Assembly (NCBI RefSeq): GCF_014695375.1
Contig: NZ_JACJOG010000027.1
Location: 1 to 64,000 of the forward strand
Length of the DNA stretch: 64,000 nucleotides
Source of the DNA: Coleofasciculus sp. FACHB-T130
GTDB lineage: Bacteria; Cyanobacteriota; Cyanobacteriia; Cyanobacteriales; FACHB-T130
Reading direction: 5' to 3'
Under the pieces are notes generated by a model. The model had not been told where the DNA came from and searched no databases. It worked only from the letters and a program-made list of their open reading frames with translations. A program made the position numbers and the translations under genes. Positions within the stretch are counted from its first letter, which is position 1; every line of letters begins with the position of its first letter. Shown here piece after piece: positions 1 to 64,000 of the stretch.

Positions 1-378
1 ATCTTTACTGAGTTTGTCAAGTTCTTTTTCGGCAACATGACCAAAAGGCGGGTGCCCCAGATCGTGTGCTAGCGCGGCAGATTCGACCACGTCAGGGTCT
101 AAGCCACCACACTGATCTATTAAGCCTGGATTTGAATTAGATGTATCTTTAATCAGTTTTTCAGCAAGTCGTCTCGCAATTTGTGCAGCTTTCAGTGAAT
201 GGGTTAGACGATTATGGAAAATACTTCCTTCGCTAGCGCTGGCAACTTGAGTAACTTGCGATAGCCTACGGAAATAAGTGGAGTAAAGCAGACGATCTCG
301 ATCTATTTGAAATGGTGTTCTTTGATCGTCTGCTTTACTTCCGGCGTGCTGACGAGAATTTCTGGAAGAAGCCTGCAT
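1..378 (-). CDS. dGTP triphosphohydrolase-like HD-domain protein, N-terminal part
   Basis: This is the first 126 residues of an HD-superfamily dNTP triphosphohydrolase, the enzyme class that cleaves dGTP to deoxyguanosine and triphosphate. An Arg-rich start is followed by [11 protein letters not shown], then HNRLTHS (H55-H60) and the metal-binding [11 protein letters not shown] (H105-D106), all hallmarks of the dGTPase family. The gene runs off the left edge of the window, so the C-terminal two thirds are unseen. The ATG at 378 is the first in frame, 18 bases after the stop of the small gene upstream, so the two are probably cotranscribed. In elements such enzymes can be defence or nucleotide-pool cargo. 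Whether it belongs to the element or to the chromosome cannot be decided here. Confidence 0.85.
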
Positions 379-396
379 ATTTCTTTTTAAAACTAA

Positions 397-618
397 CTAA
401 CTAGCTTCAATTGACCAATCGTTAGTAAAGCGAGCTTTACCTTCTTCAACCATCTTCCAGATTGCTTCCTTAGCAATTCGTTTTGGATCAGGAATTTCGT
501 TCGACTGCAACAAGTCAATTACATCATACAAGCTCATGGAACACTCGTCAGATTGAAGCTTTTTAAGCAGAATAGCTTCAGCTTTCTTTAAATCGGAATC
601 TATTGCTAACATACGCAC
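397..618 (-). CDS. Small hypothetical protein upstream of dGTPase
   Basis: A 73-residue mostly helical, charged soluble protein with no signal peptide or membrane segment. It has a Lys/Glu-rich N-terminal helix and a C-terminal sequence including AIWKMVEEGKARF that resembles the last helix and wing of a small winged-helix fold, but no family is recognised. It lies 18 bases upstream of the dGTPase on the same strand, so cotranscription is likely and a regulatory or partner role is conceivable. The reading frame has ordinary composition and no competing frame. Confidence 0.55.
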   Translation of the reverse strand: MRMLAIDSDLKKAEAILLKKLQSDECSMSLYDVIDLLQSNEIPDPKRIAKEAIWKMVEEGKARFTNDWSIEAS

Positions 619-836
619 TTTGACTGAGTATTATAAATCACGGTTGACATCTCTTTACGGATTGATTTGTATTGTAAGTGAATTCACTCAGTATTCCGCT
701 TGTATATTAGAAAACGTAAATTCTTTAAGAAAGTTCATACAGATAACCGAACTAAAAATAGACAGTTGTGCTGTGCTCGATAGACCGACTTCTTCGGTGC
801 AACGCTCATCGCTCTTCTACCGCGAAAATTTCGCCC

Positions 837-3800
837 TTACAAATTCGCCCCCCTCACCGACTGTTTCGACAAATCCCCATAAATACTCGCCGCATCTCTT
901 ACGGGGCTTGCCGTTGAGACGTTTAGGTTGGTGGGGCGACTCGCCATGCCAGAGATGTTCTCGTTGAGCTTCCTAAGCTCTTCCACCACGTCTTTATTGC
1001 CAATCTTGGCAGAAGCCATCGTCGCTTGTACTCGCATTGGGTTAACATCTCTAAGCTGACCCGCTAGCTGGGCGATGTCCCCCATCCCGTTTTGCTGCAA
1101 CATCATCGAGAAGAAGGGGTTGTCCTTCATGGACATGGCTGCTTGGATGAGATTTGATTTCTGATCGCCAGGAGCGTTGATGGAATTAGAGAAATCATTG
1201 CGGGCTTGCCGTTGCTGCTCCCACTCCTGGCTGCCGACTCTGACGGTGTATCCCGCCTGAGCCGCTGCATTTTCCGCCAGCCGTTTCGAGGCTCTTTCGG
1301 CACGTTCCAGTTGAGCCGCATTTTGACGGGCAGCTTCCGATGCGCCAAACTGCGATCGCTCCATCTGCTGCTGAACGCTGAGCGTTTTTCGGGCATTGTC
1401 AAAGAGTTCCGCTTGCTGGTTAAGACTGCCCTCTTGTAGGGCAAGATTATCCCTGGATAATCCCAACCCTTCTTGAGCGATTTTAAGCTTGGAATCGGCG
1501 TCTGCCAAAGCTCTATCCTTCTGTCTGGGGTCTTCAATTCGCTCTGCTTTCTTCCTTTCGCCCTCAGCTGCTTGGACTGCGGCACGAGCCTCCAAGTCGG
1601 CTTTCTTAGCGGCAAAGTAAGCTTGCCGCGCTTGCATATCTGTGCGCCGCAGGTCAATTTCTAGCATCATTCGAGCGTGTTGCTGTTCGGCTTTAATTGC
1701 TTCAGCCTTAGCCGCTGCGATTTGACTTTCCAGCGCTTGACGCCTATCTAGAATCGCTAATTCAAATTCAGCCAGCTTGGCTTTTGCCGCTTCACCAGCG
1801 CTGCCCGATTCTTTAGATTGAGCCACAAGCGATCGCAGTTGTTCGGGATCGACAGCAACACCAGCGGCGCGAATTTGACTGACAATCACATCTTTGAGGT
1901 TAGCTGTGGCTTTACTGGCGAGGGATGAGCCAGCCTTATTGAGCAGCCCATCTTCGCTCAGCAGCCGCCCAAATAGTTCCTCCGCCCTTTTGATTGGCTC
2001 CAGTGCTGTTTCACCAGAAGCAACTTTGGCGTCGGACATTGCCTTGGATAAGTTGCGACGGCTTTCAAGGATGCTCTTGAGTTGGTCGTCAACCTTGAGC
2101 CAGTAGTCATACTCGCGACCTTGCAGATCCAGGTGGTTTTGCTGTTCCTCGGTGATGCGTTGTTGCTGACGAATTTGATCGTCTAATGCATCTGCTGCTT
2201 CTTCTCTAATTCGCTTTTGAGTGGCAAGACGCTGCTCGACTGCTTGAGTGAGCTGGGTTTCGAGTTGTCCTTCCAGTTGCCTGCGCTCAGCCGTGGAGAT
2301 GTTTTGCTGAAGCTTCTCCCTGGTGAGGGCGATCTCCTGGGAGAGCGTGCGTTGGGCGATCGCTTCCAGTGCCGTAGCTGTCTCGCGTTCGCTTTTTCCA
2401 CCTCCGAGCTGAGTTTCTTTAGCCGCGCGAATTGCTTGCTGATTATCCATAGCAACCCGCGACTCAGCTTCGGCATTCGCTTCGTCTCTCAGTCGCTTTT
2501 CTCGCGCCAGCTGTTGGTCGAGGATTTGCAGGTATTGACCCGCGATTTGCTGCTGAATTTGTAATTTTTCGGTGGCAACTTCCCTGGCGGTTTTTACCCC
2601 CTGTCGCTCCAGCGCGTCTAACTGGGCGAGTTTCTGCTTATTTAGGTCGATCTCCCGGTAAGCACTGTCCTCTTGGACGGTGTCTAACTGTGATGCCGCC
2701 TGGGTTTCGTTGAGCTTGCCGCCGAGCTGTCTCTCCTTGACGGCGATGGAGCGGTTCTGCCCGATGCGCTGAAGGACTCCCGCCGCTTGAGAGTTGGCAA
2801 ATTCCAGATCCGCCAAGATGCGCTGATTAACTTGATCTCGAAGCTGTAATTCCTGCTCTACTTTTTGCTTTTTAAGGTCGGAGAGCTGTACCGTCAATTC
2901 CCGCTCTTTATCATGGAACTGAGTCGCGCTAATTTTTCCTTGCAGGAATGCATCGTGGTAAGCCTTGCGCTGGTTCCAGATGCTGGCAATTTGTCTATCG
3001 GTATTCAGAATAGAAATTTTACTGATTTCTTCAGATGCCTGTTGTTCTGTTAGCAGCCGCGCTTGCTGTTGGCGACGAATCAGGATTATCTCGCGGGCTT
3101 CTTTTTGCTTGTTTAAAGCATCTTGATAGGCGATTTGCCTCTGTGTATTTTTTTCAAAAGCTGCCCCGCTCAACTCCATCCCTTGAACTTGATTGTCGGC
3201 AACCTGTCCTTCTGTTTGAGCGAGTTCTACGCTTTTTTGGGCAACCGTTTTTCGGGTTTCTTTAATGAGTTCTGTTTGTTCTTTGTTCGGATTAGGAATC
3301 GCCAGTAATTCTCTAAGCTGTTTTTTGCGAACTTCTACAAAGTCTTCTAGCGCCTCTTGTCTGCGCTTGAGCAATCTTTCCTCTTGAGCGTTGACGAGGA
3401 TGGGTGCCTGGTCTTTCGTTAAAGAGCCATCCGCAATTCTCTTTTTGATGTCGGTTTGACCTTTGATACTGTCAAGCTGTAGTTTTTCAAATGTAGATTC
3501 TAAAGCGGTGTTGCTCTTCTCTATTTCCGTTTTAACCTGGGAGAACTGTTTGCCTAGAGGAGATAAATCTAAAGCATTTAATTCTTGCAGTTTTGCCTTC
3601 GCTTCTTGTGCTTTCTTAAGAGTAGGCTCAATCAGGGCAATCATTGCATCTTTTGCCGCTTGATTATAATCACTTTTTAAGATTGATTCTTTGACATTTT
3701 CTGAAATCGCTACATTCTCAAGTGTCGCGTCGCGGAAACTGGTGATGGGCTTGCCTTCAGTTTCTCTTTGAGACAGGAGTTTCTTTATTTGCGCGTCTAT

Positions 3801-6800
3801 CTCCACTGCCTTTTTAGTAGTACCTGCACTGCCGTCCCCTGATTCCAGCAAGTCTACCCGACTCAATTGAAGTTGCTTTATTTGCTCATCTATATTTCTA
3901 ATATTTTGCAGCGATTGACCCGTTTTTGATTGATTGAAGTCTGGAGAAAGTATTTTTGACTCATCAATAGAAGTATTGATGGCATCAGCAATATTTGAAG
4001 TTCTCACCTGATTGTCATAAAACTGCTTCTCAGCGAGTGTTATTATCTGGGCATTTTTTCCAATACTTGTCCCCCTAATCATTTTAATTACGTCATCCGT
4101 CCGGAATGCACCTTCTCCAAACTGCTCTCCCAGTCCTAGGGTCAAGTCAAAACCTTTAGACTTGAAGTTTCCATACCCAGTTGCATTGTCGCTATCCCTA
4201 TCGCCTTTTTTGCCGGGAATATTTTTAACTTCATCGCCCGCATTTTTCGCCGCCTCTCTAATTTTGTTTAAATTTTCAACAGCCCTGCTGGAAAAATCGT
4301 TAAAGTCTGCTTCTAGTTCATTCTTGAAATCAGCTTTGGCGTACAGCAGGATAAGCGCAGCAAGTAGTGCGTTTATCATCAGACCTGTGTTGCTCAATCC
4401 AGCCTTCAGCGTTCCCATGGCTGAATTAAATACCCCGCCGCTACGAGCTGAGGCGAGAAAGCTTGCTCCGACCGCCTGAATCGTTGCCCATAGATGAATA
4501 AACATTGGGGCGAGGGCTAGCTTTACGAGCGCCGCCGTTTGAGCCAGCATCAAAAATAGCGCGGCATATTCAACTAGAACGCTCGGAATCATCTTCCTGA
4601 TGCCAAGCAATATATCGACAAATCCAGGCAACCCGGAAGCTTTGATTCCCGTATCAATCACCTTGGTTGTTGACCCGGTTAAGTCTTCAATTAAGCGAAT
4701 CATTCCATAGACAATATTGAACGAACCCTGCATCATGTTTTCCATGACCGAGGCTTGAGCGCCAAATATTTCATCTAGAAAGTCAGAAAATATTCCGGCT
4801 GCAAAGGGCGTAAGTGTGGCGAAAACACGCCCCAAGACGGGAATTAAAAACGCAGTGAGCTTTTGGGTAACGCCAGATCCGGTCAAGATGACGTTCAAGC
4901 CCGTCATCACCGTCGCTACCAGACCAATCGTGAAGGTGCCAAAAACAGTCACCAAGGCTTTACTATTTACCGCTGCCATCTGAAGAATATCGGCAAATAA
5001 ATTGGTAAACATTGCCATTGCTGGCCCGTAAGCATTGGCGAATCCTTCTTGGATTCCAAAGATTGCATTTTCGACTTTAACCAGCGAACTGGTAAAGCTA
5101 ATTCCCGCTTCTTGAGCCGCGCCTCCAAACTCTTCTTTCATTTGTTTGGCGAGTTTTGGCAGCACCTCCTCGGACATAAGAGCGCCACTTTCTAGCATGG
5201 CGTTGAATTCGGGAACGGAAACTTTTAAAGCTCTTGCAAATAGTCCAATGGCTCCGGGTAATTTTTCCGCAAGCTGAAGGCGCACTTCCTCGGCGCTTAT
5301 TTTGCCCTTACTCAACATTTGGGTAAATGCGAACATTACCCCGTTGATATCTTGTTGGTTGAATTTTAAGGACTTAGAAGTGATTGCGATCGCTTCAAAA
5401 AGCTCTTTTATTTTTTCCCCTTCTAGCGTCGTTTTTTCAGCGGCAATACTAAGCTTTGAAAATTGCTCTAAGGAGGCAACCAAAGGGACATTTAAATTAT
5501 CAGAAATACCGCGAACAAACTTCATTTCAGAAGTTGCGCCTTCCTTTGACCCTGCCGACACTTCAAACCGCTTCTGAATTGGCTCTAAGCGCTGTAGGGT
5601 CTGCGAAATGGTCGATACAATCGGGGCGAGGAAGTTTGCTGCCATCCCTCCTGCTGCAATCATCGGAATCAGCGGCGTGAGCATGGGTAGCAGTGCCGCT
5701 GCTGAAGCTGCTGGGTTGGCAAGAATCGCCCCAGAGGCGAAAAAGCCGGTTGCCTCCGAAACCATCGAGCGCCTTTCTTTCCCGTCCATCTGTGGCGTAA
5801 GACGGGCAAAGCGCCGATAAAATTTCGCCTCCAAACCGCGCCAAAACCGCTCGGAATTCCCCAGCTCCGATTCCGAAAAGATTGGCGATACTTTCGACGG
5901 GGCAGAAGGGTCGTTGATGGGCTTAATCTTGACTTTGGGATTGCTGCCGAGTATTTCAGAAAGGCGGGGCGCTAACTTCTTAAAAGCAATTTCCTCAAAG
6001 GCTTTCGCGTCCTTCTCTAAGCTTTTAATCGCTTTTTCGATATCTTTGGGGAGTTTTTTGCCGAAAACCTCTTCATACTTCTTGCGAAATTCGCTGACCG
6101 AAGCGACGACTGCCCGCATATCGTCGGGCTTGCCACTTGACAAGGAAACACCAGCTTTCGCCCCTTTGGCGATATCAAACTCTGAAAGCTTCCCGGATCT
6201 GAGTTGCAAGGCATGGCGTAACTCGTGAGCGATCGCCTTGAATACTTCTTCGGATAATTTCCCGGCTTGCAGCTCTCTTTGGGCGGTGCCCGACAAGGTG
6301 ACGGAGTTATCTTTTCTGTTATAGAGTCCATCGCCCGCTGCCATCTGGCGATCGAATTTAAGCTGCGGCAGAACGGCTTTGGATACCCCGGATAGTCTAG
6401 CGATTTCGCTAAAGATTCGCGCAAAATTAGTTTGAGCCAGTTCCGCTTGACTGGTTGCCAAACCTGCCTGCCCTGTTCCAACTCTAGATAGAGGAATGCT
6501 TAGGGATTCAAAACCGGCTTTTTGAGTGGTTCTTTGAGTTTTAAATAATTCTCCTTTGAGTTTTAGCTCTAAATTTGCTAGCTTACTTTTCGTGTTATTC
6601 AGGGAGACAAGACTTCGCTTTACCTCGTCAGGCAGCGATTCGTTGGCAATATCCTTGGCAATTCTTTCTCTGATTTCCGCCGTCTTTTTTAATAAATCGT
6701 TAAATTCTTTTGAGGTTGCTTTGCCGGATTGCTGAAGTGCCGTCAATCGCTGCTCAATTTTTAACCGAGCAGAACTGATTTGACTTTTGGCTTCTAGGGC

Positions 6801-7376
6801 GTCTATACCGCCCGACTCGGTTCTAAGGATTCCGCCCTGAGTGAGCAGCTTAAGCTTGGTCTTTTCAGGTGCAGGTGTGGGTGCGGGTGGAGCGGAAACA
6901 GTTGGGCTTGAACCAGTATTAATTTTTTGAAATTTACTTCCCAAAAATTTGCCAAACGTATCCCCTAAATTGCTAAGGGATGCCCCCATTTGGTTCTCAA
7001 AAGAGGCGACAGCTTTATTGGCAAAAGAATTGGTAATACTTGTCCCGATTCCTTCAAACGCTCCAGTGAAAATTTTCTTAAAAGGAGCGGTGACAACATC
7101 AGTCAAATTTTTTAGGGAAGATTTGAGAGCAGAATCAATCTGCCCTTGCATCTTCTTATTCAAATCTTTCAGCGCGTCTTCTGCCCCAAAGCTTCCCGAT
7201 AAATTCAAGACAGAACTTAAGTTCAGGCTTTGAACTTGTTTTTTAAGGGACGCGCTATCGATTTTTAATTCAACAGGAATCGGCTCAACCTTGGTTCGTT
7301 CAAGATTGGTTAAATCGCTATCAAACTTACTGCGATCTAATTCTAAATCTACGCTAAGGGAGCCGATAGATGTCAT
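837..7376 (-). CDS. Giant tape-measure-like protein with embedded zincin motif
   Basis: 2179 residues. Residues about 595-760 match the phage tape-measure N-terminal domain (the stretch from EPIQKRFEVSAGSKEGA through EEVRLQLAEKLPGA to the EEFGGAAQEAG region). Hydrophobic segments follow or flank at about 545-590, 805-870, 920-975 and 1000-1013, as in tail tape measures that insert in membranes. Residues about 1010-2179 are long Gln/Arg/Glu/Ala-rich coiled coil. Tape measures set tail length in phages and related injection machines. Unusually, residues 384-388 read HELRH, a zinc-metallopeptidase HExxH motif, preceded by a strand-like VTLSG segment, with EEIA at 461-464 as a possible third ligand. 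The ATG overlaps the stop of the preceding gene (ATGA), so the two are translationally coupled. Distal tail genes expected next to a tape measure are absent downstream. Confidence 0.85.
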   Translation of the reverse strand: MTSIGSLSVDLELDRSKFDSDLTNLERTKVEPIPVELKIDSASLKKQVQSLNLSSVLNLSGSFGAEDALKDLNKKMQGQIDSALKSSLKNLTDVVTAPFKKIFTGAFEGIGTSITNSFANKAVASFENQMGASLSNLGDTFGKFLGSKFQKINTGSSPTVSAPPAPTPAPEKTKLKLLTQGGILRTESGGIDALEAKSQISSARLKIEQRLTALQQSGKATSKEFNDLLKKTAEIRERIAKDIANESLPDEVKRSLVSLNNTKSKLANLELKLKGELFKTQRTTQKAGFESLSIPLSRVGTGQAGLATSQAELAQTNFARIFSEIARLSGVSKAVLPQLKFDRQMAAGDGLYNRKDNSVTLSGTAQRELQAGKLSEEVFKAIAHELRHALQLRSGKLSEFDIAKGAKAGVSLSSGKPDDMRAVVASVSEFRKKYEEVFGKKLPKDIEKAIKSLEKDAKAFEEIAFKKLAPRLSEILGSNPKVKIKPINDPSAPSKVSPIFSESELGNSERFWRGLEAKFYRRFARLTPQMDGKERRSMVSEATGFFASGAILANPAASAAALLPMLTPLIPMIAAGGMAANFLAPIVSTISQTLQRLEPIQKRFEVSAGSKEGATSEMKFVRGISDNLNVPLVASLEQFSKLSIAAEKTTLEGEKIKELFEAIAITSKSLKFNQQDINGVMFAFTQMLSKGKISAEEVRLQLAEKLPGAIGLFARALKVSVPEFNAMLESGALMSEEVLPKLAKQMKEEFGGAAQEAGISFTSSLVKVENAIFGIQEGFANAYGPAMAMFTNLFADILQMAAVNSKALVTVFGTFTIGLVATVMTGLNVILTGSGVTQKLTAFLIPVLGRVFATLTPFAAGIFSDFLDEIFGAQASVMENMMQGSFNIVYGMIRLIEDLTGSTTKVIDTGIKASGLPGFVDILLGIRKMIPSVLVEYAALFLMLAQTAALVKLALAPMFIHLWATIQAVGASFLASARSGGVFNSAMGTLKAGLSNTGLMINALLAALILLYAKADFKNELEADFNDFSSRAVENLNKIREAAKNAGDEVKNIPGKKGDRDSDNATGYGNFKSKGFDLTLGLGEQFGEGAFRTDDVIKMIRGTSIGKNAQIITLAEKQFYDNQVRTSNIADAINTSIDESKILSPDFNQSKTGQSLQNIRNIDEQIKQLQLSRVDLLESGDGSAGTTKKAVEIDAQIKKLLSQRETEGKPITSFRDATLENVAISENVKESILKSDYNQAAKDAMIALIEPTLKKAQEAKAKLQELNALDLSPLGKQFSQVKTEIEKSNTALESTFEKLQLDSIKGQTDIKKRIADGSLTKDQAPILVNAQEERLLKRRQEALEDFVEVRKKQLRELLAIPNPNKEQTELIKETRKTVAQKSVELAQTEGQVADNQVQGMELSGAAFEKNTQRQIAYQDALNKQKEAREIILIRRQQQARLLTEQQASEEISKISILNTDRQIASIWNQRKAYHDAFLQGKISATQFHDKERELTVQLSDLKKQKVEQELQLRDQVNQRILADLEFANSQAAGVLQRIGQNRSIAVKERQLGGKLNETQAASQLDTVQEDSAYREIDLNKQKLAQLDALERQGVKTAREVATEKLQIQQQIAGQYLQILDQQLAREKRLRDEANAEAESRVAMDNQQAIRAAKETQLGGGKSERETATALEAIAQRTLSQEIALTREKLQQNISTAERRQLEGQLETQLTQAVEQRLATQKRIREEAADALDDQIRQQQRITEEQQNHLDLQGREYDYWLKVDDQLKSILESRRNLSKAMSDAKVASGETALEPIKRAEELFGRLLSEDGLLNKAGSSLASKATANLKDVIVSQIRAAGVAVDPEQLRSLVAQSKESGSAGEAAKAKLAEFELAILDRRQALESQIAAAKAEAIKAEQQHARMMLEIDLRRTDMQARQAYFAAKKADLEARAAVQAAEGERKKAERIEDPRQKDRALADADSKLKIAQEGLGLSRDNLALQEGSLNQQAELFDNARKTLSVQQQMERSQFGASEAARQNAAQLERAERASKRLAENAAAQAGYTVRVGSQEWEQQRQARNDFSNSINAPGDQKSNLIQAAMSMKDNPFFSMMLQQNGMGDIAQLAGQLRDVNPMRVQATMASAKIGNKDVVEELRKLNENISGMASRPTNLNVSTASPVRDAASIYGDLSKQSVRGANL

Positions 7377-7873
7377 GGCTTGCTACTTGCTTCGGATTCT
7401 AATAGTAATGAGGTTCCGCCTTCTGTTTCGCGCTGAGCGAAATTAGAAATAAGCCGGACTAACCCTGGATGAATAAGTTTAGGATTTGCCGTGTCTTCTA
7501 TCGTCCATTCGGGTTCTAGACGAAACCGAATAATCGCTGTCGCCTTAATTAACTGGCGCTTGCTCCCAACTTTTTGCATTAAGTTGGTAAATTCAACTAG
7601 CGTTTCCAGGTGACTAGACAAAGCTTGCGCGTCTGAATTTGTCAAGGCGTCGTAAACTTCCTGCATCGATTTGCCCGTCTCTTTAGCGATAGCGTTGGCT
7701 AACCGAACGCACTCTTGACGCAGATCCGGTAGACCCTCCGAGTTTTCTTCGATAAAGTTTCTTTCTGGTTCCAGTAGCATTCCAAAGCAGGGAATTTTTA
7801 TTCCTCCCACTTCTTCATTTCCGACTAATTCGGTTTTCGGTTCTTGAGGCTGAATTTCGTAATTGAGTGGCAT
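7373..7873 (-). CDS. Hypothetical protein preceding the tape measure (tail-chaperone position)
   Basis: 166 residues, soluble, acidic in the N-terminal third. I start it at the ATG at 7873 because an AAGGA box lies seven bases upstream; a TTG 18 bases further out lacks this. The gene begins four bases after the previous stop and ends inside the start of the tape-measure gene, giving a tightly coupled three-gene run. In tailed phages this slot is held by tail assembly chaperones, and the middle segment (LANAIAKETGKSMQEVYDAL) looks like a small helical domain, but no family motif is recognised. The role is inferred from position only. Confidence 0.6.
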   Translation of the reverse strand: MPLNYEIQPQEPKTELVGNEEVGGIKIPCFGMLLEPERNFIEENSEGLPDLRQECVRLANAIAKETGKSMQEVYDALTNSDAQALSSHLETLVEFTNLMQKVGSKRQLIKATAIIRFRLEPEWTIEDTANPKLIHPGLVRLISNFAQRETEGGTSLLLESEASSKP

Positions 7874-7877
7874 GGAT

Positions 7878-8279
7878 TTATCCTTGTTCAAAAGTAGATA
7901 GTTTGATTTGTAGCATTTCTGGTAGCCCCATTGATTCCATAGGCGGCGTGAATAAAGTTTGCTTAACCACTACTTCATCGCCCAACGCTTTTAAGGTTTG
8001 GCGAGAAGCTTCATGTAGGTGCTTTGTCTTATCCCATTGCTTAAGATGAATCGTCCATTCGTTCTCAATTCGATAGTCACAGAGCATGGCTATAGCGAGT
8101 GGAACCGGGTAAAAAATTACGATTTCTAATCCCTCTATTTGGGTGCCGTCTGGCGGGTAGGTTTCGTAAGATTTCAGGACGGCGATCGCCTTCACCTTCC
8201 GATTGTTGGGTAGCGTGTAAACTCCAATTAACTTGCCAAGTCCTTGCTCGATTTGCGTTCGCAGTTCCCGCGCTTCCAT
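7878..8279 (-). CDS. Hypothetical element protein, first gene of the tape-measure run
   Basis: 133 residues, predicted mixed alpha/beta, with no signal peptide or membrane helix. The centre contains an aromatic hydrophobic strand (GLEIVIFYPVPLAIAM) and a WTIHLKQWD segment. The ATG at 8279 has an AAAGG box five bases upstream. It is followed four bases later by the 166-residue gene and then the tape measure, so it is likely part of the same transcript. Tail-tube or tail-completion proteins often occupy this position, but nothing in the sequence proves that. Confidence 0.6.
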   Translation of the reverse strand: MEARELRTQIEQGLGKLIGVYTLPNNRKVKAIAVLKSYETYPPDGTQIEGLEIVIFYPVPLAIAMLCDYRIENEWTIHLKQWDKTKHLHEASRQTLKALGDEVVVKQTLFTPPMESMGLPEMLQIKLSTFEQG

Positions 8280-8393
8280 TAGCCTTTCTCCGGGGTACTG
8301 CGACCAAACCCTATTAGGTTAGGGTCGTATGGATGATAGGCGGGGAGCCGAAGGCTTTGCCTATAAGCCTGCCATTGTGGCAAGGTTATCTTT

Positions 8394-8675
8394 CTACTTG
8401 ACATCGGCAATATTATGATTCCTGTCAAATTCCGATCGCCCTTTGTCATGCTCCTTCAGCAATTGCTTGGTTGGGTAAACATCTGTATTCAGCTCCAAAA
8501 TAGCTATAAGTTTCTTAATTGCTTCTTGAGTTACAGAACCATTAAATTGAATGCGAACTGTACAGTCTTCTGAAAGTCTCCATTGGAGAATCTCGAAGGG
8601 CAAGTCTTGAGCTTTAGTGCTATGCGTACTACTGGCGTTTGCAGGATGTAGAAAGTTGCTGGAATTATTGAGCAT
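8394..8675 (-). CDS. Small hypothetical element protein
   Basis: 93 residues. A polar, Asn/Ser-rich N-terminus leads to a compact segment with alternating hydrophobics (LPFEILQWRLSEDCTVRIQF) and an amphipathic helix (EAIKKLIAILEL). A GAGGAAA ribosome site sits seven bases before the ATG at 8675. The pattern of a strand pair and helix suggests a small regulatory or binding domain, but no family is recognised. It stands alone, about 115 bases before the next minus-strand gene. Confidence 0.6.
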   Translation of the reverse strand: MLNNSSNFLHPANASSTHSTKAQDLPFEILQWRLSEDCTVRIQFNGSVTQEAIKKLIAILELNTDVYPTKQLLKEHDKGRSEFDRNHNIADVK

Positions 8676-8782
8676 TATGATTTCCTCAAACTTAAAATTT
8701 ACTGTTCTTGCGGCAAAATTGTGATTCCAGCAAGCAAAAAAGCGACTTAACTCTACCCAAAAATGGATATTTCAGCCTTTGC

Positions 8783-9417
8783 CTAATTCCTTCCGAACAG
8801 GTCAGTTCCTTCTAGGAACTCAAGCTGACGCGGTGTAACCGAATGCTCTGGAGCGCCGGGGCGAAACCAATCGCGCCACACCTGCGCCTGCATAAAATTT
8901 ATTCCATCGACGGCAGCGGCTTGCTCGTCTTCTGGTGTATCGCCAATCATCCAACATTCCGGGTCAATGGGTTCGCCTCCAAATAGGCGGTTAGCCGTGA
9001 ATATCATTCCGGGTTTTGGTTTGCGAAGCTGACCGACAAAGGGTTGCGCCCATTCAACAACGTGGAGCGGATTGCCCTCTGGATTCTGCTGTCCGACAAA
9101 CCAGCAATGCCTCCCCTCAAAATCAGGGCAGAAAAATATTCCTCTTAGTTCTGGTAAAAGCTTTAGGGTATAGCTGGCTTCACGGATAGCGTCTTCTAGT
9201 AGTTTGTGTCTGGCTGCGACACCCGCTTGATTGGATATCCCTAGGCAAAGGTATCCTCTGGTACTGAAGTGAGCGAACTGACAAGTCAGCGCTTCGCTAT
9301 CGCCGCCTCTGCTCCTTCGATGATTCGCTGGTCTTGTGGGTGTTGAATGAATGTGTTTTGTGAAATCGGTTCTCTAATTGTTCCATCACAATCAAGTAGT
9401 AATAATCGCTTAGACAT
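8783..9417 (-). pseudogene. HAD-superfamily phosphatase disrupted by a 23-bp insertion
   Basis: Two frames together give a complete HAD hydrolase of the GmhB/HisB-like type. The first frame (ATG 9417, stop at 9286) carries motif I, LLLDCDGTIREP. The second frame carries the motif II region ISNQAGVA, the lysine motif KPKPGM and motif III MIGDTPEDEQAA, and ends at 8783. Removing 23 bases at 9273-9295 joins the frames into one of 203 codons reading EAAIAHFSTRGY across the join. The family hydrolyses phosphomonoesters such as sugar bisphosphates or DNA 3' phosphates; the substrate here is unknown. Because the break separates the catalytic aspartates from the rest, the gene is probably inactive unless the shift is bypassed. 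Confidence 0.85.
9273..9297. repeat. Short palindromic insertion inside HAD gene
   Basis: On the minus strand the inserted sequence folds as GCGAA-GCG-CTGAC, a TT loop, then GTCAG-TTCGC. It is a hairpin with a three-base bulge. Excising 23 bases (9273-9295) leaves an intact phosphatase frame, with a two-base GC repeated at the borders. This is the behaviour of a small dispersed repeat, not a simple indel. I have not found a second copy in this window. Confidence 0.7.
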
Positions 9418-9514
9418 ATTGAAATTTTCGCAAGATTGAGATTCATTTAAATTATCTAAACACCCTAGCTTTGGGGCGGCACAGTTTGGAATTAAGCGAT
9501 CGCTTTAAAAAGCA

Positions 9515-9661
9515 ATGCTGTCATTTCCCGTCTCCCGCTACCGGGATGTGGCGATCCTGGGGGAATGTTTTTATCTGGAAACTGGGCAGCAATCAGCACA
9601 AGAAGTGCCGCTGCGATACCGAGGCGGTGAATCATTTATTTTAGGTGGGGTAAAGGTTTAA
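9515..9661 (+). CDS. Possible 48-residue protein
   Basis: A short plus-strand frame with ATG at 9515 and TAA at 9659, reading MLSFPVSRYRDV and ending ESFILGGVKV. The composition is protein-like, with alternating charged and hydrophobic residues, and there is no competing frame on the other strand. No clear ribosome site precedes it and its orientation opposes the neighbouring genes. It could equally be a decayed fragment of a larger gene. Confidence 0.3.
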   Translation: MLSFPVSRYRDVAILGECFYLETGQQSAQEVPLRYRGGESFILGGVKV

Positions 9662-9698
9662 AAACCACGCGCCACGAGGGCAATGCAGAGCTTTTGAA

Positions 9699-10184
9699 CT
9701 AAGCAAGCGATCGCAGTTGTTCAAGCTGACTTCGCGTAATGCGTTGCTGGGCGATAAATCGAATTAGGCTTTCTCTGTTTTGCTTCACTTCCTTGCGACT
9801 CCTACCCGGAAATTTTTTAATTTGGCAGTAGTTGACGAGTTGCTTAAAAGTGGCTCCAATAGACGAAATTTCCCTTTCCGATACAACTTCCGATTCCTCT
9901 GGGGTTTCCTCCCAGACATCCTCAAGCGGTTCCTTTTCGGATTCCACAGGTGCGACATCTTTCTCCAGAATTATTTCTAATTCTTTGTCAGGGGGTTCCT
10001 CAGCTTGTGGCGAGGATTCCTCTGGTAACTGTTGCTTCACGAGTGCGGTCTCTACTTTTGGAGTTCTGGAAATTGGCGCTGATTTAGGGCGCTTAGGCAA
10101 TAAAGAACAGAAAAAACAGAAGTAAAGGCAGAACAGAAAAATAGCAAACAGCGGGGATTGGTGCGCGGTGTAGATAGATGTCAT
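9699..10184 (-). CDS. Membrane-anchored acidic protein of the element
   Basis: 161 residues. An N-terminal hydrophobic helix (about 11-29, rich in Phe, Leu and Cys) acts as a membrane anchor. Next comes a long Pro/Glu-rich disordered linker (about 45-110), and then a basic helical C-terminal domain (about 110-161, containing FKQLVNYCQIKKFPGRSRKE and ITRSQLEQLRSL). The start at 10184 has a GGAGAA box. Architecture, not homology, supports a protein that tethers a DNA- or protein-binding head to the membrane through a flexible arm. It shares a diverged 46-base leader motif with the gene upstream. Confidence 0.6.
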   Translation of the reverse strand: MTSIYTAHQSPLFAIFLFCLYFCFFCSLLPKRPKSAPISRTPKVETALVKQQLPEESSPQAEEPPDKELEIILEKDVAPVESEKEPLEDVWEETPEESEVVSEREISSIGATFKQLVNYCQIKKFPGRSRKEVKQNRESLIRFIAQQRITRSQLEQLRSLA

Positions 10185-10247
10185 GGTGATTCTCCAGGGG
10201 GTAAAGGTAGTGATGAGTCTGCATTGCCCTGGAGCGGGTTCCTAGCT

Positions 10248-10294
10248 GGTGCGCTGGTCTGTACGAGTGCAAGAAGTAGCGGTACTATCCAGCC
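10248..10294 (-). repeat. Leader repeat, copy 1
   Basis: A 47-base segment upstream of the 161-residue gene. It aligns with 11245-11290 upstream of the next gene at roughly 80 percent, sharing the ends GGCTGGATAGT and ACAGACC on the minus strand. Both copies lie in untranslated leaders about 60-65 bases or more before a minus-strand start. A shared regulatory or recombination site is possible. Confidence 0.55.
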
Positions 10295-10376
10295 TTCCGG
10301 CTAAGCTTTGATGCGCGGGGGTTGTGGCGCGCCCCTTGCAATTTTTTTTAATGGGAAACCTCATGGTGGGGCGAAG

Positions 10377-11189
10377 TTAGGTTGATAGAAACTCTTCAAG
10401 AGCTTCATCAGGATCTTGTTTGGAAGACCTAAAACTTTTGCCTACCAATTGATTGAGGTTTTTCGCGCCAAACTTCTCCAGTAACTTCTTTCGCTGACCG
10501 TAGTGATTCGGGTCTATCCAGCCCGTTTTCCCCATCCACAACCAAGCGTGAACGCGCGACATAGATGCGGCGGACAGTCCAAGAGGCTCTTTGTAGAAAT
10601 AAGTTCCCGCAGCCTTGCCACCTCGAATTTGAATGAAGTGCCAAGTTTGCAATTTTGGCGTATAGTCTCGGCATCCGATTGGGTCGGGACCGGACGGATG
10701 AACAGCACATGGTAGATAGGGATTGTCGTCGTGAAAATCGCAGTTCGCGCATTGGCTATTGCACTCGGATTCACTTTCGCTTGGTTCATCCAGCACCCGA
10801 TCTGCCCGTACTCTTAATGCTTGCAATCTAGCCCCTAAAGGAGCCATGTTTGCTTCAAGAGCGTCAATTCGAGCAATGCGACGGAGATCGTCTTCGTCGG
10901 CATTGGTATTAGCACTAAGCAGTTCCTCACTTTGCGCCTGCTGCTCTTGGGCAACTTCAATGCACTCTGGGATAGAAGCATCGCGAAACTTTCGGCGGCA
11001 TCCAACTGCGATCGCTGGCTCTACTACTCCTGCTAGGACAAGGAAAGTCCATGCGGCTTTTTCCCATCCCGACTTGTACTCTTTAAGCGAAGGCGTTAGG
11101 AAAGAGGTTGTCGTTGCTACCGTACAAATTAAACCGAGGGCAAATGTGCGAGTCACGATCCAATCCGCAATCTTGTCATATCTGCTCAT
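10377..11189 (-). CDS. Two-helix membrane protein with Cys-rich domain (DUF6464-like)
   Basis: 270 residues from the ATG at 11189, chosen because AGGAGAAAGAAAG directly precedes it; the longer frame has no such site. There are two hydrophobic segments near residues 14-32 and 45-62, a helical Glu/Arg linker, and then a cysteine cluster (CANC and LPCAVHPSGPDPIGCRDY) similar to the DUF6464 pattern common in cyanobacteria; that family link is from memory and tentative. The tail contains WHFIQIRGGKAAGTYF and WLWMGKTGWID, a possible small binding fold. It follows the translocase gene and precedes another anchored protein, so it may be part of the same membrane assembly. Confidence 0.6.
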   Translation of the reverse strand: MSRYDKIADWIVTRTFALGLICTVATTTSFLTPSLKEYKSGWEKAAWTFLVLAGVVEPAIAVGCRRKFRDASIPECIEVAQEQQAQSEELLSANTNADEDDLRRIARIDALEANMAPLGARLQALRVRADRVLDEPSESESECNSQCANCDFHDDNPYLPCAVHPSGPDPIGCRDYTPKLQTWHFIQIRGGKAAGTYFYKEPLGLSAASMSRVHAWLWMGKTGWIDPNHYGQRKKLLEKFGAKNLNQLVGKSFRSSKQDPDEALEEFLST

Positions 11190-11244
11190 CTTTCTTTCTC
11201 CTCTGTTAGTGTGGGTTCGACCGCCCCATGAGGTTTTCTTTCTC

Positions 11245-11290
11245 GGTACGCCGGTCTGTGCGTTGCAAAAAATTGCGGCACTATCCAGCC
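11245..11290 (-). repeat. Leader repeat, copy 2
   Basis: Second copy of the leader motif described at 10248-10294. It lies between the translocase stop at 11297 and the start of the Cys-rich membrane protein at 11189, and shares GGCTGGATAGT at its minus-strand 5' end. Confidence 0.55.
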
Positions 11291-11296
11291 ATCCAA

Positions 11297-13162
11297 TCAA
11301 GCTTCTAAATCTTTTAAGAGCGCTGAATAATCGCGCTCGGCTAATACTTGGGCGATGCCTTGCAGTTTTTCTCTGGCATCGCGGTAGGCGTCGCGGTTTT
11401 TATCGCGAGTGACGCCCCAAATCATTTCGATAATCTGCCCTGGAGCCAACCCATCCTGGTGAAGTTCCAGCACCCAGTCGAGGGCGTATTTATCCACAAT
11501 GGCGATGTAACGGGTGAGGGCACGCTTGAAACTGTTGCCGCCATCGGATACCCCGAAAATTTCTTGGATCAGGGGCGTGCGCTTCCGTCCTTGGGTCCTT
11601 CCGTCCTTGATGCGGCAGAAAATCTCCCAATCCGAATCGATTTCCTCCCGCACCGGGACGGACGGAAGGGACGGAAGGAAATCCTCTTCTCGCACCTCGC
11701 ACACGGGAATGCCCTCTAATGTGTGGGCGAATGGGTCAGGATCTGACTCTAGTTGACCTTGCGAGGCGAATCGGGACCCGTAATGATTCCCATCGGTTAG
11801 ACCCTTCCAATTTGTTACCAAAAGACTTTGCAGGCGTTGTCTATCGCTACCTACCTGAAAAAGCAAGTCGCCTTTTCCGAGTAAATTATGAGCTGGAGCT
11901 GGTGAACCTAGGGCAATTTCTCCATCGACGATAGAAGCAACGCGCAAGCAGACGCGACCGGGTAAGTTGGCTTTGATAATACCGCTAACCACTTTTACTT
12001 CCGGGCGCTGAGTTGCCATTAATAAGTGGATTCCGGCTGCTCTTGCCTTAGCGCCCAGCCGCTTGATGCTTTCTTCAAGCCTCTCTTTGGTTAATTTATC
12101 TGCCATCAGGTCGGCGAATTCATCCACCATGACCACAATTCGAGGCAGTTTTTTACCAGCGGCGTTGTAGGCAACGATATCGCTCACCCGCTCGGCTTCA
12201 AATAATTTGTAGCGTACCTCCATCTCTCTTACCAACTTCTCAAACAGCGCGATCGCATCGTCGCTGTCTTTAACGATGGAGCCGCCGTAGAGATAGGGGC
12301 TATTTTCTAGCATCAGGAAACTGACGCGCTTGGGATCGACAGCGGCAATTAACACTTCTTCTGGGGAGTATCGACAAATTAGGAAAGCGATCGCGCTTAG
12401 CTCCCATTCCGTCTTGCCACTGCCAGTGGTGCCGCTGATGAGCAGGTGACAGGTGTTTGGGTCTGAAAGATCGGCTTCAACCAGCTTGCCGTCGAGGTTA
12501 ACCCCAATCGCAACCGTCACCCTGCCCAAATCTTTATTTGACTGACGCCCCACGTAATCTTCAAACTTTGCAATCTGGCGATCCGGTCGGGCAATGTCCA
12601 CTGCAATAAACCCAGCTTCTGGAAGAATTAAGGGGGCGTGGGAAAGCCCCAAAGCAACTTTCAAGTCTTCATCCAACGACTGGATGGAATTCAGCTTGAT
12701 GCCAGGGTGAGGGCGCAATTTAGCGCGAAAAAAGCTAGGTGCTGTTGCGACTCCCGCCCAATCGCAAGGCAGTTTGTAGGAATTGAGTGTTTGAATCAGG
12801 CTGACACCGATTCGAGAAATCGCGTCGCTCCCGGTGGGAAGAATTTGCGGCGTCGCTCCTACCAATTGCTCGACCGCGATGCAGGCGTATTCTTGGATCG
12901 CCTGTTTTTGCTTCCCTTCCCGGCGTGCCACTTGAAGAATGCCCAGGTTTTCATCGGCGATTTTCTCCTTGTAGTAACAATAGGCAGCAAACCCCGTACA
13001 GCTCAAACCGCCTAAATTTGTGACGACTTTAAAATTGGGGTTTCCATATTGAGATAAACCCAGAACGCCAAAGCATCCGGCTAATCCCAAGCCCGCCCAA
13101 TATCCAGCGCAAGATAACAGTTTAGATTCGAGCCATTCAGGAAATTGCTGGTTGAAGGTCAT
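11297..13162 (-). CDS. FtsK/SpoIIIE/TraB-like DNA translocase
   Basis: 621 residues from the ATG at 13162, which overlaps the previous stop as ATGA; the longer upstream frame is out of register with this coupling. Two short N-terminal hydrophobic segments (about 17-37 and 45-65) are followed by the RecA-like motor, with Walker A ISGTTGSGKTE, Walker B IVVMVDEFADLM and the ATQRP sensor. The fold ends with LLGKGDLLFQ, typical of FtsK motors, and a helical tail. Chromosomal FtsK has four membrane helices, so this short form resembles plasmid and element translocases such as actinomycete TraB, which pump double-stranded DNA between cells. Substrate and directionality are unknown. It sits at the end of a run of small membrane proteins, probably its partners. 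Confidence 0.85.
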   Translation of the reverse strand: MTFNQQFPEWLESKLLSCAGYWAGLGLAGCFGVLGLSQYGNPNFKVVTNLGGLSCTGFAAYCYYKEKIADENLGILQVARREGKQKQAIQEYACIAVEQLVGATPQILPTGSDAISRIGVSLIQTLNSYKLPCDWAGVATAPSFFRAKLRPHPGIKLNSIQSLDEDLKVALGLSHAPLILPEAGFIAVDIARPDRQIAKFEDYVGRQSNKDLGRVTVAIGVNLDGKLVEADLSDPNTCHLLISGTTGSGKTEWELSAIAFLICRYSPEEVLIAAVDPKRVSFLMLENSPYLYGGSIVKDSDDAIALFEKLVREMEVRYKLFEAERVSDIVAYNAAGKKLPRIVVMVDEFADLMADKLTKERLEESIKRLGAKARAAGIHLLMATQRPEVKVVSGIIKANLPGRVCLRVASIVDGEIALGSPAPAHNLLGKGDLLFQVGSDRQRLQSLLVTNWKGLTDGNHYGSRFASQGQLESDPDPFAHTLEGIPVCEVREEDFLPSLPSVPVREEIDSDWEIFCRIKDGRTQGRKRTPLIQEIFGVSDGGNSFKRALTRYIAIVDKYALDWVLELHQDGLAPGQIIEMIWGVTRDKNRDAYRDAREKLQGIAQVLAERDYSALLKDLEA

Positions 13163-13452
13163 AGCGCTAAGGGGATAGAAATGACGACCAAAAGTAATAA
13201 AGCCGAGAGAAAAACCGAACGCTTTTCCCAGTAGAAGAACAACCCCAGAAACATCGCAACGAGCATGATTCCCGCCCATCCATAGGCACCCAAAATGTAA
13301 TCGCGGGTAATACTCCAACCAATTGAAAGAACTAGGCCCAAGCCAAACTGACCGGCGACACAAATTAAAAGCAGCTTGCGCTTATCGACTGGGGGGCTAT
13401 CTTTGCTGTTGGATAATTTACGGACCAAATTATTGAAGTCAGATCCAAACAT
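13159..13452 (-). CDS. Three-helix small membrane protein
   Basis: 97 residues. A soluble basic N-terminus (about 1-27) precedes three hydrophobic helices (about 28-45, 53-71 and 77-95). The start overlaps the previous stop (TAATG) and its stop overlaps the translocase start (ATGA), so these three are translationally coupled. No family is recognised. The position suggests a membrane partner or anchor for the translocase. Confidence 0.6.
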   Translation of the reverse strand: MFGSDFNNLVRKLSNSKDSPPVDKRKLLLICVAGQFGLGLVLSIGWSITRDYILGAYGWAGIMLVAMFLGLFFYWEKRSVFLSALLLLVVISIPLAL

Positions 13453-13709
13453 TAATCTGGACCCTCTTCAAAAATGTTTCCGCCCACCGCACCGTAAAAG
13501 CCACCGAGTAGCGCCCCGGCGATAAATCCAGCGGGACCTGCGATCGCTGCCCCATACAATGCAGCTGCCAAGGAGCCAAGTTCGGCACCCGATTGAGTCG
13601 GACTAACTTCTTGAGACTTCTTATAGGCTTCCATCTTGGCGGCTTTCTCAGCGTTTAACCTGCCGCGCTCTTGCTCTCGTTCGTACCAACCGCTGACGAG
13701 TCCTGGCAT
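13452..13709 (-). CDS. Glycine-zipper membrane protein
   Basis: 85 residues from the ATG at 13709, which overlaps the upstream stop (TAATG). A charged N-terminal helix (YEREQERGRLNAEKAAKMEAY) leads to a Gly/Ala-rich segment with GPAGFIAGALLGGFYGAVGG, a glycine zipper of the kind that lets helices pack or form pores in membranes. No family is recognised. Coupling to both neighbours argues for equimolar production in one membrane complex. Confidence 0.55.
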   Translation of the reverse strand: MPGLVSGWYEREQERGRLNAEKAAKMEAYKKSQEVSPTQSGAELGSLAAALYGAAIAGPAGFIAGALLGGFYGAVGGNIFEEGPD

Positions 13710-14014
13710 TACACAATCCCTCCACAGACGATGCCGCCGCAGATAGTCGCGACAAGCTTCAAGTGGTCCCAAGCGCCAGCCGGTTCCACGCCAGCTGCGA
13801 CCACTCCCGTAAATAGAATCAGCAGGCAGATAATTCCAACAACTGGCAAGGGCATCGCCACAGGTGCGATCGCTCCCATTGCTAGGGTTCTAATTAAACC
13901 GAATCCCCCAAACACTGAAAAGAAATTGATTTTTGGCTCTTTATAGCGCCACTCTTGGAAGCGTTGCTTGAGATTGAGCTTGGGGCGAGAGGCGAGAAAA
14001 TTGATGTTAATCAT
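13709..14014 (-). CDS. Two- or three-helix membrane protein
   Basis: 101 residues. A basic, soluble N-terminal part (about 1-30) precedes hydrophobic helices near 36-53, 56-76 and a Gly-rich C-terminal one ending ICGGIVCGGIV. Its stop overlaps the next start. No homology is recognised. It belongs to the small membrane-protein run preceding the translocase. Confidence 0.55.
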   Translation of the reverse strand: MININFLASRPKLNLKQRFQEWRYKEPKINFFSVFGGFGLIRTLAMGAIAPVAMPLPVVGIICLLILFTGVVAAGVEPAGAWDHLKLVATICGGIVCGGIV

Positions 14015-14050
14015 TGCGGCTCTTGGTTGATTGCTTGTGTATTGGGTGGG

Positions 14051-14239
14051 TTAGCGATTCATCAACATTCCGCGCTGTTCTGCCTCCAGCTGCTGGATGC
14101 GCTGTTGTTGCTGTTGAATCGTGATTTGTTGGTGAATTAGGATGTCTTCCGGCTTGGGAGAGGAACCGGATAGCGTGTGGTAACTAATTCCGCCAAGTAC
14201 GAGCAAGATGGCTCCGGGGATTAAAAGCGCGTCGTTCAT
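14051..14239 (-). CDS. Single-helix membrane protein with Gln-rich coil
   Basis: 62 residues. One N-terminal hydrophobic helix (about 5-20) is followed by a short linker and a coiled-coil segment rich in Gln (ITIQQQQQRIQQLEAEQ). It overlaps the preceding 102-residue gene by four bases (ATGA). No family is recognised. The architecture would suit an oligomerising anchor. Confidence 0.5.
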   Translation of the reverse strand: MNDALLIPGAILLVLGGISYHTLSGSSPKPEDILIHQQITIQQQQQRIQQLEAEQRGMLMNR

Positions 14240-14544
14240 TGAAGTTTGCTCCTAAGTTTGGATAGCGAGGTTGCGGCGTCGTGCTGTTTGGATTGAGGTT
14301 GAGGCGGGGGAACCGTGGGGATTGAAGGAGTCGCGGTTGCCGTCAGGGGCGCTGTCTCGGTGATTTCTTCAGCTATCCTTCCTAGCGGCTTGAGGTGATT
14401 CAGGTAATGATTGCCGTAGAGGATTAGTAGGTCCGAGAATATTTCTCCGCACAGCGCCCCTGGCTTTGCTTCTTGTATCTGCCTGTAGAGTGGCAGCAAC
14501 CGCTTCCGAAGGCGGAAGCGGATAATCGGAGTGTCGTCAGGCAT
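14236..14544 (-). CDS. Putative ParR-like partner of the actin homologue
   Basis: 102 residues, immediately downstream of the ParM-like gene and overlapping its stop by eight bases. The N-terminal strand-helix-helix (TPIIRFRLRKRLLPLYRQIQ, then GEIFSDLLILYGNHYL) has the look of the small ribbon-helix-helix adaptors that bind centromere repeats. A Thr/Pro-rich disordered tail ends in a basic helix. In ParMRC systems the adaptor gene follows parM in exactly this arrangement. The assignment rests on position and shape, not on a clear family motif. Confidence 0.45.
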   Translation of the reverse strand: MPDDTPIIRFRLRKRLLPLYRQIQEAKPGALCGEIFSDLLILYGNHYLNHLKPLGRIAEEITETAPLTATATPSIPTVPPPQPQSKQHDAATSLSKLRSKLQ

Positions 14545-15610
14545 TGGCGATCGCGGTCTTGATGCTTTGAGTCAAGTCGTTTTTAGCCTTCAACCACATC
14601 CCGACCACATTCGCAGTTTGAGCTTCTGGCACTACCACCAAGAAGTCATCCCCAGCGACGATATCTGCAATTAGGTTGGCACTTCCGCCAACAAATAAGA
14701 TGCGCCCAATCCGATTGCGATAGGGTTCGATGCGAGTTTCGAGTTCTCCCACGATGGCGTCAAACCAGGGGAAACGATGATCGTCAAACCATTCTTGGAA
14801 GTTTGCGCCAAAGCCATTGACGCCGTAGTAATAAGAGCCAGCAGCGATCGCATCCATTAAGTCGTCCAAGCTAATCGCCCCTCGGACGTTTTCCCGGAGT
14901 CTCCAGTCCTGGCTCGTCTGCAACGCCAAGTCGTAGGTGCCGCCCGTTCCAAAAACGTGGCAGGCGTCGGGAAGGGGGTCGCCGTTTTCATCGACTACTA
15001 ATAAGTTGCAGGTCTTGCCGCCAATCCCAACAATCGCCGTCCAAGAACCCTCAACCGTCAAGCCTTTCGCCCGTGCATACCAAAAAGACCCGACCTCTTC
15101 TCTGAGTGCAACTACGTTGTTGATGTTGAGGTCTACCAGAACATTTTTCCTTTTTCCGAAGTAGCGGAAGCGGTGGTGTCCGGTAAGTGTATTAGAAAGC
15201 AGCTCCGCGCCGTTCTCGGTTTCAGGCAGCGAGACATACAGGTGATCGACGTTGATTGATTCTTCCCCCGAATCTTTCATCGGCACGAATCCCGCCAGTG
15301 CCATGCGGAGGGAAACAGACGGATCTGCTTTTGAGATCGCATTAAAAACTCGCTTGTAACCGCGCGGGTTCTTTTTGGCAGCAGAACCAATGAGCCAGTT
15401 TCTCCTTTCAAAGCGCTCGTTGGCGACGTTATTCGCTTTTTCGTAGACAAGGCGGCAGGAGTTGGCGTCCAGTGCTGGGCAGCTACGCGGGTCGTGCAAG
15501 TCGCAGTAAAGGGATTCGATTAGGGTGGGCACCCCGCTACCGTTGTAGTCTTTAGCGAATCTGTAGCCAATGTCTTTGGCTTTTATTGAAATTGGATTGG
15601 TGGGATTCAT
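14537..15610 (-). CDS. ParM/StbA-like actin-family segregation protein
   Basis: 357 residues from the ATG at 15610; an upstream ATG would add 17 residues that do not look like the family. Residues that fit the actin-like fold include a strand-loop WTAIVGIGGKTCNLLVVDENG in the second phosphate loop position, FGTGGTYDLAL, and the adenosine-loop-like IGRILFVGGSANLI. Such proteins polymerise to push plasmid copies apart, with a small DNA-binding adaptor. N-terminal residues (DYNGSGVPTLIESLY) show the variation usual in alp/StbA families. The neighbouring adaptor-like gene supports a partition operon, which implies an extrachromosomal stage for this element. Confidence 0.7.
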   Translation of the reverse strand: MNPTNPISIKAKDIGYRFAKDYNGSGVPTLIESLYCDLHDPRSCPALDANSCRLVYEKANNVANERFERRNWLIGSAAKKNPRGYKRVFNAISKADPSVSLRMALAGFVPMKDSGEESINVDHLYVSLPETENGAELLSNTLTGHHRFRYFGKRKNVLVDLNINNVVALREEVGSFWYARAKGLTVEGSWTAIVGIGGKTCNLLVVDENGDPLPDACHVFGTGGTYDLALQTSQDWRLRENVRGAISLDDLMDAIAAGSYYYGVNGFGANFQEWFDDHRFPWFDAIVGELETRIEPYRNRIGRILFVGGSANLIADIVAGDDFLVVVPEAQTANVVGMWLKAKNDLTQSIKTAIANA

Positions 15611-15644
15611 GTGGTTGTTTGTGGTTATCTGTGCGATGAATCCA

Positions 15645-15670
15645 CAATAAAAAACCCGCACTAGGCGGGT
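15645..15670 (-). terminator. Intrinsic terminator after HTH gene
   Basis: On the minus strand, ACCCGC pairs with GCGGGT around a five-base loop and is followed by a run of T (TTTTTTATTG). It separates the HTH gene from the segregation operon, so the operon probably has its own promoter. Confidence 0.75.
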
Positions 15671-15686
15671 AAATGTACGGCGAACT

Positions 15687-15697
15687 GTACTTTGTAC
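15687..15697. promoter_or_regulatory. GTACTTTGTAC motif, copy 1
   Basis: An 11-base motif made of two GTAC half sites three bases apart, located between the HTH gene and the ParM-like gene. An identical copy lies at 15979-15989. It is a candidate operator for the HTH protein; this is inference from repetition only. Confidence 0.35.
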
Positions 15698-15740
15698 TAA
15701 TCAGTTAAAACTTCAGGTATTAAATGGAAATTAATTGGCA

Positions 15741-16016
15741 TTACTGCGCGATGTATTGATGCAGCAGTCCGGGATTTTTGAGGTTGGCGATGTCTGCAAC
15801 CAACTCTTTTCCTTTGAGCGCCGCCAGCCTCATTACCGAGCGACTGGGGTTGCGGCGGCGCTGTGCCCCTTTGCTAGCACGATACTGGTAAATGGTGCTT
15901 GGTTCTACTAACACCGCATCTGCGATGTCAGCGACCCCTAACCCAAAAGCTTCCAAAGCCAATGGATGCAATAACTCGGTACTTTGTACGAAGCCTAGGA
16001 TGTCGTTTTCTGTCAT
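15741..16016 (-). CDS. HTH DNA-binding regulator of the element
   Basis: 91 residues. The middle carries a helix-turn-helix-like stretch (GLGVADIADAVLVEPSTIYQY) followed by a basic patch (RRRNPSRSVMRLAALKG) suited to DNA contact. There is no ligand domain. The gene is divergent from the plus-strand gene at 16141 and upstream of the partition operon, a common place for an element's maintenance repressor. An intrinsic terminator follows it. One copy of the 11-base GTACTTTGTAC motif lies within its own first codons, which could allow autoregulation. Confidence 0.6.
   Translation of the reverse strand: MTENDILGFVQSTELLHPLALEAFGLGVADIADAVLVEPSTIYQYRASKGAQRRRNPSRSVMRLAALKGKELVADIANLKNPGLLHQYIAQ
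15979..15989. promoter_or_regulatory. GTACTTTGTAC motif, copy 2
   Basis: Identical to 15687-15697, inside the 5' coding part of the HTH gene. It may be an operator or a coincidence. Confidence 0.3.
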
Positions 16017-16140
16017 GATTAAATTGCCTCTATCTGGGGGCAGCGATCGCTTTGAACTTTGCGGGGATAGGCGATCGCTTTGCGTGTTTGAGGCTATGAT
16101 AGCACCAGCGCGGGACTAAATGGGGACGAAAACGGGACAC

Positions 16141-16464
16141 ATGGCAAAGGACGATCGAGATATAAGGTTTAAATTGGGTGAATATTATAAGGATTTGCTG
16201 GTAACTGACGGTTTTTTGCGCGGCAACAGCCCGACTCAGCAAGCGGAAAGTTTGCTGGGTGCGAAACTGCAAGAACGCGAAGAAAAAATAATTAGACGTG
16301 TCAACTATCTGGCGTGGAAGCGCGGCATTACACCCGCCCAAATGTGGCTTAACATCCAAGAAGGAAAAGCGAACCCGATAACACCAGAAGAGTTGGCGGC
16401 AATTAGAAAGGAAGGGTTAATTGACGAGTCTGGTGATGTGCCTGGGCTGGATTGGGTAAAGTAG
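16141..16464 (+). CDS. Hypothetical protein divergent from HTH regulator
   Basis: 107 residues from the ATG at 16141; an ATG at 16120 in the same frame would add seven residues and cannot be excluded. The protein is soluble, basic and helical, with a C-terminal half (WKRGITPAQMWLNIQEGK) that may form a small helical domain. No family is recognised. Divergence from the regulator gene suggests it is controlled by it. Confidence 0.5.
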   Translation: MAKDDRDIRFKLGEYYKDLLVTDGFLRGNSPTQQAESLLGAKLQEREEKIIRRVNYLAWKRGITPAQMWLNIQEGKANPITPEELAAIRKEGLIDESGDVPGLDWVK

Positions 16465-16504
16465 AATCGCAGAAAACATCCCTAAGATTGGGCTGGAAAA
16501 CCGC

Positions 16505-16753
16505 ATGAATCCGTTTGAAAAAGCCTTGCCGCTCGCCAAAGAGTATTACAAAATTCATCGTGCGGGCGGTAATTTACACGTTGTCTTGGACGATGGAAAT
16601 TGTACTCAAGAGGATGTAGAGCTTTGTCTAAGGCAAGCCTCTAGAGAGAATGATGAACTGGGCGTTCGGCTTGCTCAAGAATTGCTCAAGCTCAATTTTT
16701 ACGAGCGTTATTATTTTGTGACAGCTTTGTACGAACAATACGAACCCAATTGA
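16505..16753 (+). CDS. Small hypothetical protein
   Basis: 82 residues, soluble and largely helical, with an N-terminal FEKALPLAKEYYKIHRAGGN segment, a short strand pair (LHVVLDDGNC) and a C-terminal helix rich in Leu and Tyr. No family is recognised. It lies 40 bases after the preceding gene and converges on the recombinase gene. Confidence 0.5.
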   Translation: MNPFEKALPLAKEYYKIHRAGGNLHVVLDDGNCTQEDVELCLRQASRENDELGVRLAQELLKLNFYERYYFVTALYEQYEPN

Positions 16754-16787
16754 CCGCCGCATCCACTACGAAAATTTCGCGTTAACT

Positions 16788-18194
16788 TCAAACTTTCAAT
16801 AGCACTTTAACCACCGCTCCATCTCGAATCGTTACCCTATCTACCAGCGCTCGATAGATGGAGCGCTTTTCTGCAAGGAGAAGCGTTAGCCAGAAATCGG
16901 GATCGGAGAAATTTTCTAACAGATGGCGGTCGGCGTCGCCAGAACGAGCAGTGTTGTCGGCTTGGTAGACCAGATTATCTATCTGGGAGCGAATGCTTTC
17001 AATCGCCGTCTCAATCGTTTTTTCACTACCAAATCGCTCGACAACTTGCTCTAGCCCAAATAAGCGATCGCGCAAACTTTTCAATTCTTCCGATTCGGCG
17101 GGCTGAATAGTGCTGCTGGAATACGCAGCAATTTCCGCACTTCTTTGGATCAATCTTTGGACAACCTCTGCCTCAACAACGGTTTCTTTAATCATCTTCT
17201 TGGACGAGCAAATTCCGAGCGAGTAGCCTTGGCACTGGTAGTAGCTGCGGCAGCGGTCGCCGCCGTTAATATAGAATCCCTTGCCGCATTGGGCGCACCG
17301 AATCAGCCCGCTCAGCGGGTGGTGGGGCATGGTCGTGCCCCACCCTCGAACCGCACGAGCTGTAGCGATAATTTCTTCGATAACTCTCGCCTCCTCGTCG
17401 GACAACAGGCGCTCTTGGGGATGGGCATTGTAGATGATGAGGCGATTGGTGGCGCTTGCTTTTTCTCCGGGTTGGCGCTTGTAGTAGACGAGGTGCCCTT
17501 GCAGAACCGGGGAGCGAAGCCAGTCAGCCAATCCACGAACGCTGCGAGGATATTCTTTTCCGCAGCCCTCACGAACACGATCGCCATATTTTCGGTTGAG
17601 TTCTCGTAGCGTTCCGGTCAAGGTTCCAATTCTCAAAAACGCTTCAATAATTTCTCTGGCAATCTGGGCGTTCGTTTTGCCCGTGTCTCGATACACAGCC
17701 GCCGAGAGCCGGTGCCCGCCTTCTTTTACCGCTTCGTATCCAAAGGGTGCATTCACCGCCCGTTTTTGGTTTTTGAGGTGCTGCCATCCGTGTCGAGTGC
17801 GTTCCGAGAGCATATCCGCTTCAAACTCTGCCCAGATTGCCATTTGAGAAGCGAACGCTCTACCGCTAGCAGTGGAGAGGTCAACCGAGCCATCCAGGAC
17901 GCGAAGCGGGACACCAGAAGCGCGAAATTCATCCAAAGCTTTGCGACAGGATAAGAGACTGCGCCCCAAGCGATCAATACGTGTGACAATTACTTCGTCT
18001 GGTACGCGATCTCGTACCAGGTTCATGACTGCTTGAAAACTGGGGCGACTATCACGAGAGCCTGATTCTATGTCGCTGAAAATCTCCGTCGCCCCGGCAA
18101 GCTTCAATCGAGAGATTTGCTGCTCTAGGGCGTGCGTCTCCGCTTGTTCTCTAGAACTAACCCTTGCATAACCAATTTTTCTCATGTCCGACAT
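16788..18194 (-). CDS. XisF-like large serine recombinase
   Basis: 468 residues from 18194, or 465 from the second ATG at 18185. The catalytic domain has the nucleophile in YARVSS (S13), the conserved EIFSDIESGSRDSRPSF loop, VTRIDRLGRS and the helix SEFEAD-like segment WAEFEADM. The recombinase domain follows, then a zinc ribbon (CAQCGKGFYI, YQCQGY, GICSSK) and a coiled-coil C-terminus. The order is that of large serine integrases and of cyanobacterial XisF, which excises the fdxN element during heterocyst formation. It probably integrates and excises this element. No directionality factor was recognised. Its start codon overlaps that of the divergent GIY-YIG gene. Confidence 0.9.
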   Translation of the reverse strand: MSDMRKIGYARVSSREQAETHALEQQISRLKLAGATEIFSDIESGSRDSRPSFQAVMNLVRDRVPDEVIVTRIDRLGRSLLSCRKALDEFRASGVPLRVLDGSVDLSTASGRAFASQMAIWAEFEADMLSERTRHGWQHLKNQKRAVNAPFGYEAVKEGGHRLSAAVYRDTGKTNAQIAREIIEAFLRIGTLTGTLRELNRKYGDRVREGCGKEYPRSVRGLADWLRSPVLQGHLVYYKRQPGEKASATNRLIIYNAHPQERLLSDEEARVIEEIIATARAVRGWGTTMPHHPLSGLIRCAQCGKGFYINGGDRCRSYYQCQGYSLGICSSKKMIKETVVEAEVVQRLIQRSAEIAAYSSSTIQPAESEELKSLRDRLFGLEQVVERFGSEKTIETAIESIRSQIDNLVYQADNTARSGDADRHLLENFSDPDFWLTLLLAEKRSIYRALVDRVTIRDGAVVKVLLKV

Positions 18195-18858
18195 TGTACA
18201 GTCAAACCAGAATGTGCCCGTTGAACACCAAAATGTACCCGAAGGGCACCGGGGGCTGCACGACTTTTTGTATAGCTCCGACGACGAACACGCTGCCCCT
18301 GAGATAGCGACTCCTGTCGATCTCGAAAACGATGGAACTGAAGTGCTACCGCTTCAGAGTTGGTGCGATCGCGTCCAGAATGCGAAAATTGCTGGGGTGT
18401 ACGCTGTGTTAGATACCCAATACCAGACGCAATATATCGGCTACTCGCGGAATGTACTGCTTTCCCTGAATGGTCATGTCGCTCAAAATGGGAGAGAAAC
18501 TTGCGCGTTTGTGCGGGTGCAGGCGTTCAAGTTCCCGAAACGCACGGACATGGAAAATTTGCGAGAGGCGTGGATTTCCGAACTCGGCAGCGTTCCGCCT
18601 GGTAACGCTGAGGTCAGTGAGATGTGGGCTAGCACGGTGGGCGAAGTTGCAAAAGCAGCCATGTCGCCCGAAGAGCGCAACGCCTATGAGGAGAAAAAGC
18701 TCAAACTTCGCAAGGCGATGGCAGATAGCACGCTCACTAAGGATCTTGCAGATGCCGAGGAAAGTGATGCCGAGAGGCAGCAAAAGCTAGAAGCGGCAGT
18801 GAATAACGACGACTGGAGTGCTGTCATCGAGGGACAGACGCGGGAAACTCATTCGTAA
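18184..18858 (+). CDS. GIY-YIG domain protein
   Basis: 224 residues. A Gly/Asn-rich, probably disordered N-terminus (about 1-65) precedes a GIY-YIG-type fold: AGVYAVLDTQYQTQYIGYSRNV, then helices and strands to about 145 with EAWISELGSVPPGN. A charged helical tail follows. Related cyanobacterial proteins are widespread chromosomal genes of unknown role; nuclease activity is not assured, because only the tyrosine strand motif (VYAV, YIGYSR) is clear. The start overlaps the recombinase start in the opposite direction, so its promoter must lie inside element sequence. An alternative is that the N-terminus was remodelled by insertion. Confidence 0.75.
   Translation: MSDIVQSNQNVPVEHQNVPEGHRGLHDFLYSSDDEHAAPEIATPVDLENDGTEVLPLQSWCDRVQNAKIAGVYAVLDTQYQTQYIGYSRNVLLSLNGHVAQNGRETCAFVRVQAFKFPKRTDMENLREAWISELGSVPPGNAEVSEMWASTVGEVAKAAMSPEERNAYEEKKLKLRKAMADSTLTKDLADAEESDAERQQKLEAAVNNDDWSAVIEGQTRETHS
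18208..18249 (+). repeat. Two 21-base direct repeats at the recombinase border
   Basis: Two adjacent 21-base units sharing 15 of 21 positions encode QNVPVEH and QNVPEGH in the GIY-YIG frame. They lie within 60 bases of the recombinase start, where an attachment site is expected. Whether they are att half sites or just a protein repeat is unresolved. Confidence 0.4.
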
Positions 18859-18861
18859 TTG

Positions 18862-18894
18862 TGAAAAAACACCCAAATGTCTTCATTTGGGTGT
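18862..18894 (-). terminator. Terminator between GIY-YIG gene and secreted-protein cluster
   Basis: An 11-base perfect stem (ACACCCAAATG with CATTTGGGTGT) and a four-base loop, followed on the minus strand by six T. It terminates the minus-strand secreted-protein gene and may also stop transcripts from the plus side. Confidence 0.85.
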
Positions 18895-18941
18895 GAAAAG
18901 GCAGGGATTCAATCAAAATTAAAAAGCCATCAGGTAAAAAA

Positions 18942-19379
18942 TTAGGAATCGATAATTTTGACTACCCTTTCGATAGAACGTCTGCCATTAGGCAAGGTAA
19001 TAATTAACTGATTCGTATTCAAATTTAGAGTATAAGTGTACCGACCGTTTTTGGCGACATAAACATTCCTCTTTGGAGAAGAAACAGGGAGAAGAATGCT
19101 ACCTTTGCCATTCTTCGCACGACCCACGTAGAAGGTGCCTTTGCGAGTGTAACAAATCCCTACATAATGATTGGTTGTTTCGACAGAGAAACCTTCTGCG
19201 ATGTCGTTGATGCAATCGTTAGAAGCAGCTACTTGGATTGGGCGATCGCTTACACCGGAAGCACTTTTTGTAAGTTCTGCTGCTTGTACTGTTGGTGCTA
19301 AGAATAATAATGCTCCCGCGCTTGCTAAAGCGAGTTTCAATGCTTGTTTGCCATTCAATCCAAGTTTCACAGATGCCAT
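18942..19379 (-). CDS. Secreted paralogue 1
   Basis: 145 residues. A signal peptide (about 1-33, KQALKLALASAGALLFLAPTVQA with an AxA cleavage site) precedes a small mature domain with two Cys and the motifs FYVGRAKNG, RNVYVAKNG and LPNGRRSIER. The same motifs occur in the gene at 19540-20019, so the two are tandem paralogues. Predicted beta-rich and exported to the periplasm or beyond. Function unknown. An AAGGAAGA ribosome site precedes the ATG. Confidence 0.7.
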   Translation of the reverse strand: MASVKLGLNGKQALKLALASAGALLFLAPTVQAAELTKSASGVSDRPIQVAASNDCINDIAEGFSVETTNHYVGICYTRKGTFYVGRAKNGKGSILLPVSSPKRNVYVAKNGRYTYTLNLNTNQLIITLPNGRRSIERVVKIIDS

Positions 19380-19539
19380 TTCATTTTCTTCCTTTGACAG
19401 AGCGTAATCAAGTGACTAATTGTTTTGTTTAAGGATTAGCTGAAAAAATGAATTTTTGTACTAGAACTAAAAGCTGAACACCCACTATTATGCCTGAAAC
19501 AAAACTAACAACTAAATAGTGAGAGTTGCTGCTATAGTA

Positions 19540-20019
19540 TTACTCCAAACTATTAATTAACTTTTCAATAGAACGTCTGCCATTTGGGAGCTTAATAACG
19601 AGCTGACTCTTACTCATGTCCACCGTGTAAGTGTACGGACCGTTTTTAGCCGTAAATACATTACGGTTGTAAGAAGTAAGAGGAACAGTTATACCACCAC
19701 GCCCATTCTTGGCATAACCGACATAAGTGTGGGGATTATCTCCGCCGCAAATATACACTAAGTAGTTTTTCGTTTCAGCAGCAACGAAAGTACTTTCATC
19801 CCTATGACAACCCACCTCTGTTTGAGCTAGTTCCATAGAGTGGGAAGTCGATAAAGTTTGAGATGCAGGTTGCTGAGAAGTGAAAGCAACCTTCTCGGCA
19901 CTTTTTTCAGTTAGTTGTACAGCACCTACTGAAGGTGCTAAGAATAATAATGCTCCTGTGCCCGCTAAAGCTAATTTCAAAGCCTGTTTGCAATTGAATT
20001 CAGGTTTAGTAAATACCAT
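19540..20019 (-). CDS. Secreted paralogue 2
   Basis: 159 residues from the ATG at 20019, chosen because AAGG lies at the right distance and the signal peptide (KQALKLALAGTGALLFLAPSVGA) starts just after; a longer frame would bury it. The mature part repeats the paralogue pattern: TYVGYAKNGRGG, RNVFTAKNG and LPNGRRSIEKL. Two Cys are present (GCHRD, YICGG). It resembles 18942-19379 over most of its length and likely arose by duplication. Function unknown. Confidence 0.7.
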   Translation of the reverse strand: MVFTKPEFNCKQALKLALAGTGALLFLAPSVGAVQLTEKSAEKVAFTSQQPASQTLSTSHSMELAQTEVGCHRDESTFVAAETKNYLVYICGGDNPHTYVGYAKNGRGGITVPLTSYNRNVFTAKNGPYTYTVDMSKSQLVIKLPNGRRSIEKLINSLE

Positions 20020-20181
20020 GATTTGACCTTCTTTGTAAGATAATAACCGTAAGATTACGGTTGTTTTTTTGGGAACTATCTGTTTGTCGATAGTTTCATC
20101 TTCAGAAGGGCGCAAGGCATTTCCAGAAATCCTAGAAATCTTTTGCGAGTAAACTAGGCAGGAAGTAATAAAACTTTATTT

Positions 20182-20370
20182 TTAGCCTTCGTATTCGCTA
20201 TCGATTTCAATGTCAAGGGTTTCTTCATCAAATCGGATGTAGAGAATATTTGGGCGACAGCAAACTTGGCAATCTTCAATATACGACTGCTGACCCCCAG
20301 CACTCAGGTCAACAAATGTAACATTTGGTTCGCCGCAATAGGCACAAAAATACTCAGATGTTGATTGCAT
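20182..20370 (-). CDS. CPXCG-type cysteine-rich protein
   Basis: 62 residues with two paired Cys motifs (CAYCGEPN and CQVCCRPN) separated by a TFVDLSAGGQQSYIED stretch, and an acidic C-terminus. This is the small cysteine-rich CPXCG family, probably zinc-binding and of unknown role. GAGGA precedes the ATG. It lies between secreted paralogues but lacks a signal peptide, so its placement in the cluster may be incidental. Confidence 0.75.
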   Translation of the reverse strand: MQSTSEYFCAYCGEPNVTFVDLSAGGQQSYIEDCQVCCRPNILYIRFDEETLDIEIDSEYEG

Positions 20371-20393
20371 TTAATTTATTCCTCTAATCATCG

Positions 20394-20849
20394 TTATTGA
20401 GTCCATCGCAACACTCTTTCATTAACGATGGTTTGATTCCCTTGAATAATGCGTAGCTGGCTTTGGGTAAGAATGTGACGGGTATTGCCTTGAACAGCTA
20501 CAAACTGTTCGCTACTGTTACTGGGAACCGTTGCATTAACAGTGTTTTGGGTTCCATTTTTGGCACCCCCAACATAGACTAAAGTACCTCCCTTAGCCAT
20601 ACAGATATGGGCGAAATAATTTCTAGTTTCAGCAGCACGGTATAAAGATGTATTCGGTGGGCAGCGGGTGTTCAGAAGTTGAGCAAGTTCAATCGAATTG
20701 GAAGTTGATAAGGGTTGAACCTGGAGAATTTCTGCTGAGTTTTGCAGGGAAAATTCAAAGCGATCGCTCTCGGCACTCTGTTCTCCAGCGTACACCGAAG
20801 AGGTCAGGAATAAAAATGCTCCTACGCCCGCCAAAGCTTGTTTTAACAT
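20394..20849 (-). CDS. Secreted paralogue 3, divergent
   Basis: 151 residues. The signal peptide (LKQALAGVGAFLFLTSSVYA) is close to those of the neighbours. The mature part has two Cys (TRCPPN, HICMAKGG), LVYVGGAKNGTQN and a C-terminal NQTIVNERVLRW that parallels the paralogues weakly. AAGGA precedes the ATG by a good spacing. It looks like an older, more diverged member of the same family. Confidence 0.6.
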   Translation of the reverse strand: MLKQALAGVGAFLFLTSSVYAGEQSAESDRFEFSLQNSAEILQVQPLSTSNSIELAQLLNTRCPPNTSLYRAAETRNYFAHICMAKGGTLVYVGGAKNGTQNTVNATVPSNSSEQFVAVQGNTRHILTQSQLRIIQGNQTIVNERVLRWTQ

Positions 20850-20943
20850 CTGCTTATCCTTGGTTGCTTGCTCTATTCAATTTATAAAAAAAGATCCCCA
20901 CCAGTACAGCGTCCGGCGGGGGAAAATCTGATAAATTGAACGA

Positions 20944-21411
20944 TTATTTAATTCCCACTTGCATTCTGTAACTGGCGTTTCCTCTAGTCCCGCCAACAAC
21001 GATCTTATAGTCCCCGGTTCTAGGCAATGTGCCGCTCCAACTAGTTGCCTCTCGTGCAATAATTCGCCCATTCGGAGCTACGATATCAAAAACAGCGTTC
21101 TCTTCAAGGGAGGTAATGCCGATCGTCATTTTCTGGCGTACCTTGGCACCCAGCAGATAAATATCTCTCGTTCCTCGCACGACCGAGTATTCTACAACTG
21201 CTGAGCTTTTCCCTTTTGCAAATCGAACCCGCTGGGTGCGACCTTGCGGTTGAGCTGCCAAAACAGTTGGTTCAACTGCCGCAGCACCTGTGGAAGTTAC
21301 GGTTTTGGCGATCGCTTCTACAGAGGGAATCAAGCACAAAAGCGCTCCTGCACCTACTAGAGTGAGTTTAAAAGCAAATTTACGATTAAATTGAGGTTTT
21401 ACGAATACCAT
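20944..21411 (-). CDS. Secreted protein with family signal peptide and PPC-like domain
   Basis: 155 residues. The N-terminus (RKFAFKLTLVGAGALLCLIPSVEA) matches the cluster's signal peptides, but the mature domain differs: VRGTRDIYLLGAKVRQKM, FDIVAPNGRII and SGTLPRTGDYKIVVGGTRGNASYRM. This resembles the bacterial pre-peptidase C-terminal fold, which often packs beside exported enzymes. No catalytic residues are evident. The shared leader with an unrelated body suggests domain exchange within the cluster. Confidence 0.6.
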   Translation of the reverse strand: MVFVKPQFNRKFAFKLTLVGAGALLCLIPSVEAIAKTVTSTGAAAVEPTVLAAQPQGRTQRVRFAKGKSSAVVEYSVVRGTRDIYLLGAKVRQKMTIGITSLEENAVFDIVAPNGRIIAREATSWSGTLPRTGDYKIVVGGTRGNASYRMQVGIK

Positions 21412-21551
21412 CTGTTAGCCTGCCTTGGGAGAATAAAACTCTTCTTAGAGTCTCACTGGACTTTCTAACAACTACATCTGTGCGATCGCTGTTTTCATAA
21501 AATGCCAGAATCGGCTTATCCGTGTTTTTACGGTCGTAATCACCCCGTAGG

Positions 21552-23183
21552 CTAGGTTAAGCAGGGTGAAGCCTCCCGAAAATGAGCCTTAGCGTCGGCT
21601 AGATGCTTCTGGAGGGTTGCGACTGGTAATGGCCCTTGCAAGTGGTTCCAAGGCAAAACTTGATCTAACGACCAACTGGCGTGGATGTAGGAATCGAGAT
21701 CCGGCAGTTGTCCTCGCAGTTCTTTAAAGGCACGGCGGTAGCTGCCTAGAGAGTCGCCGTAGTGTCGTGTCAGTTCTAGAAGATGGGAAAGTCGGCGATC
21801 GCCTCTCGATATTAAAGCTTGGATTGCTGACCAATTATAGCTTTCCGGTCGAAACTCAATGCCTTCGCGGCGCAATTGCTTCTCTAAACTTTTCAGCCGC
21901 TTTTCGGCGTCCCGATTCACTCCAAACCACTGAAACGGTGTATGAGCTTTAGGGACAAAAGTGCTGCATCCGAGTGTCAAGCGTAACCCAGGTGCGGCTT
22001 TTTTGAGCGATCGCATCATCGCCACAGTTGCTTCTAAATCTTCGGGTTCCTCCCCCGGAACTCCCACCATTCCATAGAGTTTGAGGTTGCTTAATCCACC
22101 TGCTTTGGCATTGATTGCAGCTTGGATGATTTCTTCATTCGTCAGCTTTTTATTGATAATCTGCCGCAATCGTTCCGAACCGCTTTCTACGGCAATGGTG
22201 AGCGATCGCGTGTCTCGTTTTGCTAAAGTTTGAGCTAGCTGTACCGTCACCGTATTCGTCCGCACCGAAGCAATGCTGAGGCGGACATCGTCGTACTTTG
22301 GCTGGCTCAAATAATCCAGTAGGGTTTCAAACTCTGGGTGTTGCGTAACAGACGCCCCCAATAATCCCAGCCGATTCGTCACCGCCAATCCCCGATCGAT
22401 GGCTGGAATCAGCGAAGTTTCCAAACTCGCTGTCCGAAACGGCAATGTTAGATAACTCGCCAAACAGAAGCGGCACATTTCCGGGCAACTCCGTACCACT
22501 TCCACCATATAAATATTTTCCCACGCCGCCTTCTCTGTCACCACAGTGGAAGCGGAAAGCGTATTTCCCCGATAGGTTTGCTTTTCAATGACGGCGGGAA
22601 TCTCCGCATCTACGGGCAAAATTGACTGGATCGAGCCATCCGGCGAGTGATATTCAACTTGATACAAACTAGGAATATAGATTCCTGGTACTTGCGCCAA
22701 ACGCCTTAGTTGAGCTTGTCGGGTAGCGTTTCTAACTTCTTTATACGTATCAATAAAATTGCCGAGTAGATTTTCACCATCTCCCAGCAAAATGACATCA
22801 AAAAAGTCAGCAAAAGGTTCTGGATTGGCAGTTAATACGGGTCCTCCTCCAAATACGAGGGGATGATTGTCATCACGCGCAGATGCTCGATTCGGAATCT
22901 CTAGCAATTCCAACAAATTGAGGATATTGACATAATCCAATTCCCAAGAAAGGGAAAATCCGACTAATTCAGGCGATCGCAGCCGCGGCTCATGAGTATC
23001 TGTAAATAGGCGGCTGACTTCAAGATCGGAGCGCATTGCCAAAGACGCCCACACCACTTGATAGCCTAGGCTAGTGATGCCAACGCTGTACTCATTCGGG
23101 AAGGCAAATATAGTTCGGATGGCGTCGGTGTCAGGCGTCGCGGGTGTAAATAAAAGACGTTCTGCGGCAAAAACTCCAGACAT
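21552..23183 (-). CDS. B12-binding radical SAM protein
   Basis: 543 residues from the ATG at 23183; a TTG nine bases upstream is also open. A Rossmann-like N-terminal half (about 20-190) with FGGGPVLTANPEPFADFFDVILLGDGE fits a cobalamin-binding domain. The radical SAM core follows with the cluster motif CPEMCRFC (about residue 235), IAVESGSERLRQII and GMVGVPGEEPEDLE. The C-terminal part contains CSTFVPKAHTPFQW. Substrate unknown; similar proteins are conserved in cyanobacteria. It is followed by a small sugar transporter on the same strand. Confidence 0.85.
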   Translation of the reverse strand: MSGVFAAERLLFTPATPDTDAIRTIFAFPNEYSVGITSLGYQVVWASLAMRSDLEVSRLFTDTHEPRLRSPELVGFSLSWELDYVNILNLLELLEIPNRASARDDNHPLVFGGGPVLTANPEPFADFFDVILLGDGENLLGNFIDTYKEVRNATRQAQLRRLAQVPGIYIPSLYQVEYHSPDGSIQSILPVDAEIPAVIEKQTYRGNTLSASTVVTEKAAWENIYMVEVVRSCPEMCRFCLASYLTLPFRTASLETSLIPAIDRGLAVTNRLGLLGASVTQHPEFETLLDYLSQPKYDDVRLSIASVRTNTVTVQLAQTLAKRDTRSLTIAVESGSERLRQIINKKLTNEEIIQAAINAKAGGLSNLKLYGMVGVPGEEPEDLEATVAMMRSLKKAAPGLRLTLGCSTFVPKAHTPFQWFGVNRDAEKRLKSLEKQLRREGIEFRPESYNWSAIQALISRGDRRLSHLLELTRHYGDSLGSYRRAFKELRGQLPDLDSYIHASWSLDQVLPWNHLQGPLPVATLQKHLADAKAHFREASPCLT

Positions 23184-23213
23184 CACAGGCAAGTAAAACC
23201 TTAAAAGATTATC

Positions 23214-23468
23214 CTATTCATATTTAATTTTAAGCGATAAAATTATCAGATTAAAAATTAAGGTTAACAAGTTGGCAGCAATAACCGGAAAAGATTGAAT
23301 GTAAAAACCGTACACCAACCACAAAAACACTCCCGAACAGAAAATAATCAACATTTCCAGGGAAACATCTTTGGCTGATTTTGTTTGCCATACTTTAAAC
23401 AATTGAGGCAAAAAAGCTACAGTGGTCAAAGTTGCCGCCAAAAATCCCAAACCCGTCACAAAATCCAT
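23214..23468 (-). CDS. SemiSWEET-type transporter
   Basis: 84 residues with three membrane helices. The first contains the PQ-loop motif (TVAFLPQLFKVWQTKSAKDVS), the second FCSGVFLWLVYGF, and the third NLLTLIFNLIILSLK. SemiSWEETs dimerise to move sugars down a gradient. Length and motif order match the family well. The substrate is unknown. It lies 30 bases upstream of the radical SAM gene and may share its promoter. Confidence 0.85.
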   Translation of the reverse strand: MDFVTGLGFLAATLTTVAFLPQLFKVWQTKSAKDVSLEMLIIFCSGVFLWLVYGFYIQSFPVIAANLLTLIFNLIILSLKIKYE

Positions 23469-23544
23469 GCTACTGCCAATTGATTTGCAAAAAAAATTAT
23501 AGATAAGATTTAACTATAGCAGTCCTATATGATTCGTGAATGCG

Positions 23545-23577
23545 AGAACCCCGACTTCTTTAAGAAGTCGGGGTTCT
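23545..23577. repeat. Perfect 16-base-arm palindrome
   Basis: AGAACCCCGACTTCTT is followed by one base and its exact reverse complement. The same kind of 'CCCCGACTTCTT' palindrome is common in cyanobacterial intergenic DNA, and it may act as a bidirectional terminator between the divergent neighbours. Confidence 0.8.
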
Positions 23578-23622
23578 GAAGTGATTTGTAATCTCTCTTC
23601 TTTCTCTTTCTTCGCGTCCTAT

Positions 23623-23682
23623 AGCGCTAACGCGCATCCGCGCCGCTTCGCGAACGCTAAGGCGTCTAAGCGCTAACGCGCA
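23623..23682. repeat. Two copies of AGCGCTAACGCGCA with palindromic spacer
   Basis: The 14-base unit occurs at 23623-23636 and 23669-23682, with a GC-rich, partly self-complementary spacer (GCGCCGCTTCGCGAACGC). It looks like a MITE-like or dispersed short repeat. No coding frame is present. Confidence 0.65.
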
Positions 23683-23753
23683 GGCTCCGCCAATGCGGTT
23701 CGTTAATAGAGATTGTGTTCAATGAATCTCAAATCCGGAATTGACTAGAAAAC

Positions 23754-23779
23754 AATAAGCCTGCGTCCGCAGGCTTATT
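23754..23779 (-). terminator. Hairpin downstream of the site-2 protease gene
   Basis: AATAAGCCTGCG pairs with CGCAGGCTTATT around two bases. On the minus strand it is followed by TGTTTTC. It lies 45 bases past the stop of the protease gene, so termination is plausible. Confidence 0.6.
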
Positions 23780-23823
23780 CTGTATAGACGCAGACTAAAG
23801 TCTGATGGAAGCAGTGCATCCAT

Positions 23824-24453
23824 CTAAAATACAACTTGGCATCCCTGCATTGAGGGAACAACCGCACAGATGACTGCATTCGCGATAAAACCCAGACCTA
23901 AAGAAAAACCACTAACCAAGAGGATTGTTAAAGCTAATAATCCAAAAGGGCTACTTTCTAAAGGTTTTAATGACGGGAAAAATTCACTGAATACATGAAA
24001 CCCATCCAGAGGAGGAATAGGCAGCATATTAAAGAGAAACAAGCTCAAATTGATAGACGCACCCAGGTAGAGAAATTCAGAACTCAGAATTTTTGTCGAG
24101 AACAAACTGAAATCCAATTTTAGAATTAAAAGAAACAGAATGCCCAAGCCTAGATTTAATAAAGGGCCAGCGATAGAAACCAAAATATTGCTAATTTTCT
24201 TATGGCGAAAGCGTGCGGGATTGATAGGCATTTGTCCCCACGCCATACCAGCAATGCAAAGAAAAATAATTGACTCCCATCCCATGTGAATCACTGGATT
24301 CAAGGTCATGTGTCCGCTTTTTTTGGGGGTGTCATCACCTTGACTTAAAGCAGCTATACCATGAGCGAGTTCGTGTAGCGTCACTGAAGCCACAACAAGG
24401 ATGATAATTCTTAGAAAGAGTATAGTATCGGTCAGAATTGTTTCAATTAACAT
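23824..24453 (-). CDS. Site-2 protease family (M50-like) membrane metalloprotease
   Basis: 209 residues from the ATG at 24453, preferred because GAGGT lies seven bases upstream; a TTG-started frame would add 34 residues. The active-site motif HELAHG is followed by a GxxxxxxxGHMTLNPVIHMG segment, and the second ligand motif LPIPPLDGFHV lies in a later helix. There are five or six hydrophobic segments. Enzymes of this family cleave membrane proteins, often anti-sigma factors. No partner gene is evident nearby. The motifs are intact, so activity is plausible. Confidence 0.85.
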   Translation of the reverse strand: MLIETILTDTILFLRIIILVVASVTLHELAHGIAALSQGDDTPKKSGHMTLNPVIHMGWESIIFLCIAGMAWGQMPINPARFRHKKISNILVSIAGPLLNLGLGILFLLILKLDFSLFSTKILSSEFLYLGASINLSLFLFNMLPIPPLDGFHVFSEFFPSLKPLESSPFGLLALTILLVSGFSLGLGFIANAVICAVVPSMQGCQVVF

Positions 24454-25149
24454 CGCTTGACCTCGATAAGGCGGTAATACAGCAACCCAAAACGAAATAA
24501 AATCAACAATCAATTGACTGACAGAACTTACTGCACCCAGTAGTTTTGATCGCAATCTTCATAACTTATGTATTTATCTGCTTGGTGGCTGAAGATTACG
24601 CACAAACGTTAAGCAAATTGTCCATGATGGATTGGCACCAGAAGGGCGATCGCTTATACTAATCCCAGCAGGTGCATCTGTCTTAGGAAGGATATTTTGA
24701 GCTACAAACCGAAGTTACTGTTTTCCAGATAAGTTCCCAAAAAGCGATCCCCCTGAGAAATGTTCTTGGCAAACATTTTTCAGGGGGGATCGCCGACTTC
24801 AGCGCTAACCCGCTCCTCTCAAAGCTAGATTTTTATCAAATACCACGTCCGCTCCTCTAATAAGCTCAGCCAGAGAGCAAGAAGCTGATAATTAGGAGTT
24901 TGGTAGAAAATGCCTTGAGATTTGCCCCATTTCTTGAAGTTACTTAAGCTATCAACCAACAAGGTCTAGAACAAAGCTTGGAACTGGATGACTTTAGGTG
25001 TATTCTTTGACGGAATAAAAAAATAACAATTTGACAAAAAGCGAATAAGTTCACATTGTGTAGGCACAGATCCCGGATTCAAGCCATAAAATAGGCAACA
25101 ATAAGCAGGGAATTTTGCGCCAGAAGTTTTTGGTGATTGAGGAGTTGAC
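24454..25149. other. Intergenic region between protease and penicillin-binding protein genes
   Basis: About 700 bases with no convincing gene. It contains a 50-base imperfect hairpin (24744-24793) with arms GCGATCCCCCTGA and TCAGGGGGGATCGC, one HIP1 site, and AT-rich stretches that probably carry the promoter of the plus-strand gene. Short frames here lack ribosome sites. Confidence 0.6.
24744..24793. repeat. Long hairpin in intergenic region
   Basis: GCGATCCCCCTGAGAAATGT pairs with its near-complement across a short loop, about 20 of 22 positions. It may be a dispersed palindrome that includes HIP1-like ends. Confidence 0.55.
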
Positions 25150-27762
25150 GTGACCAAGTTCATCTCAAGACTGAAGGATTTATCAGGCAAGTTCAATGCG
25201 GGGGTGTCAAATGAACCAGTCGAGACTCCTGTAGGTAATAAAGAAGAACCAGTCGATACTCCGATTGATGGCAAGGAACAAGACGAAGGACACGCAGACG
25301 CATCACGACATCGTCGGGAATTGAAGCGAAATCTCTTGCGGCTGAAGCGCTTCTCCACTCAGGAGCTTCCTAAAATTGTCAAGAAGCCATTCACTGGAGA
25401 AAACCCACTCCATCATCAGCGTCGATTTTGGATTGGTTTAGGTGTGGGAGGAGGAGCGATCGCGCTTTTGACTGCTGCGTGGTCGCTGGAGAGTAGCTTA
25501 CCCGATACCAGCGATGCCTTAACCTTGATGCGACCAGAGACTTTGACGATCAAAGCCTCAAACAACAAAATACTTCAACAAATCGGCCCAGCGACTCGCG
25601 AAACCCTCAAAATTGACAAAATTCCCAAGCAGCTAATTCAAGCTTTCATTGCGATAGAAGACAGACGCTTTTACAAACACCAGGGAGTTGATTACCAGGG
25701 AGTTTTAAGGGCAGCCTTTTCTAACTTGATAGCAAGAGATGTTGTAGAAGGCGGTAGCACCATCACCCAACAGCTGGCGAGGATGGTTTTTCTCGATCAG
25801 GAGCGTAGCGTCTGGCGCAAGCTGAAGGAAGTCCGAACCGCTCAAAAAATCGAAAACGAAAATACCAAAGATCAAATTCTAGAACGTTACTTAAATTTGG
25901 TCTATTTGGGAGAAGGTGCTTATGGCGTGGCAGATGCGGCTTGGGTTTACTTTTCTAAGCCGGTGTACGAACTAACCTTATCGGAAATGGCGACACTTGC
26001 CGCCATCCCACCAGCACCCAATCAATATTCGCCCATTAAAAATCCACAAGTGATTAAAGAGCGCCGCAATCTGGTATTACAACAGATGCAGCAGGCAGGG
26101 TTCATTACAGCCGCCGAAGCCGAGAAAGCGATCGCTGACACCCTGATAACAAAACCCAGCCGTCCTAAGCGGCTCGAAAGGTTTGCCCCTTATTTCACCG
26201 AATACATCCAACAAGAACTGCCCAAGCACGTCTCGCCAGCAGCGATTAAGGCTGGAGGATTAACAGTAGAAACCACCCTGAAGCCAGAATGGCAGGAAGC
26301 GGCGGAAAAGGCCGTTATCGAAACCGTTGAAAACCGCGGTCGCGGTCAAAACTTCGAGCAAGCCGCCCTTGTGGCGCTCGATCCGCGTACCGGCGAGATT
26401 CGGGCAATGGTCGGGGGAAAAGATTTTTATAAGCAACAGTTTAATCGCGTTACTCAGGCACAGCGCCAGCCCGGTTCGACATTTAAAGCGTTTGTATACA
26501 CGACAGCAATGGCTGCCGGTTTCACGCCCTATCGCGGCTACCTGGACGCTCCCTACAAAGTAGACGGCTATACCCCCAAAAACTACAGCGAAGAGTACCG
26601 GGGCTGGATCTCCATGCGTGATGCCCTGATTGGCTCAATCAATACTGTTGCTGTCAAAGTTTTGGTCGATGTGGGATGGGATACGGTGATCGATGTTGCC
26701 CACAAAATGGGCATTGAATCAGAACTGAAGCCGACCTATTCCACCGCCCTCGGTGCTTCTGAAGTGAATCTGCTGGAACTCACCAGTGCGTATGGCACCT
26801 TTGCGACAAAAGGGATGCATACCAAAAATTACGGCATTCGTCGCGTTCTTGACCGACGCGGGAACGTTATCTACGAAGCGAAGTTTAAGCCCGACCGTGT
26901 CCTCCAAGAAGATACGTCTGCGATTATGACCTGGTTGCTGCGGGGTGTCGTGAATGAGGGGACGGGTCGCGCCGCCGCTCTAGACGATCGACCTGTTGCT
27001 GGGAAGACGGGCACCTCGGACGAGGCGCGTGACCTGTGGTTTATTGGCTACATCCCCCAAATAGTTGCAGGTGTCTGGCTGGGCAACGATGACAACAAAC
27101 CGACTTGGGGCGCGAGTAGTACAGCCGCTTACACCTGGAATAAATTCATGGTGGAAGTAGTAAAAGATATCCCGGTCGAGAAGTTTCCAGATCGACCCAC
27201 CGATCTGGAAGGACGTAAAGCCCAGCTCACGATCAAGCCTATCAAGCCTAAAAGCATCTTCTCTGGAAGCATCATCTCCAAAAACAGTGACGACGATGAC
27301 ACACCCCGGCGTAGCCGATCTCGTCGGGCTACGGATAGCGATGATAGCTCTAGCGAAGAAACTCCCCGGCGTAGACGCTACCGTACTAGCAGCGTCCAAA
27401 GCTCCGAGAGCGCGCCTCGGCGGAGACGGCGTCGCAGCCAAGAAGTCCAGCCTCAAGAAGAATCTAGACCTCGCTACCGTCGTTCTCGCCGCCAAGTAAG
27501 TACCAATTCTCAAAGCCAAGAGAGTTCAAGCAATAGCAGCCGTCGCTACCGCCGTTCTCGTCGCCAAGCAAGCACAAGCTCTCAGGAGTCGGCACCCGTT
27601 CGGCGTTCTGTTCGCAGAAGGGCATCATCAGATTCTACTTCTAGCACTGCACAGCCAAGGAGAAGACGAACTTACAATTCTGCGCCAACCGCTCCACGGG
27701 CACCGAGGAGAACAGCGGATGCCGCCCCACCTCCTGCTCCGCCAGCAGCGCGGAAGGAATAA
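25150..27762 (+). CDS. Class A penicillin-binding protein with Arg/Ser-rich tail
   Basis: 870 residues with a GTG start. A soluble basic N-terminus and one membrane helix (about 94-113) lead to the glycosyltransferase domain (EDRRF near 170, GGSTITQQLAR at 201-211) and the transpeptidase with SxxK (S443TFK446), SIN (S496) and KTGTS (K619). All catalytic motifs are intact, so it should build and cross-link peptidoglycan. From about residue 715 to the end the sequence becomes a very basic Arg/Ser-repeat tail (TPRRSRSRR, RRRRYRTSS, RRRRRRSQE, RRYRRSRRQ repeats) with a Pro/Ala end. This tail is not part of the catalytic fold and is predicted disordered outside the membrane. Confidence 0.9.
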   Translation: MTKFISRLKDLSGKFNAGVSNEPVETPVGNKEEPVDTPIDGKEQDEGHADASRHRRELKRNLLRLKRFSTQELPKIVKKPFTGENPLHHQRRFWIGLGVGGGAIALLTAAWSLESSLPDTSDALTLMRPETLTIKASNNKILQQIGPATRETLKIDKIPKQLIQAFIAIEDRRFYKHQGVDYQGVLRAAFSNLIARDVVEGGSTITQQLARMVFLDQERSVWRKLKEVRTAQKIENENTKDQILERYLNLVYLGEGAYGVADAAWVYFSKPVYELTLSEMATLAAIPPAPNQYSPIKNPQVIKERRNLVLQQMQQAGFITAAEAEKAIADTLITKPSRPKRLERFAPYFTEYIQQELPKHVSPAAIKAGGLTVETTLKPEWQEAAEKAVIETVENRGRGQNFEQAALVALDPRTGEIRAMVGGKDFYKQQFNRVTQAQRQPGSTFKAFVYTTAMAAGFTPYRGYLDAPYKVDGYTPKNYSEEYRGWISMRDALIGSINTVAVKVLVDVGWDTVIDVAHKMGIESELKPTYSTALGASEVNLLELTSAYGTFATKGMHTKNYGIRRVLDRRGNVIYEAKFKPDRVLQEDTSAIMTWLLRGVVNEGTGRAAALDDRPVAGKTGTSDEARDLWFIGYIPQIVAGVWLGNDDNKPTWGASSTAAYTWNKFMVEVVKDIPVEKFPDRPTDLEGRKAQLTIKPIKPKSIFSGSIISKNSDDDDTPRRSRSRRATDSDDSSSEETPRRRRYRTSSVQSSESAPRRRRRRSQEVQPQEESRPRYRRSRRQVSTNSQSQESSSNSSRRYRRSRRQASTSSQESAPVRRSVRRRASSDSTSSTAQPRRRRTYNSAPTAPRAPRRTADAAPPPAPPAARKE

Positions 27763-27895
27763 TTAGGCACGGTCAGAATCCACTTCCTAACTCTCAGGCG
27801 CGATCGCAAAAACAATGGGGATCAAACTCAGGGGTGATAGACGATCCCCTGAGTTTTGGTACGATAACCAAAAATCGATAAGAGGGTTACAAAGA

Positions 27896-28111
27896 ATGCA
27901 TTTATTGATGGAAGTTGCTACGAATACGCCCCATTTTCCAGTCTCTGCTACTGCTGTGTACGCGGTAGGTTTTATTGCCGCTGTAAGTATCGGTTCCGTT
28001 GCGTGGTATAATTCTAAGCGCCCTGTGGGTTGGGAAGATAAAGAGCGCCCGGATATTGTGCCTGAAGTTAAGAAAGAGGCAAATCCCGGTGTAGGCAAGC
28101 CTAGCGCGTAA
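27896..28111 (+). CDS. One-helix small membrane protein (Psb35-like)
   Basis: 71 residues from the ATG at 27896, with an AGAGGG site nine bases upstream. One hydrophobic helix (ATAVYAVGFIAAVSIGSVAWY) is followed by a conserved-looking soluble tail NSKRPVGWEDKERPDIVPEV. The pattern resembles a small cyanobacterial photosystem II-associated protein known as Psb35; I offer that from memory and with caution. A hairpin with GTAGGGCAGGG arms follows the gene. Confidence 0.6.
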   Translation: MHLLMEVATNTPHFPVSATAVYAVGFIAAVSIGSVAWYNSKRPVGWEDKERPDIVPEVKKEANPGVGKPSA

Positions 28112-28191
28112 CTCTCTAACAGGAAAATTTTTAGAAAACCTATAAAGATTGTAGAGACATTGCGTTCAACGTCTTTACCGCTTATACAAAC

Positions 28192-28218
28192 GTAGGGCAG
28201 GGGTATACCCTGCCCTAC
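28192..28218. terminator. Hairpin between convergent genes
   Basis: GTAGGGCAGGG pairs with CCCTGCCCTAC around five bases. It lies 80 bases past the small membrane protein gene and before the end of the minus-strand gene at 28270, so it may stop transcripts from both sides. The T run is short on the plus side. Confidence 0.6.
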
Positions 28219-28269
28219 AGCGTTATTTTTGGAGACAACGACGATAAAACACCTTGGCTCGAAAAAAGG

Positions 28270-28929
28270 CTAGCGCAGTGCTAGAGCCGAGCGCAGGGTG
28301 ACATTTAAATCGGTGTTGGGGTTAACAACAACAACATCAACTCGTTTTTTGCCTAACAGCAGTCCGCCTAAGGCACCCAAACCAGCACCTCCCAAAATTT
28401 CTTCAGTTGCGATCGCTCTGTCTCCAGTCAAAGCACCGATTGCGGCTGCGGCGGCTCCACCAACGGCGGCTCCTTTCAAAATGGAACTGGTATTCGTTCC
28501 CCGACTAACTTGTTCGGTGCGAGTAATCACTCTGGAAGAGGCATTGATATACTGCCGTTTCCCGTTGTTGAAAACTAATTCTCTGGCAACAAACTGGGAA
28601 CCGCCTCTAGTTGAGGGTTGCAGTTGACCAATCACCTGAGTTCCTGCCGGAATTAAGATAGTTCCGCGAGTATTTCTGACATTTGTTGCCACCGTCAGCG
28701 TTAAAGGCATCGTTTCCTTAGGAGACACAACGATTTTATTTGCCTTGTTATAGCGCAAGGGGAGGGTTGTGCCTGAAGGAATGCTGACTTGGGAGACGGG
28801 TGGAGGCGGAAATTCGTAATATTGGGCAGCAGCAGGTGCAGGCACGACGAAGGGGGCAGCTGCACCGGCGGTCATTGTCAATGCCATGAGTGCAGCGGTT
28901 CCTGATTTCCAGCGATTGAAGCGAGACAT
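28270..28929 (-). CDS. Exported TrbI-like domain protein 1
   Basis: 219 residues from the ATG at 28929. A signal peptide with an Ala-rich end (VVPAPAAAQ) is followed by a beta-rich domain (IPSGTTLPLRY, ILIPAGTQVIGQLQP, INASSRVITRTEQ) and a glycine-rich hydrophobic segment (LGGAGLGALGGLLLG). Similar cyanobacterial proteins are often labelled conjugal transfer TrbI for their IPAGT domain, but no conjugation genes are near. A paralogue lies at 29175-29843. A cell-envelope role is the safer reading. Confidence 0.65.
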   Translation of the reverse strand: MSRFNRWKSGTAALMALTMTAGAAAPFVVPAPAAAQYYEFPPPPVSQVSIPSGTTLPLRYNKANKIVVSPKETMPLTLTVATNVRNTRGTILIPAGTQVIGQLQPSTRGGSQFVARELVFNNGKRQYINASSRVITRTEQVSRGTNTSSILKGAAVGGAAAAAIGALTGDRAIATEEILGGAGLGALGGLLLGKKRVDVVVVNPNTDLNVTLRSALALR

Positions 28930-29174
28930 AGGGAACACTCTCAGCAATTATACGGATAAGGGTGAAGACGCTTCGCGGCTGAATTTGTTTCTTGACAATT
29001 GCACTGATTTAGTGCATTGCGAAGGAAAAATAGAGGGCGATGGGGAAAGAACCTCTCCCCAACCCTCCCCGATTCGGGGAGGGAGTCGGAGCGTTCTTAT
29101 ACCATTTCACTTTAGGTCTGTAACAGACGGATTCTGATGTGTAGCATCACCAAGGGAAATTAGGAATTCCCTGT

Positions 29175-29843
29175 TTAGCGTAGAGCGACGGTAACTGGCA
29201 GCTGAGAAGCCAGGGTAATAGTCCTCAAATCCAGGCTGGGATTCACGGAGATGACATCAACAGATTTGCGTCCCCAAAATAGCCCAGCTAAAGCGCCCAA
29301 GCCTGAGCCACCCAAGACTTCTTCAGTCGCGATCGCTTTGTCACCAACCAGTGCTGCGATCGCGGATGCAGCGGCTCCACCCAAGGCGGCACCTTTCAAG
29401 ATTGTGTTGGTTCTAGAACCTTTTTTGATTTGTTCAGTTCTCGTCACAATTTGAGAAGTGGCATTGATTGTCCGAGTGCCATCCAAGGGGAGAACAATTT
29501 GTGTAGCAACAAATCGAGAGCCTTGACCTGCGGGTTCCAATTGACCCAAAATCTTGGTTCCTGCGGGAATCAAAGTTGTTCCGTAACTGCTTTTAACGGT
29601 TGATGAAACTGTTAAAGTTAAAGGCACTTTTTCGGTTCGAGCTAGTAATATTTTTTCAGCCGTCCCGTCATATCTAACAGGAATAGAAGCTCCAGAAGAG
29701 ATTACGGTTTTGGTCTGAGATGGGGCGCTGGGCTTAGTTGTAGGGACGGGAACATTGATGGGTACAGCAACAGCAGAACCGGCAAATGTGCCCATAGCCA
29801 TCAATACCAAAACGCCAGCCTTTAAGTTGTTTAAGGAAGTCAT
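29175..29843 (-). CDS. Exported TrbI-like domain protein 2
   Basis: 222 residues from the ATG at 29843; a GTG 15 bases upstream is also open. It has the same layout as its neighbour: signal peptide, LIPAGTKILGQLEP, INATSQIVTRTEQIKKG, LKGAALGGAAASAIAAL and LGGSGLGALAGLFWG. The pair is clearly a tandem duplication, with about 50 percent similarity by eye in the C-terminal half. Function unknown. Confidence 0.65.
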   Translation of the reverse strand: MTSLNNLKAGVLVLMAMGTFAGSAVAVPINVPVPTTKPSAPSQTKTVISSGASIPVRYDGTAEKILLARTEKVPLTLTVSSTVKSSYGTTLIPAGTKILGQLEPAGQGSRFVATQIVLPLDGTRTINATSQIVTRTEQIKKGSRTNTILKGAALGGAAASAIAALVGDKAIATEEVLGGSGLGALAGLFWGRKSVDVISVNPSLDLRTITLASQLPVTVALR

Positions 29844-30111
29844 AAATAGGGAACTCACGAACTTTGTGTATTTTCACTGATACCTTCTTAGAAGCTCGTG
29901 GGTTTAAAAAGTTTCTGTAAATTAAAACTTTTTTTTGTGAAAGATTAAACCTTATTTAGCTGTATCAATTACTGAAACAGGTAAAACAATCTATCTTCAA
30001 TGTGCGATCGCGCTATTCGGGAAGAATTGTAAAAAATGCGATCGCGCTTTGGAGCGAGGCGGATAAAGAATGCGATGCTGCTGACACAGCTGCTTCGCTG
30101 ACGCGCTACAA

Positions 30112-32490
30112 TTATCCTCTTTTTCGTTGCTCAATCTCTGCGATGGGTAACAACAAGGTATCCTCTATCTCCTGTCGTACCTCACGACTTACATAACAAT
30201 CACTATTCAGGCACTGCACTAGCAACTTATTAGCATCGTAATACTGCTTCAATAATTCCTTTTGTTGTTTGCTGAATTGCCAATCGTAACCAATATTACA
30301 ATACTTAATCATCACGGCTCTTAATTGCTCAGTCCAAGCTTGACCCTTAGCTTTCCACCATGGCTTATTTTGTTTCCATTCTTTCGATTTAGGTAATTGA
30401 TCTCTAAGCTGTTGCAGCGAGTTCTTTAGTTCTGACTCGCTGTCTAGGACGAGGTCGAGGGCACAGTCGAGGGTGTGATCGCAGTCGTGGGCGCGGGCGC
30501 GTTTGAGGTCGAGGGCGACGACGAGGTCGAGGGCGTGGGCGCTGTCGAGGACCAGGTCGAGGGCGAGGGCGAGGTTGAGGGCGTGGTCGAGGGCGTGGTC
30601 GAGGGCGCGGGTGAGGGCGCGGGCGTGGTCGAGGTCGAAGACGCGGGCGAGGGCGCAGTCGAGGTCGCGGTTGAGGTCGCGGTCAAGGGCGCGGGCGAGG
30701 TCGCGGTTGAGGTCGCGGTCGGCGGAGTAAAAAGCGCGGACTGCTGCTGACTTATACTTATATGGAATTTGGACTGACAGAGATTTCTTACTTACCCACA
30801 TTAGGAACTGCTGCAACTTCTCATCAGCAGCTACAATCCTATCAACTTGATGTTTCATTAACTGTAGTAAACGATCTGCACTGGGCGACATCCCAACCGC
30901 TAGAAAGAAAACTTCTCGCCAGCGTTTTTCGGTAATGTGATTAACCAGACCTTGCAACGCTTCCTCTGATGACTGTTTTACAACAACAATTTCTCTAGCT
31001 GTGAAATACTCGTGAAATGTCAGATGGGAAAACGAGTAAATTGATTTAGCTCGTTCCACTAATAGCCCGTGTTGATATTCAATTGAGCGCAAAACTACCT
31101 CACTGTCCAGTTGCAATGCTTCCGGGTCAGCATTGGCATTGGGTAAATTACGGATGTAATCTGTGATGTATTGCTCTGCAACTTTCTGCTTGAAGAAATA
31201 GTCACTTTGCTCAAAGGTAGTTAGGGCAATTTTGCTCAGCATATCTTCCTTACGCTGAACCGATAGCTTTTTGTAAACCTGATCGCGTTGAATCCCGCGC
31301 TTAGCATCCCATTTTTTCAGCAGCGCATCCAGTCCTTCTTTGTATAGTTCAGAACGATTCGCCGGAAAATCCCCTGACTCTTCAAATGCCAAACATAGCA
31401 ACGTTAGCAGTAGCGGACTGGCGGCTAGTTGTTTGATTCGGTTATTGTCTTCGAGGCGTTTAATAAAAGTTTCTGGTTTTACAGCTTTATTCTTAAACCA
31501 GTTGTTTGCAAAGGTAGCAATTTGTTCATCATCAAAATCGGCAACTTCTACCTCTGTAAATTTCTCAAAGGTATATTCTCGCGCTGCAATTCGGCAGGTT
31601 ATCACAAAGTAGTTTTCACGATACTGATCGGAGAAATCCCGAATCTCCTTTAAGACGCGCTGATTGTCTTCCTCTCTAACTTCATCCAGCCCATCAAGTA
31701 AAATCAATGCCCTGCTGCGTTCAATTACATCTTGTAGAGACGCGATAACCCTTGTCTCTCCAACCCCGCAGCCCACGAATTGCTGACTGATATATTCCAA
31801 TAAGCTCGGTTTGTTGGCGGCTTCAGCAAAGTCTTTGAGAGTGACAAAAATCGGTACGCGATCAGCCTGAAACTCACCCTGATTGCACTGAATCGCTAAA
31901 TATTTCAAAAATGTGGTTTTACCTGCTCCGGGCTTCCCCAAGATCATCAGCTTGGGATGTTGTTTGACCGCATCCAGTCCTGGCACTCGTTTTTCACTAA
32001 TTTTGCCCAGTCCAAAGCGCTCAACATCCTCAAAGTTGCACTCTTTCAGTAATTCAGTAATCTCTTTGCGCCTGCGCCCAGTAATTTTCTCCAGAATGTT
32101 GACGTTGGTGTAGATATCATTCAACCCAATGGGGTGAGCCATATCCAGCACGCGCATTGTCCCGCAGCGTTCTTGAATGGTGGTTTCTATCTTTTTGCGT
32201 ACCTCCTGCACTAGCGCATCAATATCAATGCTCGTGTCCTGATTCTGTTGCTCTAGTTCAGGTTCGCTTGGCGGCTGGGCGACTATTTCTTCCCACTCAA
32301 AACCCAGCTTTTCGCAAATCTGCTCAAAATAGTGGCGGTCAATTCGCTCACCCTTAAAGAATTTGTAAGGGGGTTGGCGACTCATTCCTAAATCTTTTGC
32401 TAAAGCCTCTTGAGTTAAGGACTTCTGTCTCAAAGCTCTTCTTGCTTTCTCAATACCTTCTGATGATGCCTGGAGCGATCGCCCTGTCAT
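30112..32490 (-). CDS. XRE-NACHT NTPase with hexad-repeat region
   Basis: 792 residues. Residues about 10-65 form a phage-repressor-like helix-turn-helix (LTQEALAKDLGMSRQPPYKFFKGE). A NACHT ATPase follows with Walker A MILGKPGAGKTTFLK (K191) and Walker B ALILLDGLDEV (261-271), and winged-helix and helical regions run to about 580. Residues 590-683 are a degenerate hexad repeat (RDLNRD, RALDRD, DHALDH, LALDLV), encoded by GAGGTC-type hexamers. A conserved C-terminal helical domain ends the protein (SKEWKQNKPWWKAKGQAW). Bacterial NACHT proteins include antiphage receptors; this fusion is a candidate for defence or signalling. Two tiny genes lie divergently upstream. Confidence 0.85.
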   Translation of the reverse strand: MTGRSLQASSEGIEKARRALRQKSLTQEALAKDLGMSRQPPYKFFKGERIDRHYFEQICEKLGFEWEEIVAQPPSEPELEQQNQDTSIDIDALVQEVRKKIETTIQERCGTMRVLDMAHPIGLNDIYTNVNILEKITGRRRKEITELLKECNFEDVERFGLGKISEKRVPGLDAVKQHPKLMILGKPGAGKTTFLKYLAIQCNQGEFQADRVPIFVTLKDFAEAANKPSLLEYISQQFVGCGVGETRVIASLQDVIERSRALILLDGLDEVREEDNQRVLKEIRDFSDQYRENYFVITCRIAAREYTFEKFTEVEVADFDDEQIATFANNWFKNKAVKPETFIKRLEDNNRIKQLAASPLLLTLLCLAFEESGDFPANRSELYKEGLDALLKKWDAKRGIQRDQVYKKLSVQRKEDMLSKIALTTFEQSDYFFKQKVAEQYITDYIRNLPNANADPEALQLDSEVVLRSIEYQHGLLVERAKSIYSFSHLTFHEYFTAREIVVVKQSSEEALQGLVNHITEKRWREVFFLAVGMSPSADRLLQLMKHQVDRIVAADEKLQQFLMWVSKKSLSVQIPYKYKSAAVRAFYSADRDLNRDLARALDRDLNRDLDCALARVFDLDHARALTRALDHALDHALNLALALDLVLDSAHALDLVVALDLKRARAHDCDHTLDCALDLVLDSESELKNSLQQLRDQLPKSKEWKQNKPWWKAKGQAWTEQLRAVMIKYCNIGYDWQFSKQQKELLKQYYDANKLLVQCLNSDCYVSREVRQEIEDTLLLPIAEIEQRKRG
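30442..30723 (-). repeat. Hexamer-based coding repeat in NACHT gene
   Basis: About 280 bases built from variants of GAGGTCGCGG and GAGGGCG-type units, coding for the D-L/A hexads. The high GC and repeat purity differ from the rest of the gene. The opposite strand stays open by repeat symmetry, which produces spurious frames. Confidence 0.75.
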
Positions 32491-32653
32491 ATTGCCACTG
32501 CAAATATTTCGTCTATTTTACTCACCTCAATTGGTACCAATTGTCAAAGTCATACAACTCATACACAAAGTCATCACTTCTCTAGCTCATACACACACTG
32601 GATCGCAGCCATCGTGTCGAGATGATGTAAGAAACGAGCTGGAAGGTTGATTT

Positions 32654-32806
32654 ATGACAGCATTTATACTTAATGTCTTACTTGTAATGCTAATTGAAGA
32701 GTCTGCTAAGGCAGGCTTCCGGAAGCTTAAAAAAAGTCAGGCTGTCAGACGCCGGATTTCGGTGTTGTGGTTTTGTCTCTACATCAAATGGCGATCGCGC
32801 AAATAA
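32654..32806 (+). CDS. 50-residue hydrophobic/basic protein
   Basis: The ATG at 32654 has GGAAGG seven to eight bases upstream, and the frame ends at 32806, 36 bases before a strong intrinsic terminator. The product has a hydrophobic N-terminal helix (AFILNVLLVMLIEE) and a strongly basic C-terminus (FRKLKKSQAVRRRISVL and IKWRSRK). The shape is that of a small membrane peptide. It is divergent from the NACHT gene. Function unknown. Confidence 0.55.
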   Translation: MTAFILNVLLVMLIEESAKAGFRKLKKSQAVRRRISVLWFCLYIKWRSRK

Positions 32807-32842
32807 TCAACCGGGCGAATGGAATTCGCGGCTACACAGACG

Positions 32843-32876
32843 AAACCCGCCTGCGCGGCGCGGGTTTGAGTTTTTT
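32843..32876 (+). terminator. Intrinsic terminator 1
   Basis: AAACCCGC pairs with GCGGGTTT over a nine-base loop and is followed by GAG and six T. It ends the 50-residue gene transcript. Confidence 0.8.
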
Positions 32877-32879
32877 AGG

Positions 32880-33059
32880 ATGATGGGTGTGATGCGATCG
32901 CGTAACCTAGCCTTGAAAGCGCGAATTGATAAGTTAGCACTTTGCGATCGCATCTACCCTACATATGAAGAAGGCTTGGAAATCATTGCAGTGGCTTCTC
33001 GGATGATGCGGGAAGAAATAGAACAGAAGGATAGGCGCAAAGCCAAGATAGAGCAATAG
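32880..33059 (+). CDS. 59-residue charged protein
   Basis: The ATG at 32880 (or 32892) begins within a few bases of the previous terminator. The product is a charged helical protein with NLALKARIDKLALCDR, LEIIAVASRMM and an acidic-basic tail (EEIEQKDRRKAK). An intrinsic terminator follows at 33075. Nothing else in this strand is open. The start is uncertain and no family is recognised. Confidence 0.45.
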   Translation: MMGVMRSRNLALKARIDKLALCDRIYPTYEEGLEIIAVASRMMREEIEQKDRRKAKIEQ

Positions 33060-33074
33060 CTAACAGCATTTCTA

Positions 33075-33100
33075 AAACCCGCGCAGGCGGGTTTCGTTTG
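33075..33100 (+). terminator. Intrinsic terminator 2
   Basis: AAACCCGC pairs with GCGGGTTT over a GCAG loop and is followed by a short T-rich stretch. Its stem is the same as in terminator 1, 230 bases upstream. Confidence 0.75.
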
Positions 33101-33261
33101 TATAGCCGCGAATTTCATTCGCCACGAATATTTTGATTCGGCAGAAATTTTTACATCAAATTCGGTCTTAATTGCCAAAAACCTGATTTTTCAACCGTTA
33201 AACTAAACAATAGTGCAGATGTACTGCTACTTCTCATAAAAGGTATGGCGCTATAGCCTGA

Positions 33262-36200
33262 ATGATCCCACAGCAACTGGTTCTCAAAAATTTCCTCAGC
33301 TACCGCGAGGCTACCTTAGAGTTTAGCGGTCTACATACCGCCTGTATTTGCGGTTCTAATGGTGCGGGTAAATCTTCCCTCTTGGAAGCGATCACCTGGA
33401 CGATTTGGGGTGAAAGCCGCGCTGCAACAGAAGATGATGTTATCCACGCCGGTGCTAAAGAAGTTCGCGTTGATTTCACCTTCCAATGCGATCGCCAAAC
33501 CTATCGCATCATTCGCACTCGCATCCGCGGACAAGGTGGATCGCTGGAATTTCAAGTCCAATCATCCGGCGATTTTCGCTCTTTAACCGGGCGCGGAATC
33601 CGGGCGACGCAGGAAGCGATCGTTCATCACCTGAAGCTGGATTACGACACGTTCGTGAATTCGGCTTATCTGCGTCAAGGACGGGCGGATGAGTTTATGC
33701 TCAAGCGTCCCAGCGAACGGAAAGAAATTCTCGCGGATTTACTGAAACTGTCTCAATATGAAGAATTGGCAGAACAGGCAAAGGATTTATCCCGCCAATT
33801 AAAAGGACAGGCGGAGCAATTGGATCAGAACTTGCAGACGATCAAGCAACAACTGCAACAAAAAGATGCGATCGCTCAACAACAACCGATACTGGAAACT
33901 CAACTAGCAGAATTACAGCAAACCCAAGCTGTTGACAATGAAAAAGTCCAAAGTTTGCTAGCAATCCAGCATCAGCGACAAACTTGGGAACAACAACTGA
34001 GCTTTGTTCGCCAGCAATATCAAAATCTCACAAAAGATTGCGATCGCTATCGCCAAGAAATTGCCACAACTCAACTGCAACAGCAACAATTAGAAGCTTT
34101 ACTGAATCAAAAAGACCAAATTACCGCTGGGTATGCTCACTACCAAGATTTGCAAACCCAGGAAGAAACGCTCACCGCTCAGTCACAAGCTTACCAAGAT
34201 GCCCAACAGCAACGGCAACAACTCCAACGACGGCTTGAGCAGCAAATTAACGAACTTAACCTGCAACTCCGACAAGCGCAAGGACAGCTAGAAGCGGTAC
34301 GGCAATCTAGGGCAGATATTCAGCAAATCCTCAGCCGCACCGAAGAAGTAGAAGCCGGATTAAAACAACTCCAAGAAGCGCGGGGTTATGTCAGTTATCT
34401 CGATCGGTTGCAGTTACAAGTCGCCCCCTTGGTGCAACGTCGCGGACAAGTGCAGATGGAACTCGATCGCTCTCAAGCGCGATTATCTGCCAGATTAGAA
34501 GAACTTCGCAAATCTGCCGCCCAGTTGCAAGACAGGCAAAAACGCTTACCTCAATTGCAACAACAATTACAACAAGTTCAAAGTCAAATTCAGCAACTTG
34601 ACAAAAAGCGCGTCTATCAGGAACGGGTGCAGGAGAAGGAACTGCAACAGCGGAGTTCTCGCGATCGCCTTCAGGCGGCTCAAAAAGAATGCGAAACTAA
34701 ACTGGCAGAAATCGACCAAAAACTGCAACTGATCCAGACGCCAAATGCCAGTTGTCCTTTATGCGATCGCCCTCTTGACGAACACCACTGGCAGCTAGTG
34801 GTGCAAAAAACCCACGATCAGCAACAAGGAATTCAAGATCAATTCTGGGATGTAGAGGGGCTACTCGCGGTCTGTGAGTACCAGCTACAGGGGTTGCGGA
34901 AGGAAATTACTGAAATTGCCCAAGCATTGGCAAACTACGATTCCTTGCGCGAACAACGGGGACAGTTAGCCGCAGAAAGTTCCGCTATGGCTGAAATCCA
35001 GACGCGCCTGCAACAAATTGAGGTAGAAAAGCAACAAATTGAGCGATCGCTTTCCTCCGGTAACTATGCACCCGATCGACAAGAAGAACTGCGCCACCTT
35101 GAGCAACAGTTGCAACAACTTAACTACAATGAGCAAGATCATGCCCTCGCCAGAGGTGAGGTAGAGCGCTGGCGCTGGGCAGAAATTAAGCAAGCAGAAG
35201 TTAAACAAGCGCAGCGGCGTCAGGCTCAGATAGACGCTCAGATGCCAGAATTGGTGGCGAAAATTGCGAATCTGCAATCGCAAATGCAACAACTGCAAGT
35301 GAATTCGGAATTATCGCGGCAGATTGAAGCACTCGATCGAGAAATGGCGGAAATTGGTTACGAGCGATCGCAGCACGACGCTCTCAGAACCGCTTTACGC
35401 AAGTCTCAGTCGTGGCAAGTCCGCTATCAGGAACTTGCTTCCGCGCAACAGCAATATCCTTCTTTATTAAAACGATCGCAAGATTTGGAGCAATCGTTGC
35501 AAATGCGATCGCAAGATTTGCAACAGATGACGACTCAGATAGATACCATCGTTCGCCAGTTGCAACAAACACCCGATACGAAAGCCGAAATTACAACGAT
35601 TGAACAGCAGATACAGCGGCGGCGTCTGCAACTCGACGAGAAGCAACGCCAGTTAGGAAGCTTGCAACAACAACAACATTATCTAGAAACGCTTCAAACT
35701 CAGCATGACGCACTCACCGCTCAACACGCAAAGGTGCGACAGCAATATCGCGTTTACCAGGAATTAGGGCAAGCTTTTGGCAAAAATGGCATCCAGACTC
35801 TGATGATTGAGAATATTCTGCCTCAATTGGAAGCAGAAACGAATACTCTCCTCTCTCGGCTTAGTGGGAACCAGTTACACGTACAGTTTGTTACTCAGAA
35901 AGCAGGGCGGAGTGGACGCTCTGCAAAAAAAGCTAGCAAAATGATTGACACTTTAGATATTTTAATTGCCGATGCTCGCGGCACCCGCCCTTATGAAACT
36001 TATTCTGGCGGGGAAGCGTTTCGGATTAACTTTGCGATTCGTCTAGCTTTAGCGAAATTGTTGGCGCAGCGTGCGGGAACGGCATTGCAAATGCTGATTA
36101 TCGATGAGGGATTTGGCACCCAAGATGCGGAAGGATGCGATCGCTTGATTGCCGCAATTAATGCGATCGCGCCTGACTTCGCCTGCATCCTCACCGTCAC

Positions 36201-36288
36201 TCATATGCCGCAGTTCAAAGAAGCCTTCCAAACTCGGATTGAAGTTTATAAAACCCCCAGCGGTTCTCACTTGAGCTTGGTGCTGTAG
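33262..36288 (+). CDS. sbcC: SbcC/Rad50-type exonuclease ATPase subunit
   Basis: 1008 residues. The N-terminal ATPase half has Walker A GSNGAGKSS (31-39). Long Gln-rich coiled coils flank the zinc hook CPLCDRP (C497, C500). The C-terminal half has the ABC signature YSGGEAFR (about 914) and Walker B LIIDEGFGTQD (about 944). With SbcD it forms a complex that cleaves hairpins and DNA ends in repair. No sbcD is in this window. The ATG at 33262 lacks a strong ribosome site. The sequence is full length for cyanobacteria. Confidence 0.92.
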   Translation: MIPQQLVLKNFLSYREATLEFSGLHTACICGSNGAGKSSLLEAITWTIWGESRAATEDDVIHAGAKEVRVDFTFQCDRQTYRIIRTRIRGQGGSLEFQVQSSGDFRSLTGRGIRATQEAIVHHLKLDYDTFVNSAYLRQGRADEFMLKRPSERKEILADLLKLSQYEELAEQAKDLSRQLKGQAEQLDQNLQTIKQQLQQKDAIAQQQPILETQLAELQQTQAVDNEKVQSLLAIQHQRQTWEQQLSFVRQQYQNLTKDCDRYRQEIATTQLQQQQLEALLNQKDQITAGYAHYQDLQTQEETLTAQSQAYQDAQQQRQQLQRRLEQQINELNLQLRQAQGQLEAVRQSRADIQQILSRTEEVEAGLKQLQEARGYVSYLDRLQLQVAPLVQRRGQVQMELDRSQARLSARLEELRKSAAQLQDRQKRLPQLQQQLQQVQSQIQQLDKKRVYQERVQEKELQQRSSRDRLQAAQKECETKLAEIDQKLQLIQTPNASCPLCDRPLDEHHWQLVVQKTHDQQQGIQDQFWDVEGLLAVCEYQLQGLRKEITEIAQALANYDSLREQRGQLAAESSAMAEIQTRLQQIEVEKQQIERSLSSGNYAPDRQEELRHLEQQLQQLNYNEQDHALARGEVERWRWAEIKQAEVKQAQRRQAQIDAQMPELVAKIANLQSQMQQLQVNSELSRQIEALDREMAEIGYERSQHDALRTALRKSQSWQVRYQELASAQQQYPSLLKRSQDLEQSLQMRSQDLQQMTTQIDTIVRQLQQTPDTKAEITTIEQQIQRRRLQLDEKQRQLGSLQQQQHYLETLQTQHDALTAQHAKVRQQYRVYQELGQAFGKNGIQTLMIENILPQLEAETNTLLSRLSGNQLHVQFVTQKAGRSGRSAKKASKMIDTLDILIADARGTRPYETYSGGEAFRINFAIRLALAKLLAQRAGTALQMLIIDEGFGTQDAEGCDRLIAAINAIAPDFACILTVTHMPQFKEAFQTRIEVYKTPSGSHLSLVL

Positions 36289-36567
36289 GAACTTAGCCCT
36301 CTAATCGCGTTCCCTACAGTGTAGAAGTTGGCAGAACTCTCCCCAAACCCCTCTCCGAAGCAGAGCGAAGCTTTGAAGATGGCTGGAGGGTTAGGTAAGT
36401 GCAACCCGAACCCTAATGTTCGGACTTCTCACCCTAGTTCACCCACTCAGGCGATACCCATCGCTCCGGGGAACGCTACGATCGAAGTAAGAGGAAAGAA
36501 AAACCCAACAGCATCTTCCTCCAGGCTGAATTTTCAGCCATTCTTCTCACTCCTAAGGGAGGACTTA

Positions 36568-37290
36568 ATGATTCGATTTCTGGTTAGCGTGCTTGTGTTC
36601 GTGATCGACACGCTTTATCGCGATCGCCCTTATCAGCGCTTCTACGTGCTAGAAACAGTGGCTCGCGTCCCCTATTTTTCCTTCCTATCAGTTTTACACC
36701 TTTACGAAACCCTCGGTTGGTGGCGAAAAGCGGACTGGCTCAAGGTTCACTTCGCTGAATCTTGGAATGAAATGCACCACCTGCTGATTATGGAATCGTT
36801 AGGGGGAAACCAACATTGGAGCGATCGCTTCCTTGCCCAAACCACAGCCCTCTTCTACTACTGGGTAGTCGTAGGACTTTACATCGCGTCGCCCCGCACC
36901 GCCTATAACTTCATGGAAATGGTGGAAGAACACGCCCATCATACCTACGACGCCTTCTTGCGCGAGCATGAAGCCGAATTGAAAACCAAACCCGCGCCCC
37001 AAGTTGCGATCAACTACTACCGGAACGGCGATCTCTACCTATTTGATGAATTTCAAACCGGCGTAGTCCCCGAATCTCGCCGCCCTGCGGTTGATAACCT
37101 CTATGACGTTTTCGTCAACATCCGGGATGACGAAGGCGAACACGTCAAAACCATGATGGCGTGTCAAAAAGCGGATGCTCAGAAAACCTTTAAGAGTCCC
37201 CACTCTCTCCCTTATTCGGAACAGCAGGTTGTACTGCCTCTAGTGACAGACGCTGAGCTTGAGCGCGAGTTAGCTGATTCTCCCTTTTAA
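36568..37290 (+). CDS. Plastoquinol terminal oxidase (alternative oxidase family)
   Basis: 240 residues from the ATG at 36568, which has AAGGGAGGA just upstream; the longer frame is low-quality sequence. Diiron ligands are placed as in alternative oxidases: E29, EMHH (68-71), EEHAHH (120-125) and EGEH (189-192). Conserved LETVARVPYF and the ESLGG helix segment are present. The enzyme oxidises plastoquinol with oxygen as a safety valve for the photosynthetic chain. It is membrane associated. It stands alone with its own promoter. Confidence 0.9.
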   Translation: MIRFLVSVLVFVIDTLYRDRPYQRFYVLETVARVPYFSFLSVLHLYETLGWWRKADWLKVHFAESWNEMHHLLIMESLGGNQHWSDRFLAQTTALFYYWVVVGLYIASPRTAYNFMEMVEEHAHHTYDAFLREHEAELKTKPAPQVAINYYRNGDLYLFDEFQTGVVPESRRPAVDNLYDVFVNIRDDEGEHVKTMMACQKADAQKTFKSPHSLPYSEQQVVLPLVTDAELERELADSPF

Positions 37291-37464
37291 GTAGTAGTTA
37301 ATTGGCTATTCTCTTGCTTGCTAGGCGCTGCTAGAGCATTAGTAGCGGAATTTTAAAGAACCCCGCCCCAAACCTTCCCGCTGGGGTGGAGTTCTTTAAT
37401 TTGCATTTTTTAAAAGGCTGAAGATGCTCTCGATTTTTTGAGCTAACACGCACACAGTTGAGCA

Positions 37465-37626
37465 TTATTCCCCAAAACACCAGGCAAAAAAGATCAAGAT
37501 CCCTACCATCATCAACCAGTGGGGGATTGATACTAAATTCAAAATGCTCAAAGGAAATAACACTAAAACTTCCGAGAAGAACCAGCTGGTGACAAACAGC
37601 AGCATCATCAAGATAACGAGGGGCAC
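37465..37626 (-). CDS. Small membrane protein
   Basis: 53 residues from a GTG at 37626, chosen because AGGAGG lies four bases upstream; an upstream GTG gives 79 residues but no site. Two hydrophobic segments (LLFVTSWFFSEVLVLF and WLMMVGILIFFAWCF) are joined by a short NLVSIPH turn. It resembles conserved small cyanobacterial membrane proteins, from memory. Function unknown. Confidence 0.45.
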   Translation of the reverse strand: MPLVILMMLLFVTSWFFSEVLVLFPLSILNLVSIPHWLMMVGILIFFAWCFGE

Positions 37627-37818
37627 ACAACCTCCTACAAAATAGGGCAACAAAATACTGCAACAAAAAATTGGTGATTCATGTGGCAGACATACATCTG
37701 GCACCTATACTGCCCATAGAGAGAACCGTTTTGATTACAACTATAAGTAGGCTTATCTATATTCCGTACTCATCTACGGAGAGAAAATAAATACCGTAGT
37801 TGAGAAGAGGTACTTGCC

Positions 37819-38280
37819 ATGCAATTTAGGCGTTTTGGAATTCTAGCTTTACTGACCGTTTTCAGCGCTACAGCCGTTTTAGCAAAAGAAGCAAATTTTG
37901 ACCGTTTGATTGTTGATGGAAGTGGCAAGGCATCTGTGACTGGTTATACCAGCGGAGCATTCTCCCTGTCAGCGATCGCGAATCGCGATCGCCAGAACAA
38001 CCCCTGTATTGGTTATGGGGGCGACGAAACTCCCGACCATATCATGGTGGTGAAGAAAGGTTTCCCCAATCTGACAGTAAAAGTAAATACTGGAGGCAAG
38101 GACAGCACTCTAGTCATCAAGGGGCCTGATGGTACCATTCGCTGTGGCGATGACACGGGTTCCAACAAAGATGCGAGTATCACAGACTCAGACTGGAAAT
38201 CAGGCAACTATAGTATTTGGGTAGGTTCCATCAAAGAGCGGCAAAGATGGGATTATACGCTTTCTGTGCAACCAGAATAG
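37819..38280 (+). CDS. Exported PPC-like domain protein
   Basis: 153 residues. A signal peptide ends at VLAKEA (about 23). The mature part is a beta-sandwich-like domain with two Cys (PCIGYGG, IRCGDDTG), LTVKVNTGG, STLVIKGPDGTI and GNYSIWVGSI. This matches the pattern of small exported pre-peptidase C-terminal-type proteins found in cyanobacteria. GAAGAGG precedes the ATG. Function unknown. Confidence 0.65.
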   Translation: MQFRRFGILALLTVFSATAVLAKEANFDRLIVDGSGKASVTGYTSGAFSLSAIANRDRQNNPCIGYGGDETPDHIMVVKKGFPNLTVKVNTGGKDSTLVIKGPDGTIRCGDDTGSNKDASITDSDWKSGNYSIWVGSIKERQRWDYTLSVQPE

Positions 38281-38310
38281 AACCCCAGATTTTTTAGATG
38301 ATTTAGAGTC

Positions 38311-38328
38311 TAAGTCTTGACCTGTCAT
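38311..38328 (+). promoter_or_regulatory. TAAGTCTTGACCTG-CAT motif, copy 1
   Basis: An 18-base motif shared 17 of 18 with 43587-43604. It contains TTGACC, a -35-like hexamer, and lies upstream of cysE. The second copy lies upstream of the RRM gene. Confidence 0.35.
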
Positions 38329-38443
38329 CATTCTCACACCGCCATCCAAAATTTAAAACTTCGGTGCGGTTCCCCTACCTTAGAAACTCACTCGGAACGA
38401 TATGATAGTGAGTGGTCTGTAGTGCCAAAATGGATATCCACTC

Positions 38444-39205
38444 GTGCTATCTACGCTTCTAGCTGACTTTCGCATCATCTTCGAGCGCGATCCAGCAGCC
38501 CGTAACTGGCTGGAGGTTTTATTTTGCTATCCCGGTTTGCAAGCGCTGCTATTTCATCGCCTTGCACACTGGCTAAGACTACTGGGAATCCCCTTCATCC
38601 CCCGGTTGATTTCCCACTTAGCTCGCTTTTTTACCGGCATTGAAATCCACCCTGGTGCCGTAATCGGGCGGGGCGTTTTTATTGACCACGGCATGGGTGT
38701 GGTAATTGGTGAAACCGCCATTGTGGGAGATTATGCTCTGATCTATCAGGGCGTTACGCTAGGCGGTACTGGGAAAGAAAGTGGCAAGCGTCACCCTACC
38801 TTGGGGGAAAATGTCGTAGTCGGTGCTGGTGCCAAAGTTCTCGGCAATCTTCAAATCGGCAATAATGTCCGCATTGGTGCTGGCTCGGTTGTATTGCGCG
38901 ATGTTCCTTCGGATTGTACGGTAGTAGGCGTTCCGGGTCGGATTCTTTATCGTTCCGGCGTCCGCGTGAATCCCTTAGAACATGGAAGCCTTCCCGATTC
39001 TGAGGCTGCGGTAATTCGGGCTTTGGTTGACCGTCTGGAAGCACTAGAACAACAGGTACAAGAGTTACAACAACCGGCTCATGCCTCAATGCCTGTTCCC
39101 TTAGGAGCCGGACATCATGTATCGGATATCCCAGCCGCCGCCGCACCCAGTTGTCGTGTGCAAGATGGATTGATCCGGCAATTCTTAGATGGTTCTGGGA
39201 TTTGA
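38444..39205 (+). CDS. cysE: Serine O-acetyltransferase
   Basis: 253 residues with a GTG start. An N-terminal helical part ([27 protein letters not shown]) precedes the left-handed beta-helix ([49 protein letters not shown]). The enzyme makes O-acetylserine for cysteine synthesis. A Gln/Ala-rich C-terminal extension (about 200-253) is usual in cyanobacteria. Feedback control by cysteine is known for the family and not shown here. Confidence 0.92.
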
Positions 39206-39267
39206 ATAATTAAAAATTAGGAATTAAAAATGGAATTTCTCAATTTGGAATTTTGCGTTTTTAATTC

Positions 39268-39855
39268 TTACGGATTTACGGCTTGAATAGACCAAGCTTG
39301 AGAACTATCGAGGCGATAAAGACATCGGTTTTGGGGATCGCCTCGCAACTCCAAATGATCGACCTGTACGGGTTCTAGTAGTAGGAGACAAAAACTCTCT
39401 AGCGGCTTTTGGGGGTCGGGTGGCGGCGGAGAAAAAGTGCTGACATCGGCTCTCCTTTCTCTGGGATGGGGCCAACCAAATTGCAGGCGAGCGGCGTCGG
39501 AAAGGTCTTGCCAAGACACCTGACGCGCTTGCTGGAGCAGAGAATCAGGATAATTGGCTCCTACCAGCGTCAGCGTCCCAGCGAGGCGAAATTGTTCGCG
39601 AGTGGTGGTAAAGTACCAGCAAGCTTCTGCCCAAGGGTGATGCTCGATTTGATCGGCTTTCTGGCTGCGAGAATCGGTGACAAATTTTAATTGGTTGGTA
39701 TTGTCTAAAAATCCCCGAAAGACGAGCGTGCGGTTAGCAGGACGCCCATCAGCCTGGATGGTGGCTAGCTGTAAGTAGCGAGAATGGGGTTCGCTACGGT
39801 TACGGTGTAGGGCACCCGAAAGAAGCGATCGCCAGGGAGCAAGCATCATCGTCAA
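39268..39855 (-). CDS. Pyridoxamine 5'-phosphate oxidase-like flavoprotein (Alr4036 type)
   Basis: 195 residues. The FMN-binding split barrel is recognisable by YLQLATIQADGRPANRTLVFRGF, FVTDSRSQKADQI, and WAEACWYFTTTREQFRLAG. The C-terminal part has FCLLLLEPVQVDHLEL. Proteins of this cyanobacterial and plant subgroup are probably flavin-dependent oxidases or oxidoreductases; the substrate is unknown. It is divergent from the nrdJ region. Confidence 0.85.
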   Translation of the reverse strand: MTMMLAPWRSLLSGALHRNRSEPHSRYLQLATIQADGRPANRTLVFRGFLDNTNQLKFVTDSRSQKADQIEHHPWAEACWYFTTTREQFRLAGTLTLVGANYPDSLLQQARQVSWQDLSDAARLQFGWPHPRERRADVSTFSPPPPDPQKPLESFCLLLLEPVQVDHLELRGDPQNRCLYRLDSSQAWSIQAVNP

Positions 39856-40378
39856 GAGTTCATCCCCATTACCAATTACCCATTTTCCAAAATATCAGTT
39901 TAGTATCTTGAGTTGTTTAATTGCCGTTTCCTAGCGCTCCTTTAACGGATCTGGGAAAATTAACGCGATCGCAATCTGGTAACTTTGCGACTTGCTGCCC
40001 TCCGAATTTGATGAGCCAAATGACTGCGACAGGGAGTATTTGTAACTGGGAAGATCCTGTCTGTTGCGCTCGTGAAATAAGTTTGCTGTTGAACGTTTGC
40101 ACCGCCTCTCAAAAAGGCAATTGAAAGCAAGACAGTAATCTCAAACGATGGGAAAGGGCGGCTGACAATCGCCCTTAATTTTTGCCTTTTGACGCTCTTG
40201 TAACTATTACGACTGTGACCAATTGAGCCGCTCAATGGGATATTTTACTGTACCAATTTTATCTAGAAAGCCACACGGATAGCGCAATTTCCTCGATTTT
40301 TCAAGCTTTGACCCCATATCTGCGATCGCGTATAGTAAGTGATCTGTGAATTTTCCCAAAACCAATCAGACTTGACCT
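39856..40378. other. Intergenic region before nrdJ
   Basis: About 520 bases without a convincing gene. A plus-strand frame at 39921-40124 starts at TTG without a ribosome site and has a poor protein pattern. A good intrinsic terminator at 40154 implies that some short plus-strand transcript ends here. No cobalamin riboswitch motif was recognised. Confidence 0.5.
40154..40190 (+). terminator. Orphan intrinsic terminator
   Basis: AAGGGCG pairs with CGCCCTT over a nine-base loop, followed by AATTTTTGCCTTTT. No coding gene ends just upstream. Confidence 0.65.
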
Positions 40379-41602
40379 ATGGTTCGAGAGCTTGAGCGAG
40401 TAATCCAGACGAGCCGGTTTCCTGAAACGGCACCGGCTGCGAATCCTGTATTTTTTAGGACGTACAGCCGTCGCACCCAATCGGGGCGCGAGACTTGGGA
40501 TGAAGTGTGCGATCGCACGATTAGGGCGTTGACGAAGCTTGGCAAGCTCACCCCTAAAGAAGCTGACACGATCGATCGCATGCAGCGCCAGATGAAAGCT
40601 CTTGCCTCTGGACGTTGGCTCTGGGTGGGCGGCAGCGAGTGGATTGAAAGACCCGAAAACTTCTCAGGAGCCTACAACTGCACCAGCACCAATGTAGTAG
40701 ACTGGCGTGCCTTCGGTCTGATGATGGATTTGGCAATGATGGGGTGTGGCACTGGAGCCGTTCTCGAACCAAAATACATTAATCAACTGCCACAAATTCG
40801 CAATCGCCTTGTGGTGACGGTACAAGGTGAGATTGGCTCTACTCCTGCGTTGCAGCGCCGCGAACTGACAGAAGTGAAAGTAGAGGGCGAAAAAGTCAAA
40901 ATTTACGTCGGAGACAGTCGCCAAGGCTGGGTTAAGTCTTATCAAACTTTGCTGGAATTATCGAGCGATGAGCGCTTCACAGCAGAAGTACAGGTATCCA
41001 TCGACCTCAGCGATGTCCGAGCAGCTGGAGAACCCCTCAAAGGCTTTGGTGGCGTTGCCAATCCGGTGAAGTTGTCAGGTCTTTACGAACGTTGCGCGTC
41101 AATTTTAAATAAAGCTCTAGGAAGGCGTCTGAATTCGGTTGAGTGCTGTTTATTAATAGATGAAGCCGCCGTTGTCGTGGTTGCTGGCAACGTCAGGCGC
41201 TCAGCTGGAATGAGGCAAGGTTCTAGCGATGATGAAAAATTTGCCGACGCGAAAGGCAATCTTTGGCAGCAAGATGAAAACGGCAACTGGCGCATCGATC
41301 CAGAACGGGATGCGCTTCGCATGGCAAATCACACTAGAGTTTTTCACCACAAACCCACTCTAGAAGAATGCCTTGCCTCTGTTCGTCAGCAGCATTATTC
41401 CGGGGAAGGCGCAATTCAATGGGCAGGAGAAGCAGTAGCAAGAGCCAACTGCGATCTATTAGAAACCCCTGAGCTGAAAACTGATTTTCTGCAAGCTTAT
41501 AGTCAAGGTAGCGCTGAACAGTGGTTAGGAGAACACTACCCCCACCTATCTCCTGATGAGATAGAGCATCGATTAGCTCGTGTTGGTTTGAATCCTTGCG
41601 GT
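40379..41602 (+). CDS. nrdJ: Class II ribonucleotide reductase, exon 1
   Basis: First 408 codons of the adenosylcobalamin-dependent ribonucleotide reductase, which makes deoxyribonucleotides. The first redox cysteine is in YNCTSTN (C101), followed by MGCGTGAVLEP. The exon ends in the catalytic NPCG (C407, G408). Read without splicing, the frame runs into a stop 21 bases into the intron. The intron sits immediately after the GGT codon, and the protein resumes with EIIGSNFHCNLSE, exactly as in uninterrupted homologues. The joined protein is 764 residues, of normal length. Confidence 0.92.
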
Positions 41603-41852
41603 AGCTTAGATTTTGCCGCCTAACCTGGGAACAGGTTAGATAGTCAGAGGGTGAATTGCTGGAAGCCTAAACACCCAAAAAGGTGCAAGGTAATCAGCAG
41701 CCAAGCTCCAGATGTAAGGCAGGTAGCCCCAGAGCTGGAGAAGGTTCAGAGACTAGACCTGCGGGAAACCAATAATGGTCAGATAGCGCCCTCCACCTAG
41801 ACCAGGTGAAGATATAGTCCGAGACCACTAGAAATAGTGGATAACAAAACTG
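41603..41852 (+). ncRNA. Group I intron in nrdJ (250 nt)
   Basis: The 5' splice site follows U41602 (end of GGT); the intron ends in G41852. P1 is formed by the exon end GCGGU with internal guide GCCGC (41615-41619), with the U-G wobble at the cleavage site. P2 is CUAACCUG/CAGGUUAG (about 41619-41640). P4-P6 is consistent with UUGCUGG and AAUCAGCAGCC. P7 pairs GACUA (41751-41755) with UAGUC (41815-41819), within the conserved AAGAUAUAGUCC box. P9 is CCACUA-GAAA-UAGUGG (41825-41840). No open reading frame is present. The landmarks are seen directly; self-splicing is inferred from the class. Confidence 0.93.
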
Positions 41853-42923
41853 GAAATCATCGGCTCAAACTTCCACTGCAACCTTTCGGAGGTTCATCTC
41901 AATCAAATTGACCCACATAACTATAAAGAACAAGAGGAAGCTTTCACGGCTGGAGCATTATCAGTCGCCTCGCTGCTCAATCACGAATTTGTCGAAGAAC
42001 GCTATCGAAAGTCACGGGAACTCGATCCAATTGTGGGAGTTTCTTTCACAGGATTATTTGATTTCTTTGTGAATGCCTTTGGTGTAGATTGGTTGCGCTG
42101 GTGGGAAGCAGGGAGACCGGAAACAGAGGCAGGACTAAGCTTTAAGAAACAGGAGCAGGAATATCTGACGCGCTGGCGGGAAACGGTGCATCAAGTGGTA
42201 TGGGATTATTGCGATCGCCACGGCATCAAACGCCCCAACCGCTGCACCACGGTTCAGCCTTCCGGGACAAAATCCTTGCTGACAGGCGCTTCACCGGGCT
42301 GGCATCCGCCAAAAGCTCAACGTTTTCTGCGCCGGATCACCTTCAGAAAGAATGACCCAGTTGCTCTGGCGTGTATTGACTACGGGTACAACGTGATTCC
42401 GTCTCAGTCTGATAAAGATGAAAACGGCAATCTCCTGAACGATCCCTTCGATCCCAGATGCTCGGAATGGCTGGTAGAAATCCCCGTTGCTGTCGCTTGG
42501 GCGGATTTACCGGGAGCCGATCAAATCGAGATTGGCAAGTTTAACGCGATCGCGCAAATGGATTTTTATATGCAAGTTCAAAAATTCTTTGTCCGTCACA
42601 ACACCTCCGCGACCATCGAGTTGCGCGAGAGCGAGATCGAAGCGTTAGGCACTCGGATTTACGAAGCAATCCGAGACGATCAGGGTTACATCTCAGCAGC
42701 GCTTCTAGCTCGCTTCGACGATCATCAGACGTTTCCGCGCTTGCCGTTTGAGCCAATCGCCAAAGAGCAGTATGAGCAGATAGTCCAGGAAGTCGAAAAG
42801 CGACGCCAGACCGAAAATTTTCATGCTGCCTTAAGTCGCTACGATTCAGGCTATTTGATGGAAGTCGGTCCCGCTGGGTGCGACTCGGATAAGTGCTTAT
42901 TCTCCGACCAAAAGTCTGGCTAG
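41853..42923 (+). CDS. nrdJ: Class II ribonucleotide reductase, exon 2
   Basis: Last 356 codons plus stop of the reductase, beginning GAA (E409). It contains FHCNLSEVHLNQIDP, the radical-domain stretch TVQPSGTKSLLTGASPGWHPP, and a C-terminal CDSDKC pair (redox cysteines). The frame continues from exon 1 after removing the 250-base intron. An internal ATG at 42033 would give only a fragment, so it is not a separate gene. Confidence 0.92.
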   Translation, partial: EIIGSNFHCNLSEVHLNQIDPHNYKEQEEAFTAGALSVASLLNHEFVEERYRKSRELDPIVGVSFTGLFDFFVNAFGVDWLRWWEAGRPETEAGLSFKKQEQEYLTRWRETVHQVVWDYCDRHGIKRPNRCTTVQPSGTKSLLTGASPGWHPPKAQRFLRRITFRKNDPVALACIDYGYNVIPSQSDKDENGNLLNDPFDPRCSEWLVEIPVAVAWADLPGADQIEIGKFNAIAQMDFYMQVQKFFVRHNTSATIELRESEIEALGTRIYEAIRDDQGYISAALLARFDDHQTFPRLPFEPIAKEQYEQIVQEVEKRRQTENFHAALSRYDSGYLMEVGPAGCDSDKCLFSDQKSG

Positions 42924-43045
42924 AGGCGTAAACCTTGTTTTTGGGAAGATGCGATCGCATCTTCCCATACCACTACCCGCAATCGGACACGCTACGATCG
43001 ACGGATAGACATCAGTTACTATCAGGCAGCAACAGGAGACTCTCA

Positions 43046-43267
43046 ATGTTTCTCGATGAACTAACCCCGCTCTTTAAAGAATTCACTCAGCACCCAGGCG
43101 CTTTCTTAGGCGGATTGGTTTCTGGTTTACTCCGCATCAACCTGAATGATGACCCCGTGAAAACCTGGCTTGACGGACAGGCAGGTGTAGCTCCTTCCCC
43201 TACAGCTTCTTCCAACGGCAGTGGTAACGGCAAAGGTAGTGGCCCACAGTCAATTTCTATTGACTAA
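43046..43267 (+). CDS. Conserved small hypothetical protein
   Basis: 73 residues from the ATG at 43046, with ACAGGAGAC upstream. The N-terminal LDELTPLFKEFTQHPGAFLGGLVSGLLRINLNDDPVKTWL is a well-formed helical domain and the tail is a Ser/Gly/Asn linker. Similar small proteins occur widely in cyanobacteria, from memory. Function unknown. It follows nrdJ by 120 bases. Confidence 0.6.
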   Translation: MFLDELTPLFKEFTQHPGAFLGGLVSGLLRINLNDDPVKTWLDGQAGVAPSPTASSNGSGNGKGSGPQSISID

Positions 43268-43670
43268 CTTGGCATCGAAAGCTGAATGAGGCTAAAGATA
43301 AAGACGGCTGGAAAGTTGGCAGCGGCTCGGTCGATTTTTCTGAGAAATTTAGCCTCCCTAATCTTTGAAATTCTCCCTTGGGCAATGTCTTCTGAGCCAC
43401 TGCTAAAAGTCAGGGAATTTTAATAATTAGAGAACCGCTCAGCGTGTACCCTAGATCCTCTCCCACAATGAAATTAGTAGGCTATGATAGGACGAAACCT
43501 AAAAGTTCAGTCCTATTAATGGTCGGATTTGGGACTCGTGCAGCCACATTTGTGGGCTGGGTTGATGAAAATTCACCATTGGTAAATAAGTCTTGACCTG
43601 GCATTAGGGGTCACATCTAGCCATCTAGGGGTTCTGAACTTTAGTTCCTCGTTCAGCTTTATCGATCCAC
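43268..43670. other. Intergenic region upstream of RRM gene
   Basis: About 400 bases with no gene. It probably holds the promoter and a long leader of the RNA-binding protein gene, as cyanobacterial rbp genes often have. One copy of the TAAGTCTTGACC motif is at 43587. No clear hairpin with a T run is present. Confidence 0.5.
43587..43604 (+). promoter_or_regulatory. TAAGTCTTGACCTG-CAT motif, copy 2
   Basis: Shares 17 of 18 bases with 38311-38328 and lies 67 bases upstream of the RRM gene start. It contains a -35-like TTGACC. Confidence 0.35.
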
Positions 43671-43949
43671 ATGACCATTTACGTTGGAAACCTGTCTTAC
43701 CAAGCGACCGAAGAAGATTTGACAGCAGTCTTTGCAGAGTACGGCGCGGTGAAGCGAGTTGTCTTACCGACAGACCGCGAAACGGGACGTATGCGCGGAT
43801 TTGCTTTTGTTGAAATGACAGATGATGCCCAAGAAGACGCAGCCATCACCGAATTAGATGGGGCTGAATGGATGGGCCGTCAGCTTAGAGTGAATAAAGC
43901 ACGACCCAAGGAGGACGATCGCGGCGGCGCGAGGCGAAGCAGATTTTAA
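43671..43949 (+). CDS. RRM-type RNA-binding protein
   Basis: 92 residues. A single RNA recognition motif with RNP2 IYVGNL (3-8) and RNP1 RGFAFVEM (about 43-50) is followed by a short basic tail (GGARRSRF). It belongs to the cyanobacterial Rbp family, of the type without a long glycine tail. These proteins respond to cold and bind mRNAs. A terminator-like hairpin follows. Confidence 0.9.
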   Translation: MTIYVGNLSYQATEEDLTAVFAEYGAVKRVVLPTDRETGRMRGFAFVEMTDDAQEDAAITELDGAEWMGRQLRVNKARPKEDDRGGARRSRF

Positions 43950-43967
43950 GGAAAGATAGGGCGAAAT

Positions 43968-44020
43968 CAGCACGGTTGTTTGAAAAACACTCCTAAAAAA
44001 GGACAACTGTGCTGGTTTTG
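43968..44020 (+). terminator. Terminator after RRM gene
   Basis: CAGCACGGTTGT pairs with ACAACTGTGCTG at 11 of 12 positions across a 23-base loop, followed by GTTTTGT. Confidence 0.7.
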
Positions 44021-44230
44021 TCGCGCATTGCCACCGGTTCTCAACACCGAGCAGAATTGATGCTGATGGCTTACACAAGAGACGAGTCGTGGCGGTGGAG
44101 AATCCGGCGGCTCGTTAAGTTCCTAAGTTAAGTCTCTAAGCTGGTAGAGCGAAACAGAAAGCTTCGCGATCGCAGATTGCTCTGTTAAATATTTCTACAC
44201 CGCGATCGCAGAACTTTAGTCTTTAGTCTT

Positions 44231-45313
44231 TTAATCTCCAAGGCAAATCCCCAAACCTCTGGCAGTCTTGACCAAAGTATCGTCGGGATCGACGGCTCTG
44301 TATTGTCCAATCGCTTCAGCAATTGGCACGCTGACAATCTCGCGGTTTTGCCAGGTAACAACGCGATCGTACTTTTCCTCAGCAATCAGATCGACCGCCG
44401 CCACCCCAAAGGCAGTTGCCAGTAACCGATCCAGAGGCGAAGGCAGTCCCCCTCGCTGAACGTGACCTAAAACAGTCACGCGGGTTTCTGCACCACTAGC
44501 AATCGAAATTTCCTCTGCCAAATACTGTCCGATTCCGCCTAATCGACATTCCCCGAATCGATCCATACTCTTAACTGGATTGCCTTCAGCCGTGCAAACC
44601 GCCTCTGAGACAATGACAATCGAGAAATTCTTTCCCATCGCTTGACGATTCCGAATTTTGCGACAGACATTTTCAATGGTGTAAGGAATTTCCGGGATCA
44701 AGATCACATTAGCTCCACCGGCGATCCCCGCATTCAGGGCAATATGACCGGCATCGCGCCCCATCACTTCCAGGATCATGACTCGATTGTGGCTAGCCGC
44801 AGTAAAGTGCAATCGGTCGAGGGCTTCGGTGGCGATGTTGACGGCGGTATCAAATCCGATAGAACGCTCAGTGCTACCAACATCGTTATCAATGGTTTTG
44901 GGAATCCCGACTAAGTTGATCCCGCCTTGTTGCGCGAGTTTTCGGAGAATCGCTAAACTGCCGTCCCCGCCAACTCCAATTAAAGCTGACAAGCCTAGTT
45001 GATGGTAGCCCGCAATAATGTCTTCTGAGCGATCGCGCAAACTTCCATCCGCCATTGGAAACGCAAAGGGATTTCCTTTGTTCGTCGTTCCCAGCACTGT
45101 ACCGCCCATCGTGAGCAAGTGGTCTACCTTATCAAACTCCAGCTTGATTGCTTCTGGCGGACTGCTCATTAAGCCCAGCGTAGACCGGCAAATCCCCCAC
45201 ACTTCCCAGCCGTACTTACCATTTGCACAGCGGACAACTGCCCGAATCACAGCATTTAGCCCCGCACAGTCACCCCCACTGGTCAGGATTCCGATCCGTT
45301 TGTATTCTCCCAT
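44231..45313 (-). CDS. pfkA: 6-phosphofructokinase
   Basis: 360 residues. The phosphate-binding GGDCAGLN near the start, GGDGS (ATP loop), PKTIDND catalytic loop and MGRDAGHIA are all present, and so is the substrate loop near MDRFGECR. The GGDGS glycine favours ATP, while the Lys in PKTIDND is typical of the PPi-type subgroup, so nucleotide preference is uncertain. The enzyme commits fructose 6-phosphate to glycolysis. It is divergent from fbp, so two opposing steps have adjacent promoters. Confidence 0.92.
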   Translation of the reverse strand: MGEYKRIGILTSGGDCAGLNAVIRAVVRCANGKYGWEVWGICRSTLGLMSSPPEAIKLEFDKVDHLLTMGGTVLGTTNKGNPFAFPMADGSLRDRSEDIIAGYHQLGLSALIGVGGDGSLAILRKLAQQGGINLVGIPKTIDNDVGSTERSIGFDTAVNIATEALDRLHFTAASHNRVMILEVMGRDAGHIALNAGIAGGANVILIPEIPYTIENVCRKIRNRQAMGKNFSIVIVSEAVCTAEGNPVKSMDRFGECRLGGIGQYLAEEISIASGAETRVTVLGHVQRGGLPSPLDRLLATAFGVAAVDLIAEEKYDRVVTWQNREIVSVPIAEAIGQYRAVDPDDTLVKTARGLGICLGD

Positions 45314-45546
45314 CTTGTTTTTTTGGATTGCGAGCGGTAATTATCTAATTTCAGCCTTGTTGCCTTTTAGACAATAAAGCGCGTCTAAAGATTTTATTTC
45401 TTTAGTTGATATAAAGTTAAACACCATCCTGAGAAATGGCTCCCTAAGATAGAAGGTAGAGCGACCAGGTCTTGATATGTTGGGGCAGTAGCTCAATGAG
45501 AGCTGCCCTGTTAACAAAGCATTTATTGAAAGGGAGGACGAAAACT

Positions 45547-46626
45547 ATGTCCAACGTGGAACAGCCTTTCGTCGTTCAGGAACAAGCCCTAGATCGCGAC
45601 TGCACAACGCTATCTCGTCACGTTTTGCAGCAACTCCACAGCTTTTCGGCAGATGCCCAGGACTTGAGCGCGATTATGAATCGCATTGCCCTCGCGGCAA
45701 AGTTGATTGCGCGACGACTCAGCAGGGCAGGATTACTCGAAGGCGTGCTGGGATTTACGGGTGATGTGAATGTGCAAGGGGAATCCGTCAAAAAGATGGA
45801 TGTCTATGCCAATGACGTATTTATCTCGGTATTTAAGCAAAGCGGTTTAGTCTGCCGTTTGGCATCCGAGGAAATGGAGAAGCCTTACTATATTCCCGAA
45901 AATTGCCCCATCGGGCGCTATACCCTGCTCTATGACCCGATTGATGGCTCCTCGAATGTAGATATCAATATCAACGTGGGTTCCATCTTCGCAATTCGCC
46001 AACAAGAAGGAACGGATGAAAATCAAACCGGCGGTGATTTATTGCAAAACGGGCGCAAACAAATCGCCGCAGGTTATGTGCTATACGGGCCTAGCACGAT
46101 GCTGGTTTATTCGATTGGTACTGGGGTTCATGCTTTCACCCTCGATCCCAGCTTAGGCGAGTTTATCCTTTCAAGTGAAAACATTCAGATTCCCAATCAC
46201 GGCTCTATTTATAGTGTCAATGAGGGAAATTTCTGGCAGTGGGAAGAACCCTTGCGAGACTATATCCGCTATGTTCATCGACAGGAAGGCTATACGGCTC
46301 GATACGGAGGGGCGCTGGTGGGCGATATTCACCGGATTCTCTTCCAAGGAGGTGTTTTCCTTTACCCCGGTACTGTGAAAAAACCAGAAGGAAAATTGCG
46401 GTTGCTGTATGAATCGGCTCCCTTAGCCTTTTTAATAGAGCAAGCCGGGGGTCGAGCAAGTACGGGTACGCAAGAGATTTTGGACGTAGTGCCAAATGCC
46501 CTTCATGCGCGATCGCCATTGCTGATCGGTAGCAAAGAAGATGTCACCTTGGTGGAATCTTTTATTCAGAAACGGGCATGGGATGAGGATAAAAACGCGA
46601 TCGCGCGATCGCGCGTGCCTCAATAA
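45547..46626 (+). CDS. fbp: Fructose-1,6-bisphosphatase, class I
   Basis: 359 residues from the ATG at 45547, preceded by AGGGAGGA at a good distance; a longer frame has no site. Metal-binding motifs EEMEKPYY and DPIDGSSN are intact, and so is the substrate region [11 protein letters not shown]. The enzyme hydrolyses fructose 1,6-bisphosphate in gluconeogenesis and the Calvin cycle. It is the first gene of a four-gene run with tal, zwf and opcA, the standard cyanobacterial operon. Confidence 0.93.
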
Positions 46627-46726
46627 GGTTTTGCTTTCTTGAAAAATTCCCGCATTGACCTTTCAAGCTGCTCAACGGGAACATTCTCGATCTAGCGTTA
46701 CAAAGACAATTGTTAGGAGCCAAAAA

Positions 46727-47881
46727 ATGACAGATATGCCAAACAATCATCTATTAGAGATCAAACAATACGGTCAGAGTATCTGGATGGATAACTTGAC
46801 CCGTGATTTGATTCAAAGCGGCGAACTCAAAGATATGGTTGAGAATAAAGGGATCTGCGGGATCACCTCTAATCCAGCCATCTTTGAAAAAGCGATCGCT
46901 GGAAATGCGATCTACGACGCCGATATTGAAGCCGGGATCAAAGCTGGATTGCCCGTTGAAAAGATTTACGAATCCTTGGTGTTTGAGGATATCCGCAATG
47001 CCTGCGACATCCTCCGCCCTGTCTACGACTCCTCTGAAGGTTTGGATGGGTACGTCAGCATTGAAGTCCCGCCAAACATCGCCCACAACACCCAAGGCAC
47101 GATTGAGGAAGCTCGGCGTTATTACCAAGAAATCGGTAAAGATAACGTCATGATCAAGATTCCCGGCACCACGGCAGGTTTGCCAGCCGTCGAGCAAGTT
47201 ATCTCAGAGGGGATCAACGTCAACGTGACGCTGCTATTCTCCGTTGAGAGCTATGTTGAGACCGCTTGGGCTTACATTCGCGGCTTAGAAAAGCGGGCAG
47301 CGGAAGGCAAAGACATCAGCAAAATCTCCTCGGTAGCGAGTTTCTTCCTCAGCCGCATCGATATTAATATTGATGCTCGCATTGATGCCAAGCTGAAAGC
47401 AGGCGTTGATAGAATCGAGAAAAAGGCAGAACTGATGGCAATTAAGGGCAAAATCGCGATCGCTAACGCCAAAATTGCCTACCAGAAGTACAAAGAGATC
47501 GTTAAGAGCGATCGCTGGAAAGCCCTATCAGCAAAAGGTGCAAATGTCCAGCGGTTGTTGTGGGCAAGTACCAGCACCAAAGACCCCAGCTACAGCGATG
47601 TCATGTATGTGGATGAGCTGGTTGGTCCAGACACAGTAAACACCTTGCCACCGAATACCATCGAAGCCTGCGCCGACCACTGCGACGTTGCTTCTCGCAT
47701 TGAAACTGGGGTGGAAGAAGCCTATCAGCTGATTGAAAGTCTCAAAGACCCCGACATCGACATCAATCTAGACGAAGTGATGGACGAATTGCTAGTCGAA
47801 GGAATTGAGAAATTTGTGAAGCCCTTTGAATCTCTAACCGCATCCTTGGAAGAGAAAATCAAACATCTGCAACCCGTGTAA
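46727..47881 (+). CDS. tal: Transaldolase
   Basis: 384 residues from the ATG at 46727, with AGGAG ten bases upstream. It starts at NNHLLEIKQYGQSIWMDNL. The Schiff-base lysine is in MIKIPGTTAG (about 143), and GICGITSNPAIFEKAI and LLFSVESY fit the family. It transfers a dihydroxyacetone unit in the non-oxidative pentose phosphate pathway. It lies between fbp and zwf, likely cotranscribed. Confidence 0.92.
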   Translation: MTDMPNNHLLEIKQYGQSIWMDNLTRDLIQSGELKDMVENKGICGITSNPAIFEKAIAGNAIYDADIEAGIKAGLPVEKIYESLVFEDIRNACDILRPVYDSSEGLDGYVSIEVPPNIAHNTQGTIEEARRYYQEIGKDNVMIKIPGTTAGLPAVEQVISEGINVNVTLLFSVESYVETAWAYIRGLEKRAAEGKDISKISSVASFFLSRIDINIDARIDAKLKAGVDRIEKKAELMAIKGKIAIANAKIAYQKYKEIVKSDRWKALSAKGANVQRLLWASTSTKDPSYSDVMYVDELVGPDTVNTLPPNTIEACADHCDVASRIETGVEEAYQLIESLKDPDIDINLDEVMDELLVEGIEKFVKPFESLTASLEEKIKHLQPV

Positions 47882-47935
47882 GAAAGTTTTGAGTTTTGAG
47901 TGCTGAGTTTTAAGTTAAGAAAGGGGTCTGATAAT

Positions 47936-48020
47936 TCAAAGTTATCAATTCAGCTAGGAATTTAAAACTCAAAGCTCAAAACTCAAAATTCAAAATTCAA
48001 GATTCAAAATTCAAAACTAT
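47936..48020. repeat. Short AAAACTCAAAATTC-type tandem repeat
   Basis: A run of near-identical 7-8 base units (TCAAAAC/TCAAAAT) between tal and zwf. Such tracts recur upstream of operon genes here and vary between copies. No coding role. Confidence 0.6.
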
Positions 48021-48026
48021 CCTTCT

Positions 48027-49556
48027 ATGGTCACACTGCTAGAAAATCCTTTACGTGTTGGGTTGCGGCAGGAACGGATACCAGAGCCGCAGATATTGGT
48101 AATCTTCGGGGCATCCGGAGACTTGACGCAACGGAAGCTCGTGCCAGCTCTCTATCAGATGAAGCTGCAACGACGCCTGCCAGCGGAAATGACCATTGTC
48201 GGCGTGGCGCGTCGGGAGTGGAGCCACGACTACTTCCGGGAGCAGATGCGCGAGGGGATCGAAGAATTTAGCGATGGGATTGGCTCAGAAGAACTCTGGC
48301 ACGACTTCGCCCAAGGTCTATACTACTGCCCTGGTGATATTGACAAGCCCGAAAGTTACCAGAAACTGAAAGCCTTCTTAGCAGAATTGGATGGTCAGCG
48401 CGGAACGCGAGGAAACCGCGTATTTTACCTCTCCGTTTCTCCAAATTTCTTCCCAGAAGCGCTTCGCCAATTGGGTACGGCGGGCATGCTCGATGACCCC
48501 CTGAAAACCCGTCTGGTGATTGAAAAACCTTTTGGACGGGATCTCAACTCCGCCCAAGCCCTAAACCGCGTAGTGCAGCAGGTTTGCCAAGAAAAACAGG
48601 TTTACCGCATCGACCACTATCTGGGTAAAGAAACGGTTCAGAATCTCCTGGTTTTCCGTTTCGCTAACGCAATTTTTGAGCCGATTTGGAACCGACAGTT
48701 TGTCGATCACGTTCAAATTACGGTGGCAGAAACTGTAGGCGTCGAAGACCGTGCCGGGTACTACGAAAGCTCCGGAGCCTTGCGGGATATGATGCAGAAC
48801 CACCTGATGCAGACTTTCTGCCTCACGGCAATGGAACCGCCCAATTCCCTAGATGCCGATAGTATCCGCACCGAAAAAATGAAGGTTCTGCAAGCAACTC
48901 ACCTGGCAGACGTGCATAACCTGGAATTATCAGCGGTTAGGGGTCAATACTCTGCTGGATGGATGAAGGGTAAGCCGGTGCCTGGATATCGAGAAGAACC
49001 GGGGGTCAATCCCAACTCCACGACGCCAACTTATGTAGCAATGAAGCTGCTAATTGATAACTGGCGCTGGCAAGGAGTTCCTTTCTATATGCGAACCGGC
49101 AAGCGTCTACCCAAGAAGGTCAGCGAGATTTCCATCCACTTCCGCGAAGTTCCTTTCTTAATCTTTCAATCTGCCGCCCAGCAAGCAAGTCCGAATGTGC
49201 TGACGATGCGGATTCAGCCGAATGAAGGAATTTCTCTGCGTTTTGAAGCCAAAATGCCGGGAACAGAACTGCGGACGCGCTCGGTAGATATGGACTTTAG
49301 CTATGGTTCCTCGTTTGGGATGGCAACGTCCGATGCTTATGACCGGCTGTTAATCGACTGTATGTTAGGCGACCAAACTTTGTTCACGAGAGCTGATGAA
49401 GTGGAAGAAGCGTGGCGTGTCGTAACACCGGCATTAAACGCTTGGGAAGCAAGCACTGACCCAGCATCGGTTCCCCAGTATGAAGCGGGAACCTGGGAGC
49501 CAGAGGAAGCAGAATTCTTGATTAATCAAGATGGACGCCGCTGGCGCAGATTGTAG
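48027..49556 (+). CDS. zwf: Glucose-6-phosphate dehydrogenase
   Basis: 509 residues. Nucleotide-binding [11 protein letters not shown] near the start, substrate-site RIDHYLGKE and the conserved [11 protein letters not shown]-type segment are present. It makes NADPH by oxidising glucose 6-phosphate and is redox controlled by OpcA in cyanobacteria. Its length is standard. It is third in the fbp-tal-zwf-opcA run. Confidence 0.94.
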
Positions 49557-49662
49557 TTGGTTTATGGGTAATCGGTAATGGGTAATCAGAGTTGTAAGTA
49601 TTGAGTTTGAAGTTAGAAGAAACTCTTCCATTCAAAACTCAGACGCAATAAATCGCGTCTCT

Positions 49663-49732
49663 ACAACTTAAAACTTTTTACCAATTACCTTTTTACCAAT
49701 TACCAATTACCTTTTTACCAATTACCTTTTCT
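49663..49732. repeat. CCAATTACC-type tandem repeat
   Basis: Repeats of ACCAATTACCTTTTT between zwf and opcA, in a tract that also includes GGTAATC-type complement copies at about 49567. Intergenic, non-coding. Confidence 0.55.
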
Positions 49733-49745
49733 TCAATCACTGAAT

Positions 49746-51122
49746 ATGGCAACACAATCTCTTCCGATTGTTTCAATACAACCGCCCAAAGATGTCTCAA
49801 TGACAGAAATTGAGGCAGAACTGCATCAAATTTGGCAAAGCTACAATAGCGACAATGATAATGGCGAGTCTCCGATGGCTACGCGGGCAACCACATTTAC
49901 TTTTGTGGTTTACGAACCGGAGGAAACTCAGCAGCTGTTGGCAGCTTTAGGATTTTACAAAGGCCCGATCGATGGAATTGATGGCCCGCTGACAGAGGCG
50001 GCGATCAAGACGGCTCAGAAAGCTTATGGACTGCCAGTAACGGGCAAGACGGATGCCGGAATCCTCGACCGACTGCGAGTAGAGCAAGCAAAGAAGCGCT
50101 CCGATGGGAATACAAAAGAGGCAGATGCCAGTAATGGTCAGCAGTCTTCCTCAGATAGCTTTAGAATTGCGGATGCGATCGCTGCCGCGAACCCCTGTCG
50201 CATCATTGCCCTGTGTCCCGTCTCTGGGGAAGATGAAGGCGTGACTGCCCAAGTCTCAGCCTATTGCCCCATCCAAAAGCAAAGTCATAATACCCTGATC
50301 TGCTGCGAATACATTACTCTGCAAGGCACCGCCGAAGCTTTGGAACGTATCGGTGGGATTGTGAGTGGGTTGCTAATCGGCGGTCTGCCTAAGTTTCTCT
50401 GGTGGAAGGGTACGCCCGATCCCAATGATGCTCTGTTTAAGCGGCTGGCAGCAGTCTGCAATTCTGTGATCGTTGACTCCTGTGTTTTCAACGAACCACA
50501 GGATGATTTACTGCGGGTACAAACCCTTCTGGAACAAGGCATTCCGGTTGCCGACCTCAATTGGCGTCGGCTGGCTCCGTGGCAAGAATTAACCGCCGAA
50601 GCTTTTGATCCACCAGAGCGCCGCGAGGCTCTTAAGGAAGTGGATAAGGTGACGATTAATTATGAAAAGGGCAATCCTGACCAAGCATTGATGTTTATTG
50701 GTTGGCTGGCGAGCCGGTTGCAGTGGCACCCCGTTTCATATACCAAAGAAGGCGGTGATTATGACATCAAGCGGATTGAATTTGTTGCTCCCGATCAGCG
50801 GACAATAGAAGCGGAGTTGGCAGGGATTCCTACTGCTGACTGGGGCGATATACCGGGTGACTTGATTGCGCTACGTCTGAGTTCGACGAACCTGGATGCA
50901 GACTGTTGTACGGTTTTGTGTTCCGAAACGACGGGTTGTATGCGGATGGAGGCAGGTGGTGGTGCCCAAGCTTGCCGGATTCAACAGGTAACGCCGATGT
51001 CTGACCAAAAAGCTGAGTTCTTGTTAAGTCAGCAGTTGCGGCGTTGGAGCCGGGATATGCTTTACGTAGAAAGTATGGCGATCACGGCGGCAATTCTCAA
51101 ATTAGCGAGCGCGAATGGTTAA
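49746..51122 (+). CDS. opcA: OpcA, glucose-6-phosphate dehydrogenase assembly protein
   Basis: 458 residues. A peptidoglycan-binding-like helical module lies near residues 52-110 (LLAALGFYKGPIDGIDGPLTEAA), and the OpcA body follows, with WRRLAPWQELTAEAF and VTINYEKGNPDQALMFIGWL. OpcA activates and assembles the dehydrogenase. It is the last gene of the operon, 190 bases after zwf. Confidence 0.93.
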   Translation: MATQSLPIVSIQPPKDVSMTEIEAELHQIWQSYNSDNDNGESPMATRATTFTFVVYEPEETQQLLAALGFYKGPIDGIDGPLTEAAIKTAQKAYGLPVTGKTDAGILDRLRVEQAKKRSDGNTKEADASNGQQSSSDSFRIADAIAAANPCRIIALCPVSGEDEGVTAQVSAYCPIQKQSHNTLICCEYITLQGTAEALERIGGIVSGLLIGGLPKFLWWKGTPDPNDALFKRLAAVCNSVIVDSCVFNEPQDDLLRVQTLLEQGIPVADLNWRRLAPWQELTAEAFDPPERREALKEVDKVTINYEKGNPDQALMFIGWLASRLQWHPVSYTKEGGDYDIKRIEFVAPDQRTIEAELAGIPTADWGDIPGDLIALRLSSTNLDADCCTVLCSETTGCMRMEAGGGAQACRIQQVTPMSDQKAEFLLSQQLRRWSRDMLYVESMAITAAILKLASANG

Positions 51123-51198
51123 TCGCGAATTGTTCATTGTTCATAGCAACTGTTCATCGCAACATAGATGAACGATGAACAACAAGCAATGAGTAAAT

Positions 51199-52644
51199 AT
51201 GGCTTTAGCGATCGCCGGAGAACGCAGCGGGGTGGGCAAAACGACAGTTACGCTCGCCCTGCTGTCGTCTTTATGTCGTCGGAGTTACCAGATTCAATCT
51301 TTTAAAGTAGGGCCAGATTACATCGACCCGATGTTTCACACGTACGTGACTGGTCGTGCTTGCCGGAATTTAGACCCGGTACTGACCTCTGAAACTTACG
51401 TGCAGCAGTCTTTTCTTGCTCATCGTTACGGAAGCGACTATGCCCTCGTGGAAGGGGTCATGGGGCTATTTGACGGAGTCAAGAGAATTCAGAATGAAAA
51501 GTTAAATCTTGAGCGAGAAACGGAAAATTTTGCACTCAGCACTGACTTTGGAAGTACGGCTCATATTGCGCGGCTTTTGGATTTACCCGTGCTGTTGGTG
51601 TTAGATTGCAGCCGGTTATCTGGTTCGGTGGCAGCGATCGCTCATGGCTATCGTTCTTTTGACTTTAGAATCAAGATTGCTGGAGTAGTGTTAAATCGGG
51701 TGGGAAGCGATCGCCACCTGCAACTTCTCAAAGAAGCTCTAGAACCTTTGCAGTTGCCCATTCTAGGAATTTTGCGGCGGCAAGAGAATATCAGCATTCC
51801 CGACCGGCATCTGGGCTTGGTGCCCACCGCAGAGCTGTCTCAGATGGACGCTTTAATCGATCGGCTTGCCGATTTGGGAGACAGTTGCTTTGAGTGGGAA
51901 CACCTCTTGCCGCTTCTCAAGGTAGAACAAAGGCAACAAATAGAATTAATTCATCCTTCATCCCAGCCTTCACGGGATATCCTCGATCCCTTAAGAATTG
52001 CTGTTGCCCGCGATCGCGCTTTTAGCTTCTATTACCAAGACAATCTAGATATACTTGCATCCCTGGGAGCAGAATTGGTGTTTTGGAGTCCGCTGACGGA
52101 CAAAAGCTTACCAGAAGGCATCCAAGGATTATATTTTGGGGGTGGTTTCCCGGAAGTTTTTGCCCAAAACTTGGCTGAAAATACCGCGACTCGTGATGCA
52201 GTGCGGAAGGCTATTTTGGCGGGAATGCCCACTTATGCCGAGTGTGGCGGTTTAATGTATTTGTCTGAAAAAATTGTAGATTTTGAGGAAAATTCTTACC
52301 CAATGGTAGGAGTTTTACCAACCATAGCCGCCATGAGTTCGCGCCTGAGTTTAGGGTATCGGCAAGCGATCGCGCTGCAAGAAAGTCCCCTCCTCCCGGC
52401 TGGGGGAAGCGTTTGGGGGCATGAGTTTCACCGTTCTCACTTAACTGAGGAACCGGAAGCGCCGCTATTTCAAATTCGGGGGTACGATCCCAAGAGTCCT
52501 GTTACCAGTGAGGGATGGGCAGTGCATCACGTTCATGCTTCCTACGTCCATCTTCATTTTGGCGGCTGTCCGGAGATTCCGGCTCGATTTCTAAAGCATT
52601 GTCTTCGTTTTTCCCTAGCGGGGAAGGAGTCAAGCGAAACGTAA
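51199..52644 (+). CDS. cobB: Cobyrinate a,c-diamide synthase
   Basis: 481 residues. N-terminal Walker A GERSGVGKTT and VGPDYIDPMFH are followed by a glutaminase-like C-terminal domain with YAECGGLMYL (Cys) and a late His-rich HVHASYVHLHF. It amidates cobyrinate in cobalamin synthesis; CbiA is the alternative name. This supplies the cofactor needed by nrdJ, although it is 8 kb away and in a different transcript. Confidence 0.88.
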   Translation: MALAIAGERSGVGKTTVTLALLSSLCRRSYQIQSFKVGPDYIDPMFHTYVTGRACRNLDPVLTSETYVQQSFLAHRYGSDYALVEGVMGLFDGVKRIQNEKLNLERETENFALSTDFGSTAHIARLLDLPVLLVLDCSRLSGSVAAIAHGYRSFDFRIKIAGVVLNRVGSDRHLQLLKEALEPLQLPILGILRRQENISIPDRHLGLVPTAELSQMDALIDRLADLGDSCFEWEHLLPLLKVEQRQQIELIHPSSQPSRDILDPLRIAVARDRAFSFYYQDNLDILASLGAELVFWSPLTDKSLPEGIQGLYFGGGFPEVFAQNLAENTATRDAVRKAILAGMPTYAECGGLMYLSEKIVDFEENSYPMVGVLPTIAAMSSRLSLGYRQAIALQESPLLPAGGSVWGHEFHRSHLTEEPEAPLFQIRGYDPKSPVTSEGWAVHHVHASYVHLHFGGCPEIPARFLKHCLRFSLAGKESSET

Positions 52645-52857
52645 ATTGACGGATGGAACCGACAGGTTGGCGCTAGGCTGACGCCTCACTTCGCTGTTTT
52701 CATGCCCAAAGGGCTGTACGCGATCGCGACTTGTGTCTGCAATGCTTGAGCGTGTAGTAGCCTGCGATCGCAACTGTCACTCTTGTTTGTTTCTTCTGCG
52801 TTCAGCTGATGTAAGCTTTAGCTAACTTACGCTAGCCCCTTTCGGCGGACGATTGCT

Positions 52858-54273
52858 ATGTCTTCTGAACAGTTTCAAGCAGCACACGACAGCATTTACA
52901 TCACAGGTAGGCTACTCTTACAGTCCCTTCAAGAAATTCGAGCAACACGCGAAGGGGAGAGAGACGATACCAAGGCGTTACAACGCATCGAAAATGACAT
53001 TACTAAAGCGTTATATGCTTTAAAAGAGCAGAAGTATCAAGTTGCGGTTATTGCTCCTCTGAATACAGGCAAAAACACTTTCCTAAATGCTTTAATAGGT
53101 GCAGATATTTTACCGAGTGAAGCTGAAGCGATTACTGTCTGCCGTACCGATATCCGACATATTGATTCTGGACAAGTGCATAGATTTCTGGAGTATCGAG
53201 AAGGACATTGGCAACCTGTTGCGATCGCTTCTGGTGATGCGGTCGGAATTGCCCAAAAATTCCTAGAGCATACTCAATCTATTCGGAATCAACATAATCC
53301 CGCTCGGACTATCCGCTTTGAAATAGAACATCCGATTGAAGCAATTAGCACGCTTTCATCTCTAGCTGGCTTTACTCTAAGCGATCTGTCTGTTGAAAAT
53401 GAGCAAGCATCTATAAAATTCACCCCGACAACAGAGCAAGAACAGATAATCTTAGAAACTTTAGAAAATACCGATGTAATCTTATTTATTTTAAATGAGA
53501 ATAATTTTAAAAATGATTCTGTATCCGTTTTCTTAAAAAATATAATAGAGAAATATCGCCAAACTTTAGCAATTAATCAAGGTAAGGTTTTCTTTATTAT
53601 TAATGAGGTTGAGCCGAAAAACACACATATAGACGTTTCTGAAGTTATTGAAATCTGCAAACAAACGTTAATCGGCTTAGGTTTTTTAAGTCCGATTATC
53701 TATTCGGCAAATTCTAGAAAAGGACTTTTAGCAAAACTGATTCAAAACAGCACAGCAACTAGCAGTCATACAAAAGAGTTCGTCCAAGTATTTTTAGGGA
53801 ACTATATAGAAGAAACTGAGGAAGGTGAATTTAGAGTTCCCCAGCCTATGGAAATTGCGCCAAAAGTTCTAAGAGATAGCGGAATTCCTGTTATTCAAGA
53901 AATAGTGCTTCAAACAATTATTGAAAATTTAGGTTGGAATCTTCTGAGTGGAGTTTTGGCAGAACTCAATAAAGCTGCTAAAGCAATAGAAGATTCCCTG
54001 AATACCCGTCTTGTAAGCGGGGAAGTAGAAACTGAAAATATTCAAGAAAAGGCAGCTTCGCAAAATACAGAGACGCTAACTAATAAGCTAATTCAATCAT
54101 TAGGGAATGAGCTGGAGCATTTGGCAACCGAACCCCGAAAAAAGGAAGTAATACCCCCTCGAATTGTGACAAGTTTAAAGGAACGGAAAGCTCAACTGAA
54201 TGAATATATGGATGAATTAACTTTGATTCGGAAGTCGTTGGATAGTTGGAAGCCAGTACAGATAATTAACTAA
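52858..54273 (+). CDS. Degenerate dynamin-like GTPase
   Basis: 471 residues. The N-terminal part has APLNTGKNTFLNALIGADILPS (66-87), a dynamin-like P-loop with a lost first glycine and Asn (N73) in place of Ser/Thr. The G3 region lacks the DxPG motif, and the G4 position reads NEVE. Helical C-terminal parts follow (about 300-471), AT-rich in composition. The family remodels membranes; loss of several GTP-binding residues suggests reduced or absent GTP hydrolysis. It stands alone and is AT-rich compared with its neighbours. Confidence 0.7.
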   Translation: MSSEQFQAAHDSIYITGRLLLQSLQEIRATREGERDDTKALQRIENDITKALYALKEQKYQVAVIAPLNTGKNTFLNALIGADILPSEAEAITVCRTDIRHIDSGQVHRFLEYREGHWQPVAIASGDAVGIAQKFLEHTQSIRNQHNPARTIRFEIEHPIEAISTLSSLAGFTLSDLSVENEQASIKFTPTTEQEQIILETLENTDVILFILNENNFKNDSVSVFLKNIIEKYRQTLAINQGKVFFIINEVEPKNTHIDVSEVIEICKQTLIGLGFLSPIIYSANSRKGLLAKLIQNSTATSSHTKEFVQVFLGNYIEETEEGEFRVPQPMEIAPKVLRDSGIPVIQEIVLQTIIENLGWNLLSGVLAELNKAAKAIEDSLNTRLVSGEVETENIQEKAASQNTETLTNKLIQSLGNELEHLATEPRKKEVIPPRIVTSLKERKAQLNEYMDELTLIRKSLDSWKPVQIIN

Positions 54274-54341
54274 GCTAATAAAGAATTTGGCTAATGGATG
54301 CGATCGCGTCTCTTCCTGGCTTTTTCTCCTTGCTTCGCAGT

Positions 54342-54821
54342 TCATCCTCCCAAATTCCCCGCCTTACTTAAATCTGCTTCCTGACTTTCCGCCTTATAAA
54401 CGTTGATTTTGTTGTTCAGTTCGCGGATGCGGCGGGACAGCAAACGAATGATGTTCACCGCAATTCCTGGCGTCTCATCAATCGCATCATACAGTTGCAA
54501 CTGCGTCAGCATCAGACACTCGCAAGATTCCAAAGTCGTAATCGAAGCCGAACGCGGCTCAGCATCAAACAACGACATCTCCCCAAAGGTGGCTCCCTGC
54601 TCTAAGTGCGCCAAATCTCGACCGCCAAAATGAACCCGTACCCTGCCGGAAACGACAATGTAGAGCGATCGCCCCTCTTGTCCTTCGGTAAAAATCGTAT
54701 GATGCGCTGGAAAGGATAGCTCATCCATCACAGAAGCCAGCCGCACCAGAAAATCATCCCGCAGTTCCTGGAAAATCGGGACGCCTCTGACAAATAATAG
54801 GCGCTCAACGCTGGTTAACAT
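54342..54821 (-). CDS. cNMP-binding domain protein
   Basis: 159 residues, a single CRP-like ligand domain. Strand and cassette motifs: FTEGQEGRSLYIVVSGRVRVH, and FGEMSLFDAEPRSASITT, close to the consensus phosphate-binding cassette. No DNA-binding domain is attached. It lies just downstream of a transport-like HEAT protein on the same strand, so it may regulate it. Which nucleotide binds is unknown. Confidence 0.85.
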   Translation of the reverse strand: MLTSVERLLFVRGVPIFQELRDDFLVRLASVMDELSFPAHHTIFTEGQEGRSLYIVVSGRVRVHFGGRDLAHLEQGATFGEMSLFDAEPRSASITTLESCECLMLTQLQLYDAIDETPGIAVNIIRLLSRRIRELNNKINVYKAESQEADLSKAGNLGG

Positions 54822-54826
54822 CGGAA

Positions 54827-54893
54827 TCTAGACTCTAGACTTTGGACTTTTAGACTTTAGACTTTTAGACCTTGGACTTTAGACTTTAGACTT
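54827..54893. repeat. TTTAGACTT-type tandem repeat
   Basis: Units of ACTTTAGACTTTTAGAC and ACTTTGG repeat about seven times between the cNMP-binding and HEAT-protein genes. No coding role. Confidence 0.6.
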
Positions 54894-54949
54894 GAGAACA
54901 GCCCATCGTCATTAGGGTAATCATCCAGAGTCCAGAGTCTCTAGTCCCT

Positions 54950-57922
54950 CTATTGTCCCAGTTCTGCCATCATCTGCTGAACTTGGGCGGCGACAAGGCG
55001 ATCGCGGTCATTTTTCAGGACGGGCAACATTTCCTGCAAAGCGCGGGGTGCAGCGGCTCTCAAATAAGCCAAAACCGCTTCCCGCACAAAGCCGGTGGGA
55101 TGGCGCAGACACACCAGCGTCTGTTCCGGCGTCAAACTCCATTTCGCCTGACGTGCTGCATGAAAACAACATGCTAAAGGCCAGTCTGACAGAAAATGAC
55201 GTAAATCCAGCAACCGACGCAGGCGATCGCTCTGAATCATCGGTTGATAAGGAAACATCTCTGCCAAGTTTTGCAGTTTTTCTTTCTCCGGTCGCCGGTC
55301 GAGAATTCCCACGAGCGATCGCTTCTTAGCAATATCTAGAGTATTATCCAAAATTTCCAACCCCAGCGCGATATTCGACGGCGAATCAGATTGGAGATTA
55401 AACGCTGCTGCTTGAATCGAGCTAGCCGGATAAAGAAACTTCATCAGCAAAAAACACCGCTCAATCACATCCGACTGCTCTTCCAGAAGTGCCCGTTGTA
55501 GCAATGAGAGCGCTGACTGGTTTGCTTCTCGTGTTGAGGCGAAAAAAGATTCAATTGGTTCATCCGCTGACAAATCTACTAAAGCAGCATACAAGTGTCC
55601 GACAAACAGCATTTCCTGCTCAATTAACATTTCAACACCGCTGCGACCTAAGCGGTCGAGAACCCCCTCGATTCCGGTTTCGTGGGGCATTTTGAGCAGA
55701 ATCCGCAGGATGTTGCGTCGCGTAGTCCCCCAGCCGGTTTTTAGATGAGCCACCAACTGATTGAGGGCTTCCGGCGTGCCAATTTGACCCATCGCACTCC
55801 AAGCCTGTAGCCTTACCAAATCTGGTTTGTGGATATCTTGTGCTAACTCGACCAGCATCGGAATCGCTTCATCTCCTAAACGCACAATCGCACCTAGAGC
55901 GGCTTCGCGGGTAGATTTGTAGTAAAGCCCTCGCACCAGAGCCGGATAGTATTCGTGTAAACGGGTTGAGGAAATTACCTCTAGCAAGGCGCAGCGCACG
56001 CGCAAAGACTCATCTTGTAACAAACTAGGAATATAAAGTCGCAGTGCCTGCAAATAATCTGCCTCTCCCAGCGCTCGACAACCCATGACTCGTTCCCGTT
56101 CCCGTTGATGAGTCAGCATCCGGCGCAAGGTATTGGTCGCTTCGGCTTTCTCCGTCGGGGTGCCCCGGCGCAATATTAAGGCGGCGGCGGTTCCCCGTAC
56201 CACCGGGTCTACGTTTGGGCGGAGGTAGGGCTGTAACTGGCTAATATCAGGGGTTTCCTGAGTTAGCCAGATATAGCGTAGAGCGACAGCAAGAACTTCT
56301 GGATTGAGTTTTTGAGCAATCAGCCCCTGAACTTGGTCTAAATAAGTGGGATTCGGCGTCAGCAGCATTGCTTCTAGGCTCTGGCGCTGCAAGGCTGGAG
56401 TGAGGTGAGTGAGCAGCGGAGCAAGGATTTCACCCACATCCTCCAAGTCGATTTGGCACAGGAGTTCGATGCAAGAGCGTTTATCTGCTTCCGTACCTGG
56501 TTTCTCCAGTGTTTCGACGACAGCACGCTTGAGGACTCGCAAATCGACATCTGAAACGCTCAGCCGTTCTCCTTGAGCGCTCTGAACCAGCAAGCCGACA
56601 TAGCTCGATCGGAGCAGGAAAACAATTAACAGCCAGAGGAGGGCAAAAATAATAATAACGGCGACAAACACCCAACTTTGGAGCGATCGCAGCGAGTTCT
56701 CCGACAGGTTGTGAAAGGCAAAGGCTAACAAGCTGATGATGCCTAAAATCCCCGCTCCAGTAAATCCTGTGGAGAGGGATTCGGCAATGCCCCGCACCTG
56801 GGCCATGATTGAGCTGCGAATGTTGTCGGGGAGCGGTTGGAATAGAACCGGCCCAAGGGCAGCCATGAGGGTATAGCGCAGCAGTTCGTCTATAAATTTG
56901 AGGAAGATCAGACCTAGAAAAAAGCCTGTAATCCCGGTGAGAGCAACCAAGCTAAGAATAATAATTGCCACAGGCAACAACATAGCGGCAACAAATACTC
57001 CCAGCCGTTCGATGGCTCGACTGGAGATAAACCACTGGGTTGCTAGTTCGCATAAACCCACGATGCCGCTAAACAAACCGAGGAAGCTGGCAATTTCCTT
57101 GCTATCAAAGTTCAGCTCTAATTGACTCAGATACTGAAAATCAATTAACAAAAACAGAATCTGCCCGACGATGAAGAAGCCAAATAAGGGGATGACGTAG
57201 CGCTGCAAGGGGCCTCTCAGACGCCTGGATGTGAAGTCGCTTTCTTGATTTAAGCTGGCTCTGACGGGAGAATCCGGAAAGGCTTGCTTATACTGCTGGG
57301 TGAGATAAAAAAGGCTACAAGCTCCCAACCCCATCATCACGACAGCAACTAGGGAAACGTTATTCAGCCCAACGGTGGCGAGGATTAGGGGGAGGGAAAA
57401 ACCACTGACAACATCTGCAACGAGGATGCCACTACTAATGAGGGGGTAGGTGCGCTTAATTTCCCGGATATTGAAGAGTTGATTAGCCGTAATGGAAGTG
57501 TTGAGGTCATTGAGGACGTTAATCGCTTCCACCCACAGCCGCATCAGAAAGACTGTGACGCCAGCCAAATAGACAATATCTAATCCCAGGCGGAATAGGA
57601 CAAGGGGGATGACTGCAAGGGAGGCTACTAGGACAACTACCCAGCGCAAAGGCAAAATCTTTTGCATCCAAGAGTAGACAAAGCCCAGGCTCGAACCGAT
57701 ACCCGCTGAGAGGATATAGAACAGGGGCAATTGCTCTGCGCCATACTCTTTCAGAAAAAGGGCTACAGTACTAGCTTCTGCCCAGATGATGCCGATGGAA
57801 GTTGTGGTATAGAAAACGAACATGAATAGTGTTCGCTCTCCTTCTTCTGGACGAAGATTGACCCACTGGAGTAATCCCCGACCCCAATCGGACCAAGACC
57901 AAGCGCGATTGTTCAGTTTCAT
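54950..57922 (-). CDS. NTT/MFS-like membrane protein fused to HEAT repeats
   Basis: 990 residues. The N-terminal half (about 20-440) has ten to twelve hydrophobic helices and resembles an ATP/ADP-translocase (NTT) or MFS-like fold (AEASTVALFLKEYG, NIREIKRTYPLISSG, TGFTGAGILGIISLL). The C-terminal half is a series of alpha-helical HEAT-like repeats (LLCQIDLEDVGEILAPLL, VRCALLEVISSTRLHEYY, AWSAMGQIGTPEAL). Such fusions are known in cyanobacteria and chlamydiae. The transported substrate is not known. The next gene downstream is a cNMP-binding protein, so the two may form a regulated pair. Confidence 0.85.
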   Translation of the reverse strand: MKLNNRAWSWSDWGRGLLQWVNLRPEEGERTLFMFVFYTTTSIGIIWAEASTVALFLKEYGAEQLPLFYILSAGIGSSLGFVYSWMQKILPLRWVVVLVASLAVIPLVLFRLGLDIVYLAGVTVFLMRLWVEAINVLNDLNTSITANQLFNIREIKRTYPLISSGILVADVVSGFSLPLILATVGLNNVSLVAVVMMGLGACSLFYLTQQYKQAFPDSPVRASLNQESDFTSRRLRGPLQRYVIPLFGFFIVGQILFLLIDFQYLSQLELNFDSKEIASFLGLFSGIVGLCELATQWFISSRAIERLGVFVAAMLLPVAIIILSLVALTGITGFFLGLIFLKFIDELLRYTLMAALGPVLFQPLPDNIRSSIMAQVRGIAESLSTGFTGAGILGIISLLAFAFHNLSENSLRSLQSWVFVAVIIIFALLWLLIVFLLRSSYVGLLVQSAQGERLSVSDVDLRVLKRAVVETLEKPGTEADKRSCIELLCQIDLEDVGEILAPLLTHLTPALQRQSLEAMLLTPNPTYLDQVQGLIAQKLNPEVLAVALRYIWLTQETPDISQLQPYLRPNVDPVVRGTAAALILRRGTPTEKAEATNTLRRMLTHQRERERVMGCRALGEADYLQALRLYIPSLLQDESLRVRCALLEVISSTRLHEYYPALVRGLYYKSTREAALGAIVRLGDEAIPMLVELAQDIHKPDLVRLQAWSAMGQIGTPEALNQLVAHLKTGWGTTRRNILRILLKMPHETGIEGVLDRLGRSGVEMLIEQEMLFVGHLYAALVDLSADEPIESFFASTREANQSALSLLQRALLEEQSDVIERCFLLMKFLYPASSIQAAAFNLQSDSPSNIALGLEILDNTLDIAKKRSLVGILDRRPEKEKLQNLAEMFPYQPMIQSDRLRRLLDLRHFLSDWPLACCFHAARQAKWSLTPEQTLVCLRHPTGFVREAVLAYLRAAAPRALQEMLPVLKNDRDRLVAAQVQQMMAELGQ

Positions 57923-57942
57923 TGGTATTTTGTCCGTTGTCA

Positions 57943-58044
57943 GTAGTCAGTGGTCAGTGTTTCTTTTTTGCCACTGACCACTGTTCGGGCGACGCCTGGT
58001 CTTCCCCACACCACTGACCACTGACTACTGACCGCCGACTACTG
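57943..58044. repeat. CAGTGGTCAGTG-type palindromic tract
   Basis: Repeats of GTCAGTAGTCAGTGGTCAGTG with complementary copies at 57974-58033 (CACTGACCACTG). It can fold into alternate hairpins. Intergenic, non-coding. Confidence 0.6.
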
Positions 58045-58046
58045 AG

Positions 58047-58580
58047 CTATTTTTTCGGAGACAGCAGCATCATCATGTTGCGACCTTCTTTTTTGGGAGC
58101 TTGCTGCACTTCCGCTAGTTCCTGTAAATCCGTCGCCATCCGCTTGAGCAAGTCCTCGGCTAAATCGCTGTGTTGAATTTCGCGACCTCGGAACGTAATC
58201 GTGGCTTTGACCTTATCTCCCGACTTCAGAAAGCGCTCGGCTTGATTAACTCGCACCTGATAGTCATGCTCTTCAATCTTGTAGCGCATCTTCACTTCCT
58301 TGACATCAGCAGTATGCTGATTTTTCCGAGCTTCCCGCGCTTTTTTCTCCTGTTCAAATTTATACTTGCCATAGTTCATAATCCGGCAAACGGGGGGTTC
58401 TGCCTTATCGCTGAGCAGGACAAGATCCAGCTCTTTTTCTTCAGCGATGCGGATAGCCTCGTTTGGCGTCATAATTCCCAGCTGCGTGCCATCGGTGTCA
58501 ATGACGCGAATTTGGGGAAAACGAATACGTTCGTTAATTTGGGGTAGATCGCGAGTGCGTCTTTTCTCAATCACAGGCAT
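58047..58580 (-). CDS. infC: Translation initiation factor IF-3
   Basis: 177 residues. N-terminal domain ([23 protein letters not shown]), linker and C-terminal domain ([32 protein letters not shown]) match IF-3 throughout. It keeps ribosomal subunits apart and proofreads the start codon. The ATG at 58580 fits the family start. Confidence 0.94.
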
Positions 58581-59030
58581 TAGGGTTATGTTTGCTCGGT
58601 TAGTTGATAAGGTTAATTTTGATAGCAGTGGGTTGTTGAATGTTTGAGCGATCGCACTAGGGCTACAGGCTGCTTCCTGGCGTTCTCAATTTCATTCCCA
58701 AAGAAACCAAGTTTTTCTTTCCTTGTATCTGCCATTCTACTGAGTATGGGAGAGTTTCTGTCTATAGTTGTTCACGTAACTTCCAAAAAGCGATCGCTCC
58801 CATCTCCCCCTCAACGACTGTTGATTGGCAATTTACGCAGACGATGTAAGTCTGGTGTTCGGGGTAGGGACTTTTTCTGTGCAGCCATACAGCATGGGTT
58901 TTGTCTAGGTTTGTTAACTTAAGTTCTCAGAAACCCTGATGAGACACGCTCTAGCAGCAAACCACTAAAATGGAAATTAACAGACAAAGATAAAGTTTAT
59001 AAAACTTATTAATTTGAGGCAAAAGCGATC
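58581..59030. other. Intergenic region between infC and hydrolase
   Basis: About 450 bases of AT-rich spacer carrying HIP1 sites at 58789-58800 and nearby. No gene was supported; the 58644-58922 frame lacks a ribosome site and protein-like pattern. Promoters for both flanking genes are likely here. Confidence 0.5.
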
Positions 59031-59981
59031 GTGACCCAGCATTGGCAGCATCGAATTGGCAGTCAAAGAGACTGGGTTTGGCGGGGTTGGCAGACTCGCT
59101 ATACGTACATCCGGGCGTCTCAACCGACACAAAAGACGACCCCCTTATTGCTGCTGCATGGATTTGGGACTTCCATTGGACACTGGCGACACAATCTAGC
59201 GGTACTCGGTCAGTCTCACACGGTTTATGCGCTGGATATGCTGGGATTTGGGGCATCCCGAAAGGCGCAGGCAGACTACAAAGTCGATCTTTGGGTAGAG
59301 CAAGTTTATGATTTCTGGGGGACTTTTATTCAGCAGCCAGTAGTCTTAGTCGGAAATTCCATAGGATCGCTGGTGTGTCTGGCAGTGGCAGCCGCGCATC
59401 CAGAGATGGTGAAAGGTTTTGTGATGATGAGTTTGCCCGATCCCTCCGTGGAGGAAGAGGCAATTCCCGCCTGGTTGCGACCCGTTGTGGCAGGGGTCAA
59501 AGGTGTTGTGGCTTCACCCGTGATTCTCCAGAATGTCTTTTATCTAGTCAGGCGTCCCTCCTTCGTCCGCAAGTGGGCAGCGATCGCTTACGCTAACCCA
59601 AATGCTGTTACTGACGAACTGGTAGATATTCTGGCAGGCCCTGCTCAAGATCGGGGTTCGGCGGCAGCATTCGGTGCCATCCTCAAAGCGATGACCAGTG
59701 CTAAATTTAGCCCCAGTGTCAAAACCTTACTGCCAACCTTGAACACGCCCATGCTCTTGATTTGGGGTCGGCAAGATAAAATGATTCCTTTTAGCGTACT
59801 GGCTCGATTTAGGGATATCAACCCTAAGCTTCAGTTGGTTGAGCTGGATGCAGGTCACTGTCCCCATGACGAATGTCCAGATGAAGTTAACCAGATTATC
59901 CTCAACTGGCTTGAAACGATGCCTGAAGACCAGGTAGATAGCTCTGCTACACCCCAAAAACAGTTAGCAGTGAGTGATTAG
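59031..59981 (+). CDS. Alpha/beta-fold hydrolase
   Basis: 316 residues from a GTG with GAGG upstream. The fold is clear: HGFG (oxyanion side), GNSIGS (nucleophile Ser), WGRQDKMIPF (acid region) and GHCPHDE (catalytic His). Proteins like this are often esterases or epoxide-type hydrolases in cyanobacteria. Substrate unknown. It stands alone. Confidence 0.85.
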   Translation: MTQHWQHRIGSQRDWVWRGWQTRYTYIRASQPTQKTTPLLLLHGFGTSIGHWRHNLAVLGQSHTVYALDMLGFGASRKAQADYKVDLWVEQVYDFWGTFIQQPVVLVGNSIGSLVCLAVAAAHPEMVKGFVMMSLPDPSVEEEAIPAWLRPVVAGVKGVVASPVILQNVFYLVRRPSFVRKWAAIAYANPNAVTDELVDILAGPAQDRGSAAAFGAILKAMTSAKFSPSVKTLLPTLNTPMLLIWGRQDKMIPFSVLARFRDINPKLQLVELDAGHCPHDECPDEVNQIILNWLETMPEDQVDSSATPQKQLAVSD

Positions 59982-60058
59982 CTTTTCGCCAAGTAGGGTG
60001 GGCACTTCCCACCCTATCGATTTTTTCTTCTAGCCTCGAATTTCTAGGCCTCTAACTT

Positions 60059-60427
60059 CTAGCCAATGGTGACTTGATCGGTTTGGACACCCGTGGCACC
60101 CTCCACACTCCGGGCGACCGAGACCATTTGATTGAGAATTTGCTGGCTGGGAACTTGTCCTTTTAGCACAACTGTGCCGCCGGTTTGGGCTACATAGAGC
60201 GTATTAATATCATCCAGATCCGGATCTTGATCGAAAGCTAGAGCAACCCGCTTGGCAAGTCCGCTTTGGTCATATTCTCCAGTTAATCCCACTCGCTCTG
60301 GCGGAATCGTCTCGCTGCTACTTGCAGTGCCGGTTGAGGCAGGAGCTTGAGCTGTCGGTGCTGGTACCGCATTAGTTTGTGCATTTTGCGGCTTTTCCAT
60401 GCCAAAAAGTCTTTTTAACCAACCCAT
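60059..60427 (-). CDS. BON domain protein
   Basis: 122 residues. An Ala/Pro/Thr-rich, disordered N-terminus leads to a BON domain (LAKRVALAFDQDPDLDDINTLYVAQTGGTVVLKGQVPS, QILNQMVSVARSVEGATGV). Such domains bind phospholipid or the cell envelope. No signal peptide is clear. It is divergent from ilvN. Confidence 0.85.
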   Translation of the reverse strand: MGWLKRLFGMEKPQNAQTNAVPAPTAQAPASTGTASSSETIPPERVGLTGEYDQSGLAKRVALAFDQDPDLDDINTLYVAQTGGTVVLKGQVPSQQILNQMVSVARSVEGATGVQTDQVTIG

Positions 60428-60522
60428 AGGTATTTTTGCTCCAAATTAAGCTGAACTACACCATTATTATGAAATTGCTAAATCAAGACATCTATCAATG
60501 AAAAGATTTAAGGTTTTCTGGG

Positions 60523-60562
60523 GGGCTAAAAATCTCTAAATATACAGAGATAGCCGTTTTTT
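60523..60562 (+). terminator. Hairpin upstream of ilvN, possible attenuator
   Basis: GGCT and ATCTCT arms pair with AGAGAT and AGCC, followed by GTTTTTT, on the plus strand. It lies about 200 bases before the ilvN start, and a short frame (MKLLNQDIYQ, 60469) sits before it. Terminator features are seen; attenuation is speculative. Confidence 0.6.
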
Positions 60563-60760
60563 GTAGCCAAGGGGTGCTATACAGTAACATTAAGATGTAG
60601 CTTCGTTGACGTAATTTCTGTTAACATTGCCTTCGCATACCGTGTAGGTAGTAAGTCTTTGCTAACGTACTGCTTACAACCCACGTAGCTTCTTGTAAGG
60701 AAGCAAAATATTGCTTAGCGTGTTGAAAGCAACATCGCGCCTCCGCCTGTTTTGTATAAA

Positions 60761-61279
60761 ATGAAACATACCCTTTCAGTTTTGGTTGAAGATGAAGCTG
60801 GAGTCCTGACTCGGATTGCCGGTTTGTTTGCCCGTCGGGGATTTAATATTGAAAGCCTTGCTGTTGGACCAGCTGAACAGCTCGGAATCTCCCGGATTAC
60901 GATGGTCGTGCCGGGAGATGACCGGGTGATCGAGCAACTCACCAAGCAGCTCTACAAGCTGGTGAATGTACTAAAAGTCCAGGATATAACGGATACTCCG
61001 TGTGTAGAACGAGAACTAATGTTGCTAAAGGTGAATGCTACCAGCTCCAATCGCTCGGAAGTGATTGAATTGGCTCAGGTTTTCCGCGCTAGGGTAGTAG
61101 ACATTGCGGAGGATGCGCTCACTTTAGAAGTGGTGGGAGATCCAGGCAAATTGGTGGCGATTGTTCAAGTGCTGAATAAATTTGGTTTGCGTGAAATTGC
61201 TCGTACCGGCAAAATCGCCCTTACCCGCGAGTCGGGTGTTAACACAGAGTTTCTCAAGTCTCTGGAAGCTAAGCTTTAA
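60761..61279 (+). CDS. ilvN: Acetolactate synthase small subunit
   Basis: 172 residues from the ATG at 60761; an in-frame TTG nine bases upstream is not needed. The ACT domain ([29 protein letters not shown]) and C-terminal region ([20 protein letters not shown]) fit IlvN/IlvH. It confers feedback control on the branched-chain amino acid enzyme, whose large subunit is not in this window. A good terminator follows. Confidence 0.93.
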
Positions 61280-61380
61280 TCGAGGTAAGGGAATTTTTCA
61301 GCTTGCTGATGCGGGAAGTAGAGAGAAGCATCAATTTTCCTCGCTCGGCGATCGCGCTTTTTATCATCTGTTCTTCTCTT

Positions 61381-61611
61381 CTATTCGCGCTTATTTTCTC
61401 CGAGTCTCCAGTCTATTGAGTCTGGCTCGGAGCTTTTTTTAGTAAGGTACTCCAAACGACTTTCCAGGAAATCTACCCAATCGCTGTTATTCCCTAGCTT
61501 CCTACTTGCCCTGTGTAGCCAAAGACTGGCATAGCTATAGAAGCGTGAGATTAGAGGTTCCCTTCTCGGAGTAGGCAAGGAATCCCCTTGAGTACAACTT
61601 TGTCCTAACAT
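61381..61611 (-). CDS. Possible small protein opposite ilvN terminator
   Basis: 76 residues from the ATG at 61611. The region SRFYSYASLWLHRASRKLG and WVDFLESRLEYLTKK look like amphipathic protein. The frame overlaps the ilvN terminator on the opposite strand and has no strong ribosome site, so it may be a shadow. Confidence 0.3.
   Translation of the reverse strand: MLGQSCTQGDSLPTPRREPLISRFYSYASLWLHRASRKLGNNSDWVDFLESRLEYLTKKSSEPDSIDWRLGENKRE
61398..61440 (+). terminator. Intrinsic terminator after ilvN
   Basis: CTCCGAG pairs with CTCGGAG, with an inner CCAG/CTGG stem, followed by a run of seven T. It lies about 120 bases past the ilvN stop. Confidence 0.8.
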
Positions 61612-62210
61612 TCGCAAAAGTTTCCGGATGAGCTGATGCCTACCTCGGATTAGAGGAACTCGATTGTATCAGGAGCGATTAGAGTTCAGTTCTTGCTCAG
61701 GACAGATACTATTTTCTTTTATCAGAAAAATCGTTTATTCTCTGATAACTACATAATAAGATGTGAGTTGCCGAAACAGCCGTCAAGAACCTCTGCTAAA
61801 GGGGGAGTTGCGAACCAACCAGGTTCGCAAACCATTCCTGGATGCCAGTGTTGGGAGCAATACCGAAAATTCCTGCTGGGTACGCAGTTCCAGATGGTTC
61901 CCTATCTGGATTCTTTATAAGACTCTTGGCTTAAGCCACTACGAAAAGAGACATCTTGGCAGAAATGAGTGGAGGAACTCATTTTAATCAACGATTTCTG
62001 GGAATTATAAAACTCACGTATAACAAAGCTGCCTGACGATAATTCTGGCGAATTATCAGTCAATTGCAAATGCAAAACCTAAGCAGCTCCGAAGCCGGTT
62101 CATCTGATTAAAAATAGTATTTGTGCCTATTCGTTTTTAAAATACCGCTACTGCTAAAGCATTGGCAGAGGAATATTGTCTATCGAACGCGCAGGCCAAA
62201 CGTAGAAGCA
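61443..62210. other. Long intergenic region with hairpins
   Basis: About 770 bases with no well-supported gene. It has several palindromes, including TTGCGAACC/GGTTCGCAA (about 61812-61834) and CCAGATGG/CCATCTGG-like arms near 61890-61912. It may be the leader of the large gene starting at 62211 or hold a small RNA. No tRNA was recognised. Confidence 0.45.
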
Positions 62211-64000
62211 ATGACCGATCTGAGCCGACCAGAAGAGGCAGATGCATACAACCAACGCTCATTAAAGACGCTCTTGAGAGCGATCGCCCTTTCTCAGGGG
62301 CAATTCTCGCTAATTTTGGTGCGCTGCAACTATAGCTTGTTGCAACAGCGGATGGTGCAGCAGGTACGGGAACAAAATCCGTTTCCCGTGCGCGAGGTGA
62401 TATTAGCAGATTCGGTCAAGACGCTTTACAACCCCATCTTGGAAGCGCTGGAAGAGCCAGGGAATACGTCTCGACAAACAGAAATATTGTCCGCCGCGAT
62501 GATCTTAGGGCTGGAGTCGGTAATCGCTCTCGATCAGCTGCTGACCTCAACCAATCAAGTACGCGATGAATTTCGCGCTCAGTTTCCTTTCCCCCTCGTG
62601 TTGTGGCTCTCCGACGCGGTGCTACAAAAGCTGATTCGGTTTGCGCCAGATTTCAAAAGCTGGGCAGCTTCTTCGATCCGGTTTGTGATGTCAGGGGATG
62701 AGTTAATCGAATTATTGCGGCAGAAAGCGGACTCTCTATTTGCCAGAGAGCTAGATTCTAGCAATTTTGAGTTGTTGCACCATTCCGCTCTCGATTTAGT
62801 TGTTGGTTCCCAGCATCGCCTAGAACTGGAGTCGGCCTTAACAGATTTGCGGCGTCGCGGGCAACAATTGGAGCCTCAACTACAGGCAAGTCTCGAATTT
62901 GTGCGGGGGCGCAATGACTACGCTACCGATCAAATCCAGTCAAGCATTGCCCATTATCAACGAAGTCTGGCTTATTTCAGGACTGAAGACTCAGAACTGT
63001 TAGCAAAGCGCCACGAAGTACGGACTGGGGAAAACATCAGAAATGAGGGTCAAGAGGCAAGCACCACGATTTCCGATTCTCTGTGTGTCGTTAGTCCTCA
63101 GCACTCAGTCCTAAAAGTGGGTTTGCTGCTGTTTCACTTGGGGCAATGCTATACCCGTTTGGCTAACTTGCGACCGGAAATGAGCCGCCAGCACTGGAAG
63201 CAAGCGAGAGATTATTTTCAGCAGTGCATTGAAGTTTTTGAGGAAGCTCAACGTCCAGAACTGGTTGCTAAGTTTATTTCATTCCTTTGTGAAGTGTTGC
63301 GGCGTTTGGAAGCGTGGGCGGATTTGCAGGAGCTGGCAGAAAAAGCTTTGATCCTGCATCAAACTTATGATGCAAACCTCCAGCAGGCTCAAGATTTTGG
63401 CTTTCTGGCGGAGGTGGCGCTTAACCAGTCCAATTGGATAGAAGCGTATCAGCAAGCGACTCTGGCACTTTCAACGCTGGCGGAAGAAACGTTCCAGACA
63501 ACTTCTGCCTCAATCCCGCAATCTCAGTACGAAAGTTTATATTTGTTGCTGCTGGCACAGTCTCAGAAACATTTGGGACAGCGGCAAGCTGCCGCCGCGA
63601 TTCAAAACTTGGAACAGGCGCTCAACAAGTGTAACCATCAGTACGATCCCCATTTATGTTTGCGGATTCTCAAGGCACTGCGATCGCTCTACTTTCAGCA
63701 GGGTGATTATCTGCAAGCCTTTCAACTGAAGCAAGAGCAGCGTTCCCTGGAGCATCAATACGGGTTCCGTTCTTTTACAGGTGCCGGACGCCTACAGCCT
63801 TACCGGCAGGCTCTGAACCCAGGCGTCACATCTGGAGGAGATATGCGCTTGGGAGGGTCGATTCCCCAGGAAATTGCTGCTTCTGGTCGGCAGCAGGATG
63901 TCACTCGCCTCATTGACCGGATTGGCCGCAATGACTACAAATTGATTGTGATTCACGGTCCTTCTGGAGTTGGTAAAAGCTCAATTATCACTGCTGGTTT
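62211..64000 (+). CDS. Large nSTAND-type protein, N-terminal part
   Basis: First 596 codons, open to the window edge. Residues about 15-190 are an ATPase-like or effector-like domain of unknown kind (LLRAIALSQGQFSLILVRCN, FPLVLWLSDAVLQKLIRFAPDFKSW). Helical TPR-like repeats follow (GLLLFHLGQCYTRLANL, ARDYFQQCIEVFEEAQ, LRSLYFQQGDYLQAFQL). At the edge a P-loop starts a nucleotide-binding domain (IVIHGPSGVGKSSIITAG). This layout fits the nSTAND family of large cyanobacterial signalling ATPases, probably continued by repeats such as WD40. Within the TPR part a palindromic repeat forms an in-frame insertion at 62981-63113. Confidence 0.75.
   Translation, partial: MTDLSRPEEADAYNQRSLKTLLRAIALSQGQFSLILVRCNYSLLQQRMVQQVREQNPFPVREVILADSVKTLYNPILEALEEPGNTSRQTEILSAAMILGLESVIALDQLLTSTNQVRDEFRAQFPFPLVLWLSDAVLQKLIRFAPDFKSWAASSIRFVMSGDELIELLRQKADSLFARELDSSNFELLHHSALDLVVGSQHRLELESALTDLRRRGQQLEPQLQASLEFVRGRNDYATDQIQSSIAHYQRSLAYFRTEDSELLAKRHEVRTGENIRNEGQEASTTISDSLCVVSPQHSVLKVGLLLFHLGQCYTRLANLRPEMSRQHWKQARDYFQQCIEVFEEAQRPELVAKFISFLCEVLRRLEAWADLQELAEKALILHQTYDANLQQAQDFGFLAEVALNQSNWIEAYQQATLALSTLAEETFQTTSASIPQSQYESLYLLLLAQSQKHLGQRQAAAAIQNLEQALNKCNHQYDPHLCLRILKALRSLYFQQGDYLQAFQLKQEQRSLEHQYGFRSFTGAGRLQPYRQALNPGVTSGGDMRLGGSIPQEIAASGRQQDVTRLIDRIGRNDYKLIVIHGPSGVGKSSIITAG
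62981..63113 (+). repeat. In-frame palindromic insertion in nSTAND gene
   Basis: Arms GGACTGAAGACTCAGAACTG and AGTCCTCAGCACTCAGTCC flank about 90 bases that break the TPR pattern with a Gly/Asn/Ser/Thr-rich stretch. The frame is preserved. The arms resemble intergenic palindromes of this genome. Confidence 0.5.

Follow-up and report, generated by a model that had tools for sequence, protein, structure and literature searches.

Standard gene calling splits the sole detectable ribonucleotide reductase (RNR) gene of the source organism. Within the whole stretch of DNA that was analysed (64 kb, hereafter the window; all coordinates are on its forward strand), a mechanical caller of open reading frames (ORFs) returned two fragments here, one of 414 amino acids ending inside an intervening sequence and one of 296 amino acids starting 60 codons beyond it, as an earlier note on this DNA had anticipated for automated annotation. 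When position 41602 was joined to position 41853, translation gave an uninterrupted frame of 764 amino acids, reading ...LNPCG|EIIGSNFHC... across the junction. Exon 1 (40379-41602) holds codons 1-408 and ends in LNPCG; exon 2 (41853-42923) runs from EIIG to the stop codon. The joined product reached 774.6 bits against TIGR02505 (cut-off 340), the equivalog model for the adenosylcobalamin-dependent reductase RTPR. Its motif GLNPCGEI aligns with C408, G409 and E410 of the Lactobacillus RTPR (structure 1L1L), and both results bear out the proposal that the gene encodes a class II enzyme, NrdJ. Because the motif falls on these residues, the insertion separates the codons that correspond to G409 and E410; it is in phase 0, at codon pair 408/409 of the present gene. 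In RTPR, C408 and E410 are established catalytic residues.

A protein search, the Pfam family PF02867 and the class III family PF13597 revealed no second large-subunit RNR in the genome, whose completeness is estimated at 100%. Since the present NrdJ likewise falls short of the PF02867 cut-off, that search is to be read as a test for class I. As no other RNR large subunit was detected, the interrupted nrdJ must be expressed. A pseudogene was disfavoured, this being the sole RNR and its exons being intact. An intein was rejected owing to an in-frame stop at codon 7 of the insert and to stops in all frames, and a frameshift owing to these same stops and to the exact phase-0 joining of the exons.

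The identity of the insert was then established by model search. When the whole window was scanned with cmscan, a single Rfam family was found, the group I intron family RF00028, at 41596-41841 with 79.4 bits (E 1.5e-18), well above its gathering score of 50 bits and spanning the full model (positions 1-253). Coding continuity of the joined exons places the splice sites exactly, giving an intron of 250 nt at 41603-41852 whose last base is the terminal (omega) G. Hence, the group I assignment and the coordinates put forward in the earlier note, which had itself named the model search as a check, were both upheld. Its structural details were likewise recovered: P1 is formed by the exon strand GCGGU (41598-41602) and the internal guide sequence GCCGC (41615-41619), with a U.G pair at the splice site; P7 by GACUA (41751-41755), the 5' strand of the guanosine-binding helix, and UAGUC (41815-41819), the latter lying within the box AAGAUAUAGUCC; and P9 by the GAAA-capped hairpin CCACUA-GAAA-UAGUGG (41825-41840). 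As had also been stated, the intron is ORF-less, its longest frame being 58 codons. Besides, GAUUUU at 41609-41614 pairs with the first bases of the 3' exon, GAAAUC (41853-41858), as P10. The remaining elements comprise P3 (GAGGGUG at 41647-41653 with CGCCCUC at 41787-41793), P4 (UUGCUG at 41656-41661 with 41695-41700), the P8 hairpin CACCU/AGGUG (41794-41808) and, recognized from the sequence between P7 and the 3' strand of P3, a P7.1-like hairpin (GACC...GGUC, 41756-41780). By eye, GAGGG/CCCUC and GAGAG/CUCUC were seen at the position of this hairpin in the related loci L116 and L286, respectively. The window intron thus contains P1, the full series from P3 to P9, and P10. The criterion of subgroup IA is the presence of extra P7.1/P7.2 hairpins between P7 and the 3' strand of P3; in the window intron a single P7.1-like hairpin was seen there.

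The fold was further examined pair by pair in eight introns of the same type, hereafter type A, taken from the window, from genomes G003, G004, G150, G120, G010 and G534, and from the viral contig L234. P1, P3, P4, P6, P7 and P8 were paired in all eight, as was P9; five of the six P10 pairs formed in all eight and the outer pair in six; and the terminal G closed every intron. P7 was invariant. Two-sided changes that preserve pairing were found in P2, P3 (AT, CG and TA at one pair), P4 (CG and TA), P6, P8 and five of the six P9 pairs, and such compensatory changes across relatives support the group I fold. The intron with its flanks also folds 4.1 standard deviations below dinucleotide shuffles in energy (z -4.1). 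In the source genome, a second RF00028 match (70.3 bits) is the intron of a tRNA-Leu gene on the reverse strand with a UAA anticodon, as read from its flanks; ARAGORN made no call there. That intron belongs to the same family but resides in a different gene, and a 370-nt query covering the nrdJ junction found no second DNA match in the source genome.

Having observed the sequence, its fold elements, the exact coding continuity, the conserved site and the compensatory pairing, we infer that splicing occurs and is autocatalytic. P1 would set the 5' splice site after U41602, which would be attacked by a guanosine bound in P7. The freed exon 1 would then attack after the omega G at 41852, while P10 would align exon 2, yielding an nrdJ mRNA that is continuous across the NPCG|EIIG codons. 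Before splicing, the in-frame UAA that follows six intron codons (41621-41623, the seventh codon) would probably hold ribosomes off the ribozyme. With a probability of roughly 94%, the insert is a 250-nt group I intron spliced from nrdJ and a member, lacking a homing endonuclease gene, of a mobile element for which phages are likely vectors. It is highly unlikely that the insert is a degenerate relic which no longer splices, leaving either an nrdJ pseudogene or two halves that are produced independently and come together as a split enzyme. Working split RNR genes are indeed known in phages, as for nrdA of Aeromonas phage Aeh1 (as cited in PMC3653736), and ORF callers report two fragments. However, every core helix and both pairings at the splice sites are intact here and kept in eight relatives, and the genome, estimated to be complete, yielded no second RNR large subunit. 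Moreover, no start codon lies close to the 5' end of exon 2, where the first one listed is 60 codons in, and a break between G409 and E410 would part the catalytic cysteine from the glutamate.

The distribution of such interruptions was surveyed in 391 genomes of the order, of which 220 matched the junction region of NrdJ. About 44 of the matching genomes were continuous across NPCG|E, the remaining listed ones being split or partial; the comparison with intron-less homologues that had been suggested for this locus therefore yields many relatives that are continuous at the junction. In the fetched loci the splits lie exactly at codon 408/409 and are caused by two intron types, with about 70 relatives interrupted at this junction. 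Type A was found in seven sampled genomes, namely that of the window, G003, G004, G120, G150, G010 and, from another order of the class, G534; its guide is GCCGC and its exon codons are CCT TGC GGT. Type B, with guide GCCUCACG and exon codons CCG TGT GGT, occurs in about 60 genomes. Empty sites are represented by 80 uninterrupted loci, a biased sample because the ranking was by continuous match. Intein-domain inserts, open in frame, were also detected close by: within the motif as NP^C, 6 nt upstream of the intron junction (L100), and near codon 417 (L087/L090 and L186). LAGLIDADG domains are present in the inserts of L100 and L087. In L186, one gene combines a type B intron at 408/409 with the intein-like insert at 417.

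On a tree of the exon-encoded proteins, the distribution of type A needs five state changes, at least two of them on well-supported branches, and the nearest non-A neighbour of the type A genomes G120 and G150 is G104, a genome of the same genus that carries type B. Intron identity exceeded exon identity everywhere, close relatives included; in nearly every pair, vertical pairs among them, exon four-fold sites diverge about ten times faster than the introns do. Because the introns change so slowly, high intron identity alone is no proof of horizontal transfer, and an argument for transfer from intron identity versus exon four-fold sites was not upheld. The support for an exchange of introns consists of their patchy placement on the exon tree and the viral copies described below, which together suggest it. 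Overall, we consider it reasonably probable that cyanobacterial nrdJ offers, in its NPCGE codons, a common landing site at which at least two group I lineages and inteins settle and replace one another, that phages carry both intron types, and that every intron lineage keeps an early stop and dictates a set of synonymous codons of its own; of these lineages, one that is widespread in this order would be invisible to Rfam. With two lineages, sites that lack an insert, inteins close by and copies in viruses, all at one essential active-site junction sampled in hundreds of genomes, this locus by itself allows tests of how introns are exchanged, whether phages act as vectors, how exon codons are constrained and how ribosomes are excluded.

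The type B lineage (loci L088, L094-L099, L101-L115, L147-L185 and L196) gave no Rfam group I match in the two loci that were searched, with E values of up to 10 allowed. Nevertheless, among 49 short type B introns, every core position of P3 and P7 was paired in 48-49 sequences, with many compensatory types (e.g., TG, CG, GC and AT in P3, and GC, CG and AT in P7), and likewise in P9 and P9.1; P6 and P8 aligned too poorly to be counted. That type B might be an element other than a group I intron was rejected by this covariation in P3, P7 and P9. As judged from these alignments, type B is a group I lineage that escapes current Rfam models (two members tested). It resembles the window intron (e.g., in L088, L099 and L196) in its junction, in the order of the P3/P7 pseudoknot, in a P7.1-like hairpin and in a P10 with the same exon, but differs in its guide sequence, in its exon codons and in the endonuclease ORFs that some members carry; no long ORF that could encode a homing endonuclease was seen in the window intron or in any other type A copy. 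The type B intron of L159 encodes a GIY-YIG protein (41 bits). The ORFs of L094 and L171 gave weak Phage_endo_I matches below the cut-off, NUMOD3 in L094 fell just under its cut-off, and ORFs similar to these two are also present in L165, L166 and L185. Two unrelated endonuclease types, GIY-YIG and the PD-(D/E)XK-like Phage_endo_I match, are therefore associated with type B introns at one junction.

The exon codons preceding the junction also differ between the classes. In the order Pro, Cys, Gly, these codons end in T/C/T in 8/8 type A loci and in G/T/T in 61/61 type B loci, whereas their third positions were mixed in 110 intronless genes; the third base of the Asn codon just upstream was mixed in all classes (31 T and 30 C in type B). 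Pairing with the guide would explain much of this codon pattern, except for a U opposite U in type B. Alternatively, the association may merely record shared ancestry, or co-conversion of the flanks during homing, in the absence of any pairing constraint, an account that we regard as possible but rather doubtful. The mismatched base is the third base of the Cys codon, which pairing does not explain. Besides, well-supported branches provided six independent contrasts for type B, of which three to five agree with the association and none disagrees, and two for type A; the contrasts are not significant because six independent ones are too few. This account has to be set against the fixation of three third positions in all 61 type B rows, next to a free Asn position and beside introns that differ by up to about 30%.

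A second regularity shared by the introns is an early stop. All 69 introns examined hold an in-frame stop within their first seven codons; it falls on codon 1, 2, 3 or 7 and may be TAA, TAG or TGA. This pattern fits a published proposal (PMC3984707) in which a stop close to the 5' splice site prevents ribosomes from interfering with the folding of the intron. The same pattern might be taken as a sign that the spliced intron doubles as a switch, in which GTP or guanosine, temperature or translation coupling would control the supply of dNTPs. Indeed, a stop by codon 7 that persists despite its varied position and identity points to restricted ribosome entry, ribosome stalling at such stops was proposed to aid intron folding (PMC3984707), and nrdJ is the sole RNR detected. 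Yet ribosome exclusion would serve splicing without any regulation, and close relatives without the intron are common; such a switch is unlikely.

Copies of both intron types were found in viral sequences. The 63-kb IMG/VR contig L234, on which a gene for the large subunit of a terminase was identified (phrog_38, E 4e-85), carries a type A intron at 4435-4669, at the same nrdJ junction, and this copy is 97.9% identical to that of the bacterial genome G010 (L116). A type B intron lies at 3265-3513 of the 200-kb phage-like IMG/VR contig L196, where it occupies this junction in the gene for an NrdJ of 58% identity; the sampled regions of this contig encode a phage-type endolysin, a helicase and a DNA polymerase. 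Phages would thus be likely vectors of the introns, the type A intron being an endonuclease-less member of a putatively mobile element whose target is common to type B and has inteins nearby. A second viral pattern scan gave no further nrdJ introns among the matches listed, and a plasmid search gave no relevant match. Among GenBank phages, the best DNA match was the nrdA intron of Pseudoalteromonas phages J2-1 and HM1 (MF370964 and KF302034; 75% over about 98 nt). Like the window intron, it belongs to RF00028 (90.7 bits), lacks an ORF and interrupts the homologous motif (NLC-Q-EI); in contrast, its host reductase is of class I, and it splits the catalytic Cys codon behind its first base, 5 nt upstream of the position homologous to the nrdJ junction. 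Other phage genes are interrupted as well: in nrdJ of a Microcoleus phage (L190:996-3881), a short, intein-like insert follows the NPC cysteine (NPC^C), the extein reading NPC-CEI with Cys in place of the usual Gly, and psbA of cyanophage S-SRM01 (L188), which encodes the photosystem II protein D1, contains two RF00028 introns (2353-2606 and 2816-3060), L188 also carrying endonuclease genes and a PhotoRC-II RNA.

Meng, Zhang and Liu (2007, J Bacteriol 189:2150, as cited in PMC1995217, PMC12702839 and PMC4227781) reported a group I intron from Nostoc punctiforme PCC 73102, where it interrupts the RIR (nrdJ) gene. As described in these citing papers, it shares with the window intron its group I nature, a cyanobacterial RNR gene as host and a removal that is needed for the protein, but it carries an insertion sequence, whereas the window intron is 250 nt without an insert. 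Our guess is that it is of type B, the type found here in the members with large genomes of a genus in family f33. Further cyanobacterial RNR introns are cited in PMC3984707, and the RNRdb count of group I introns residing in RNR genes exceeded 100 (PMC2795772). Both the literature (PMC1995217, PMC12702839 and PMC3984707) and the loci found here hence bear out the remark of the earlier note that cyanobacterial reductases are known to harbour introns and inteins, and the window intron is a further, correctly placed case of an already known phenomenon, group I introns in cyanobacterial RNR genes. In the literature consulted, where Meng et al. (2007) is represented by the papers that cite it, no description was found of the shared junction, of a second lineage there or of viral copies, and no priority is claimed.

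Elsewhere in the window, an array of repeats in multiples of 12 bases (GGGCGCGGTCGAGGTCGA) occupies 30438-30721 and is probably a low-complexity repeat region. Short heptamer tandem repeats of the kind seen in filamentous cyanobacteria are present at 47964-48018 (AAAACTC), 49678-49726 (TTACCAA) and 54829-54897 (TAGACTT).
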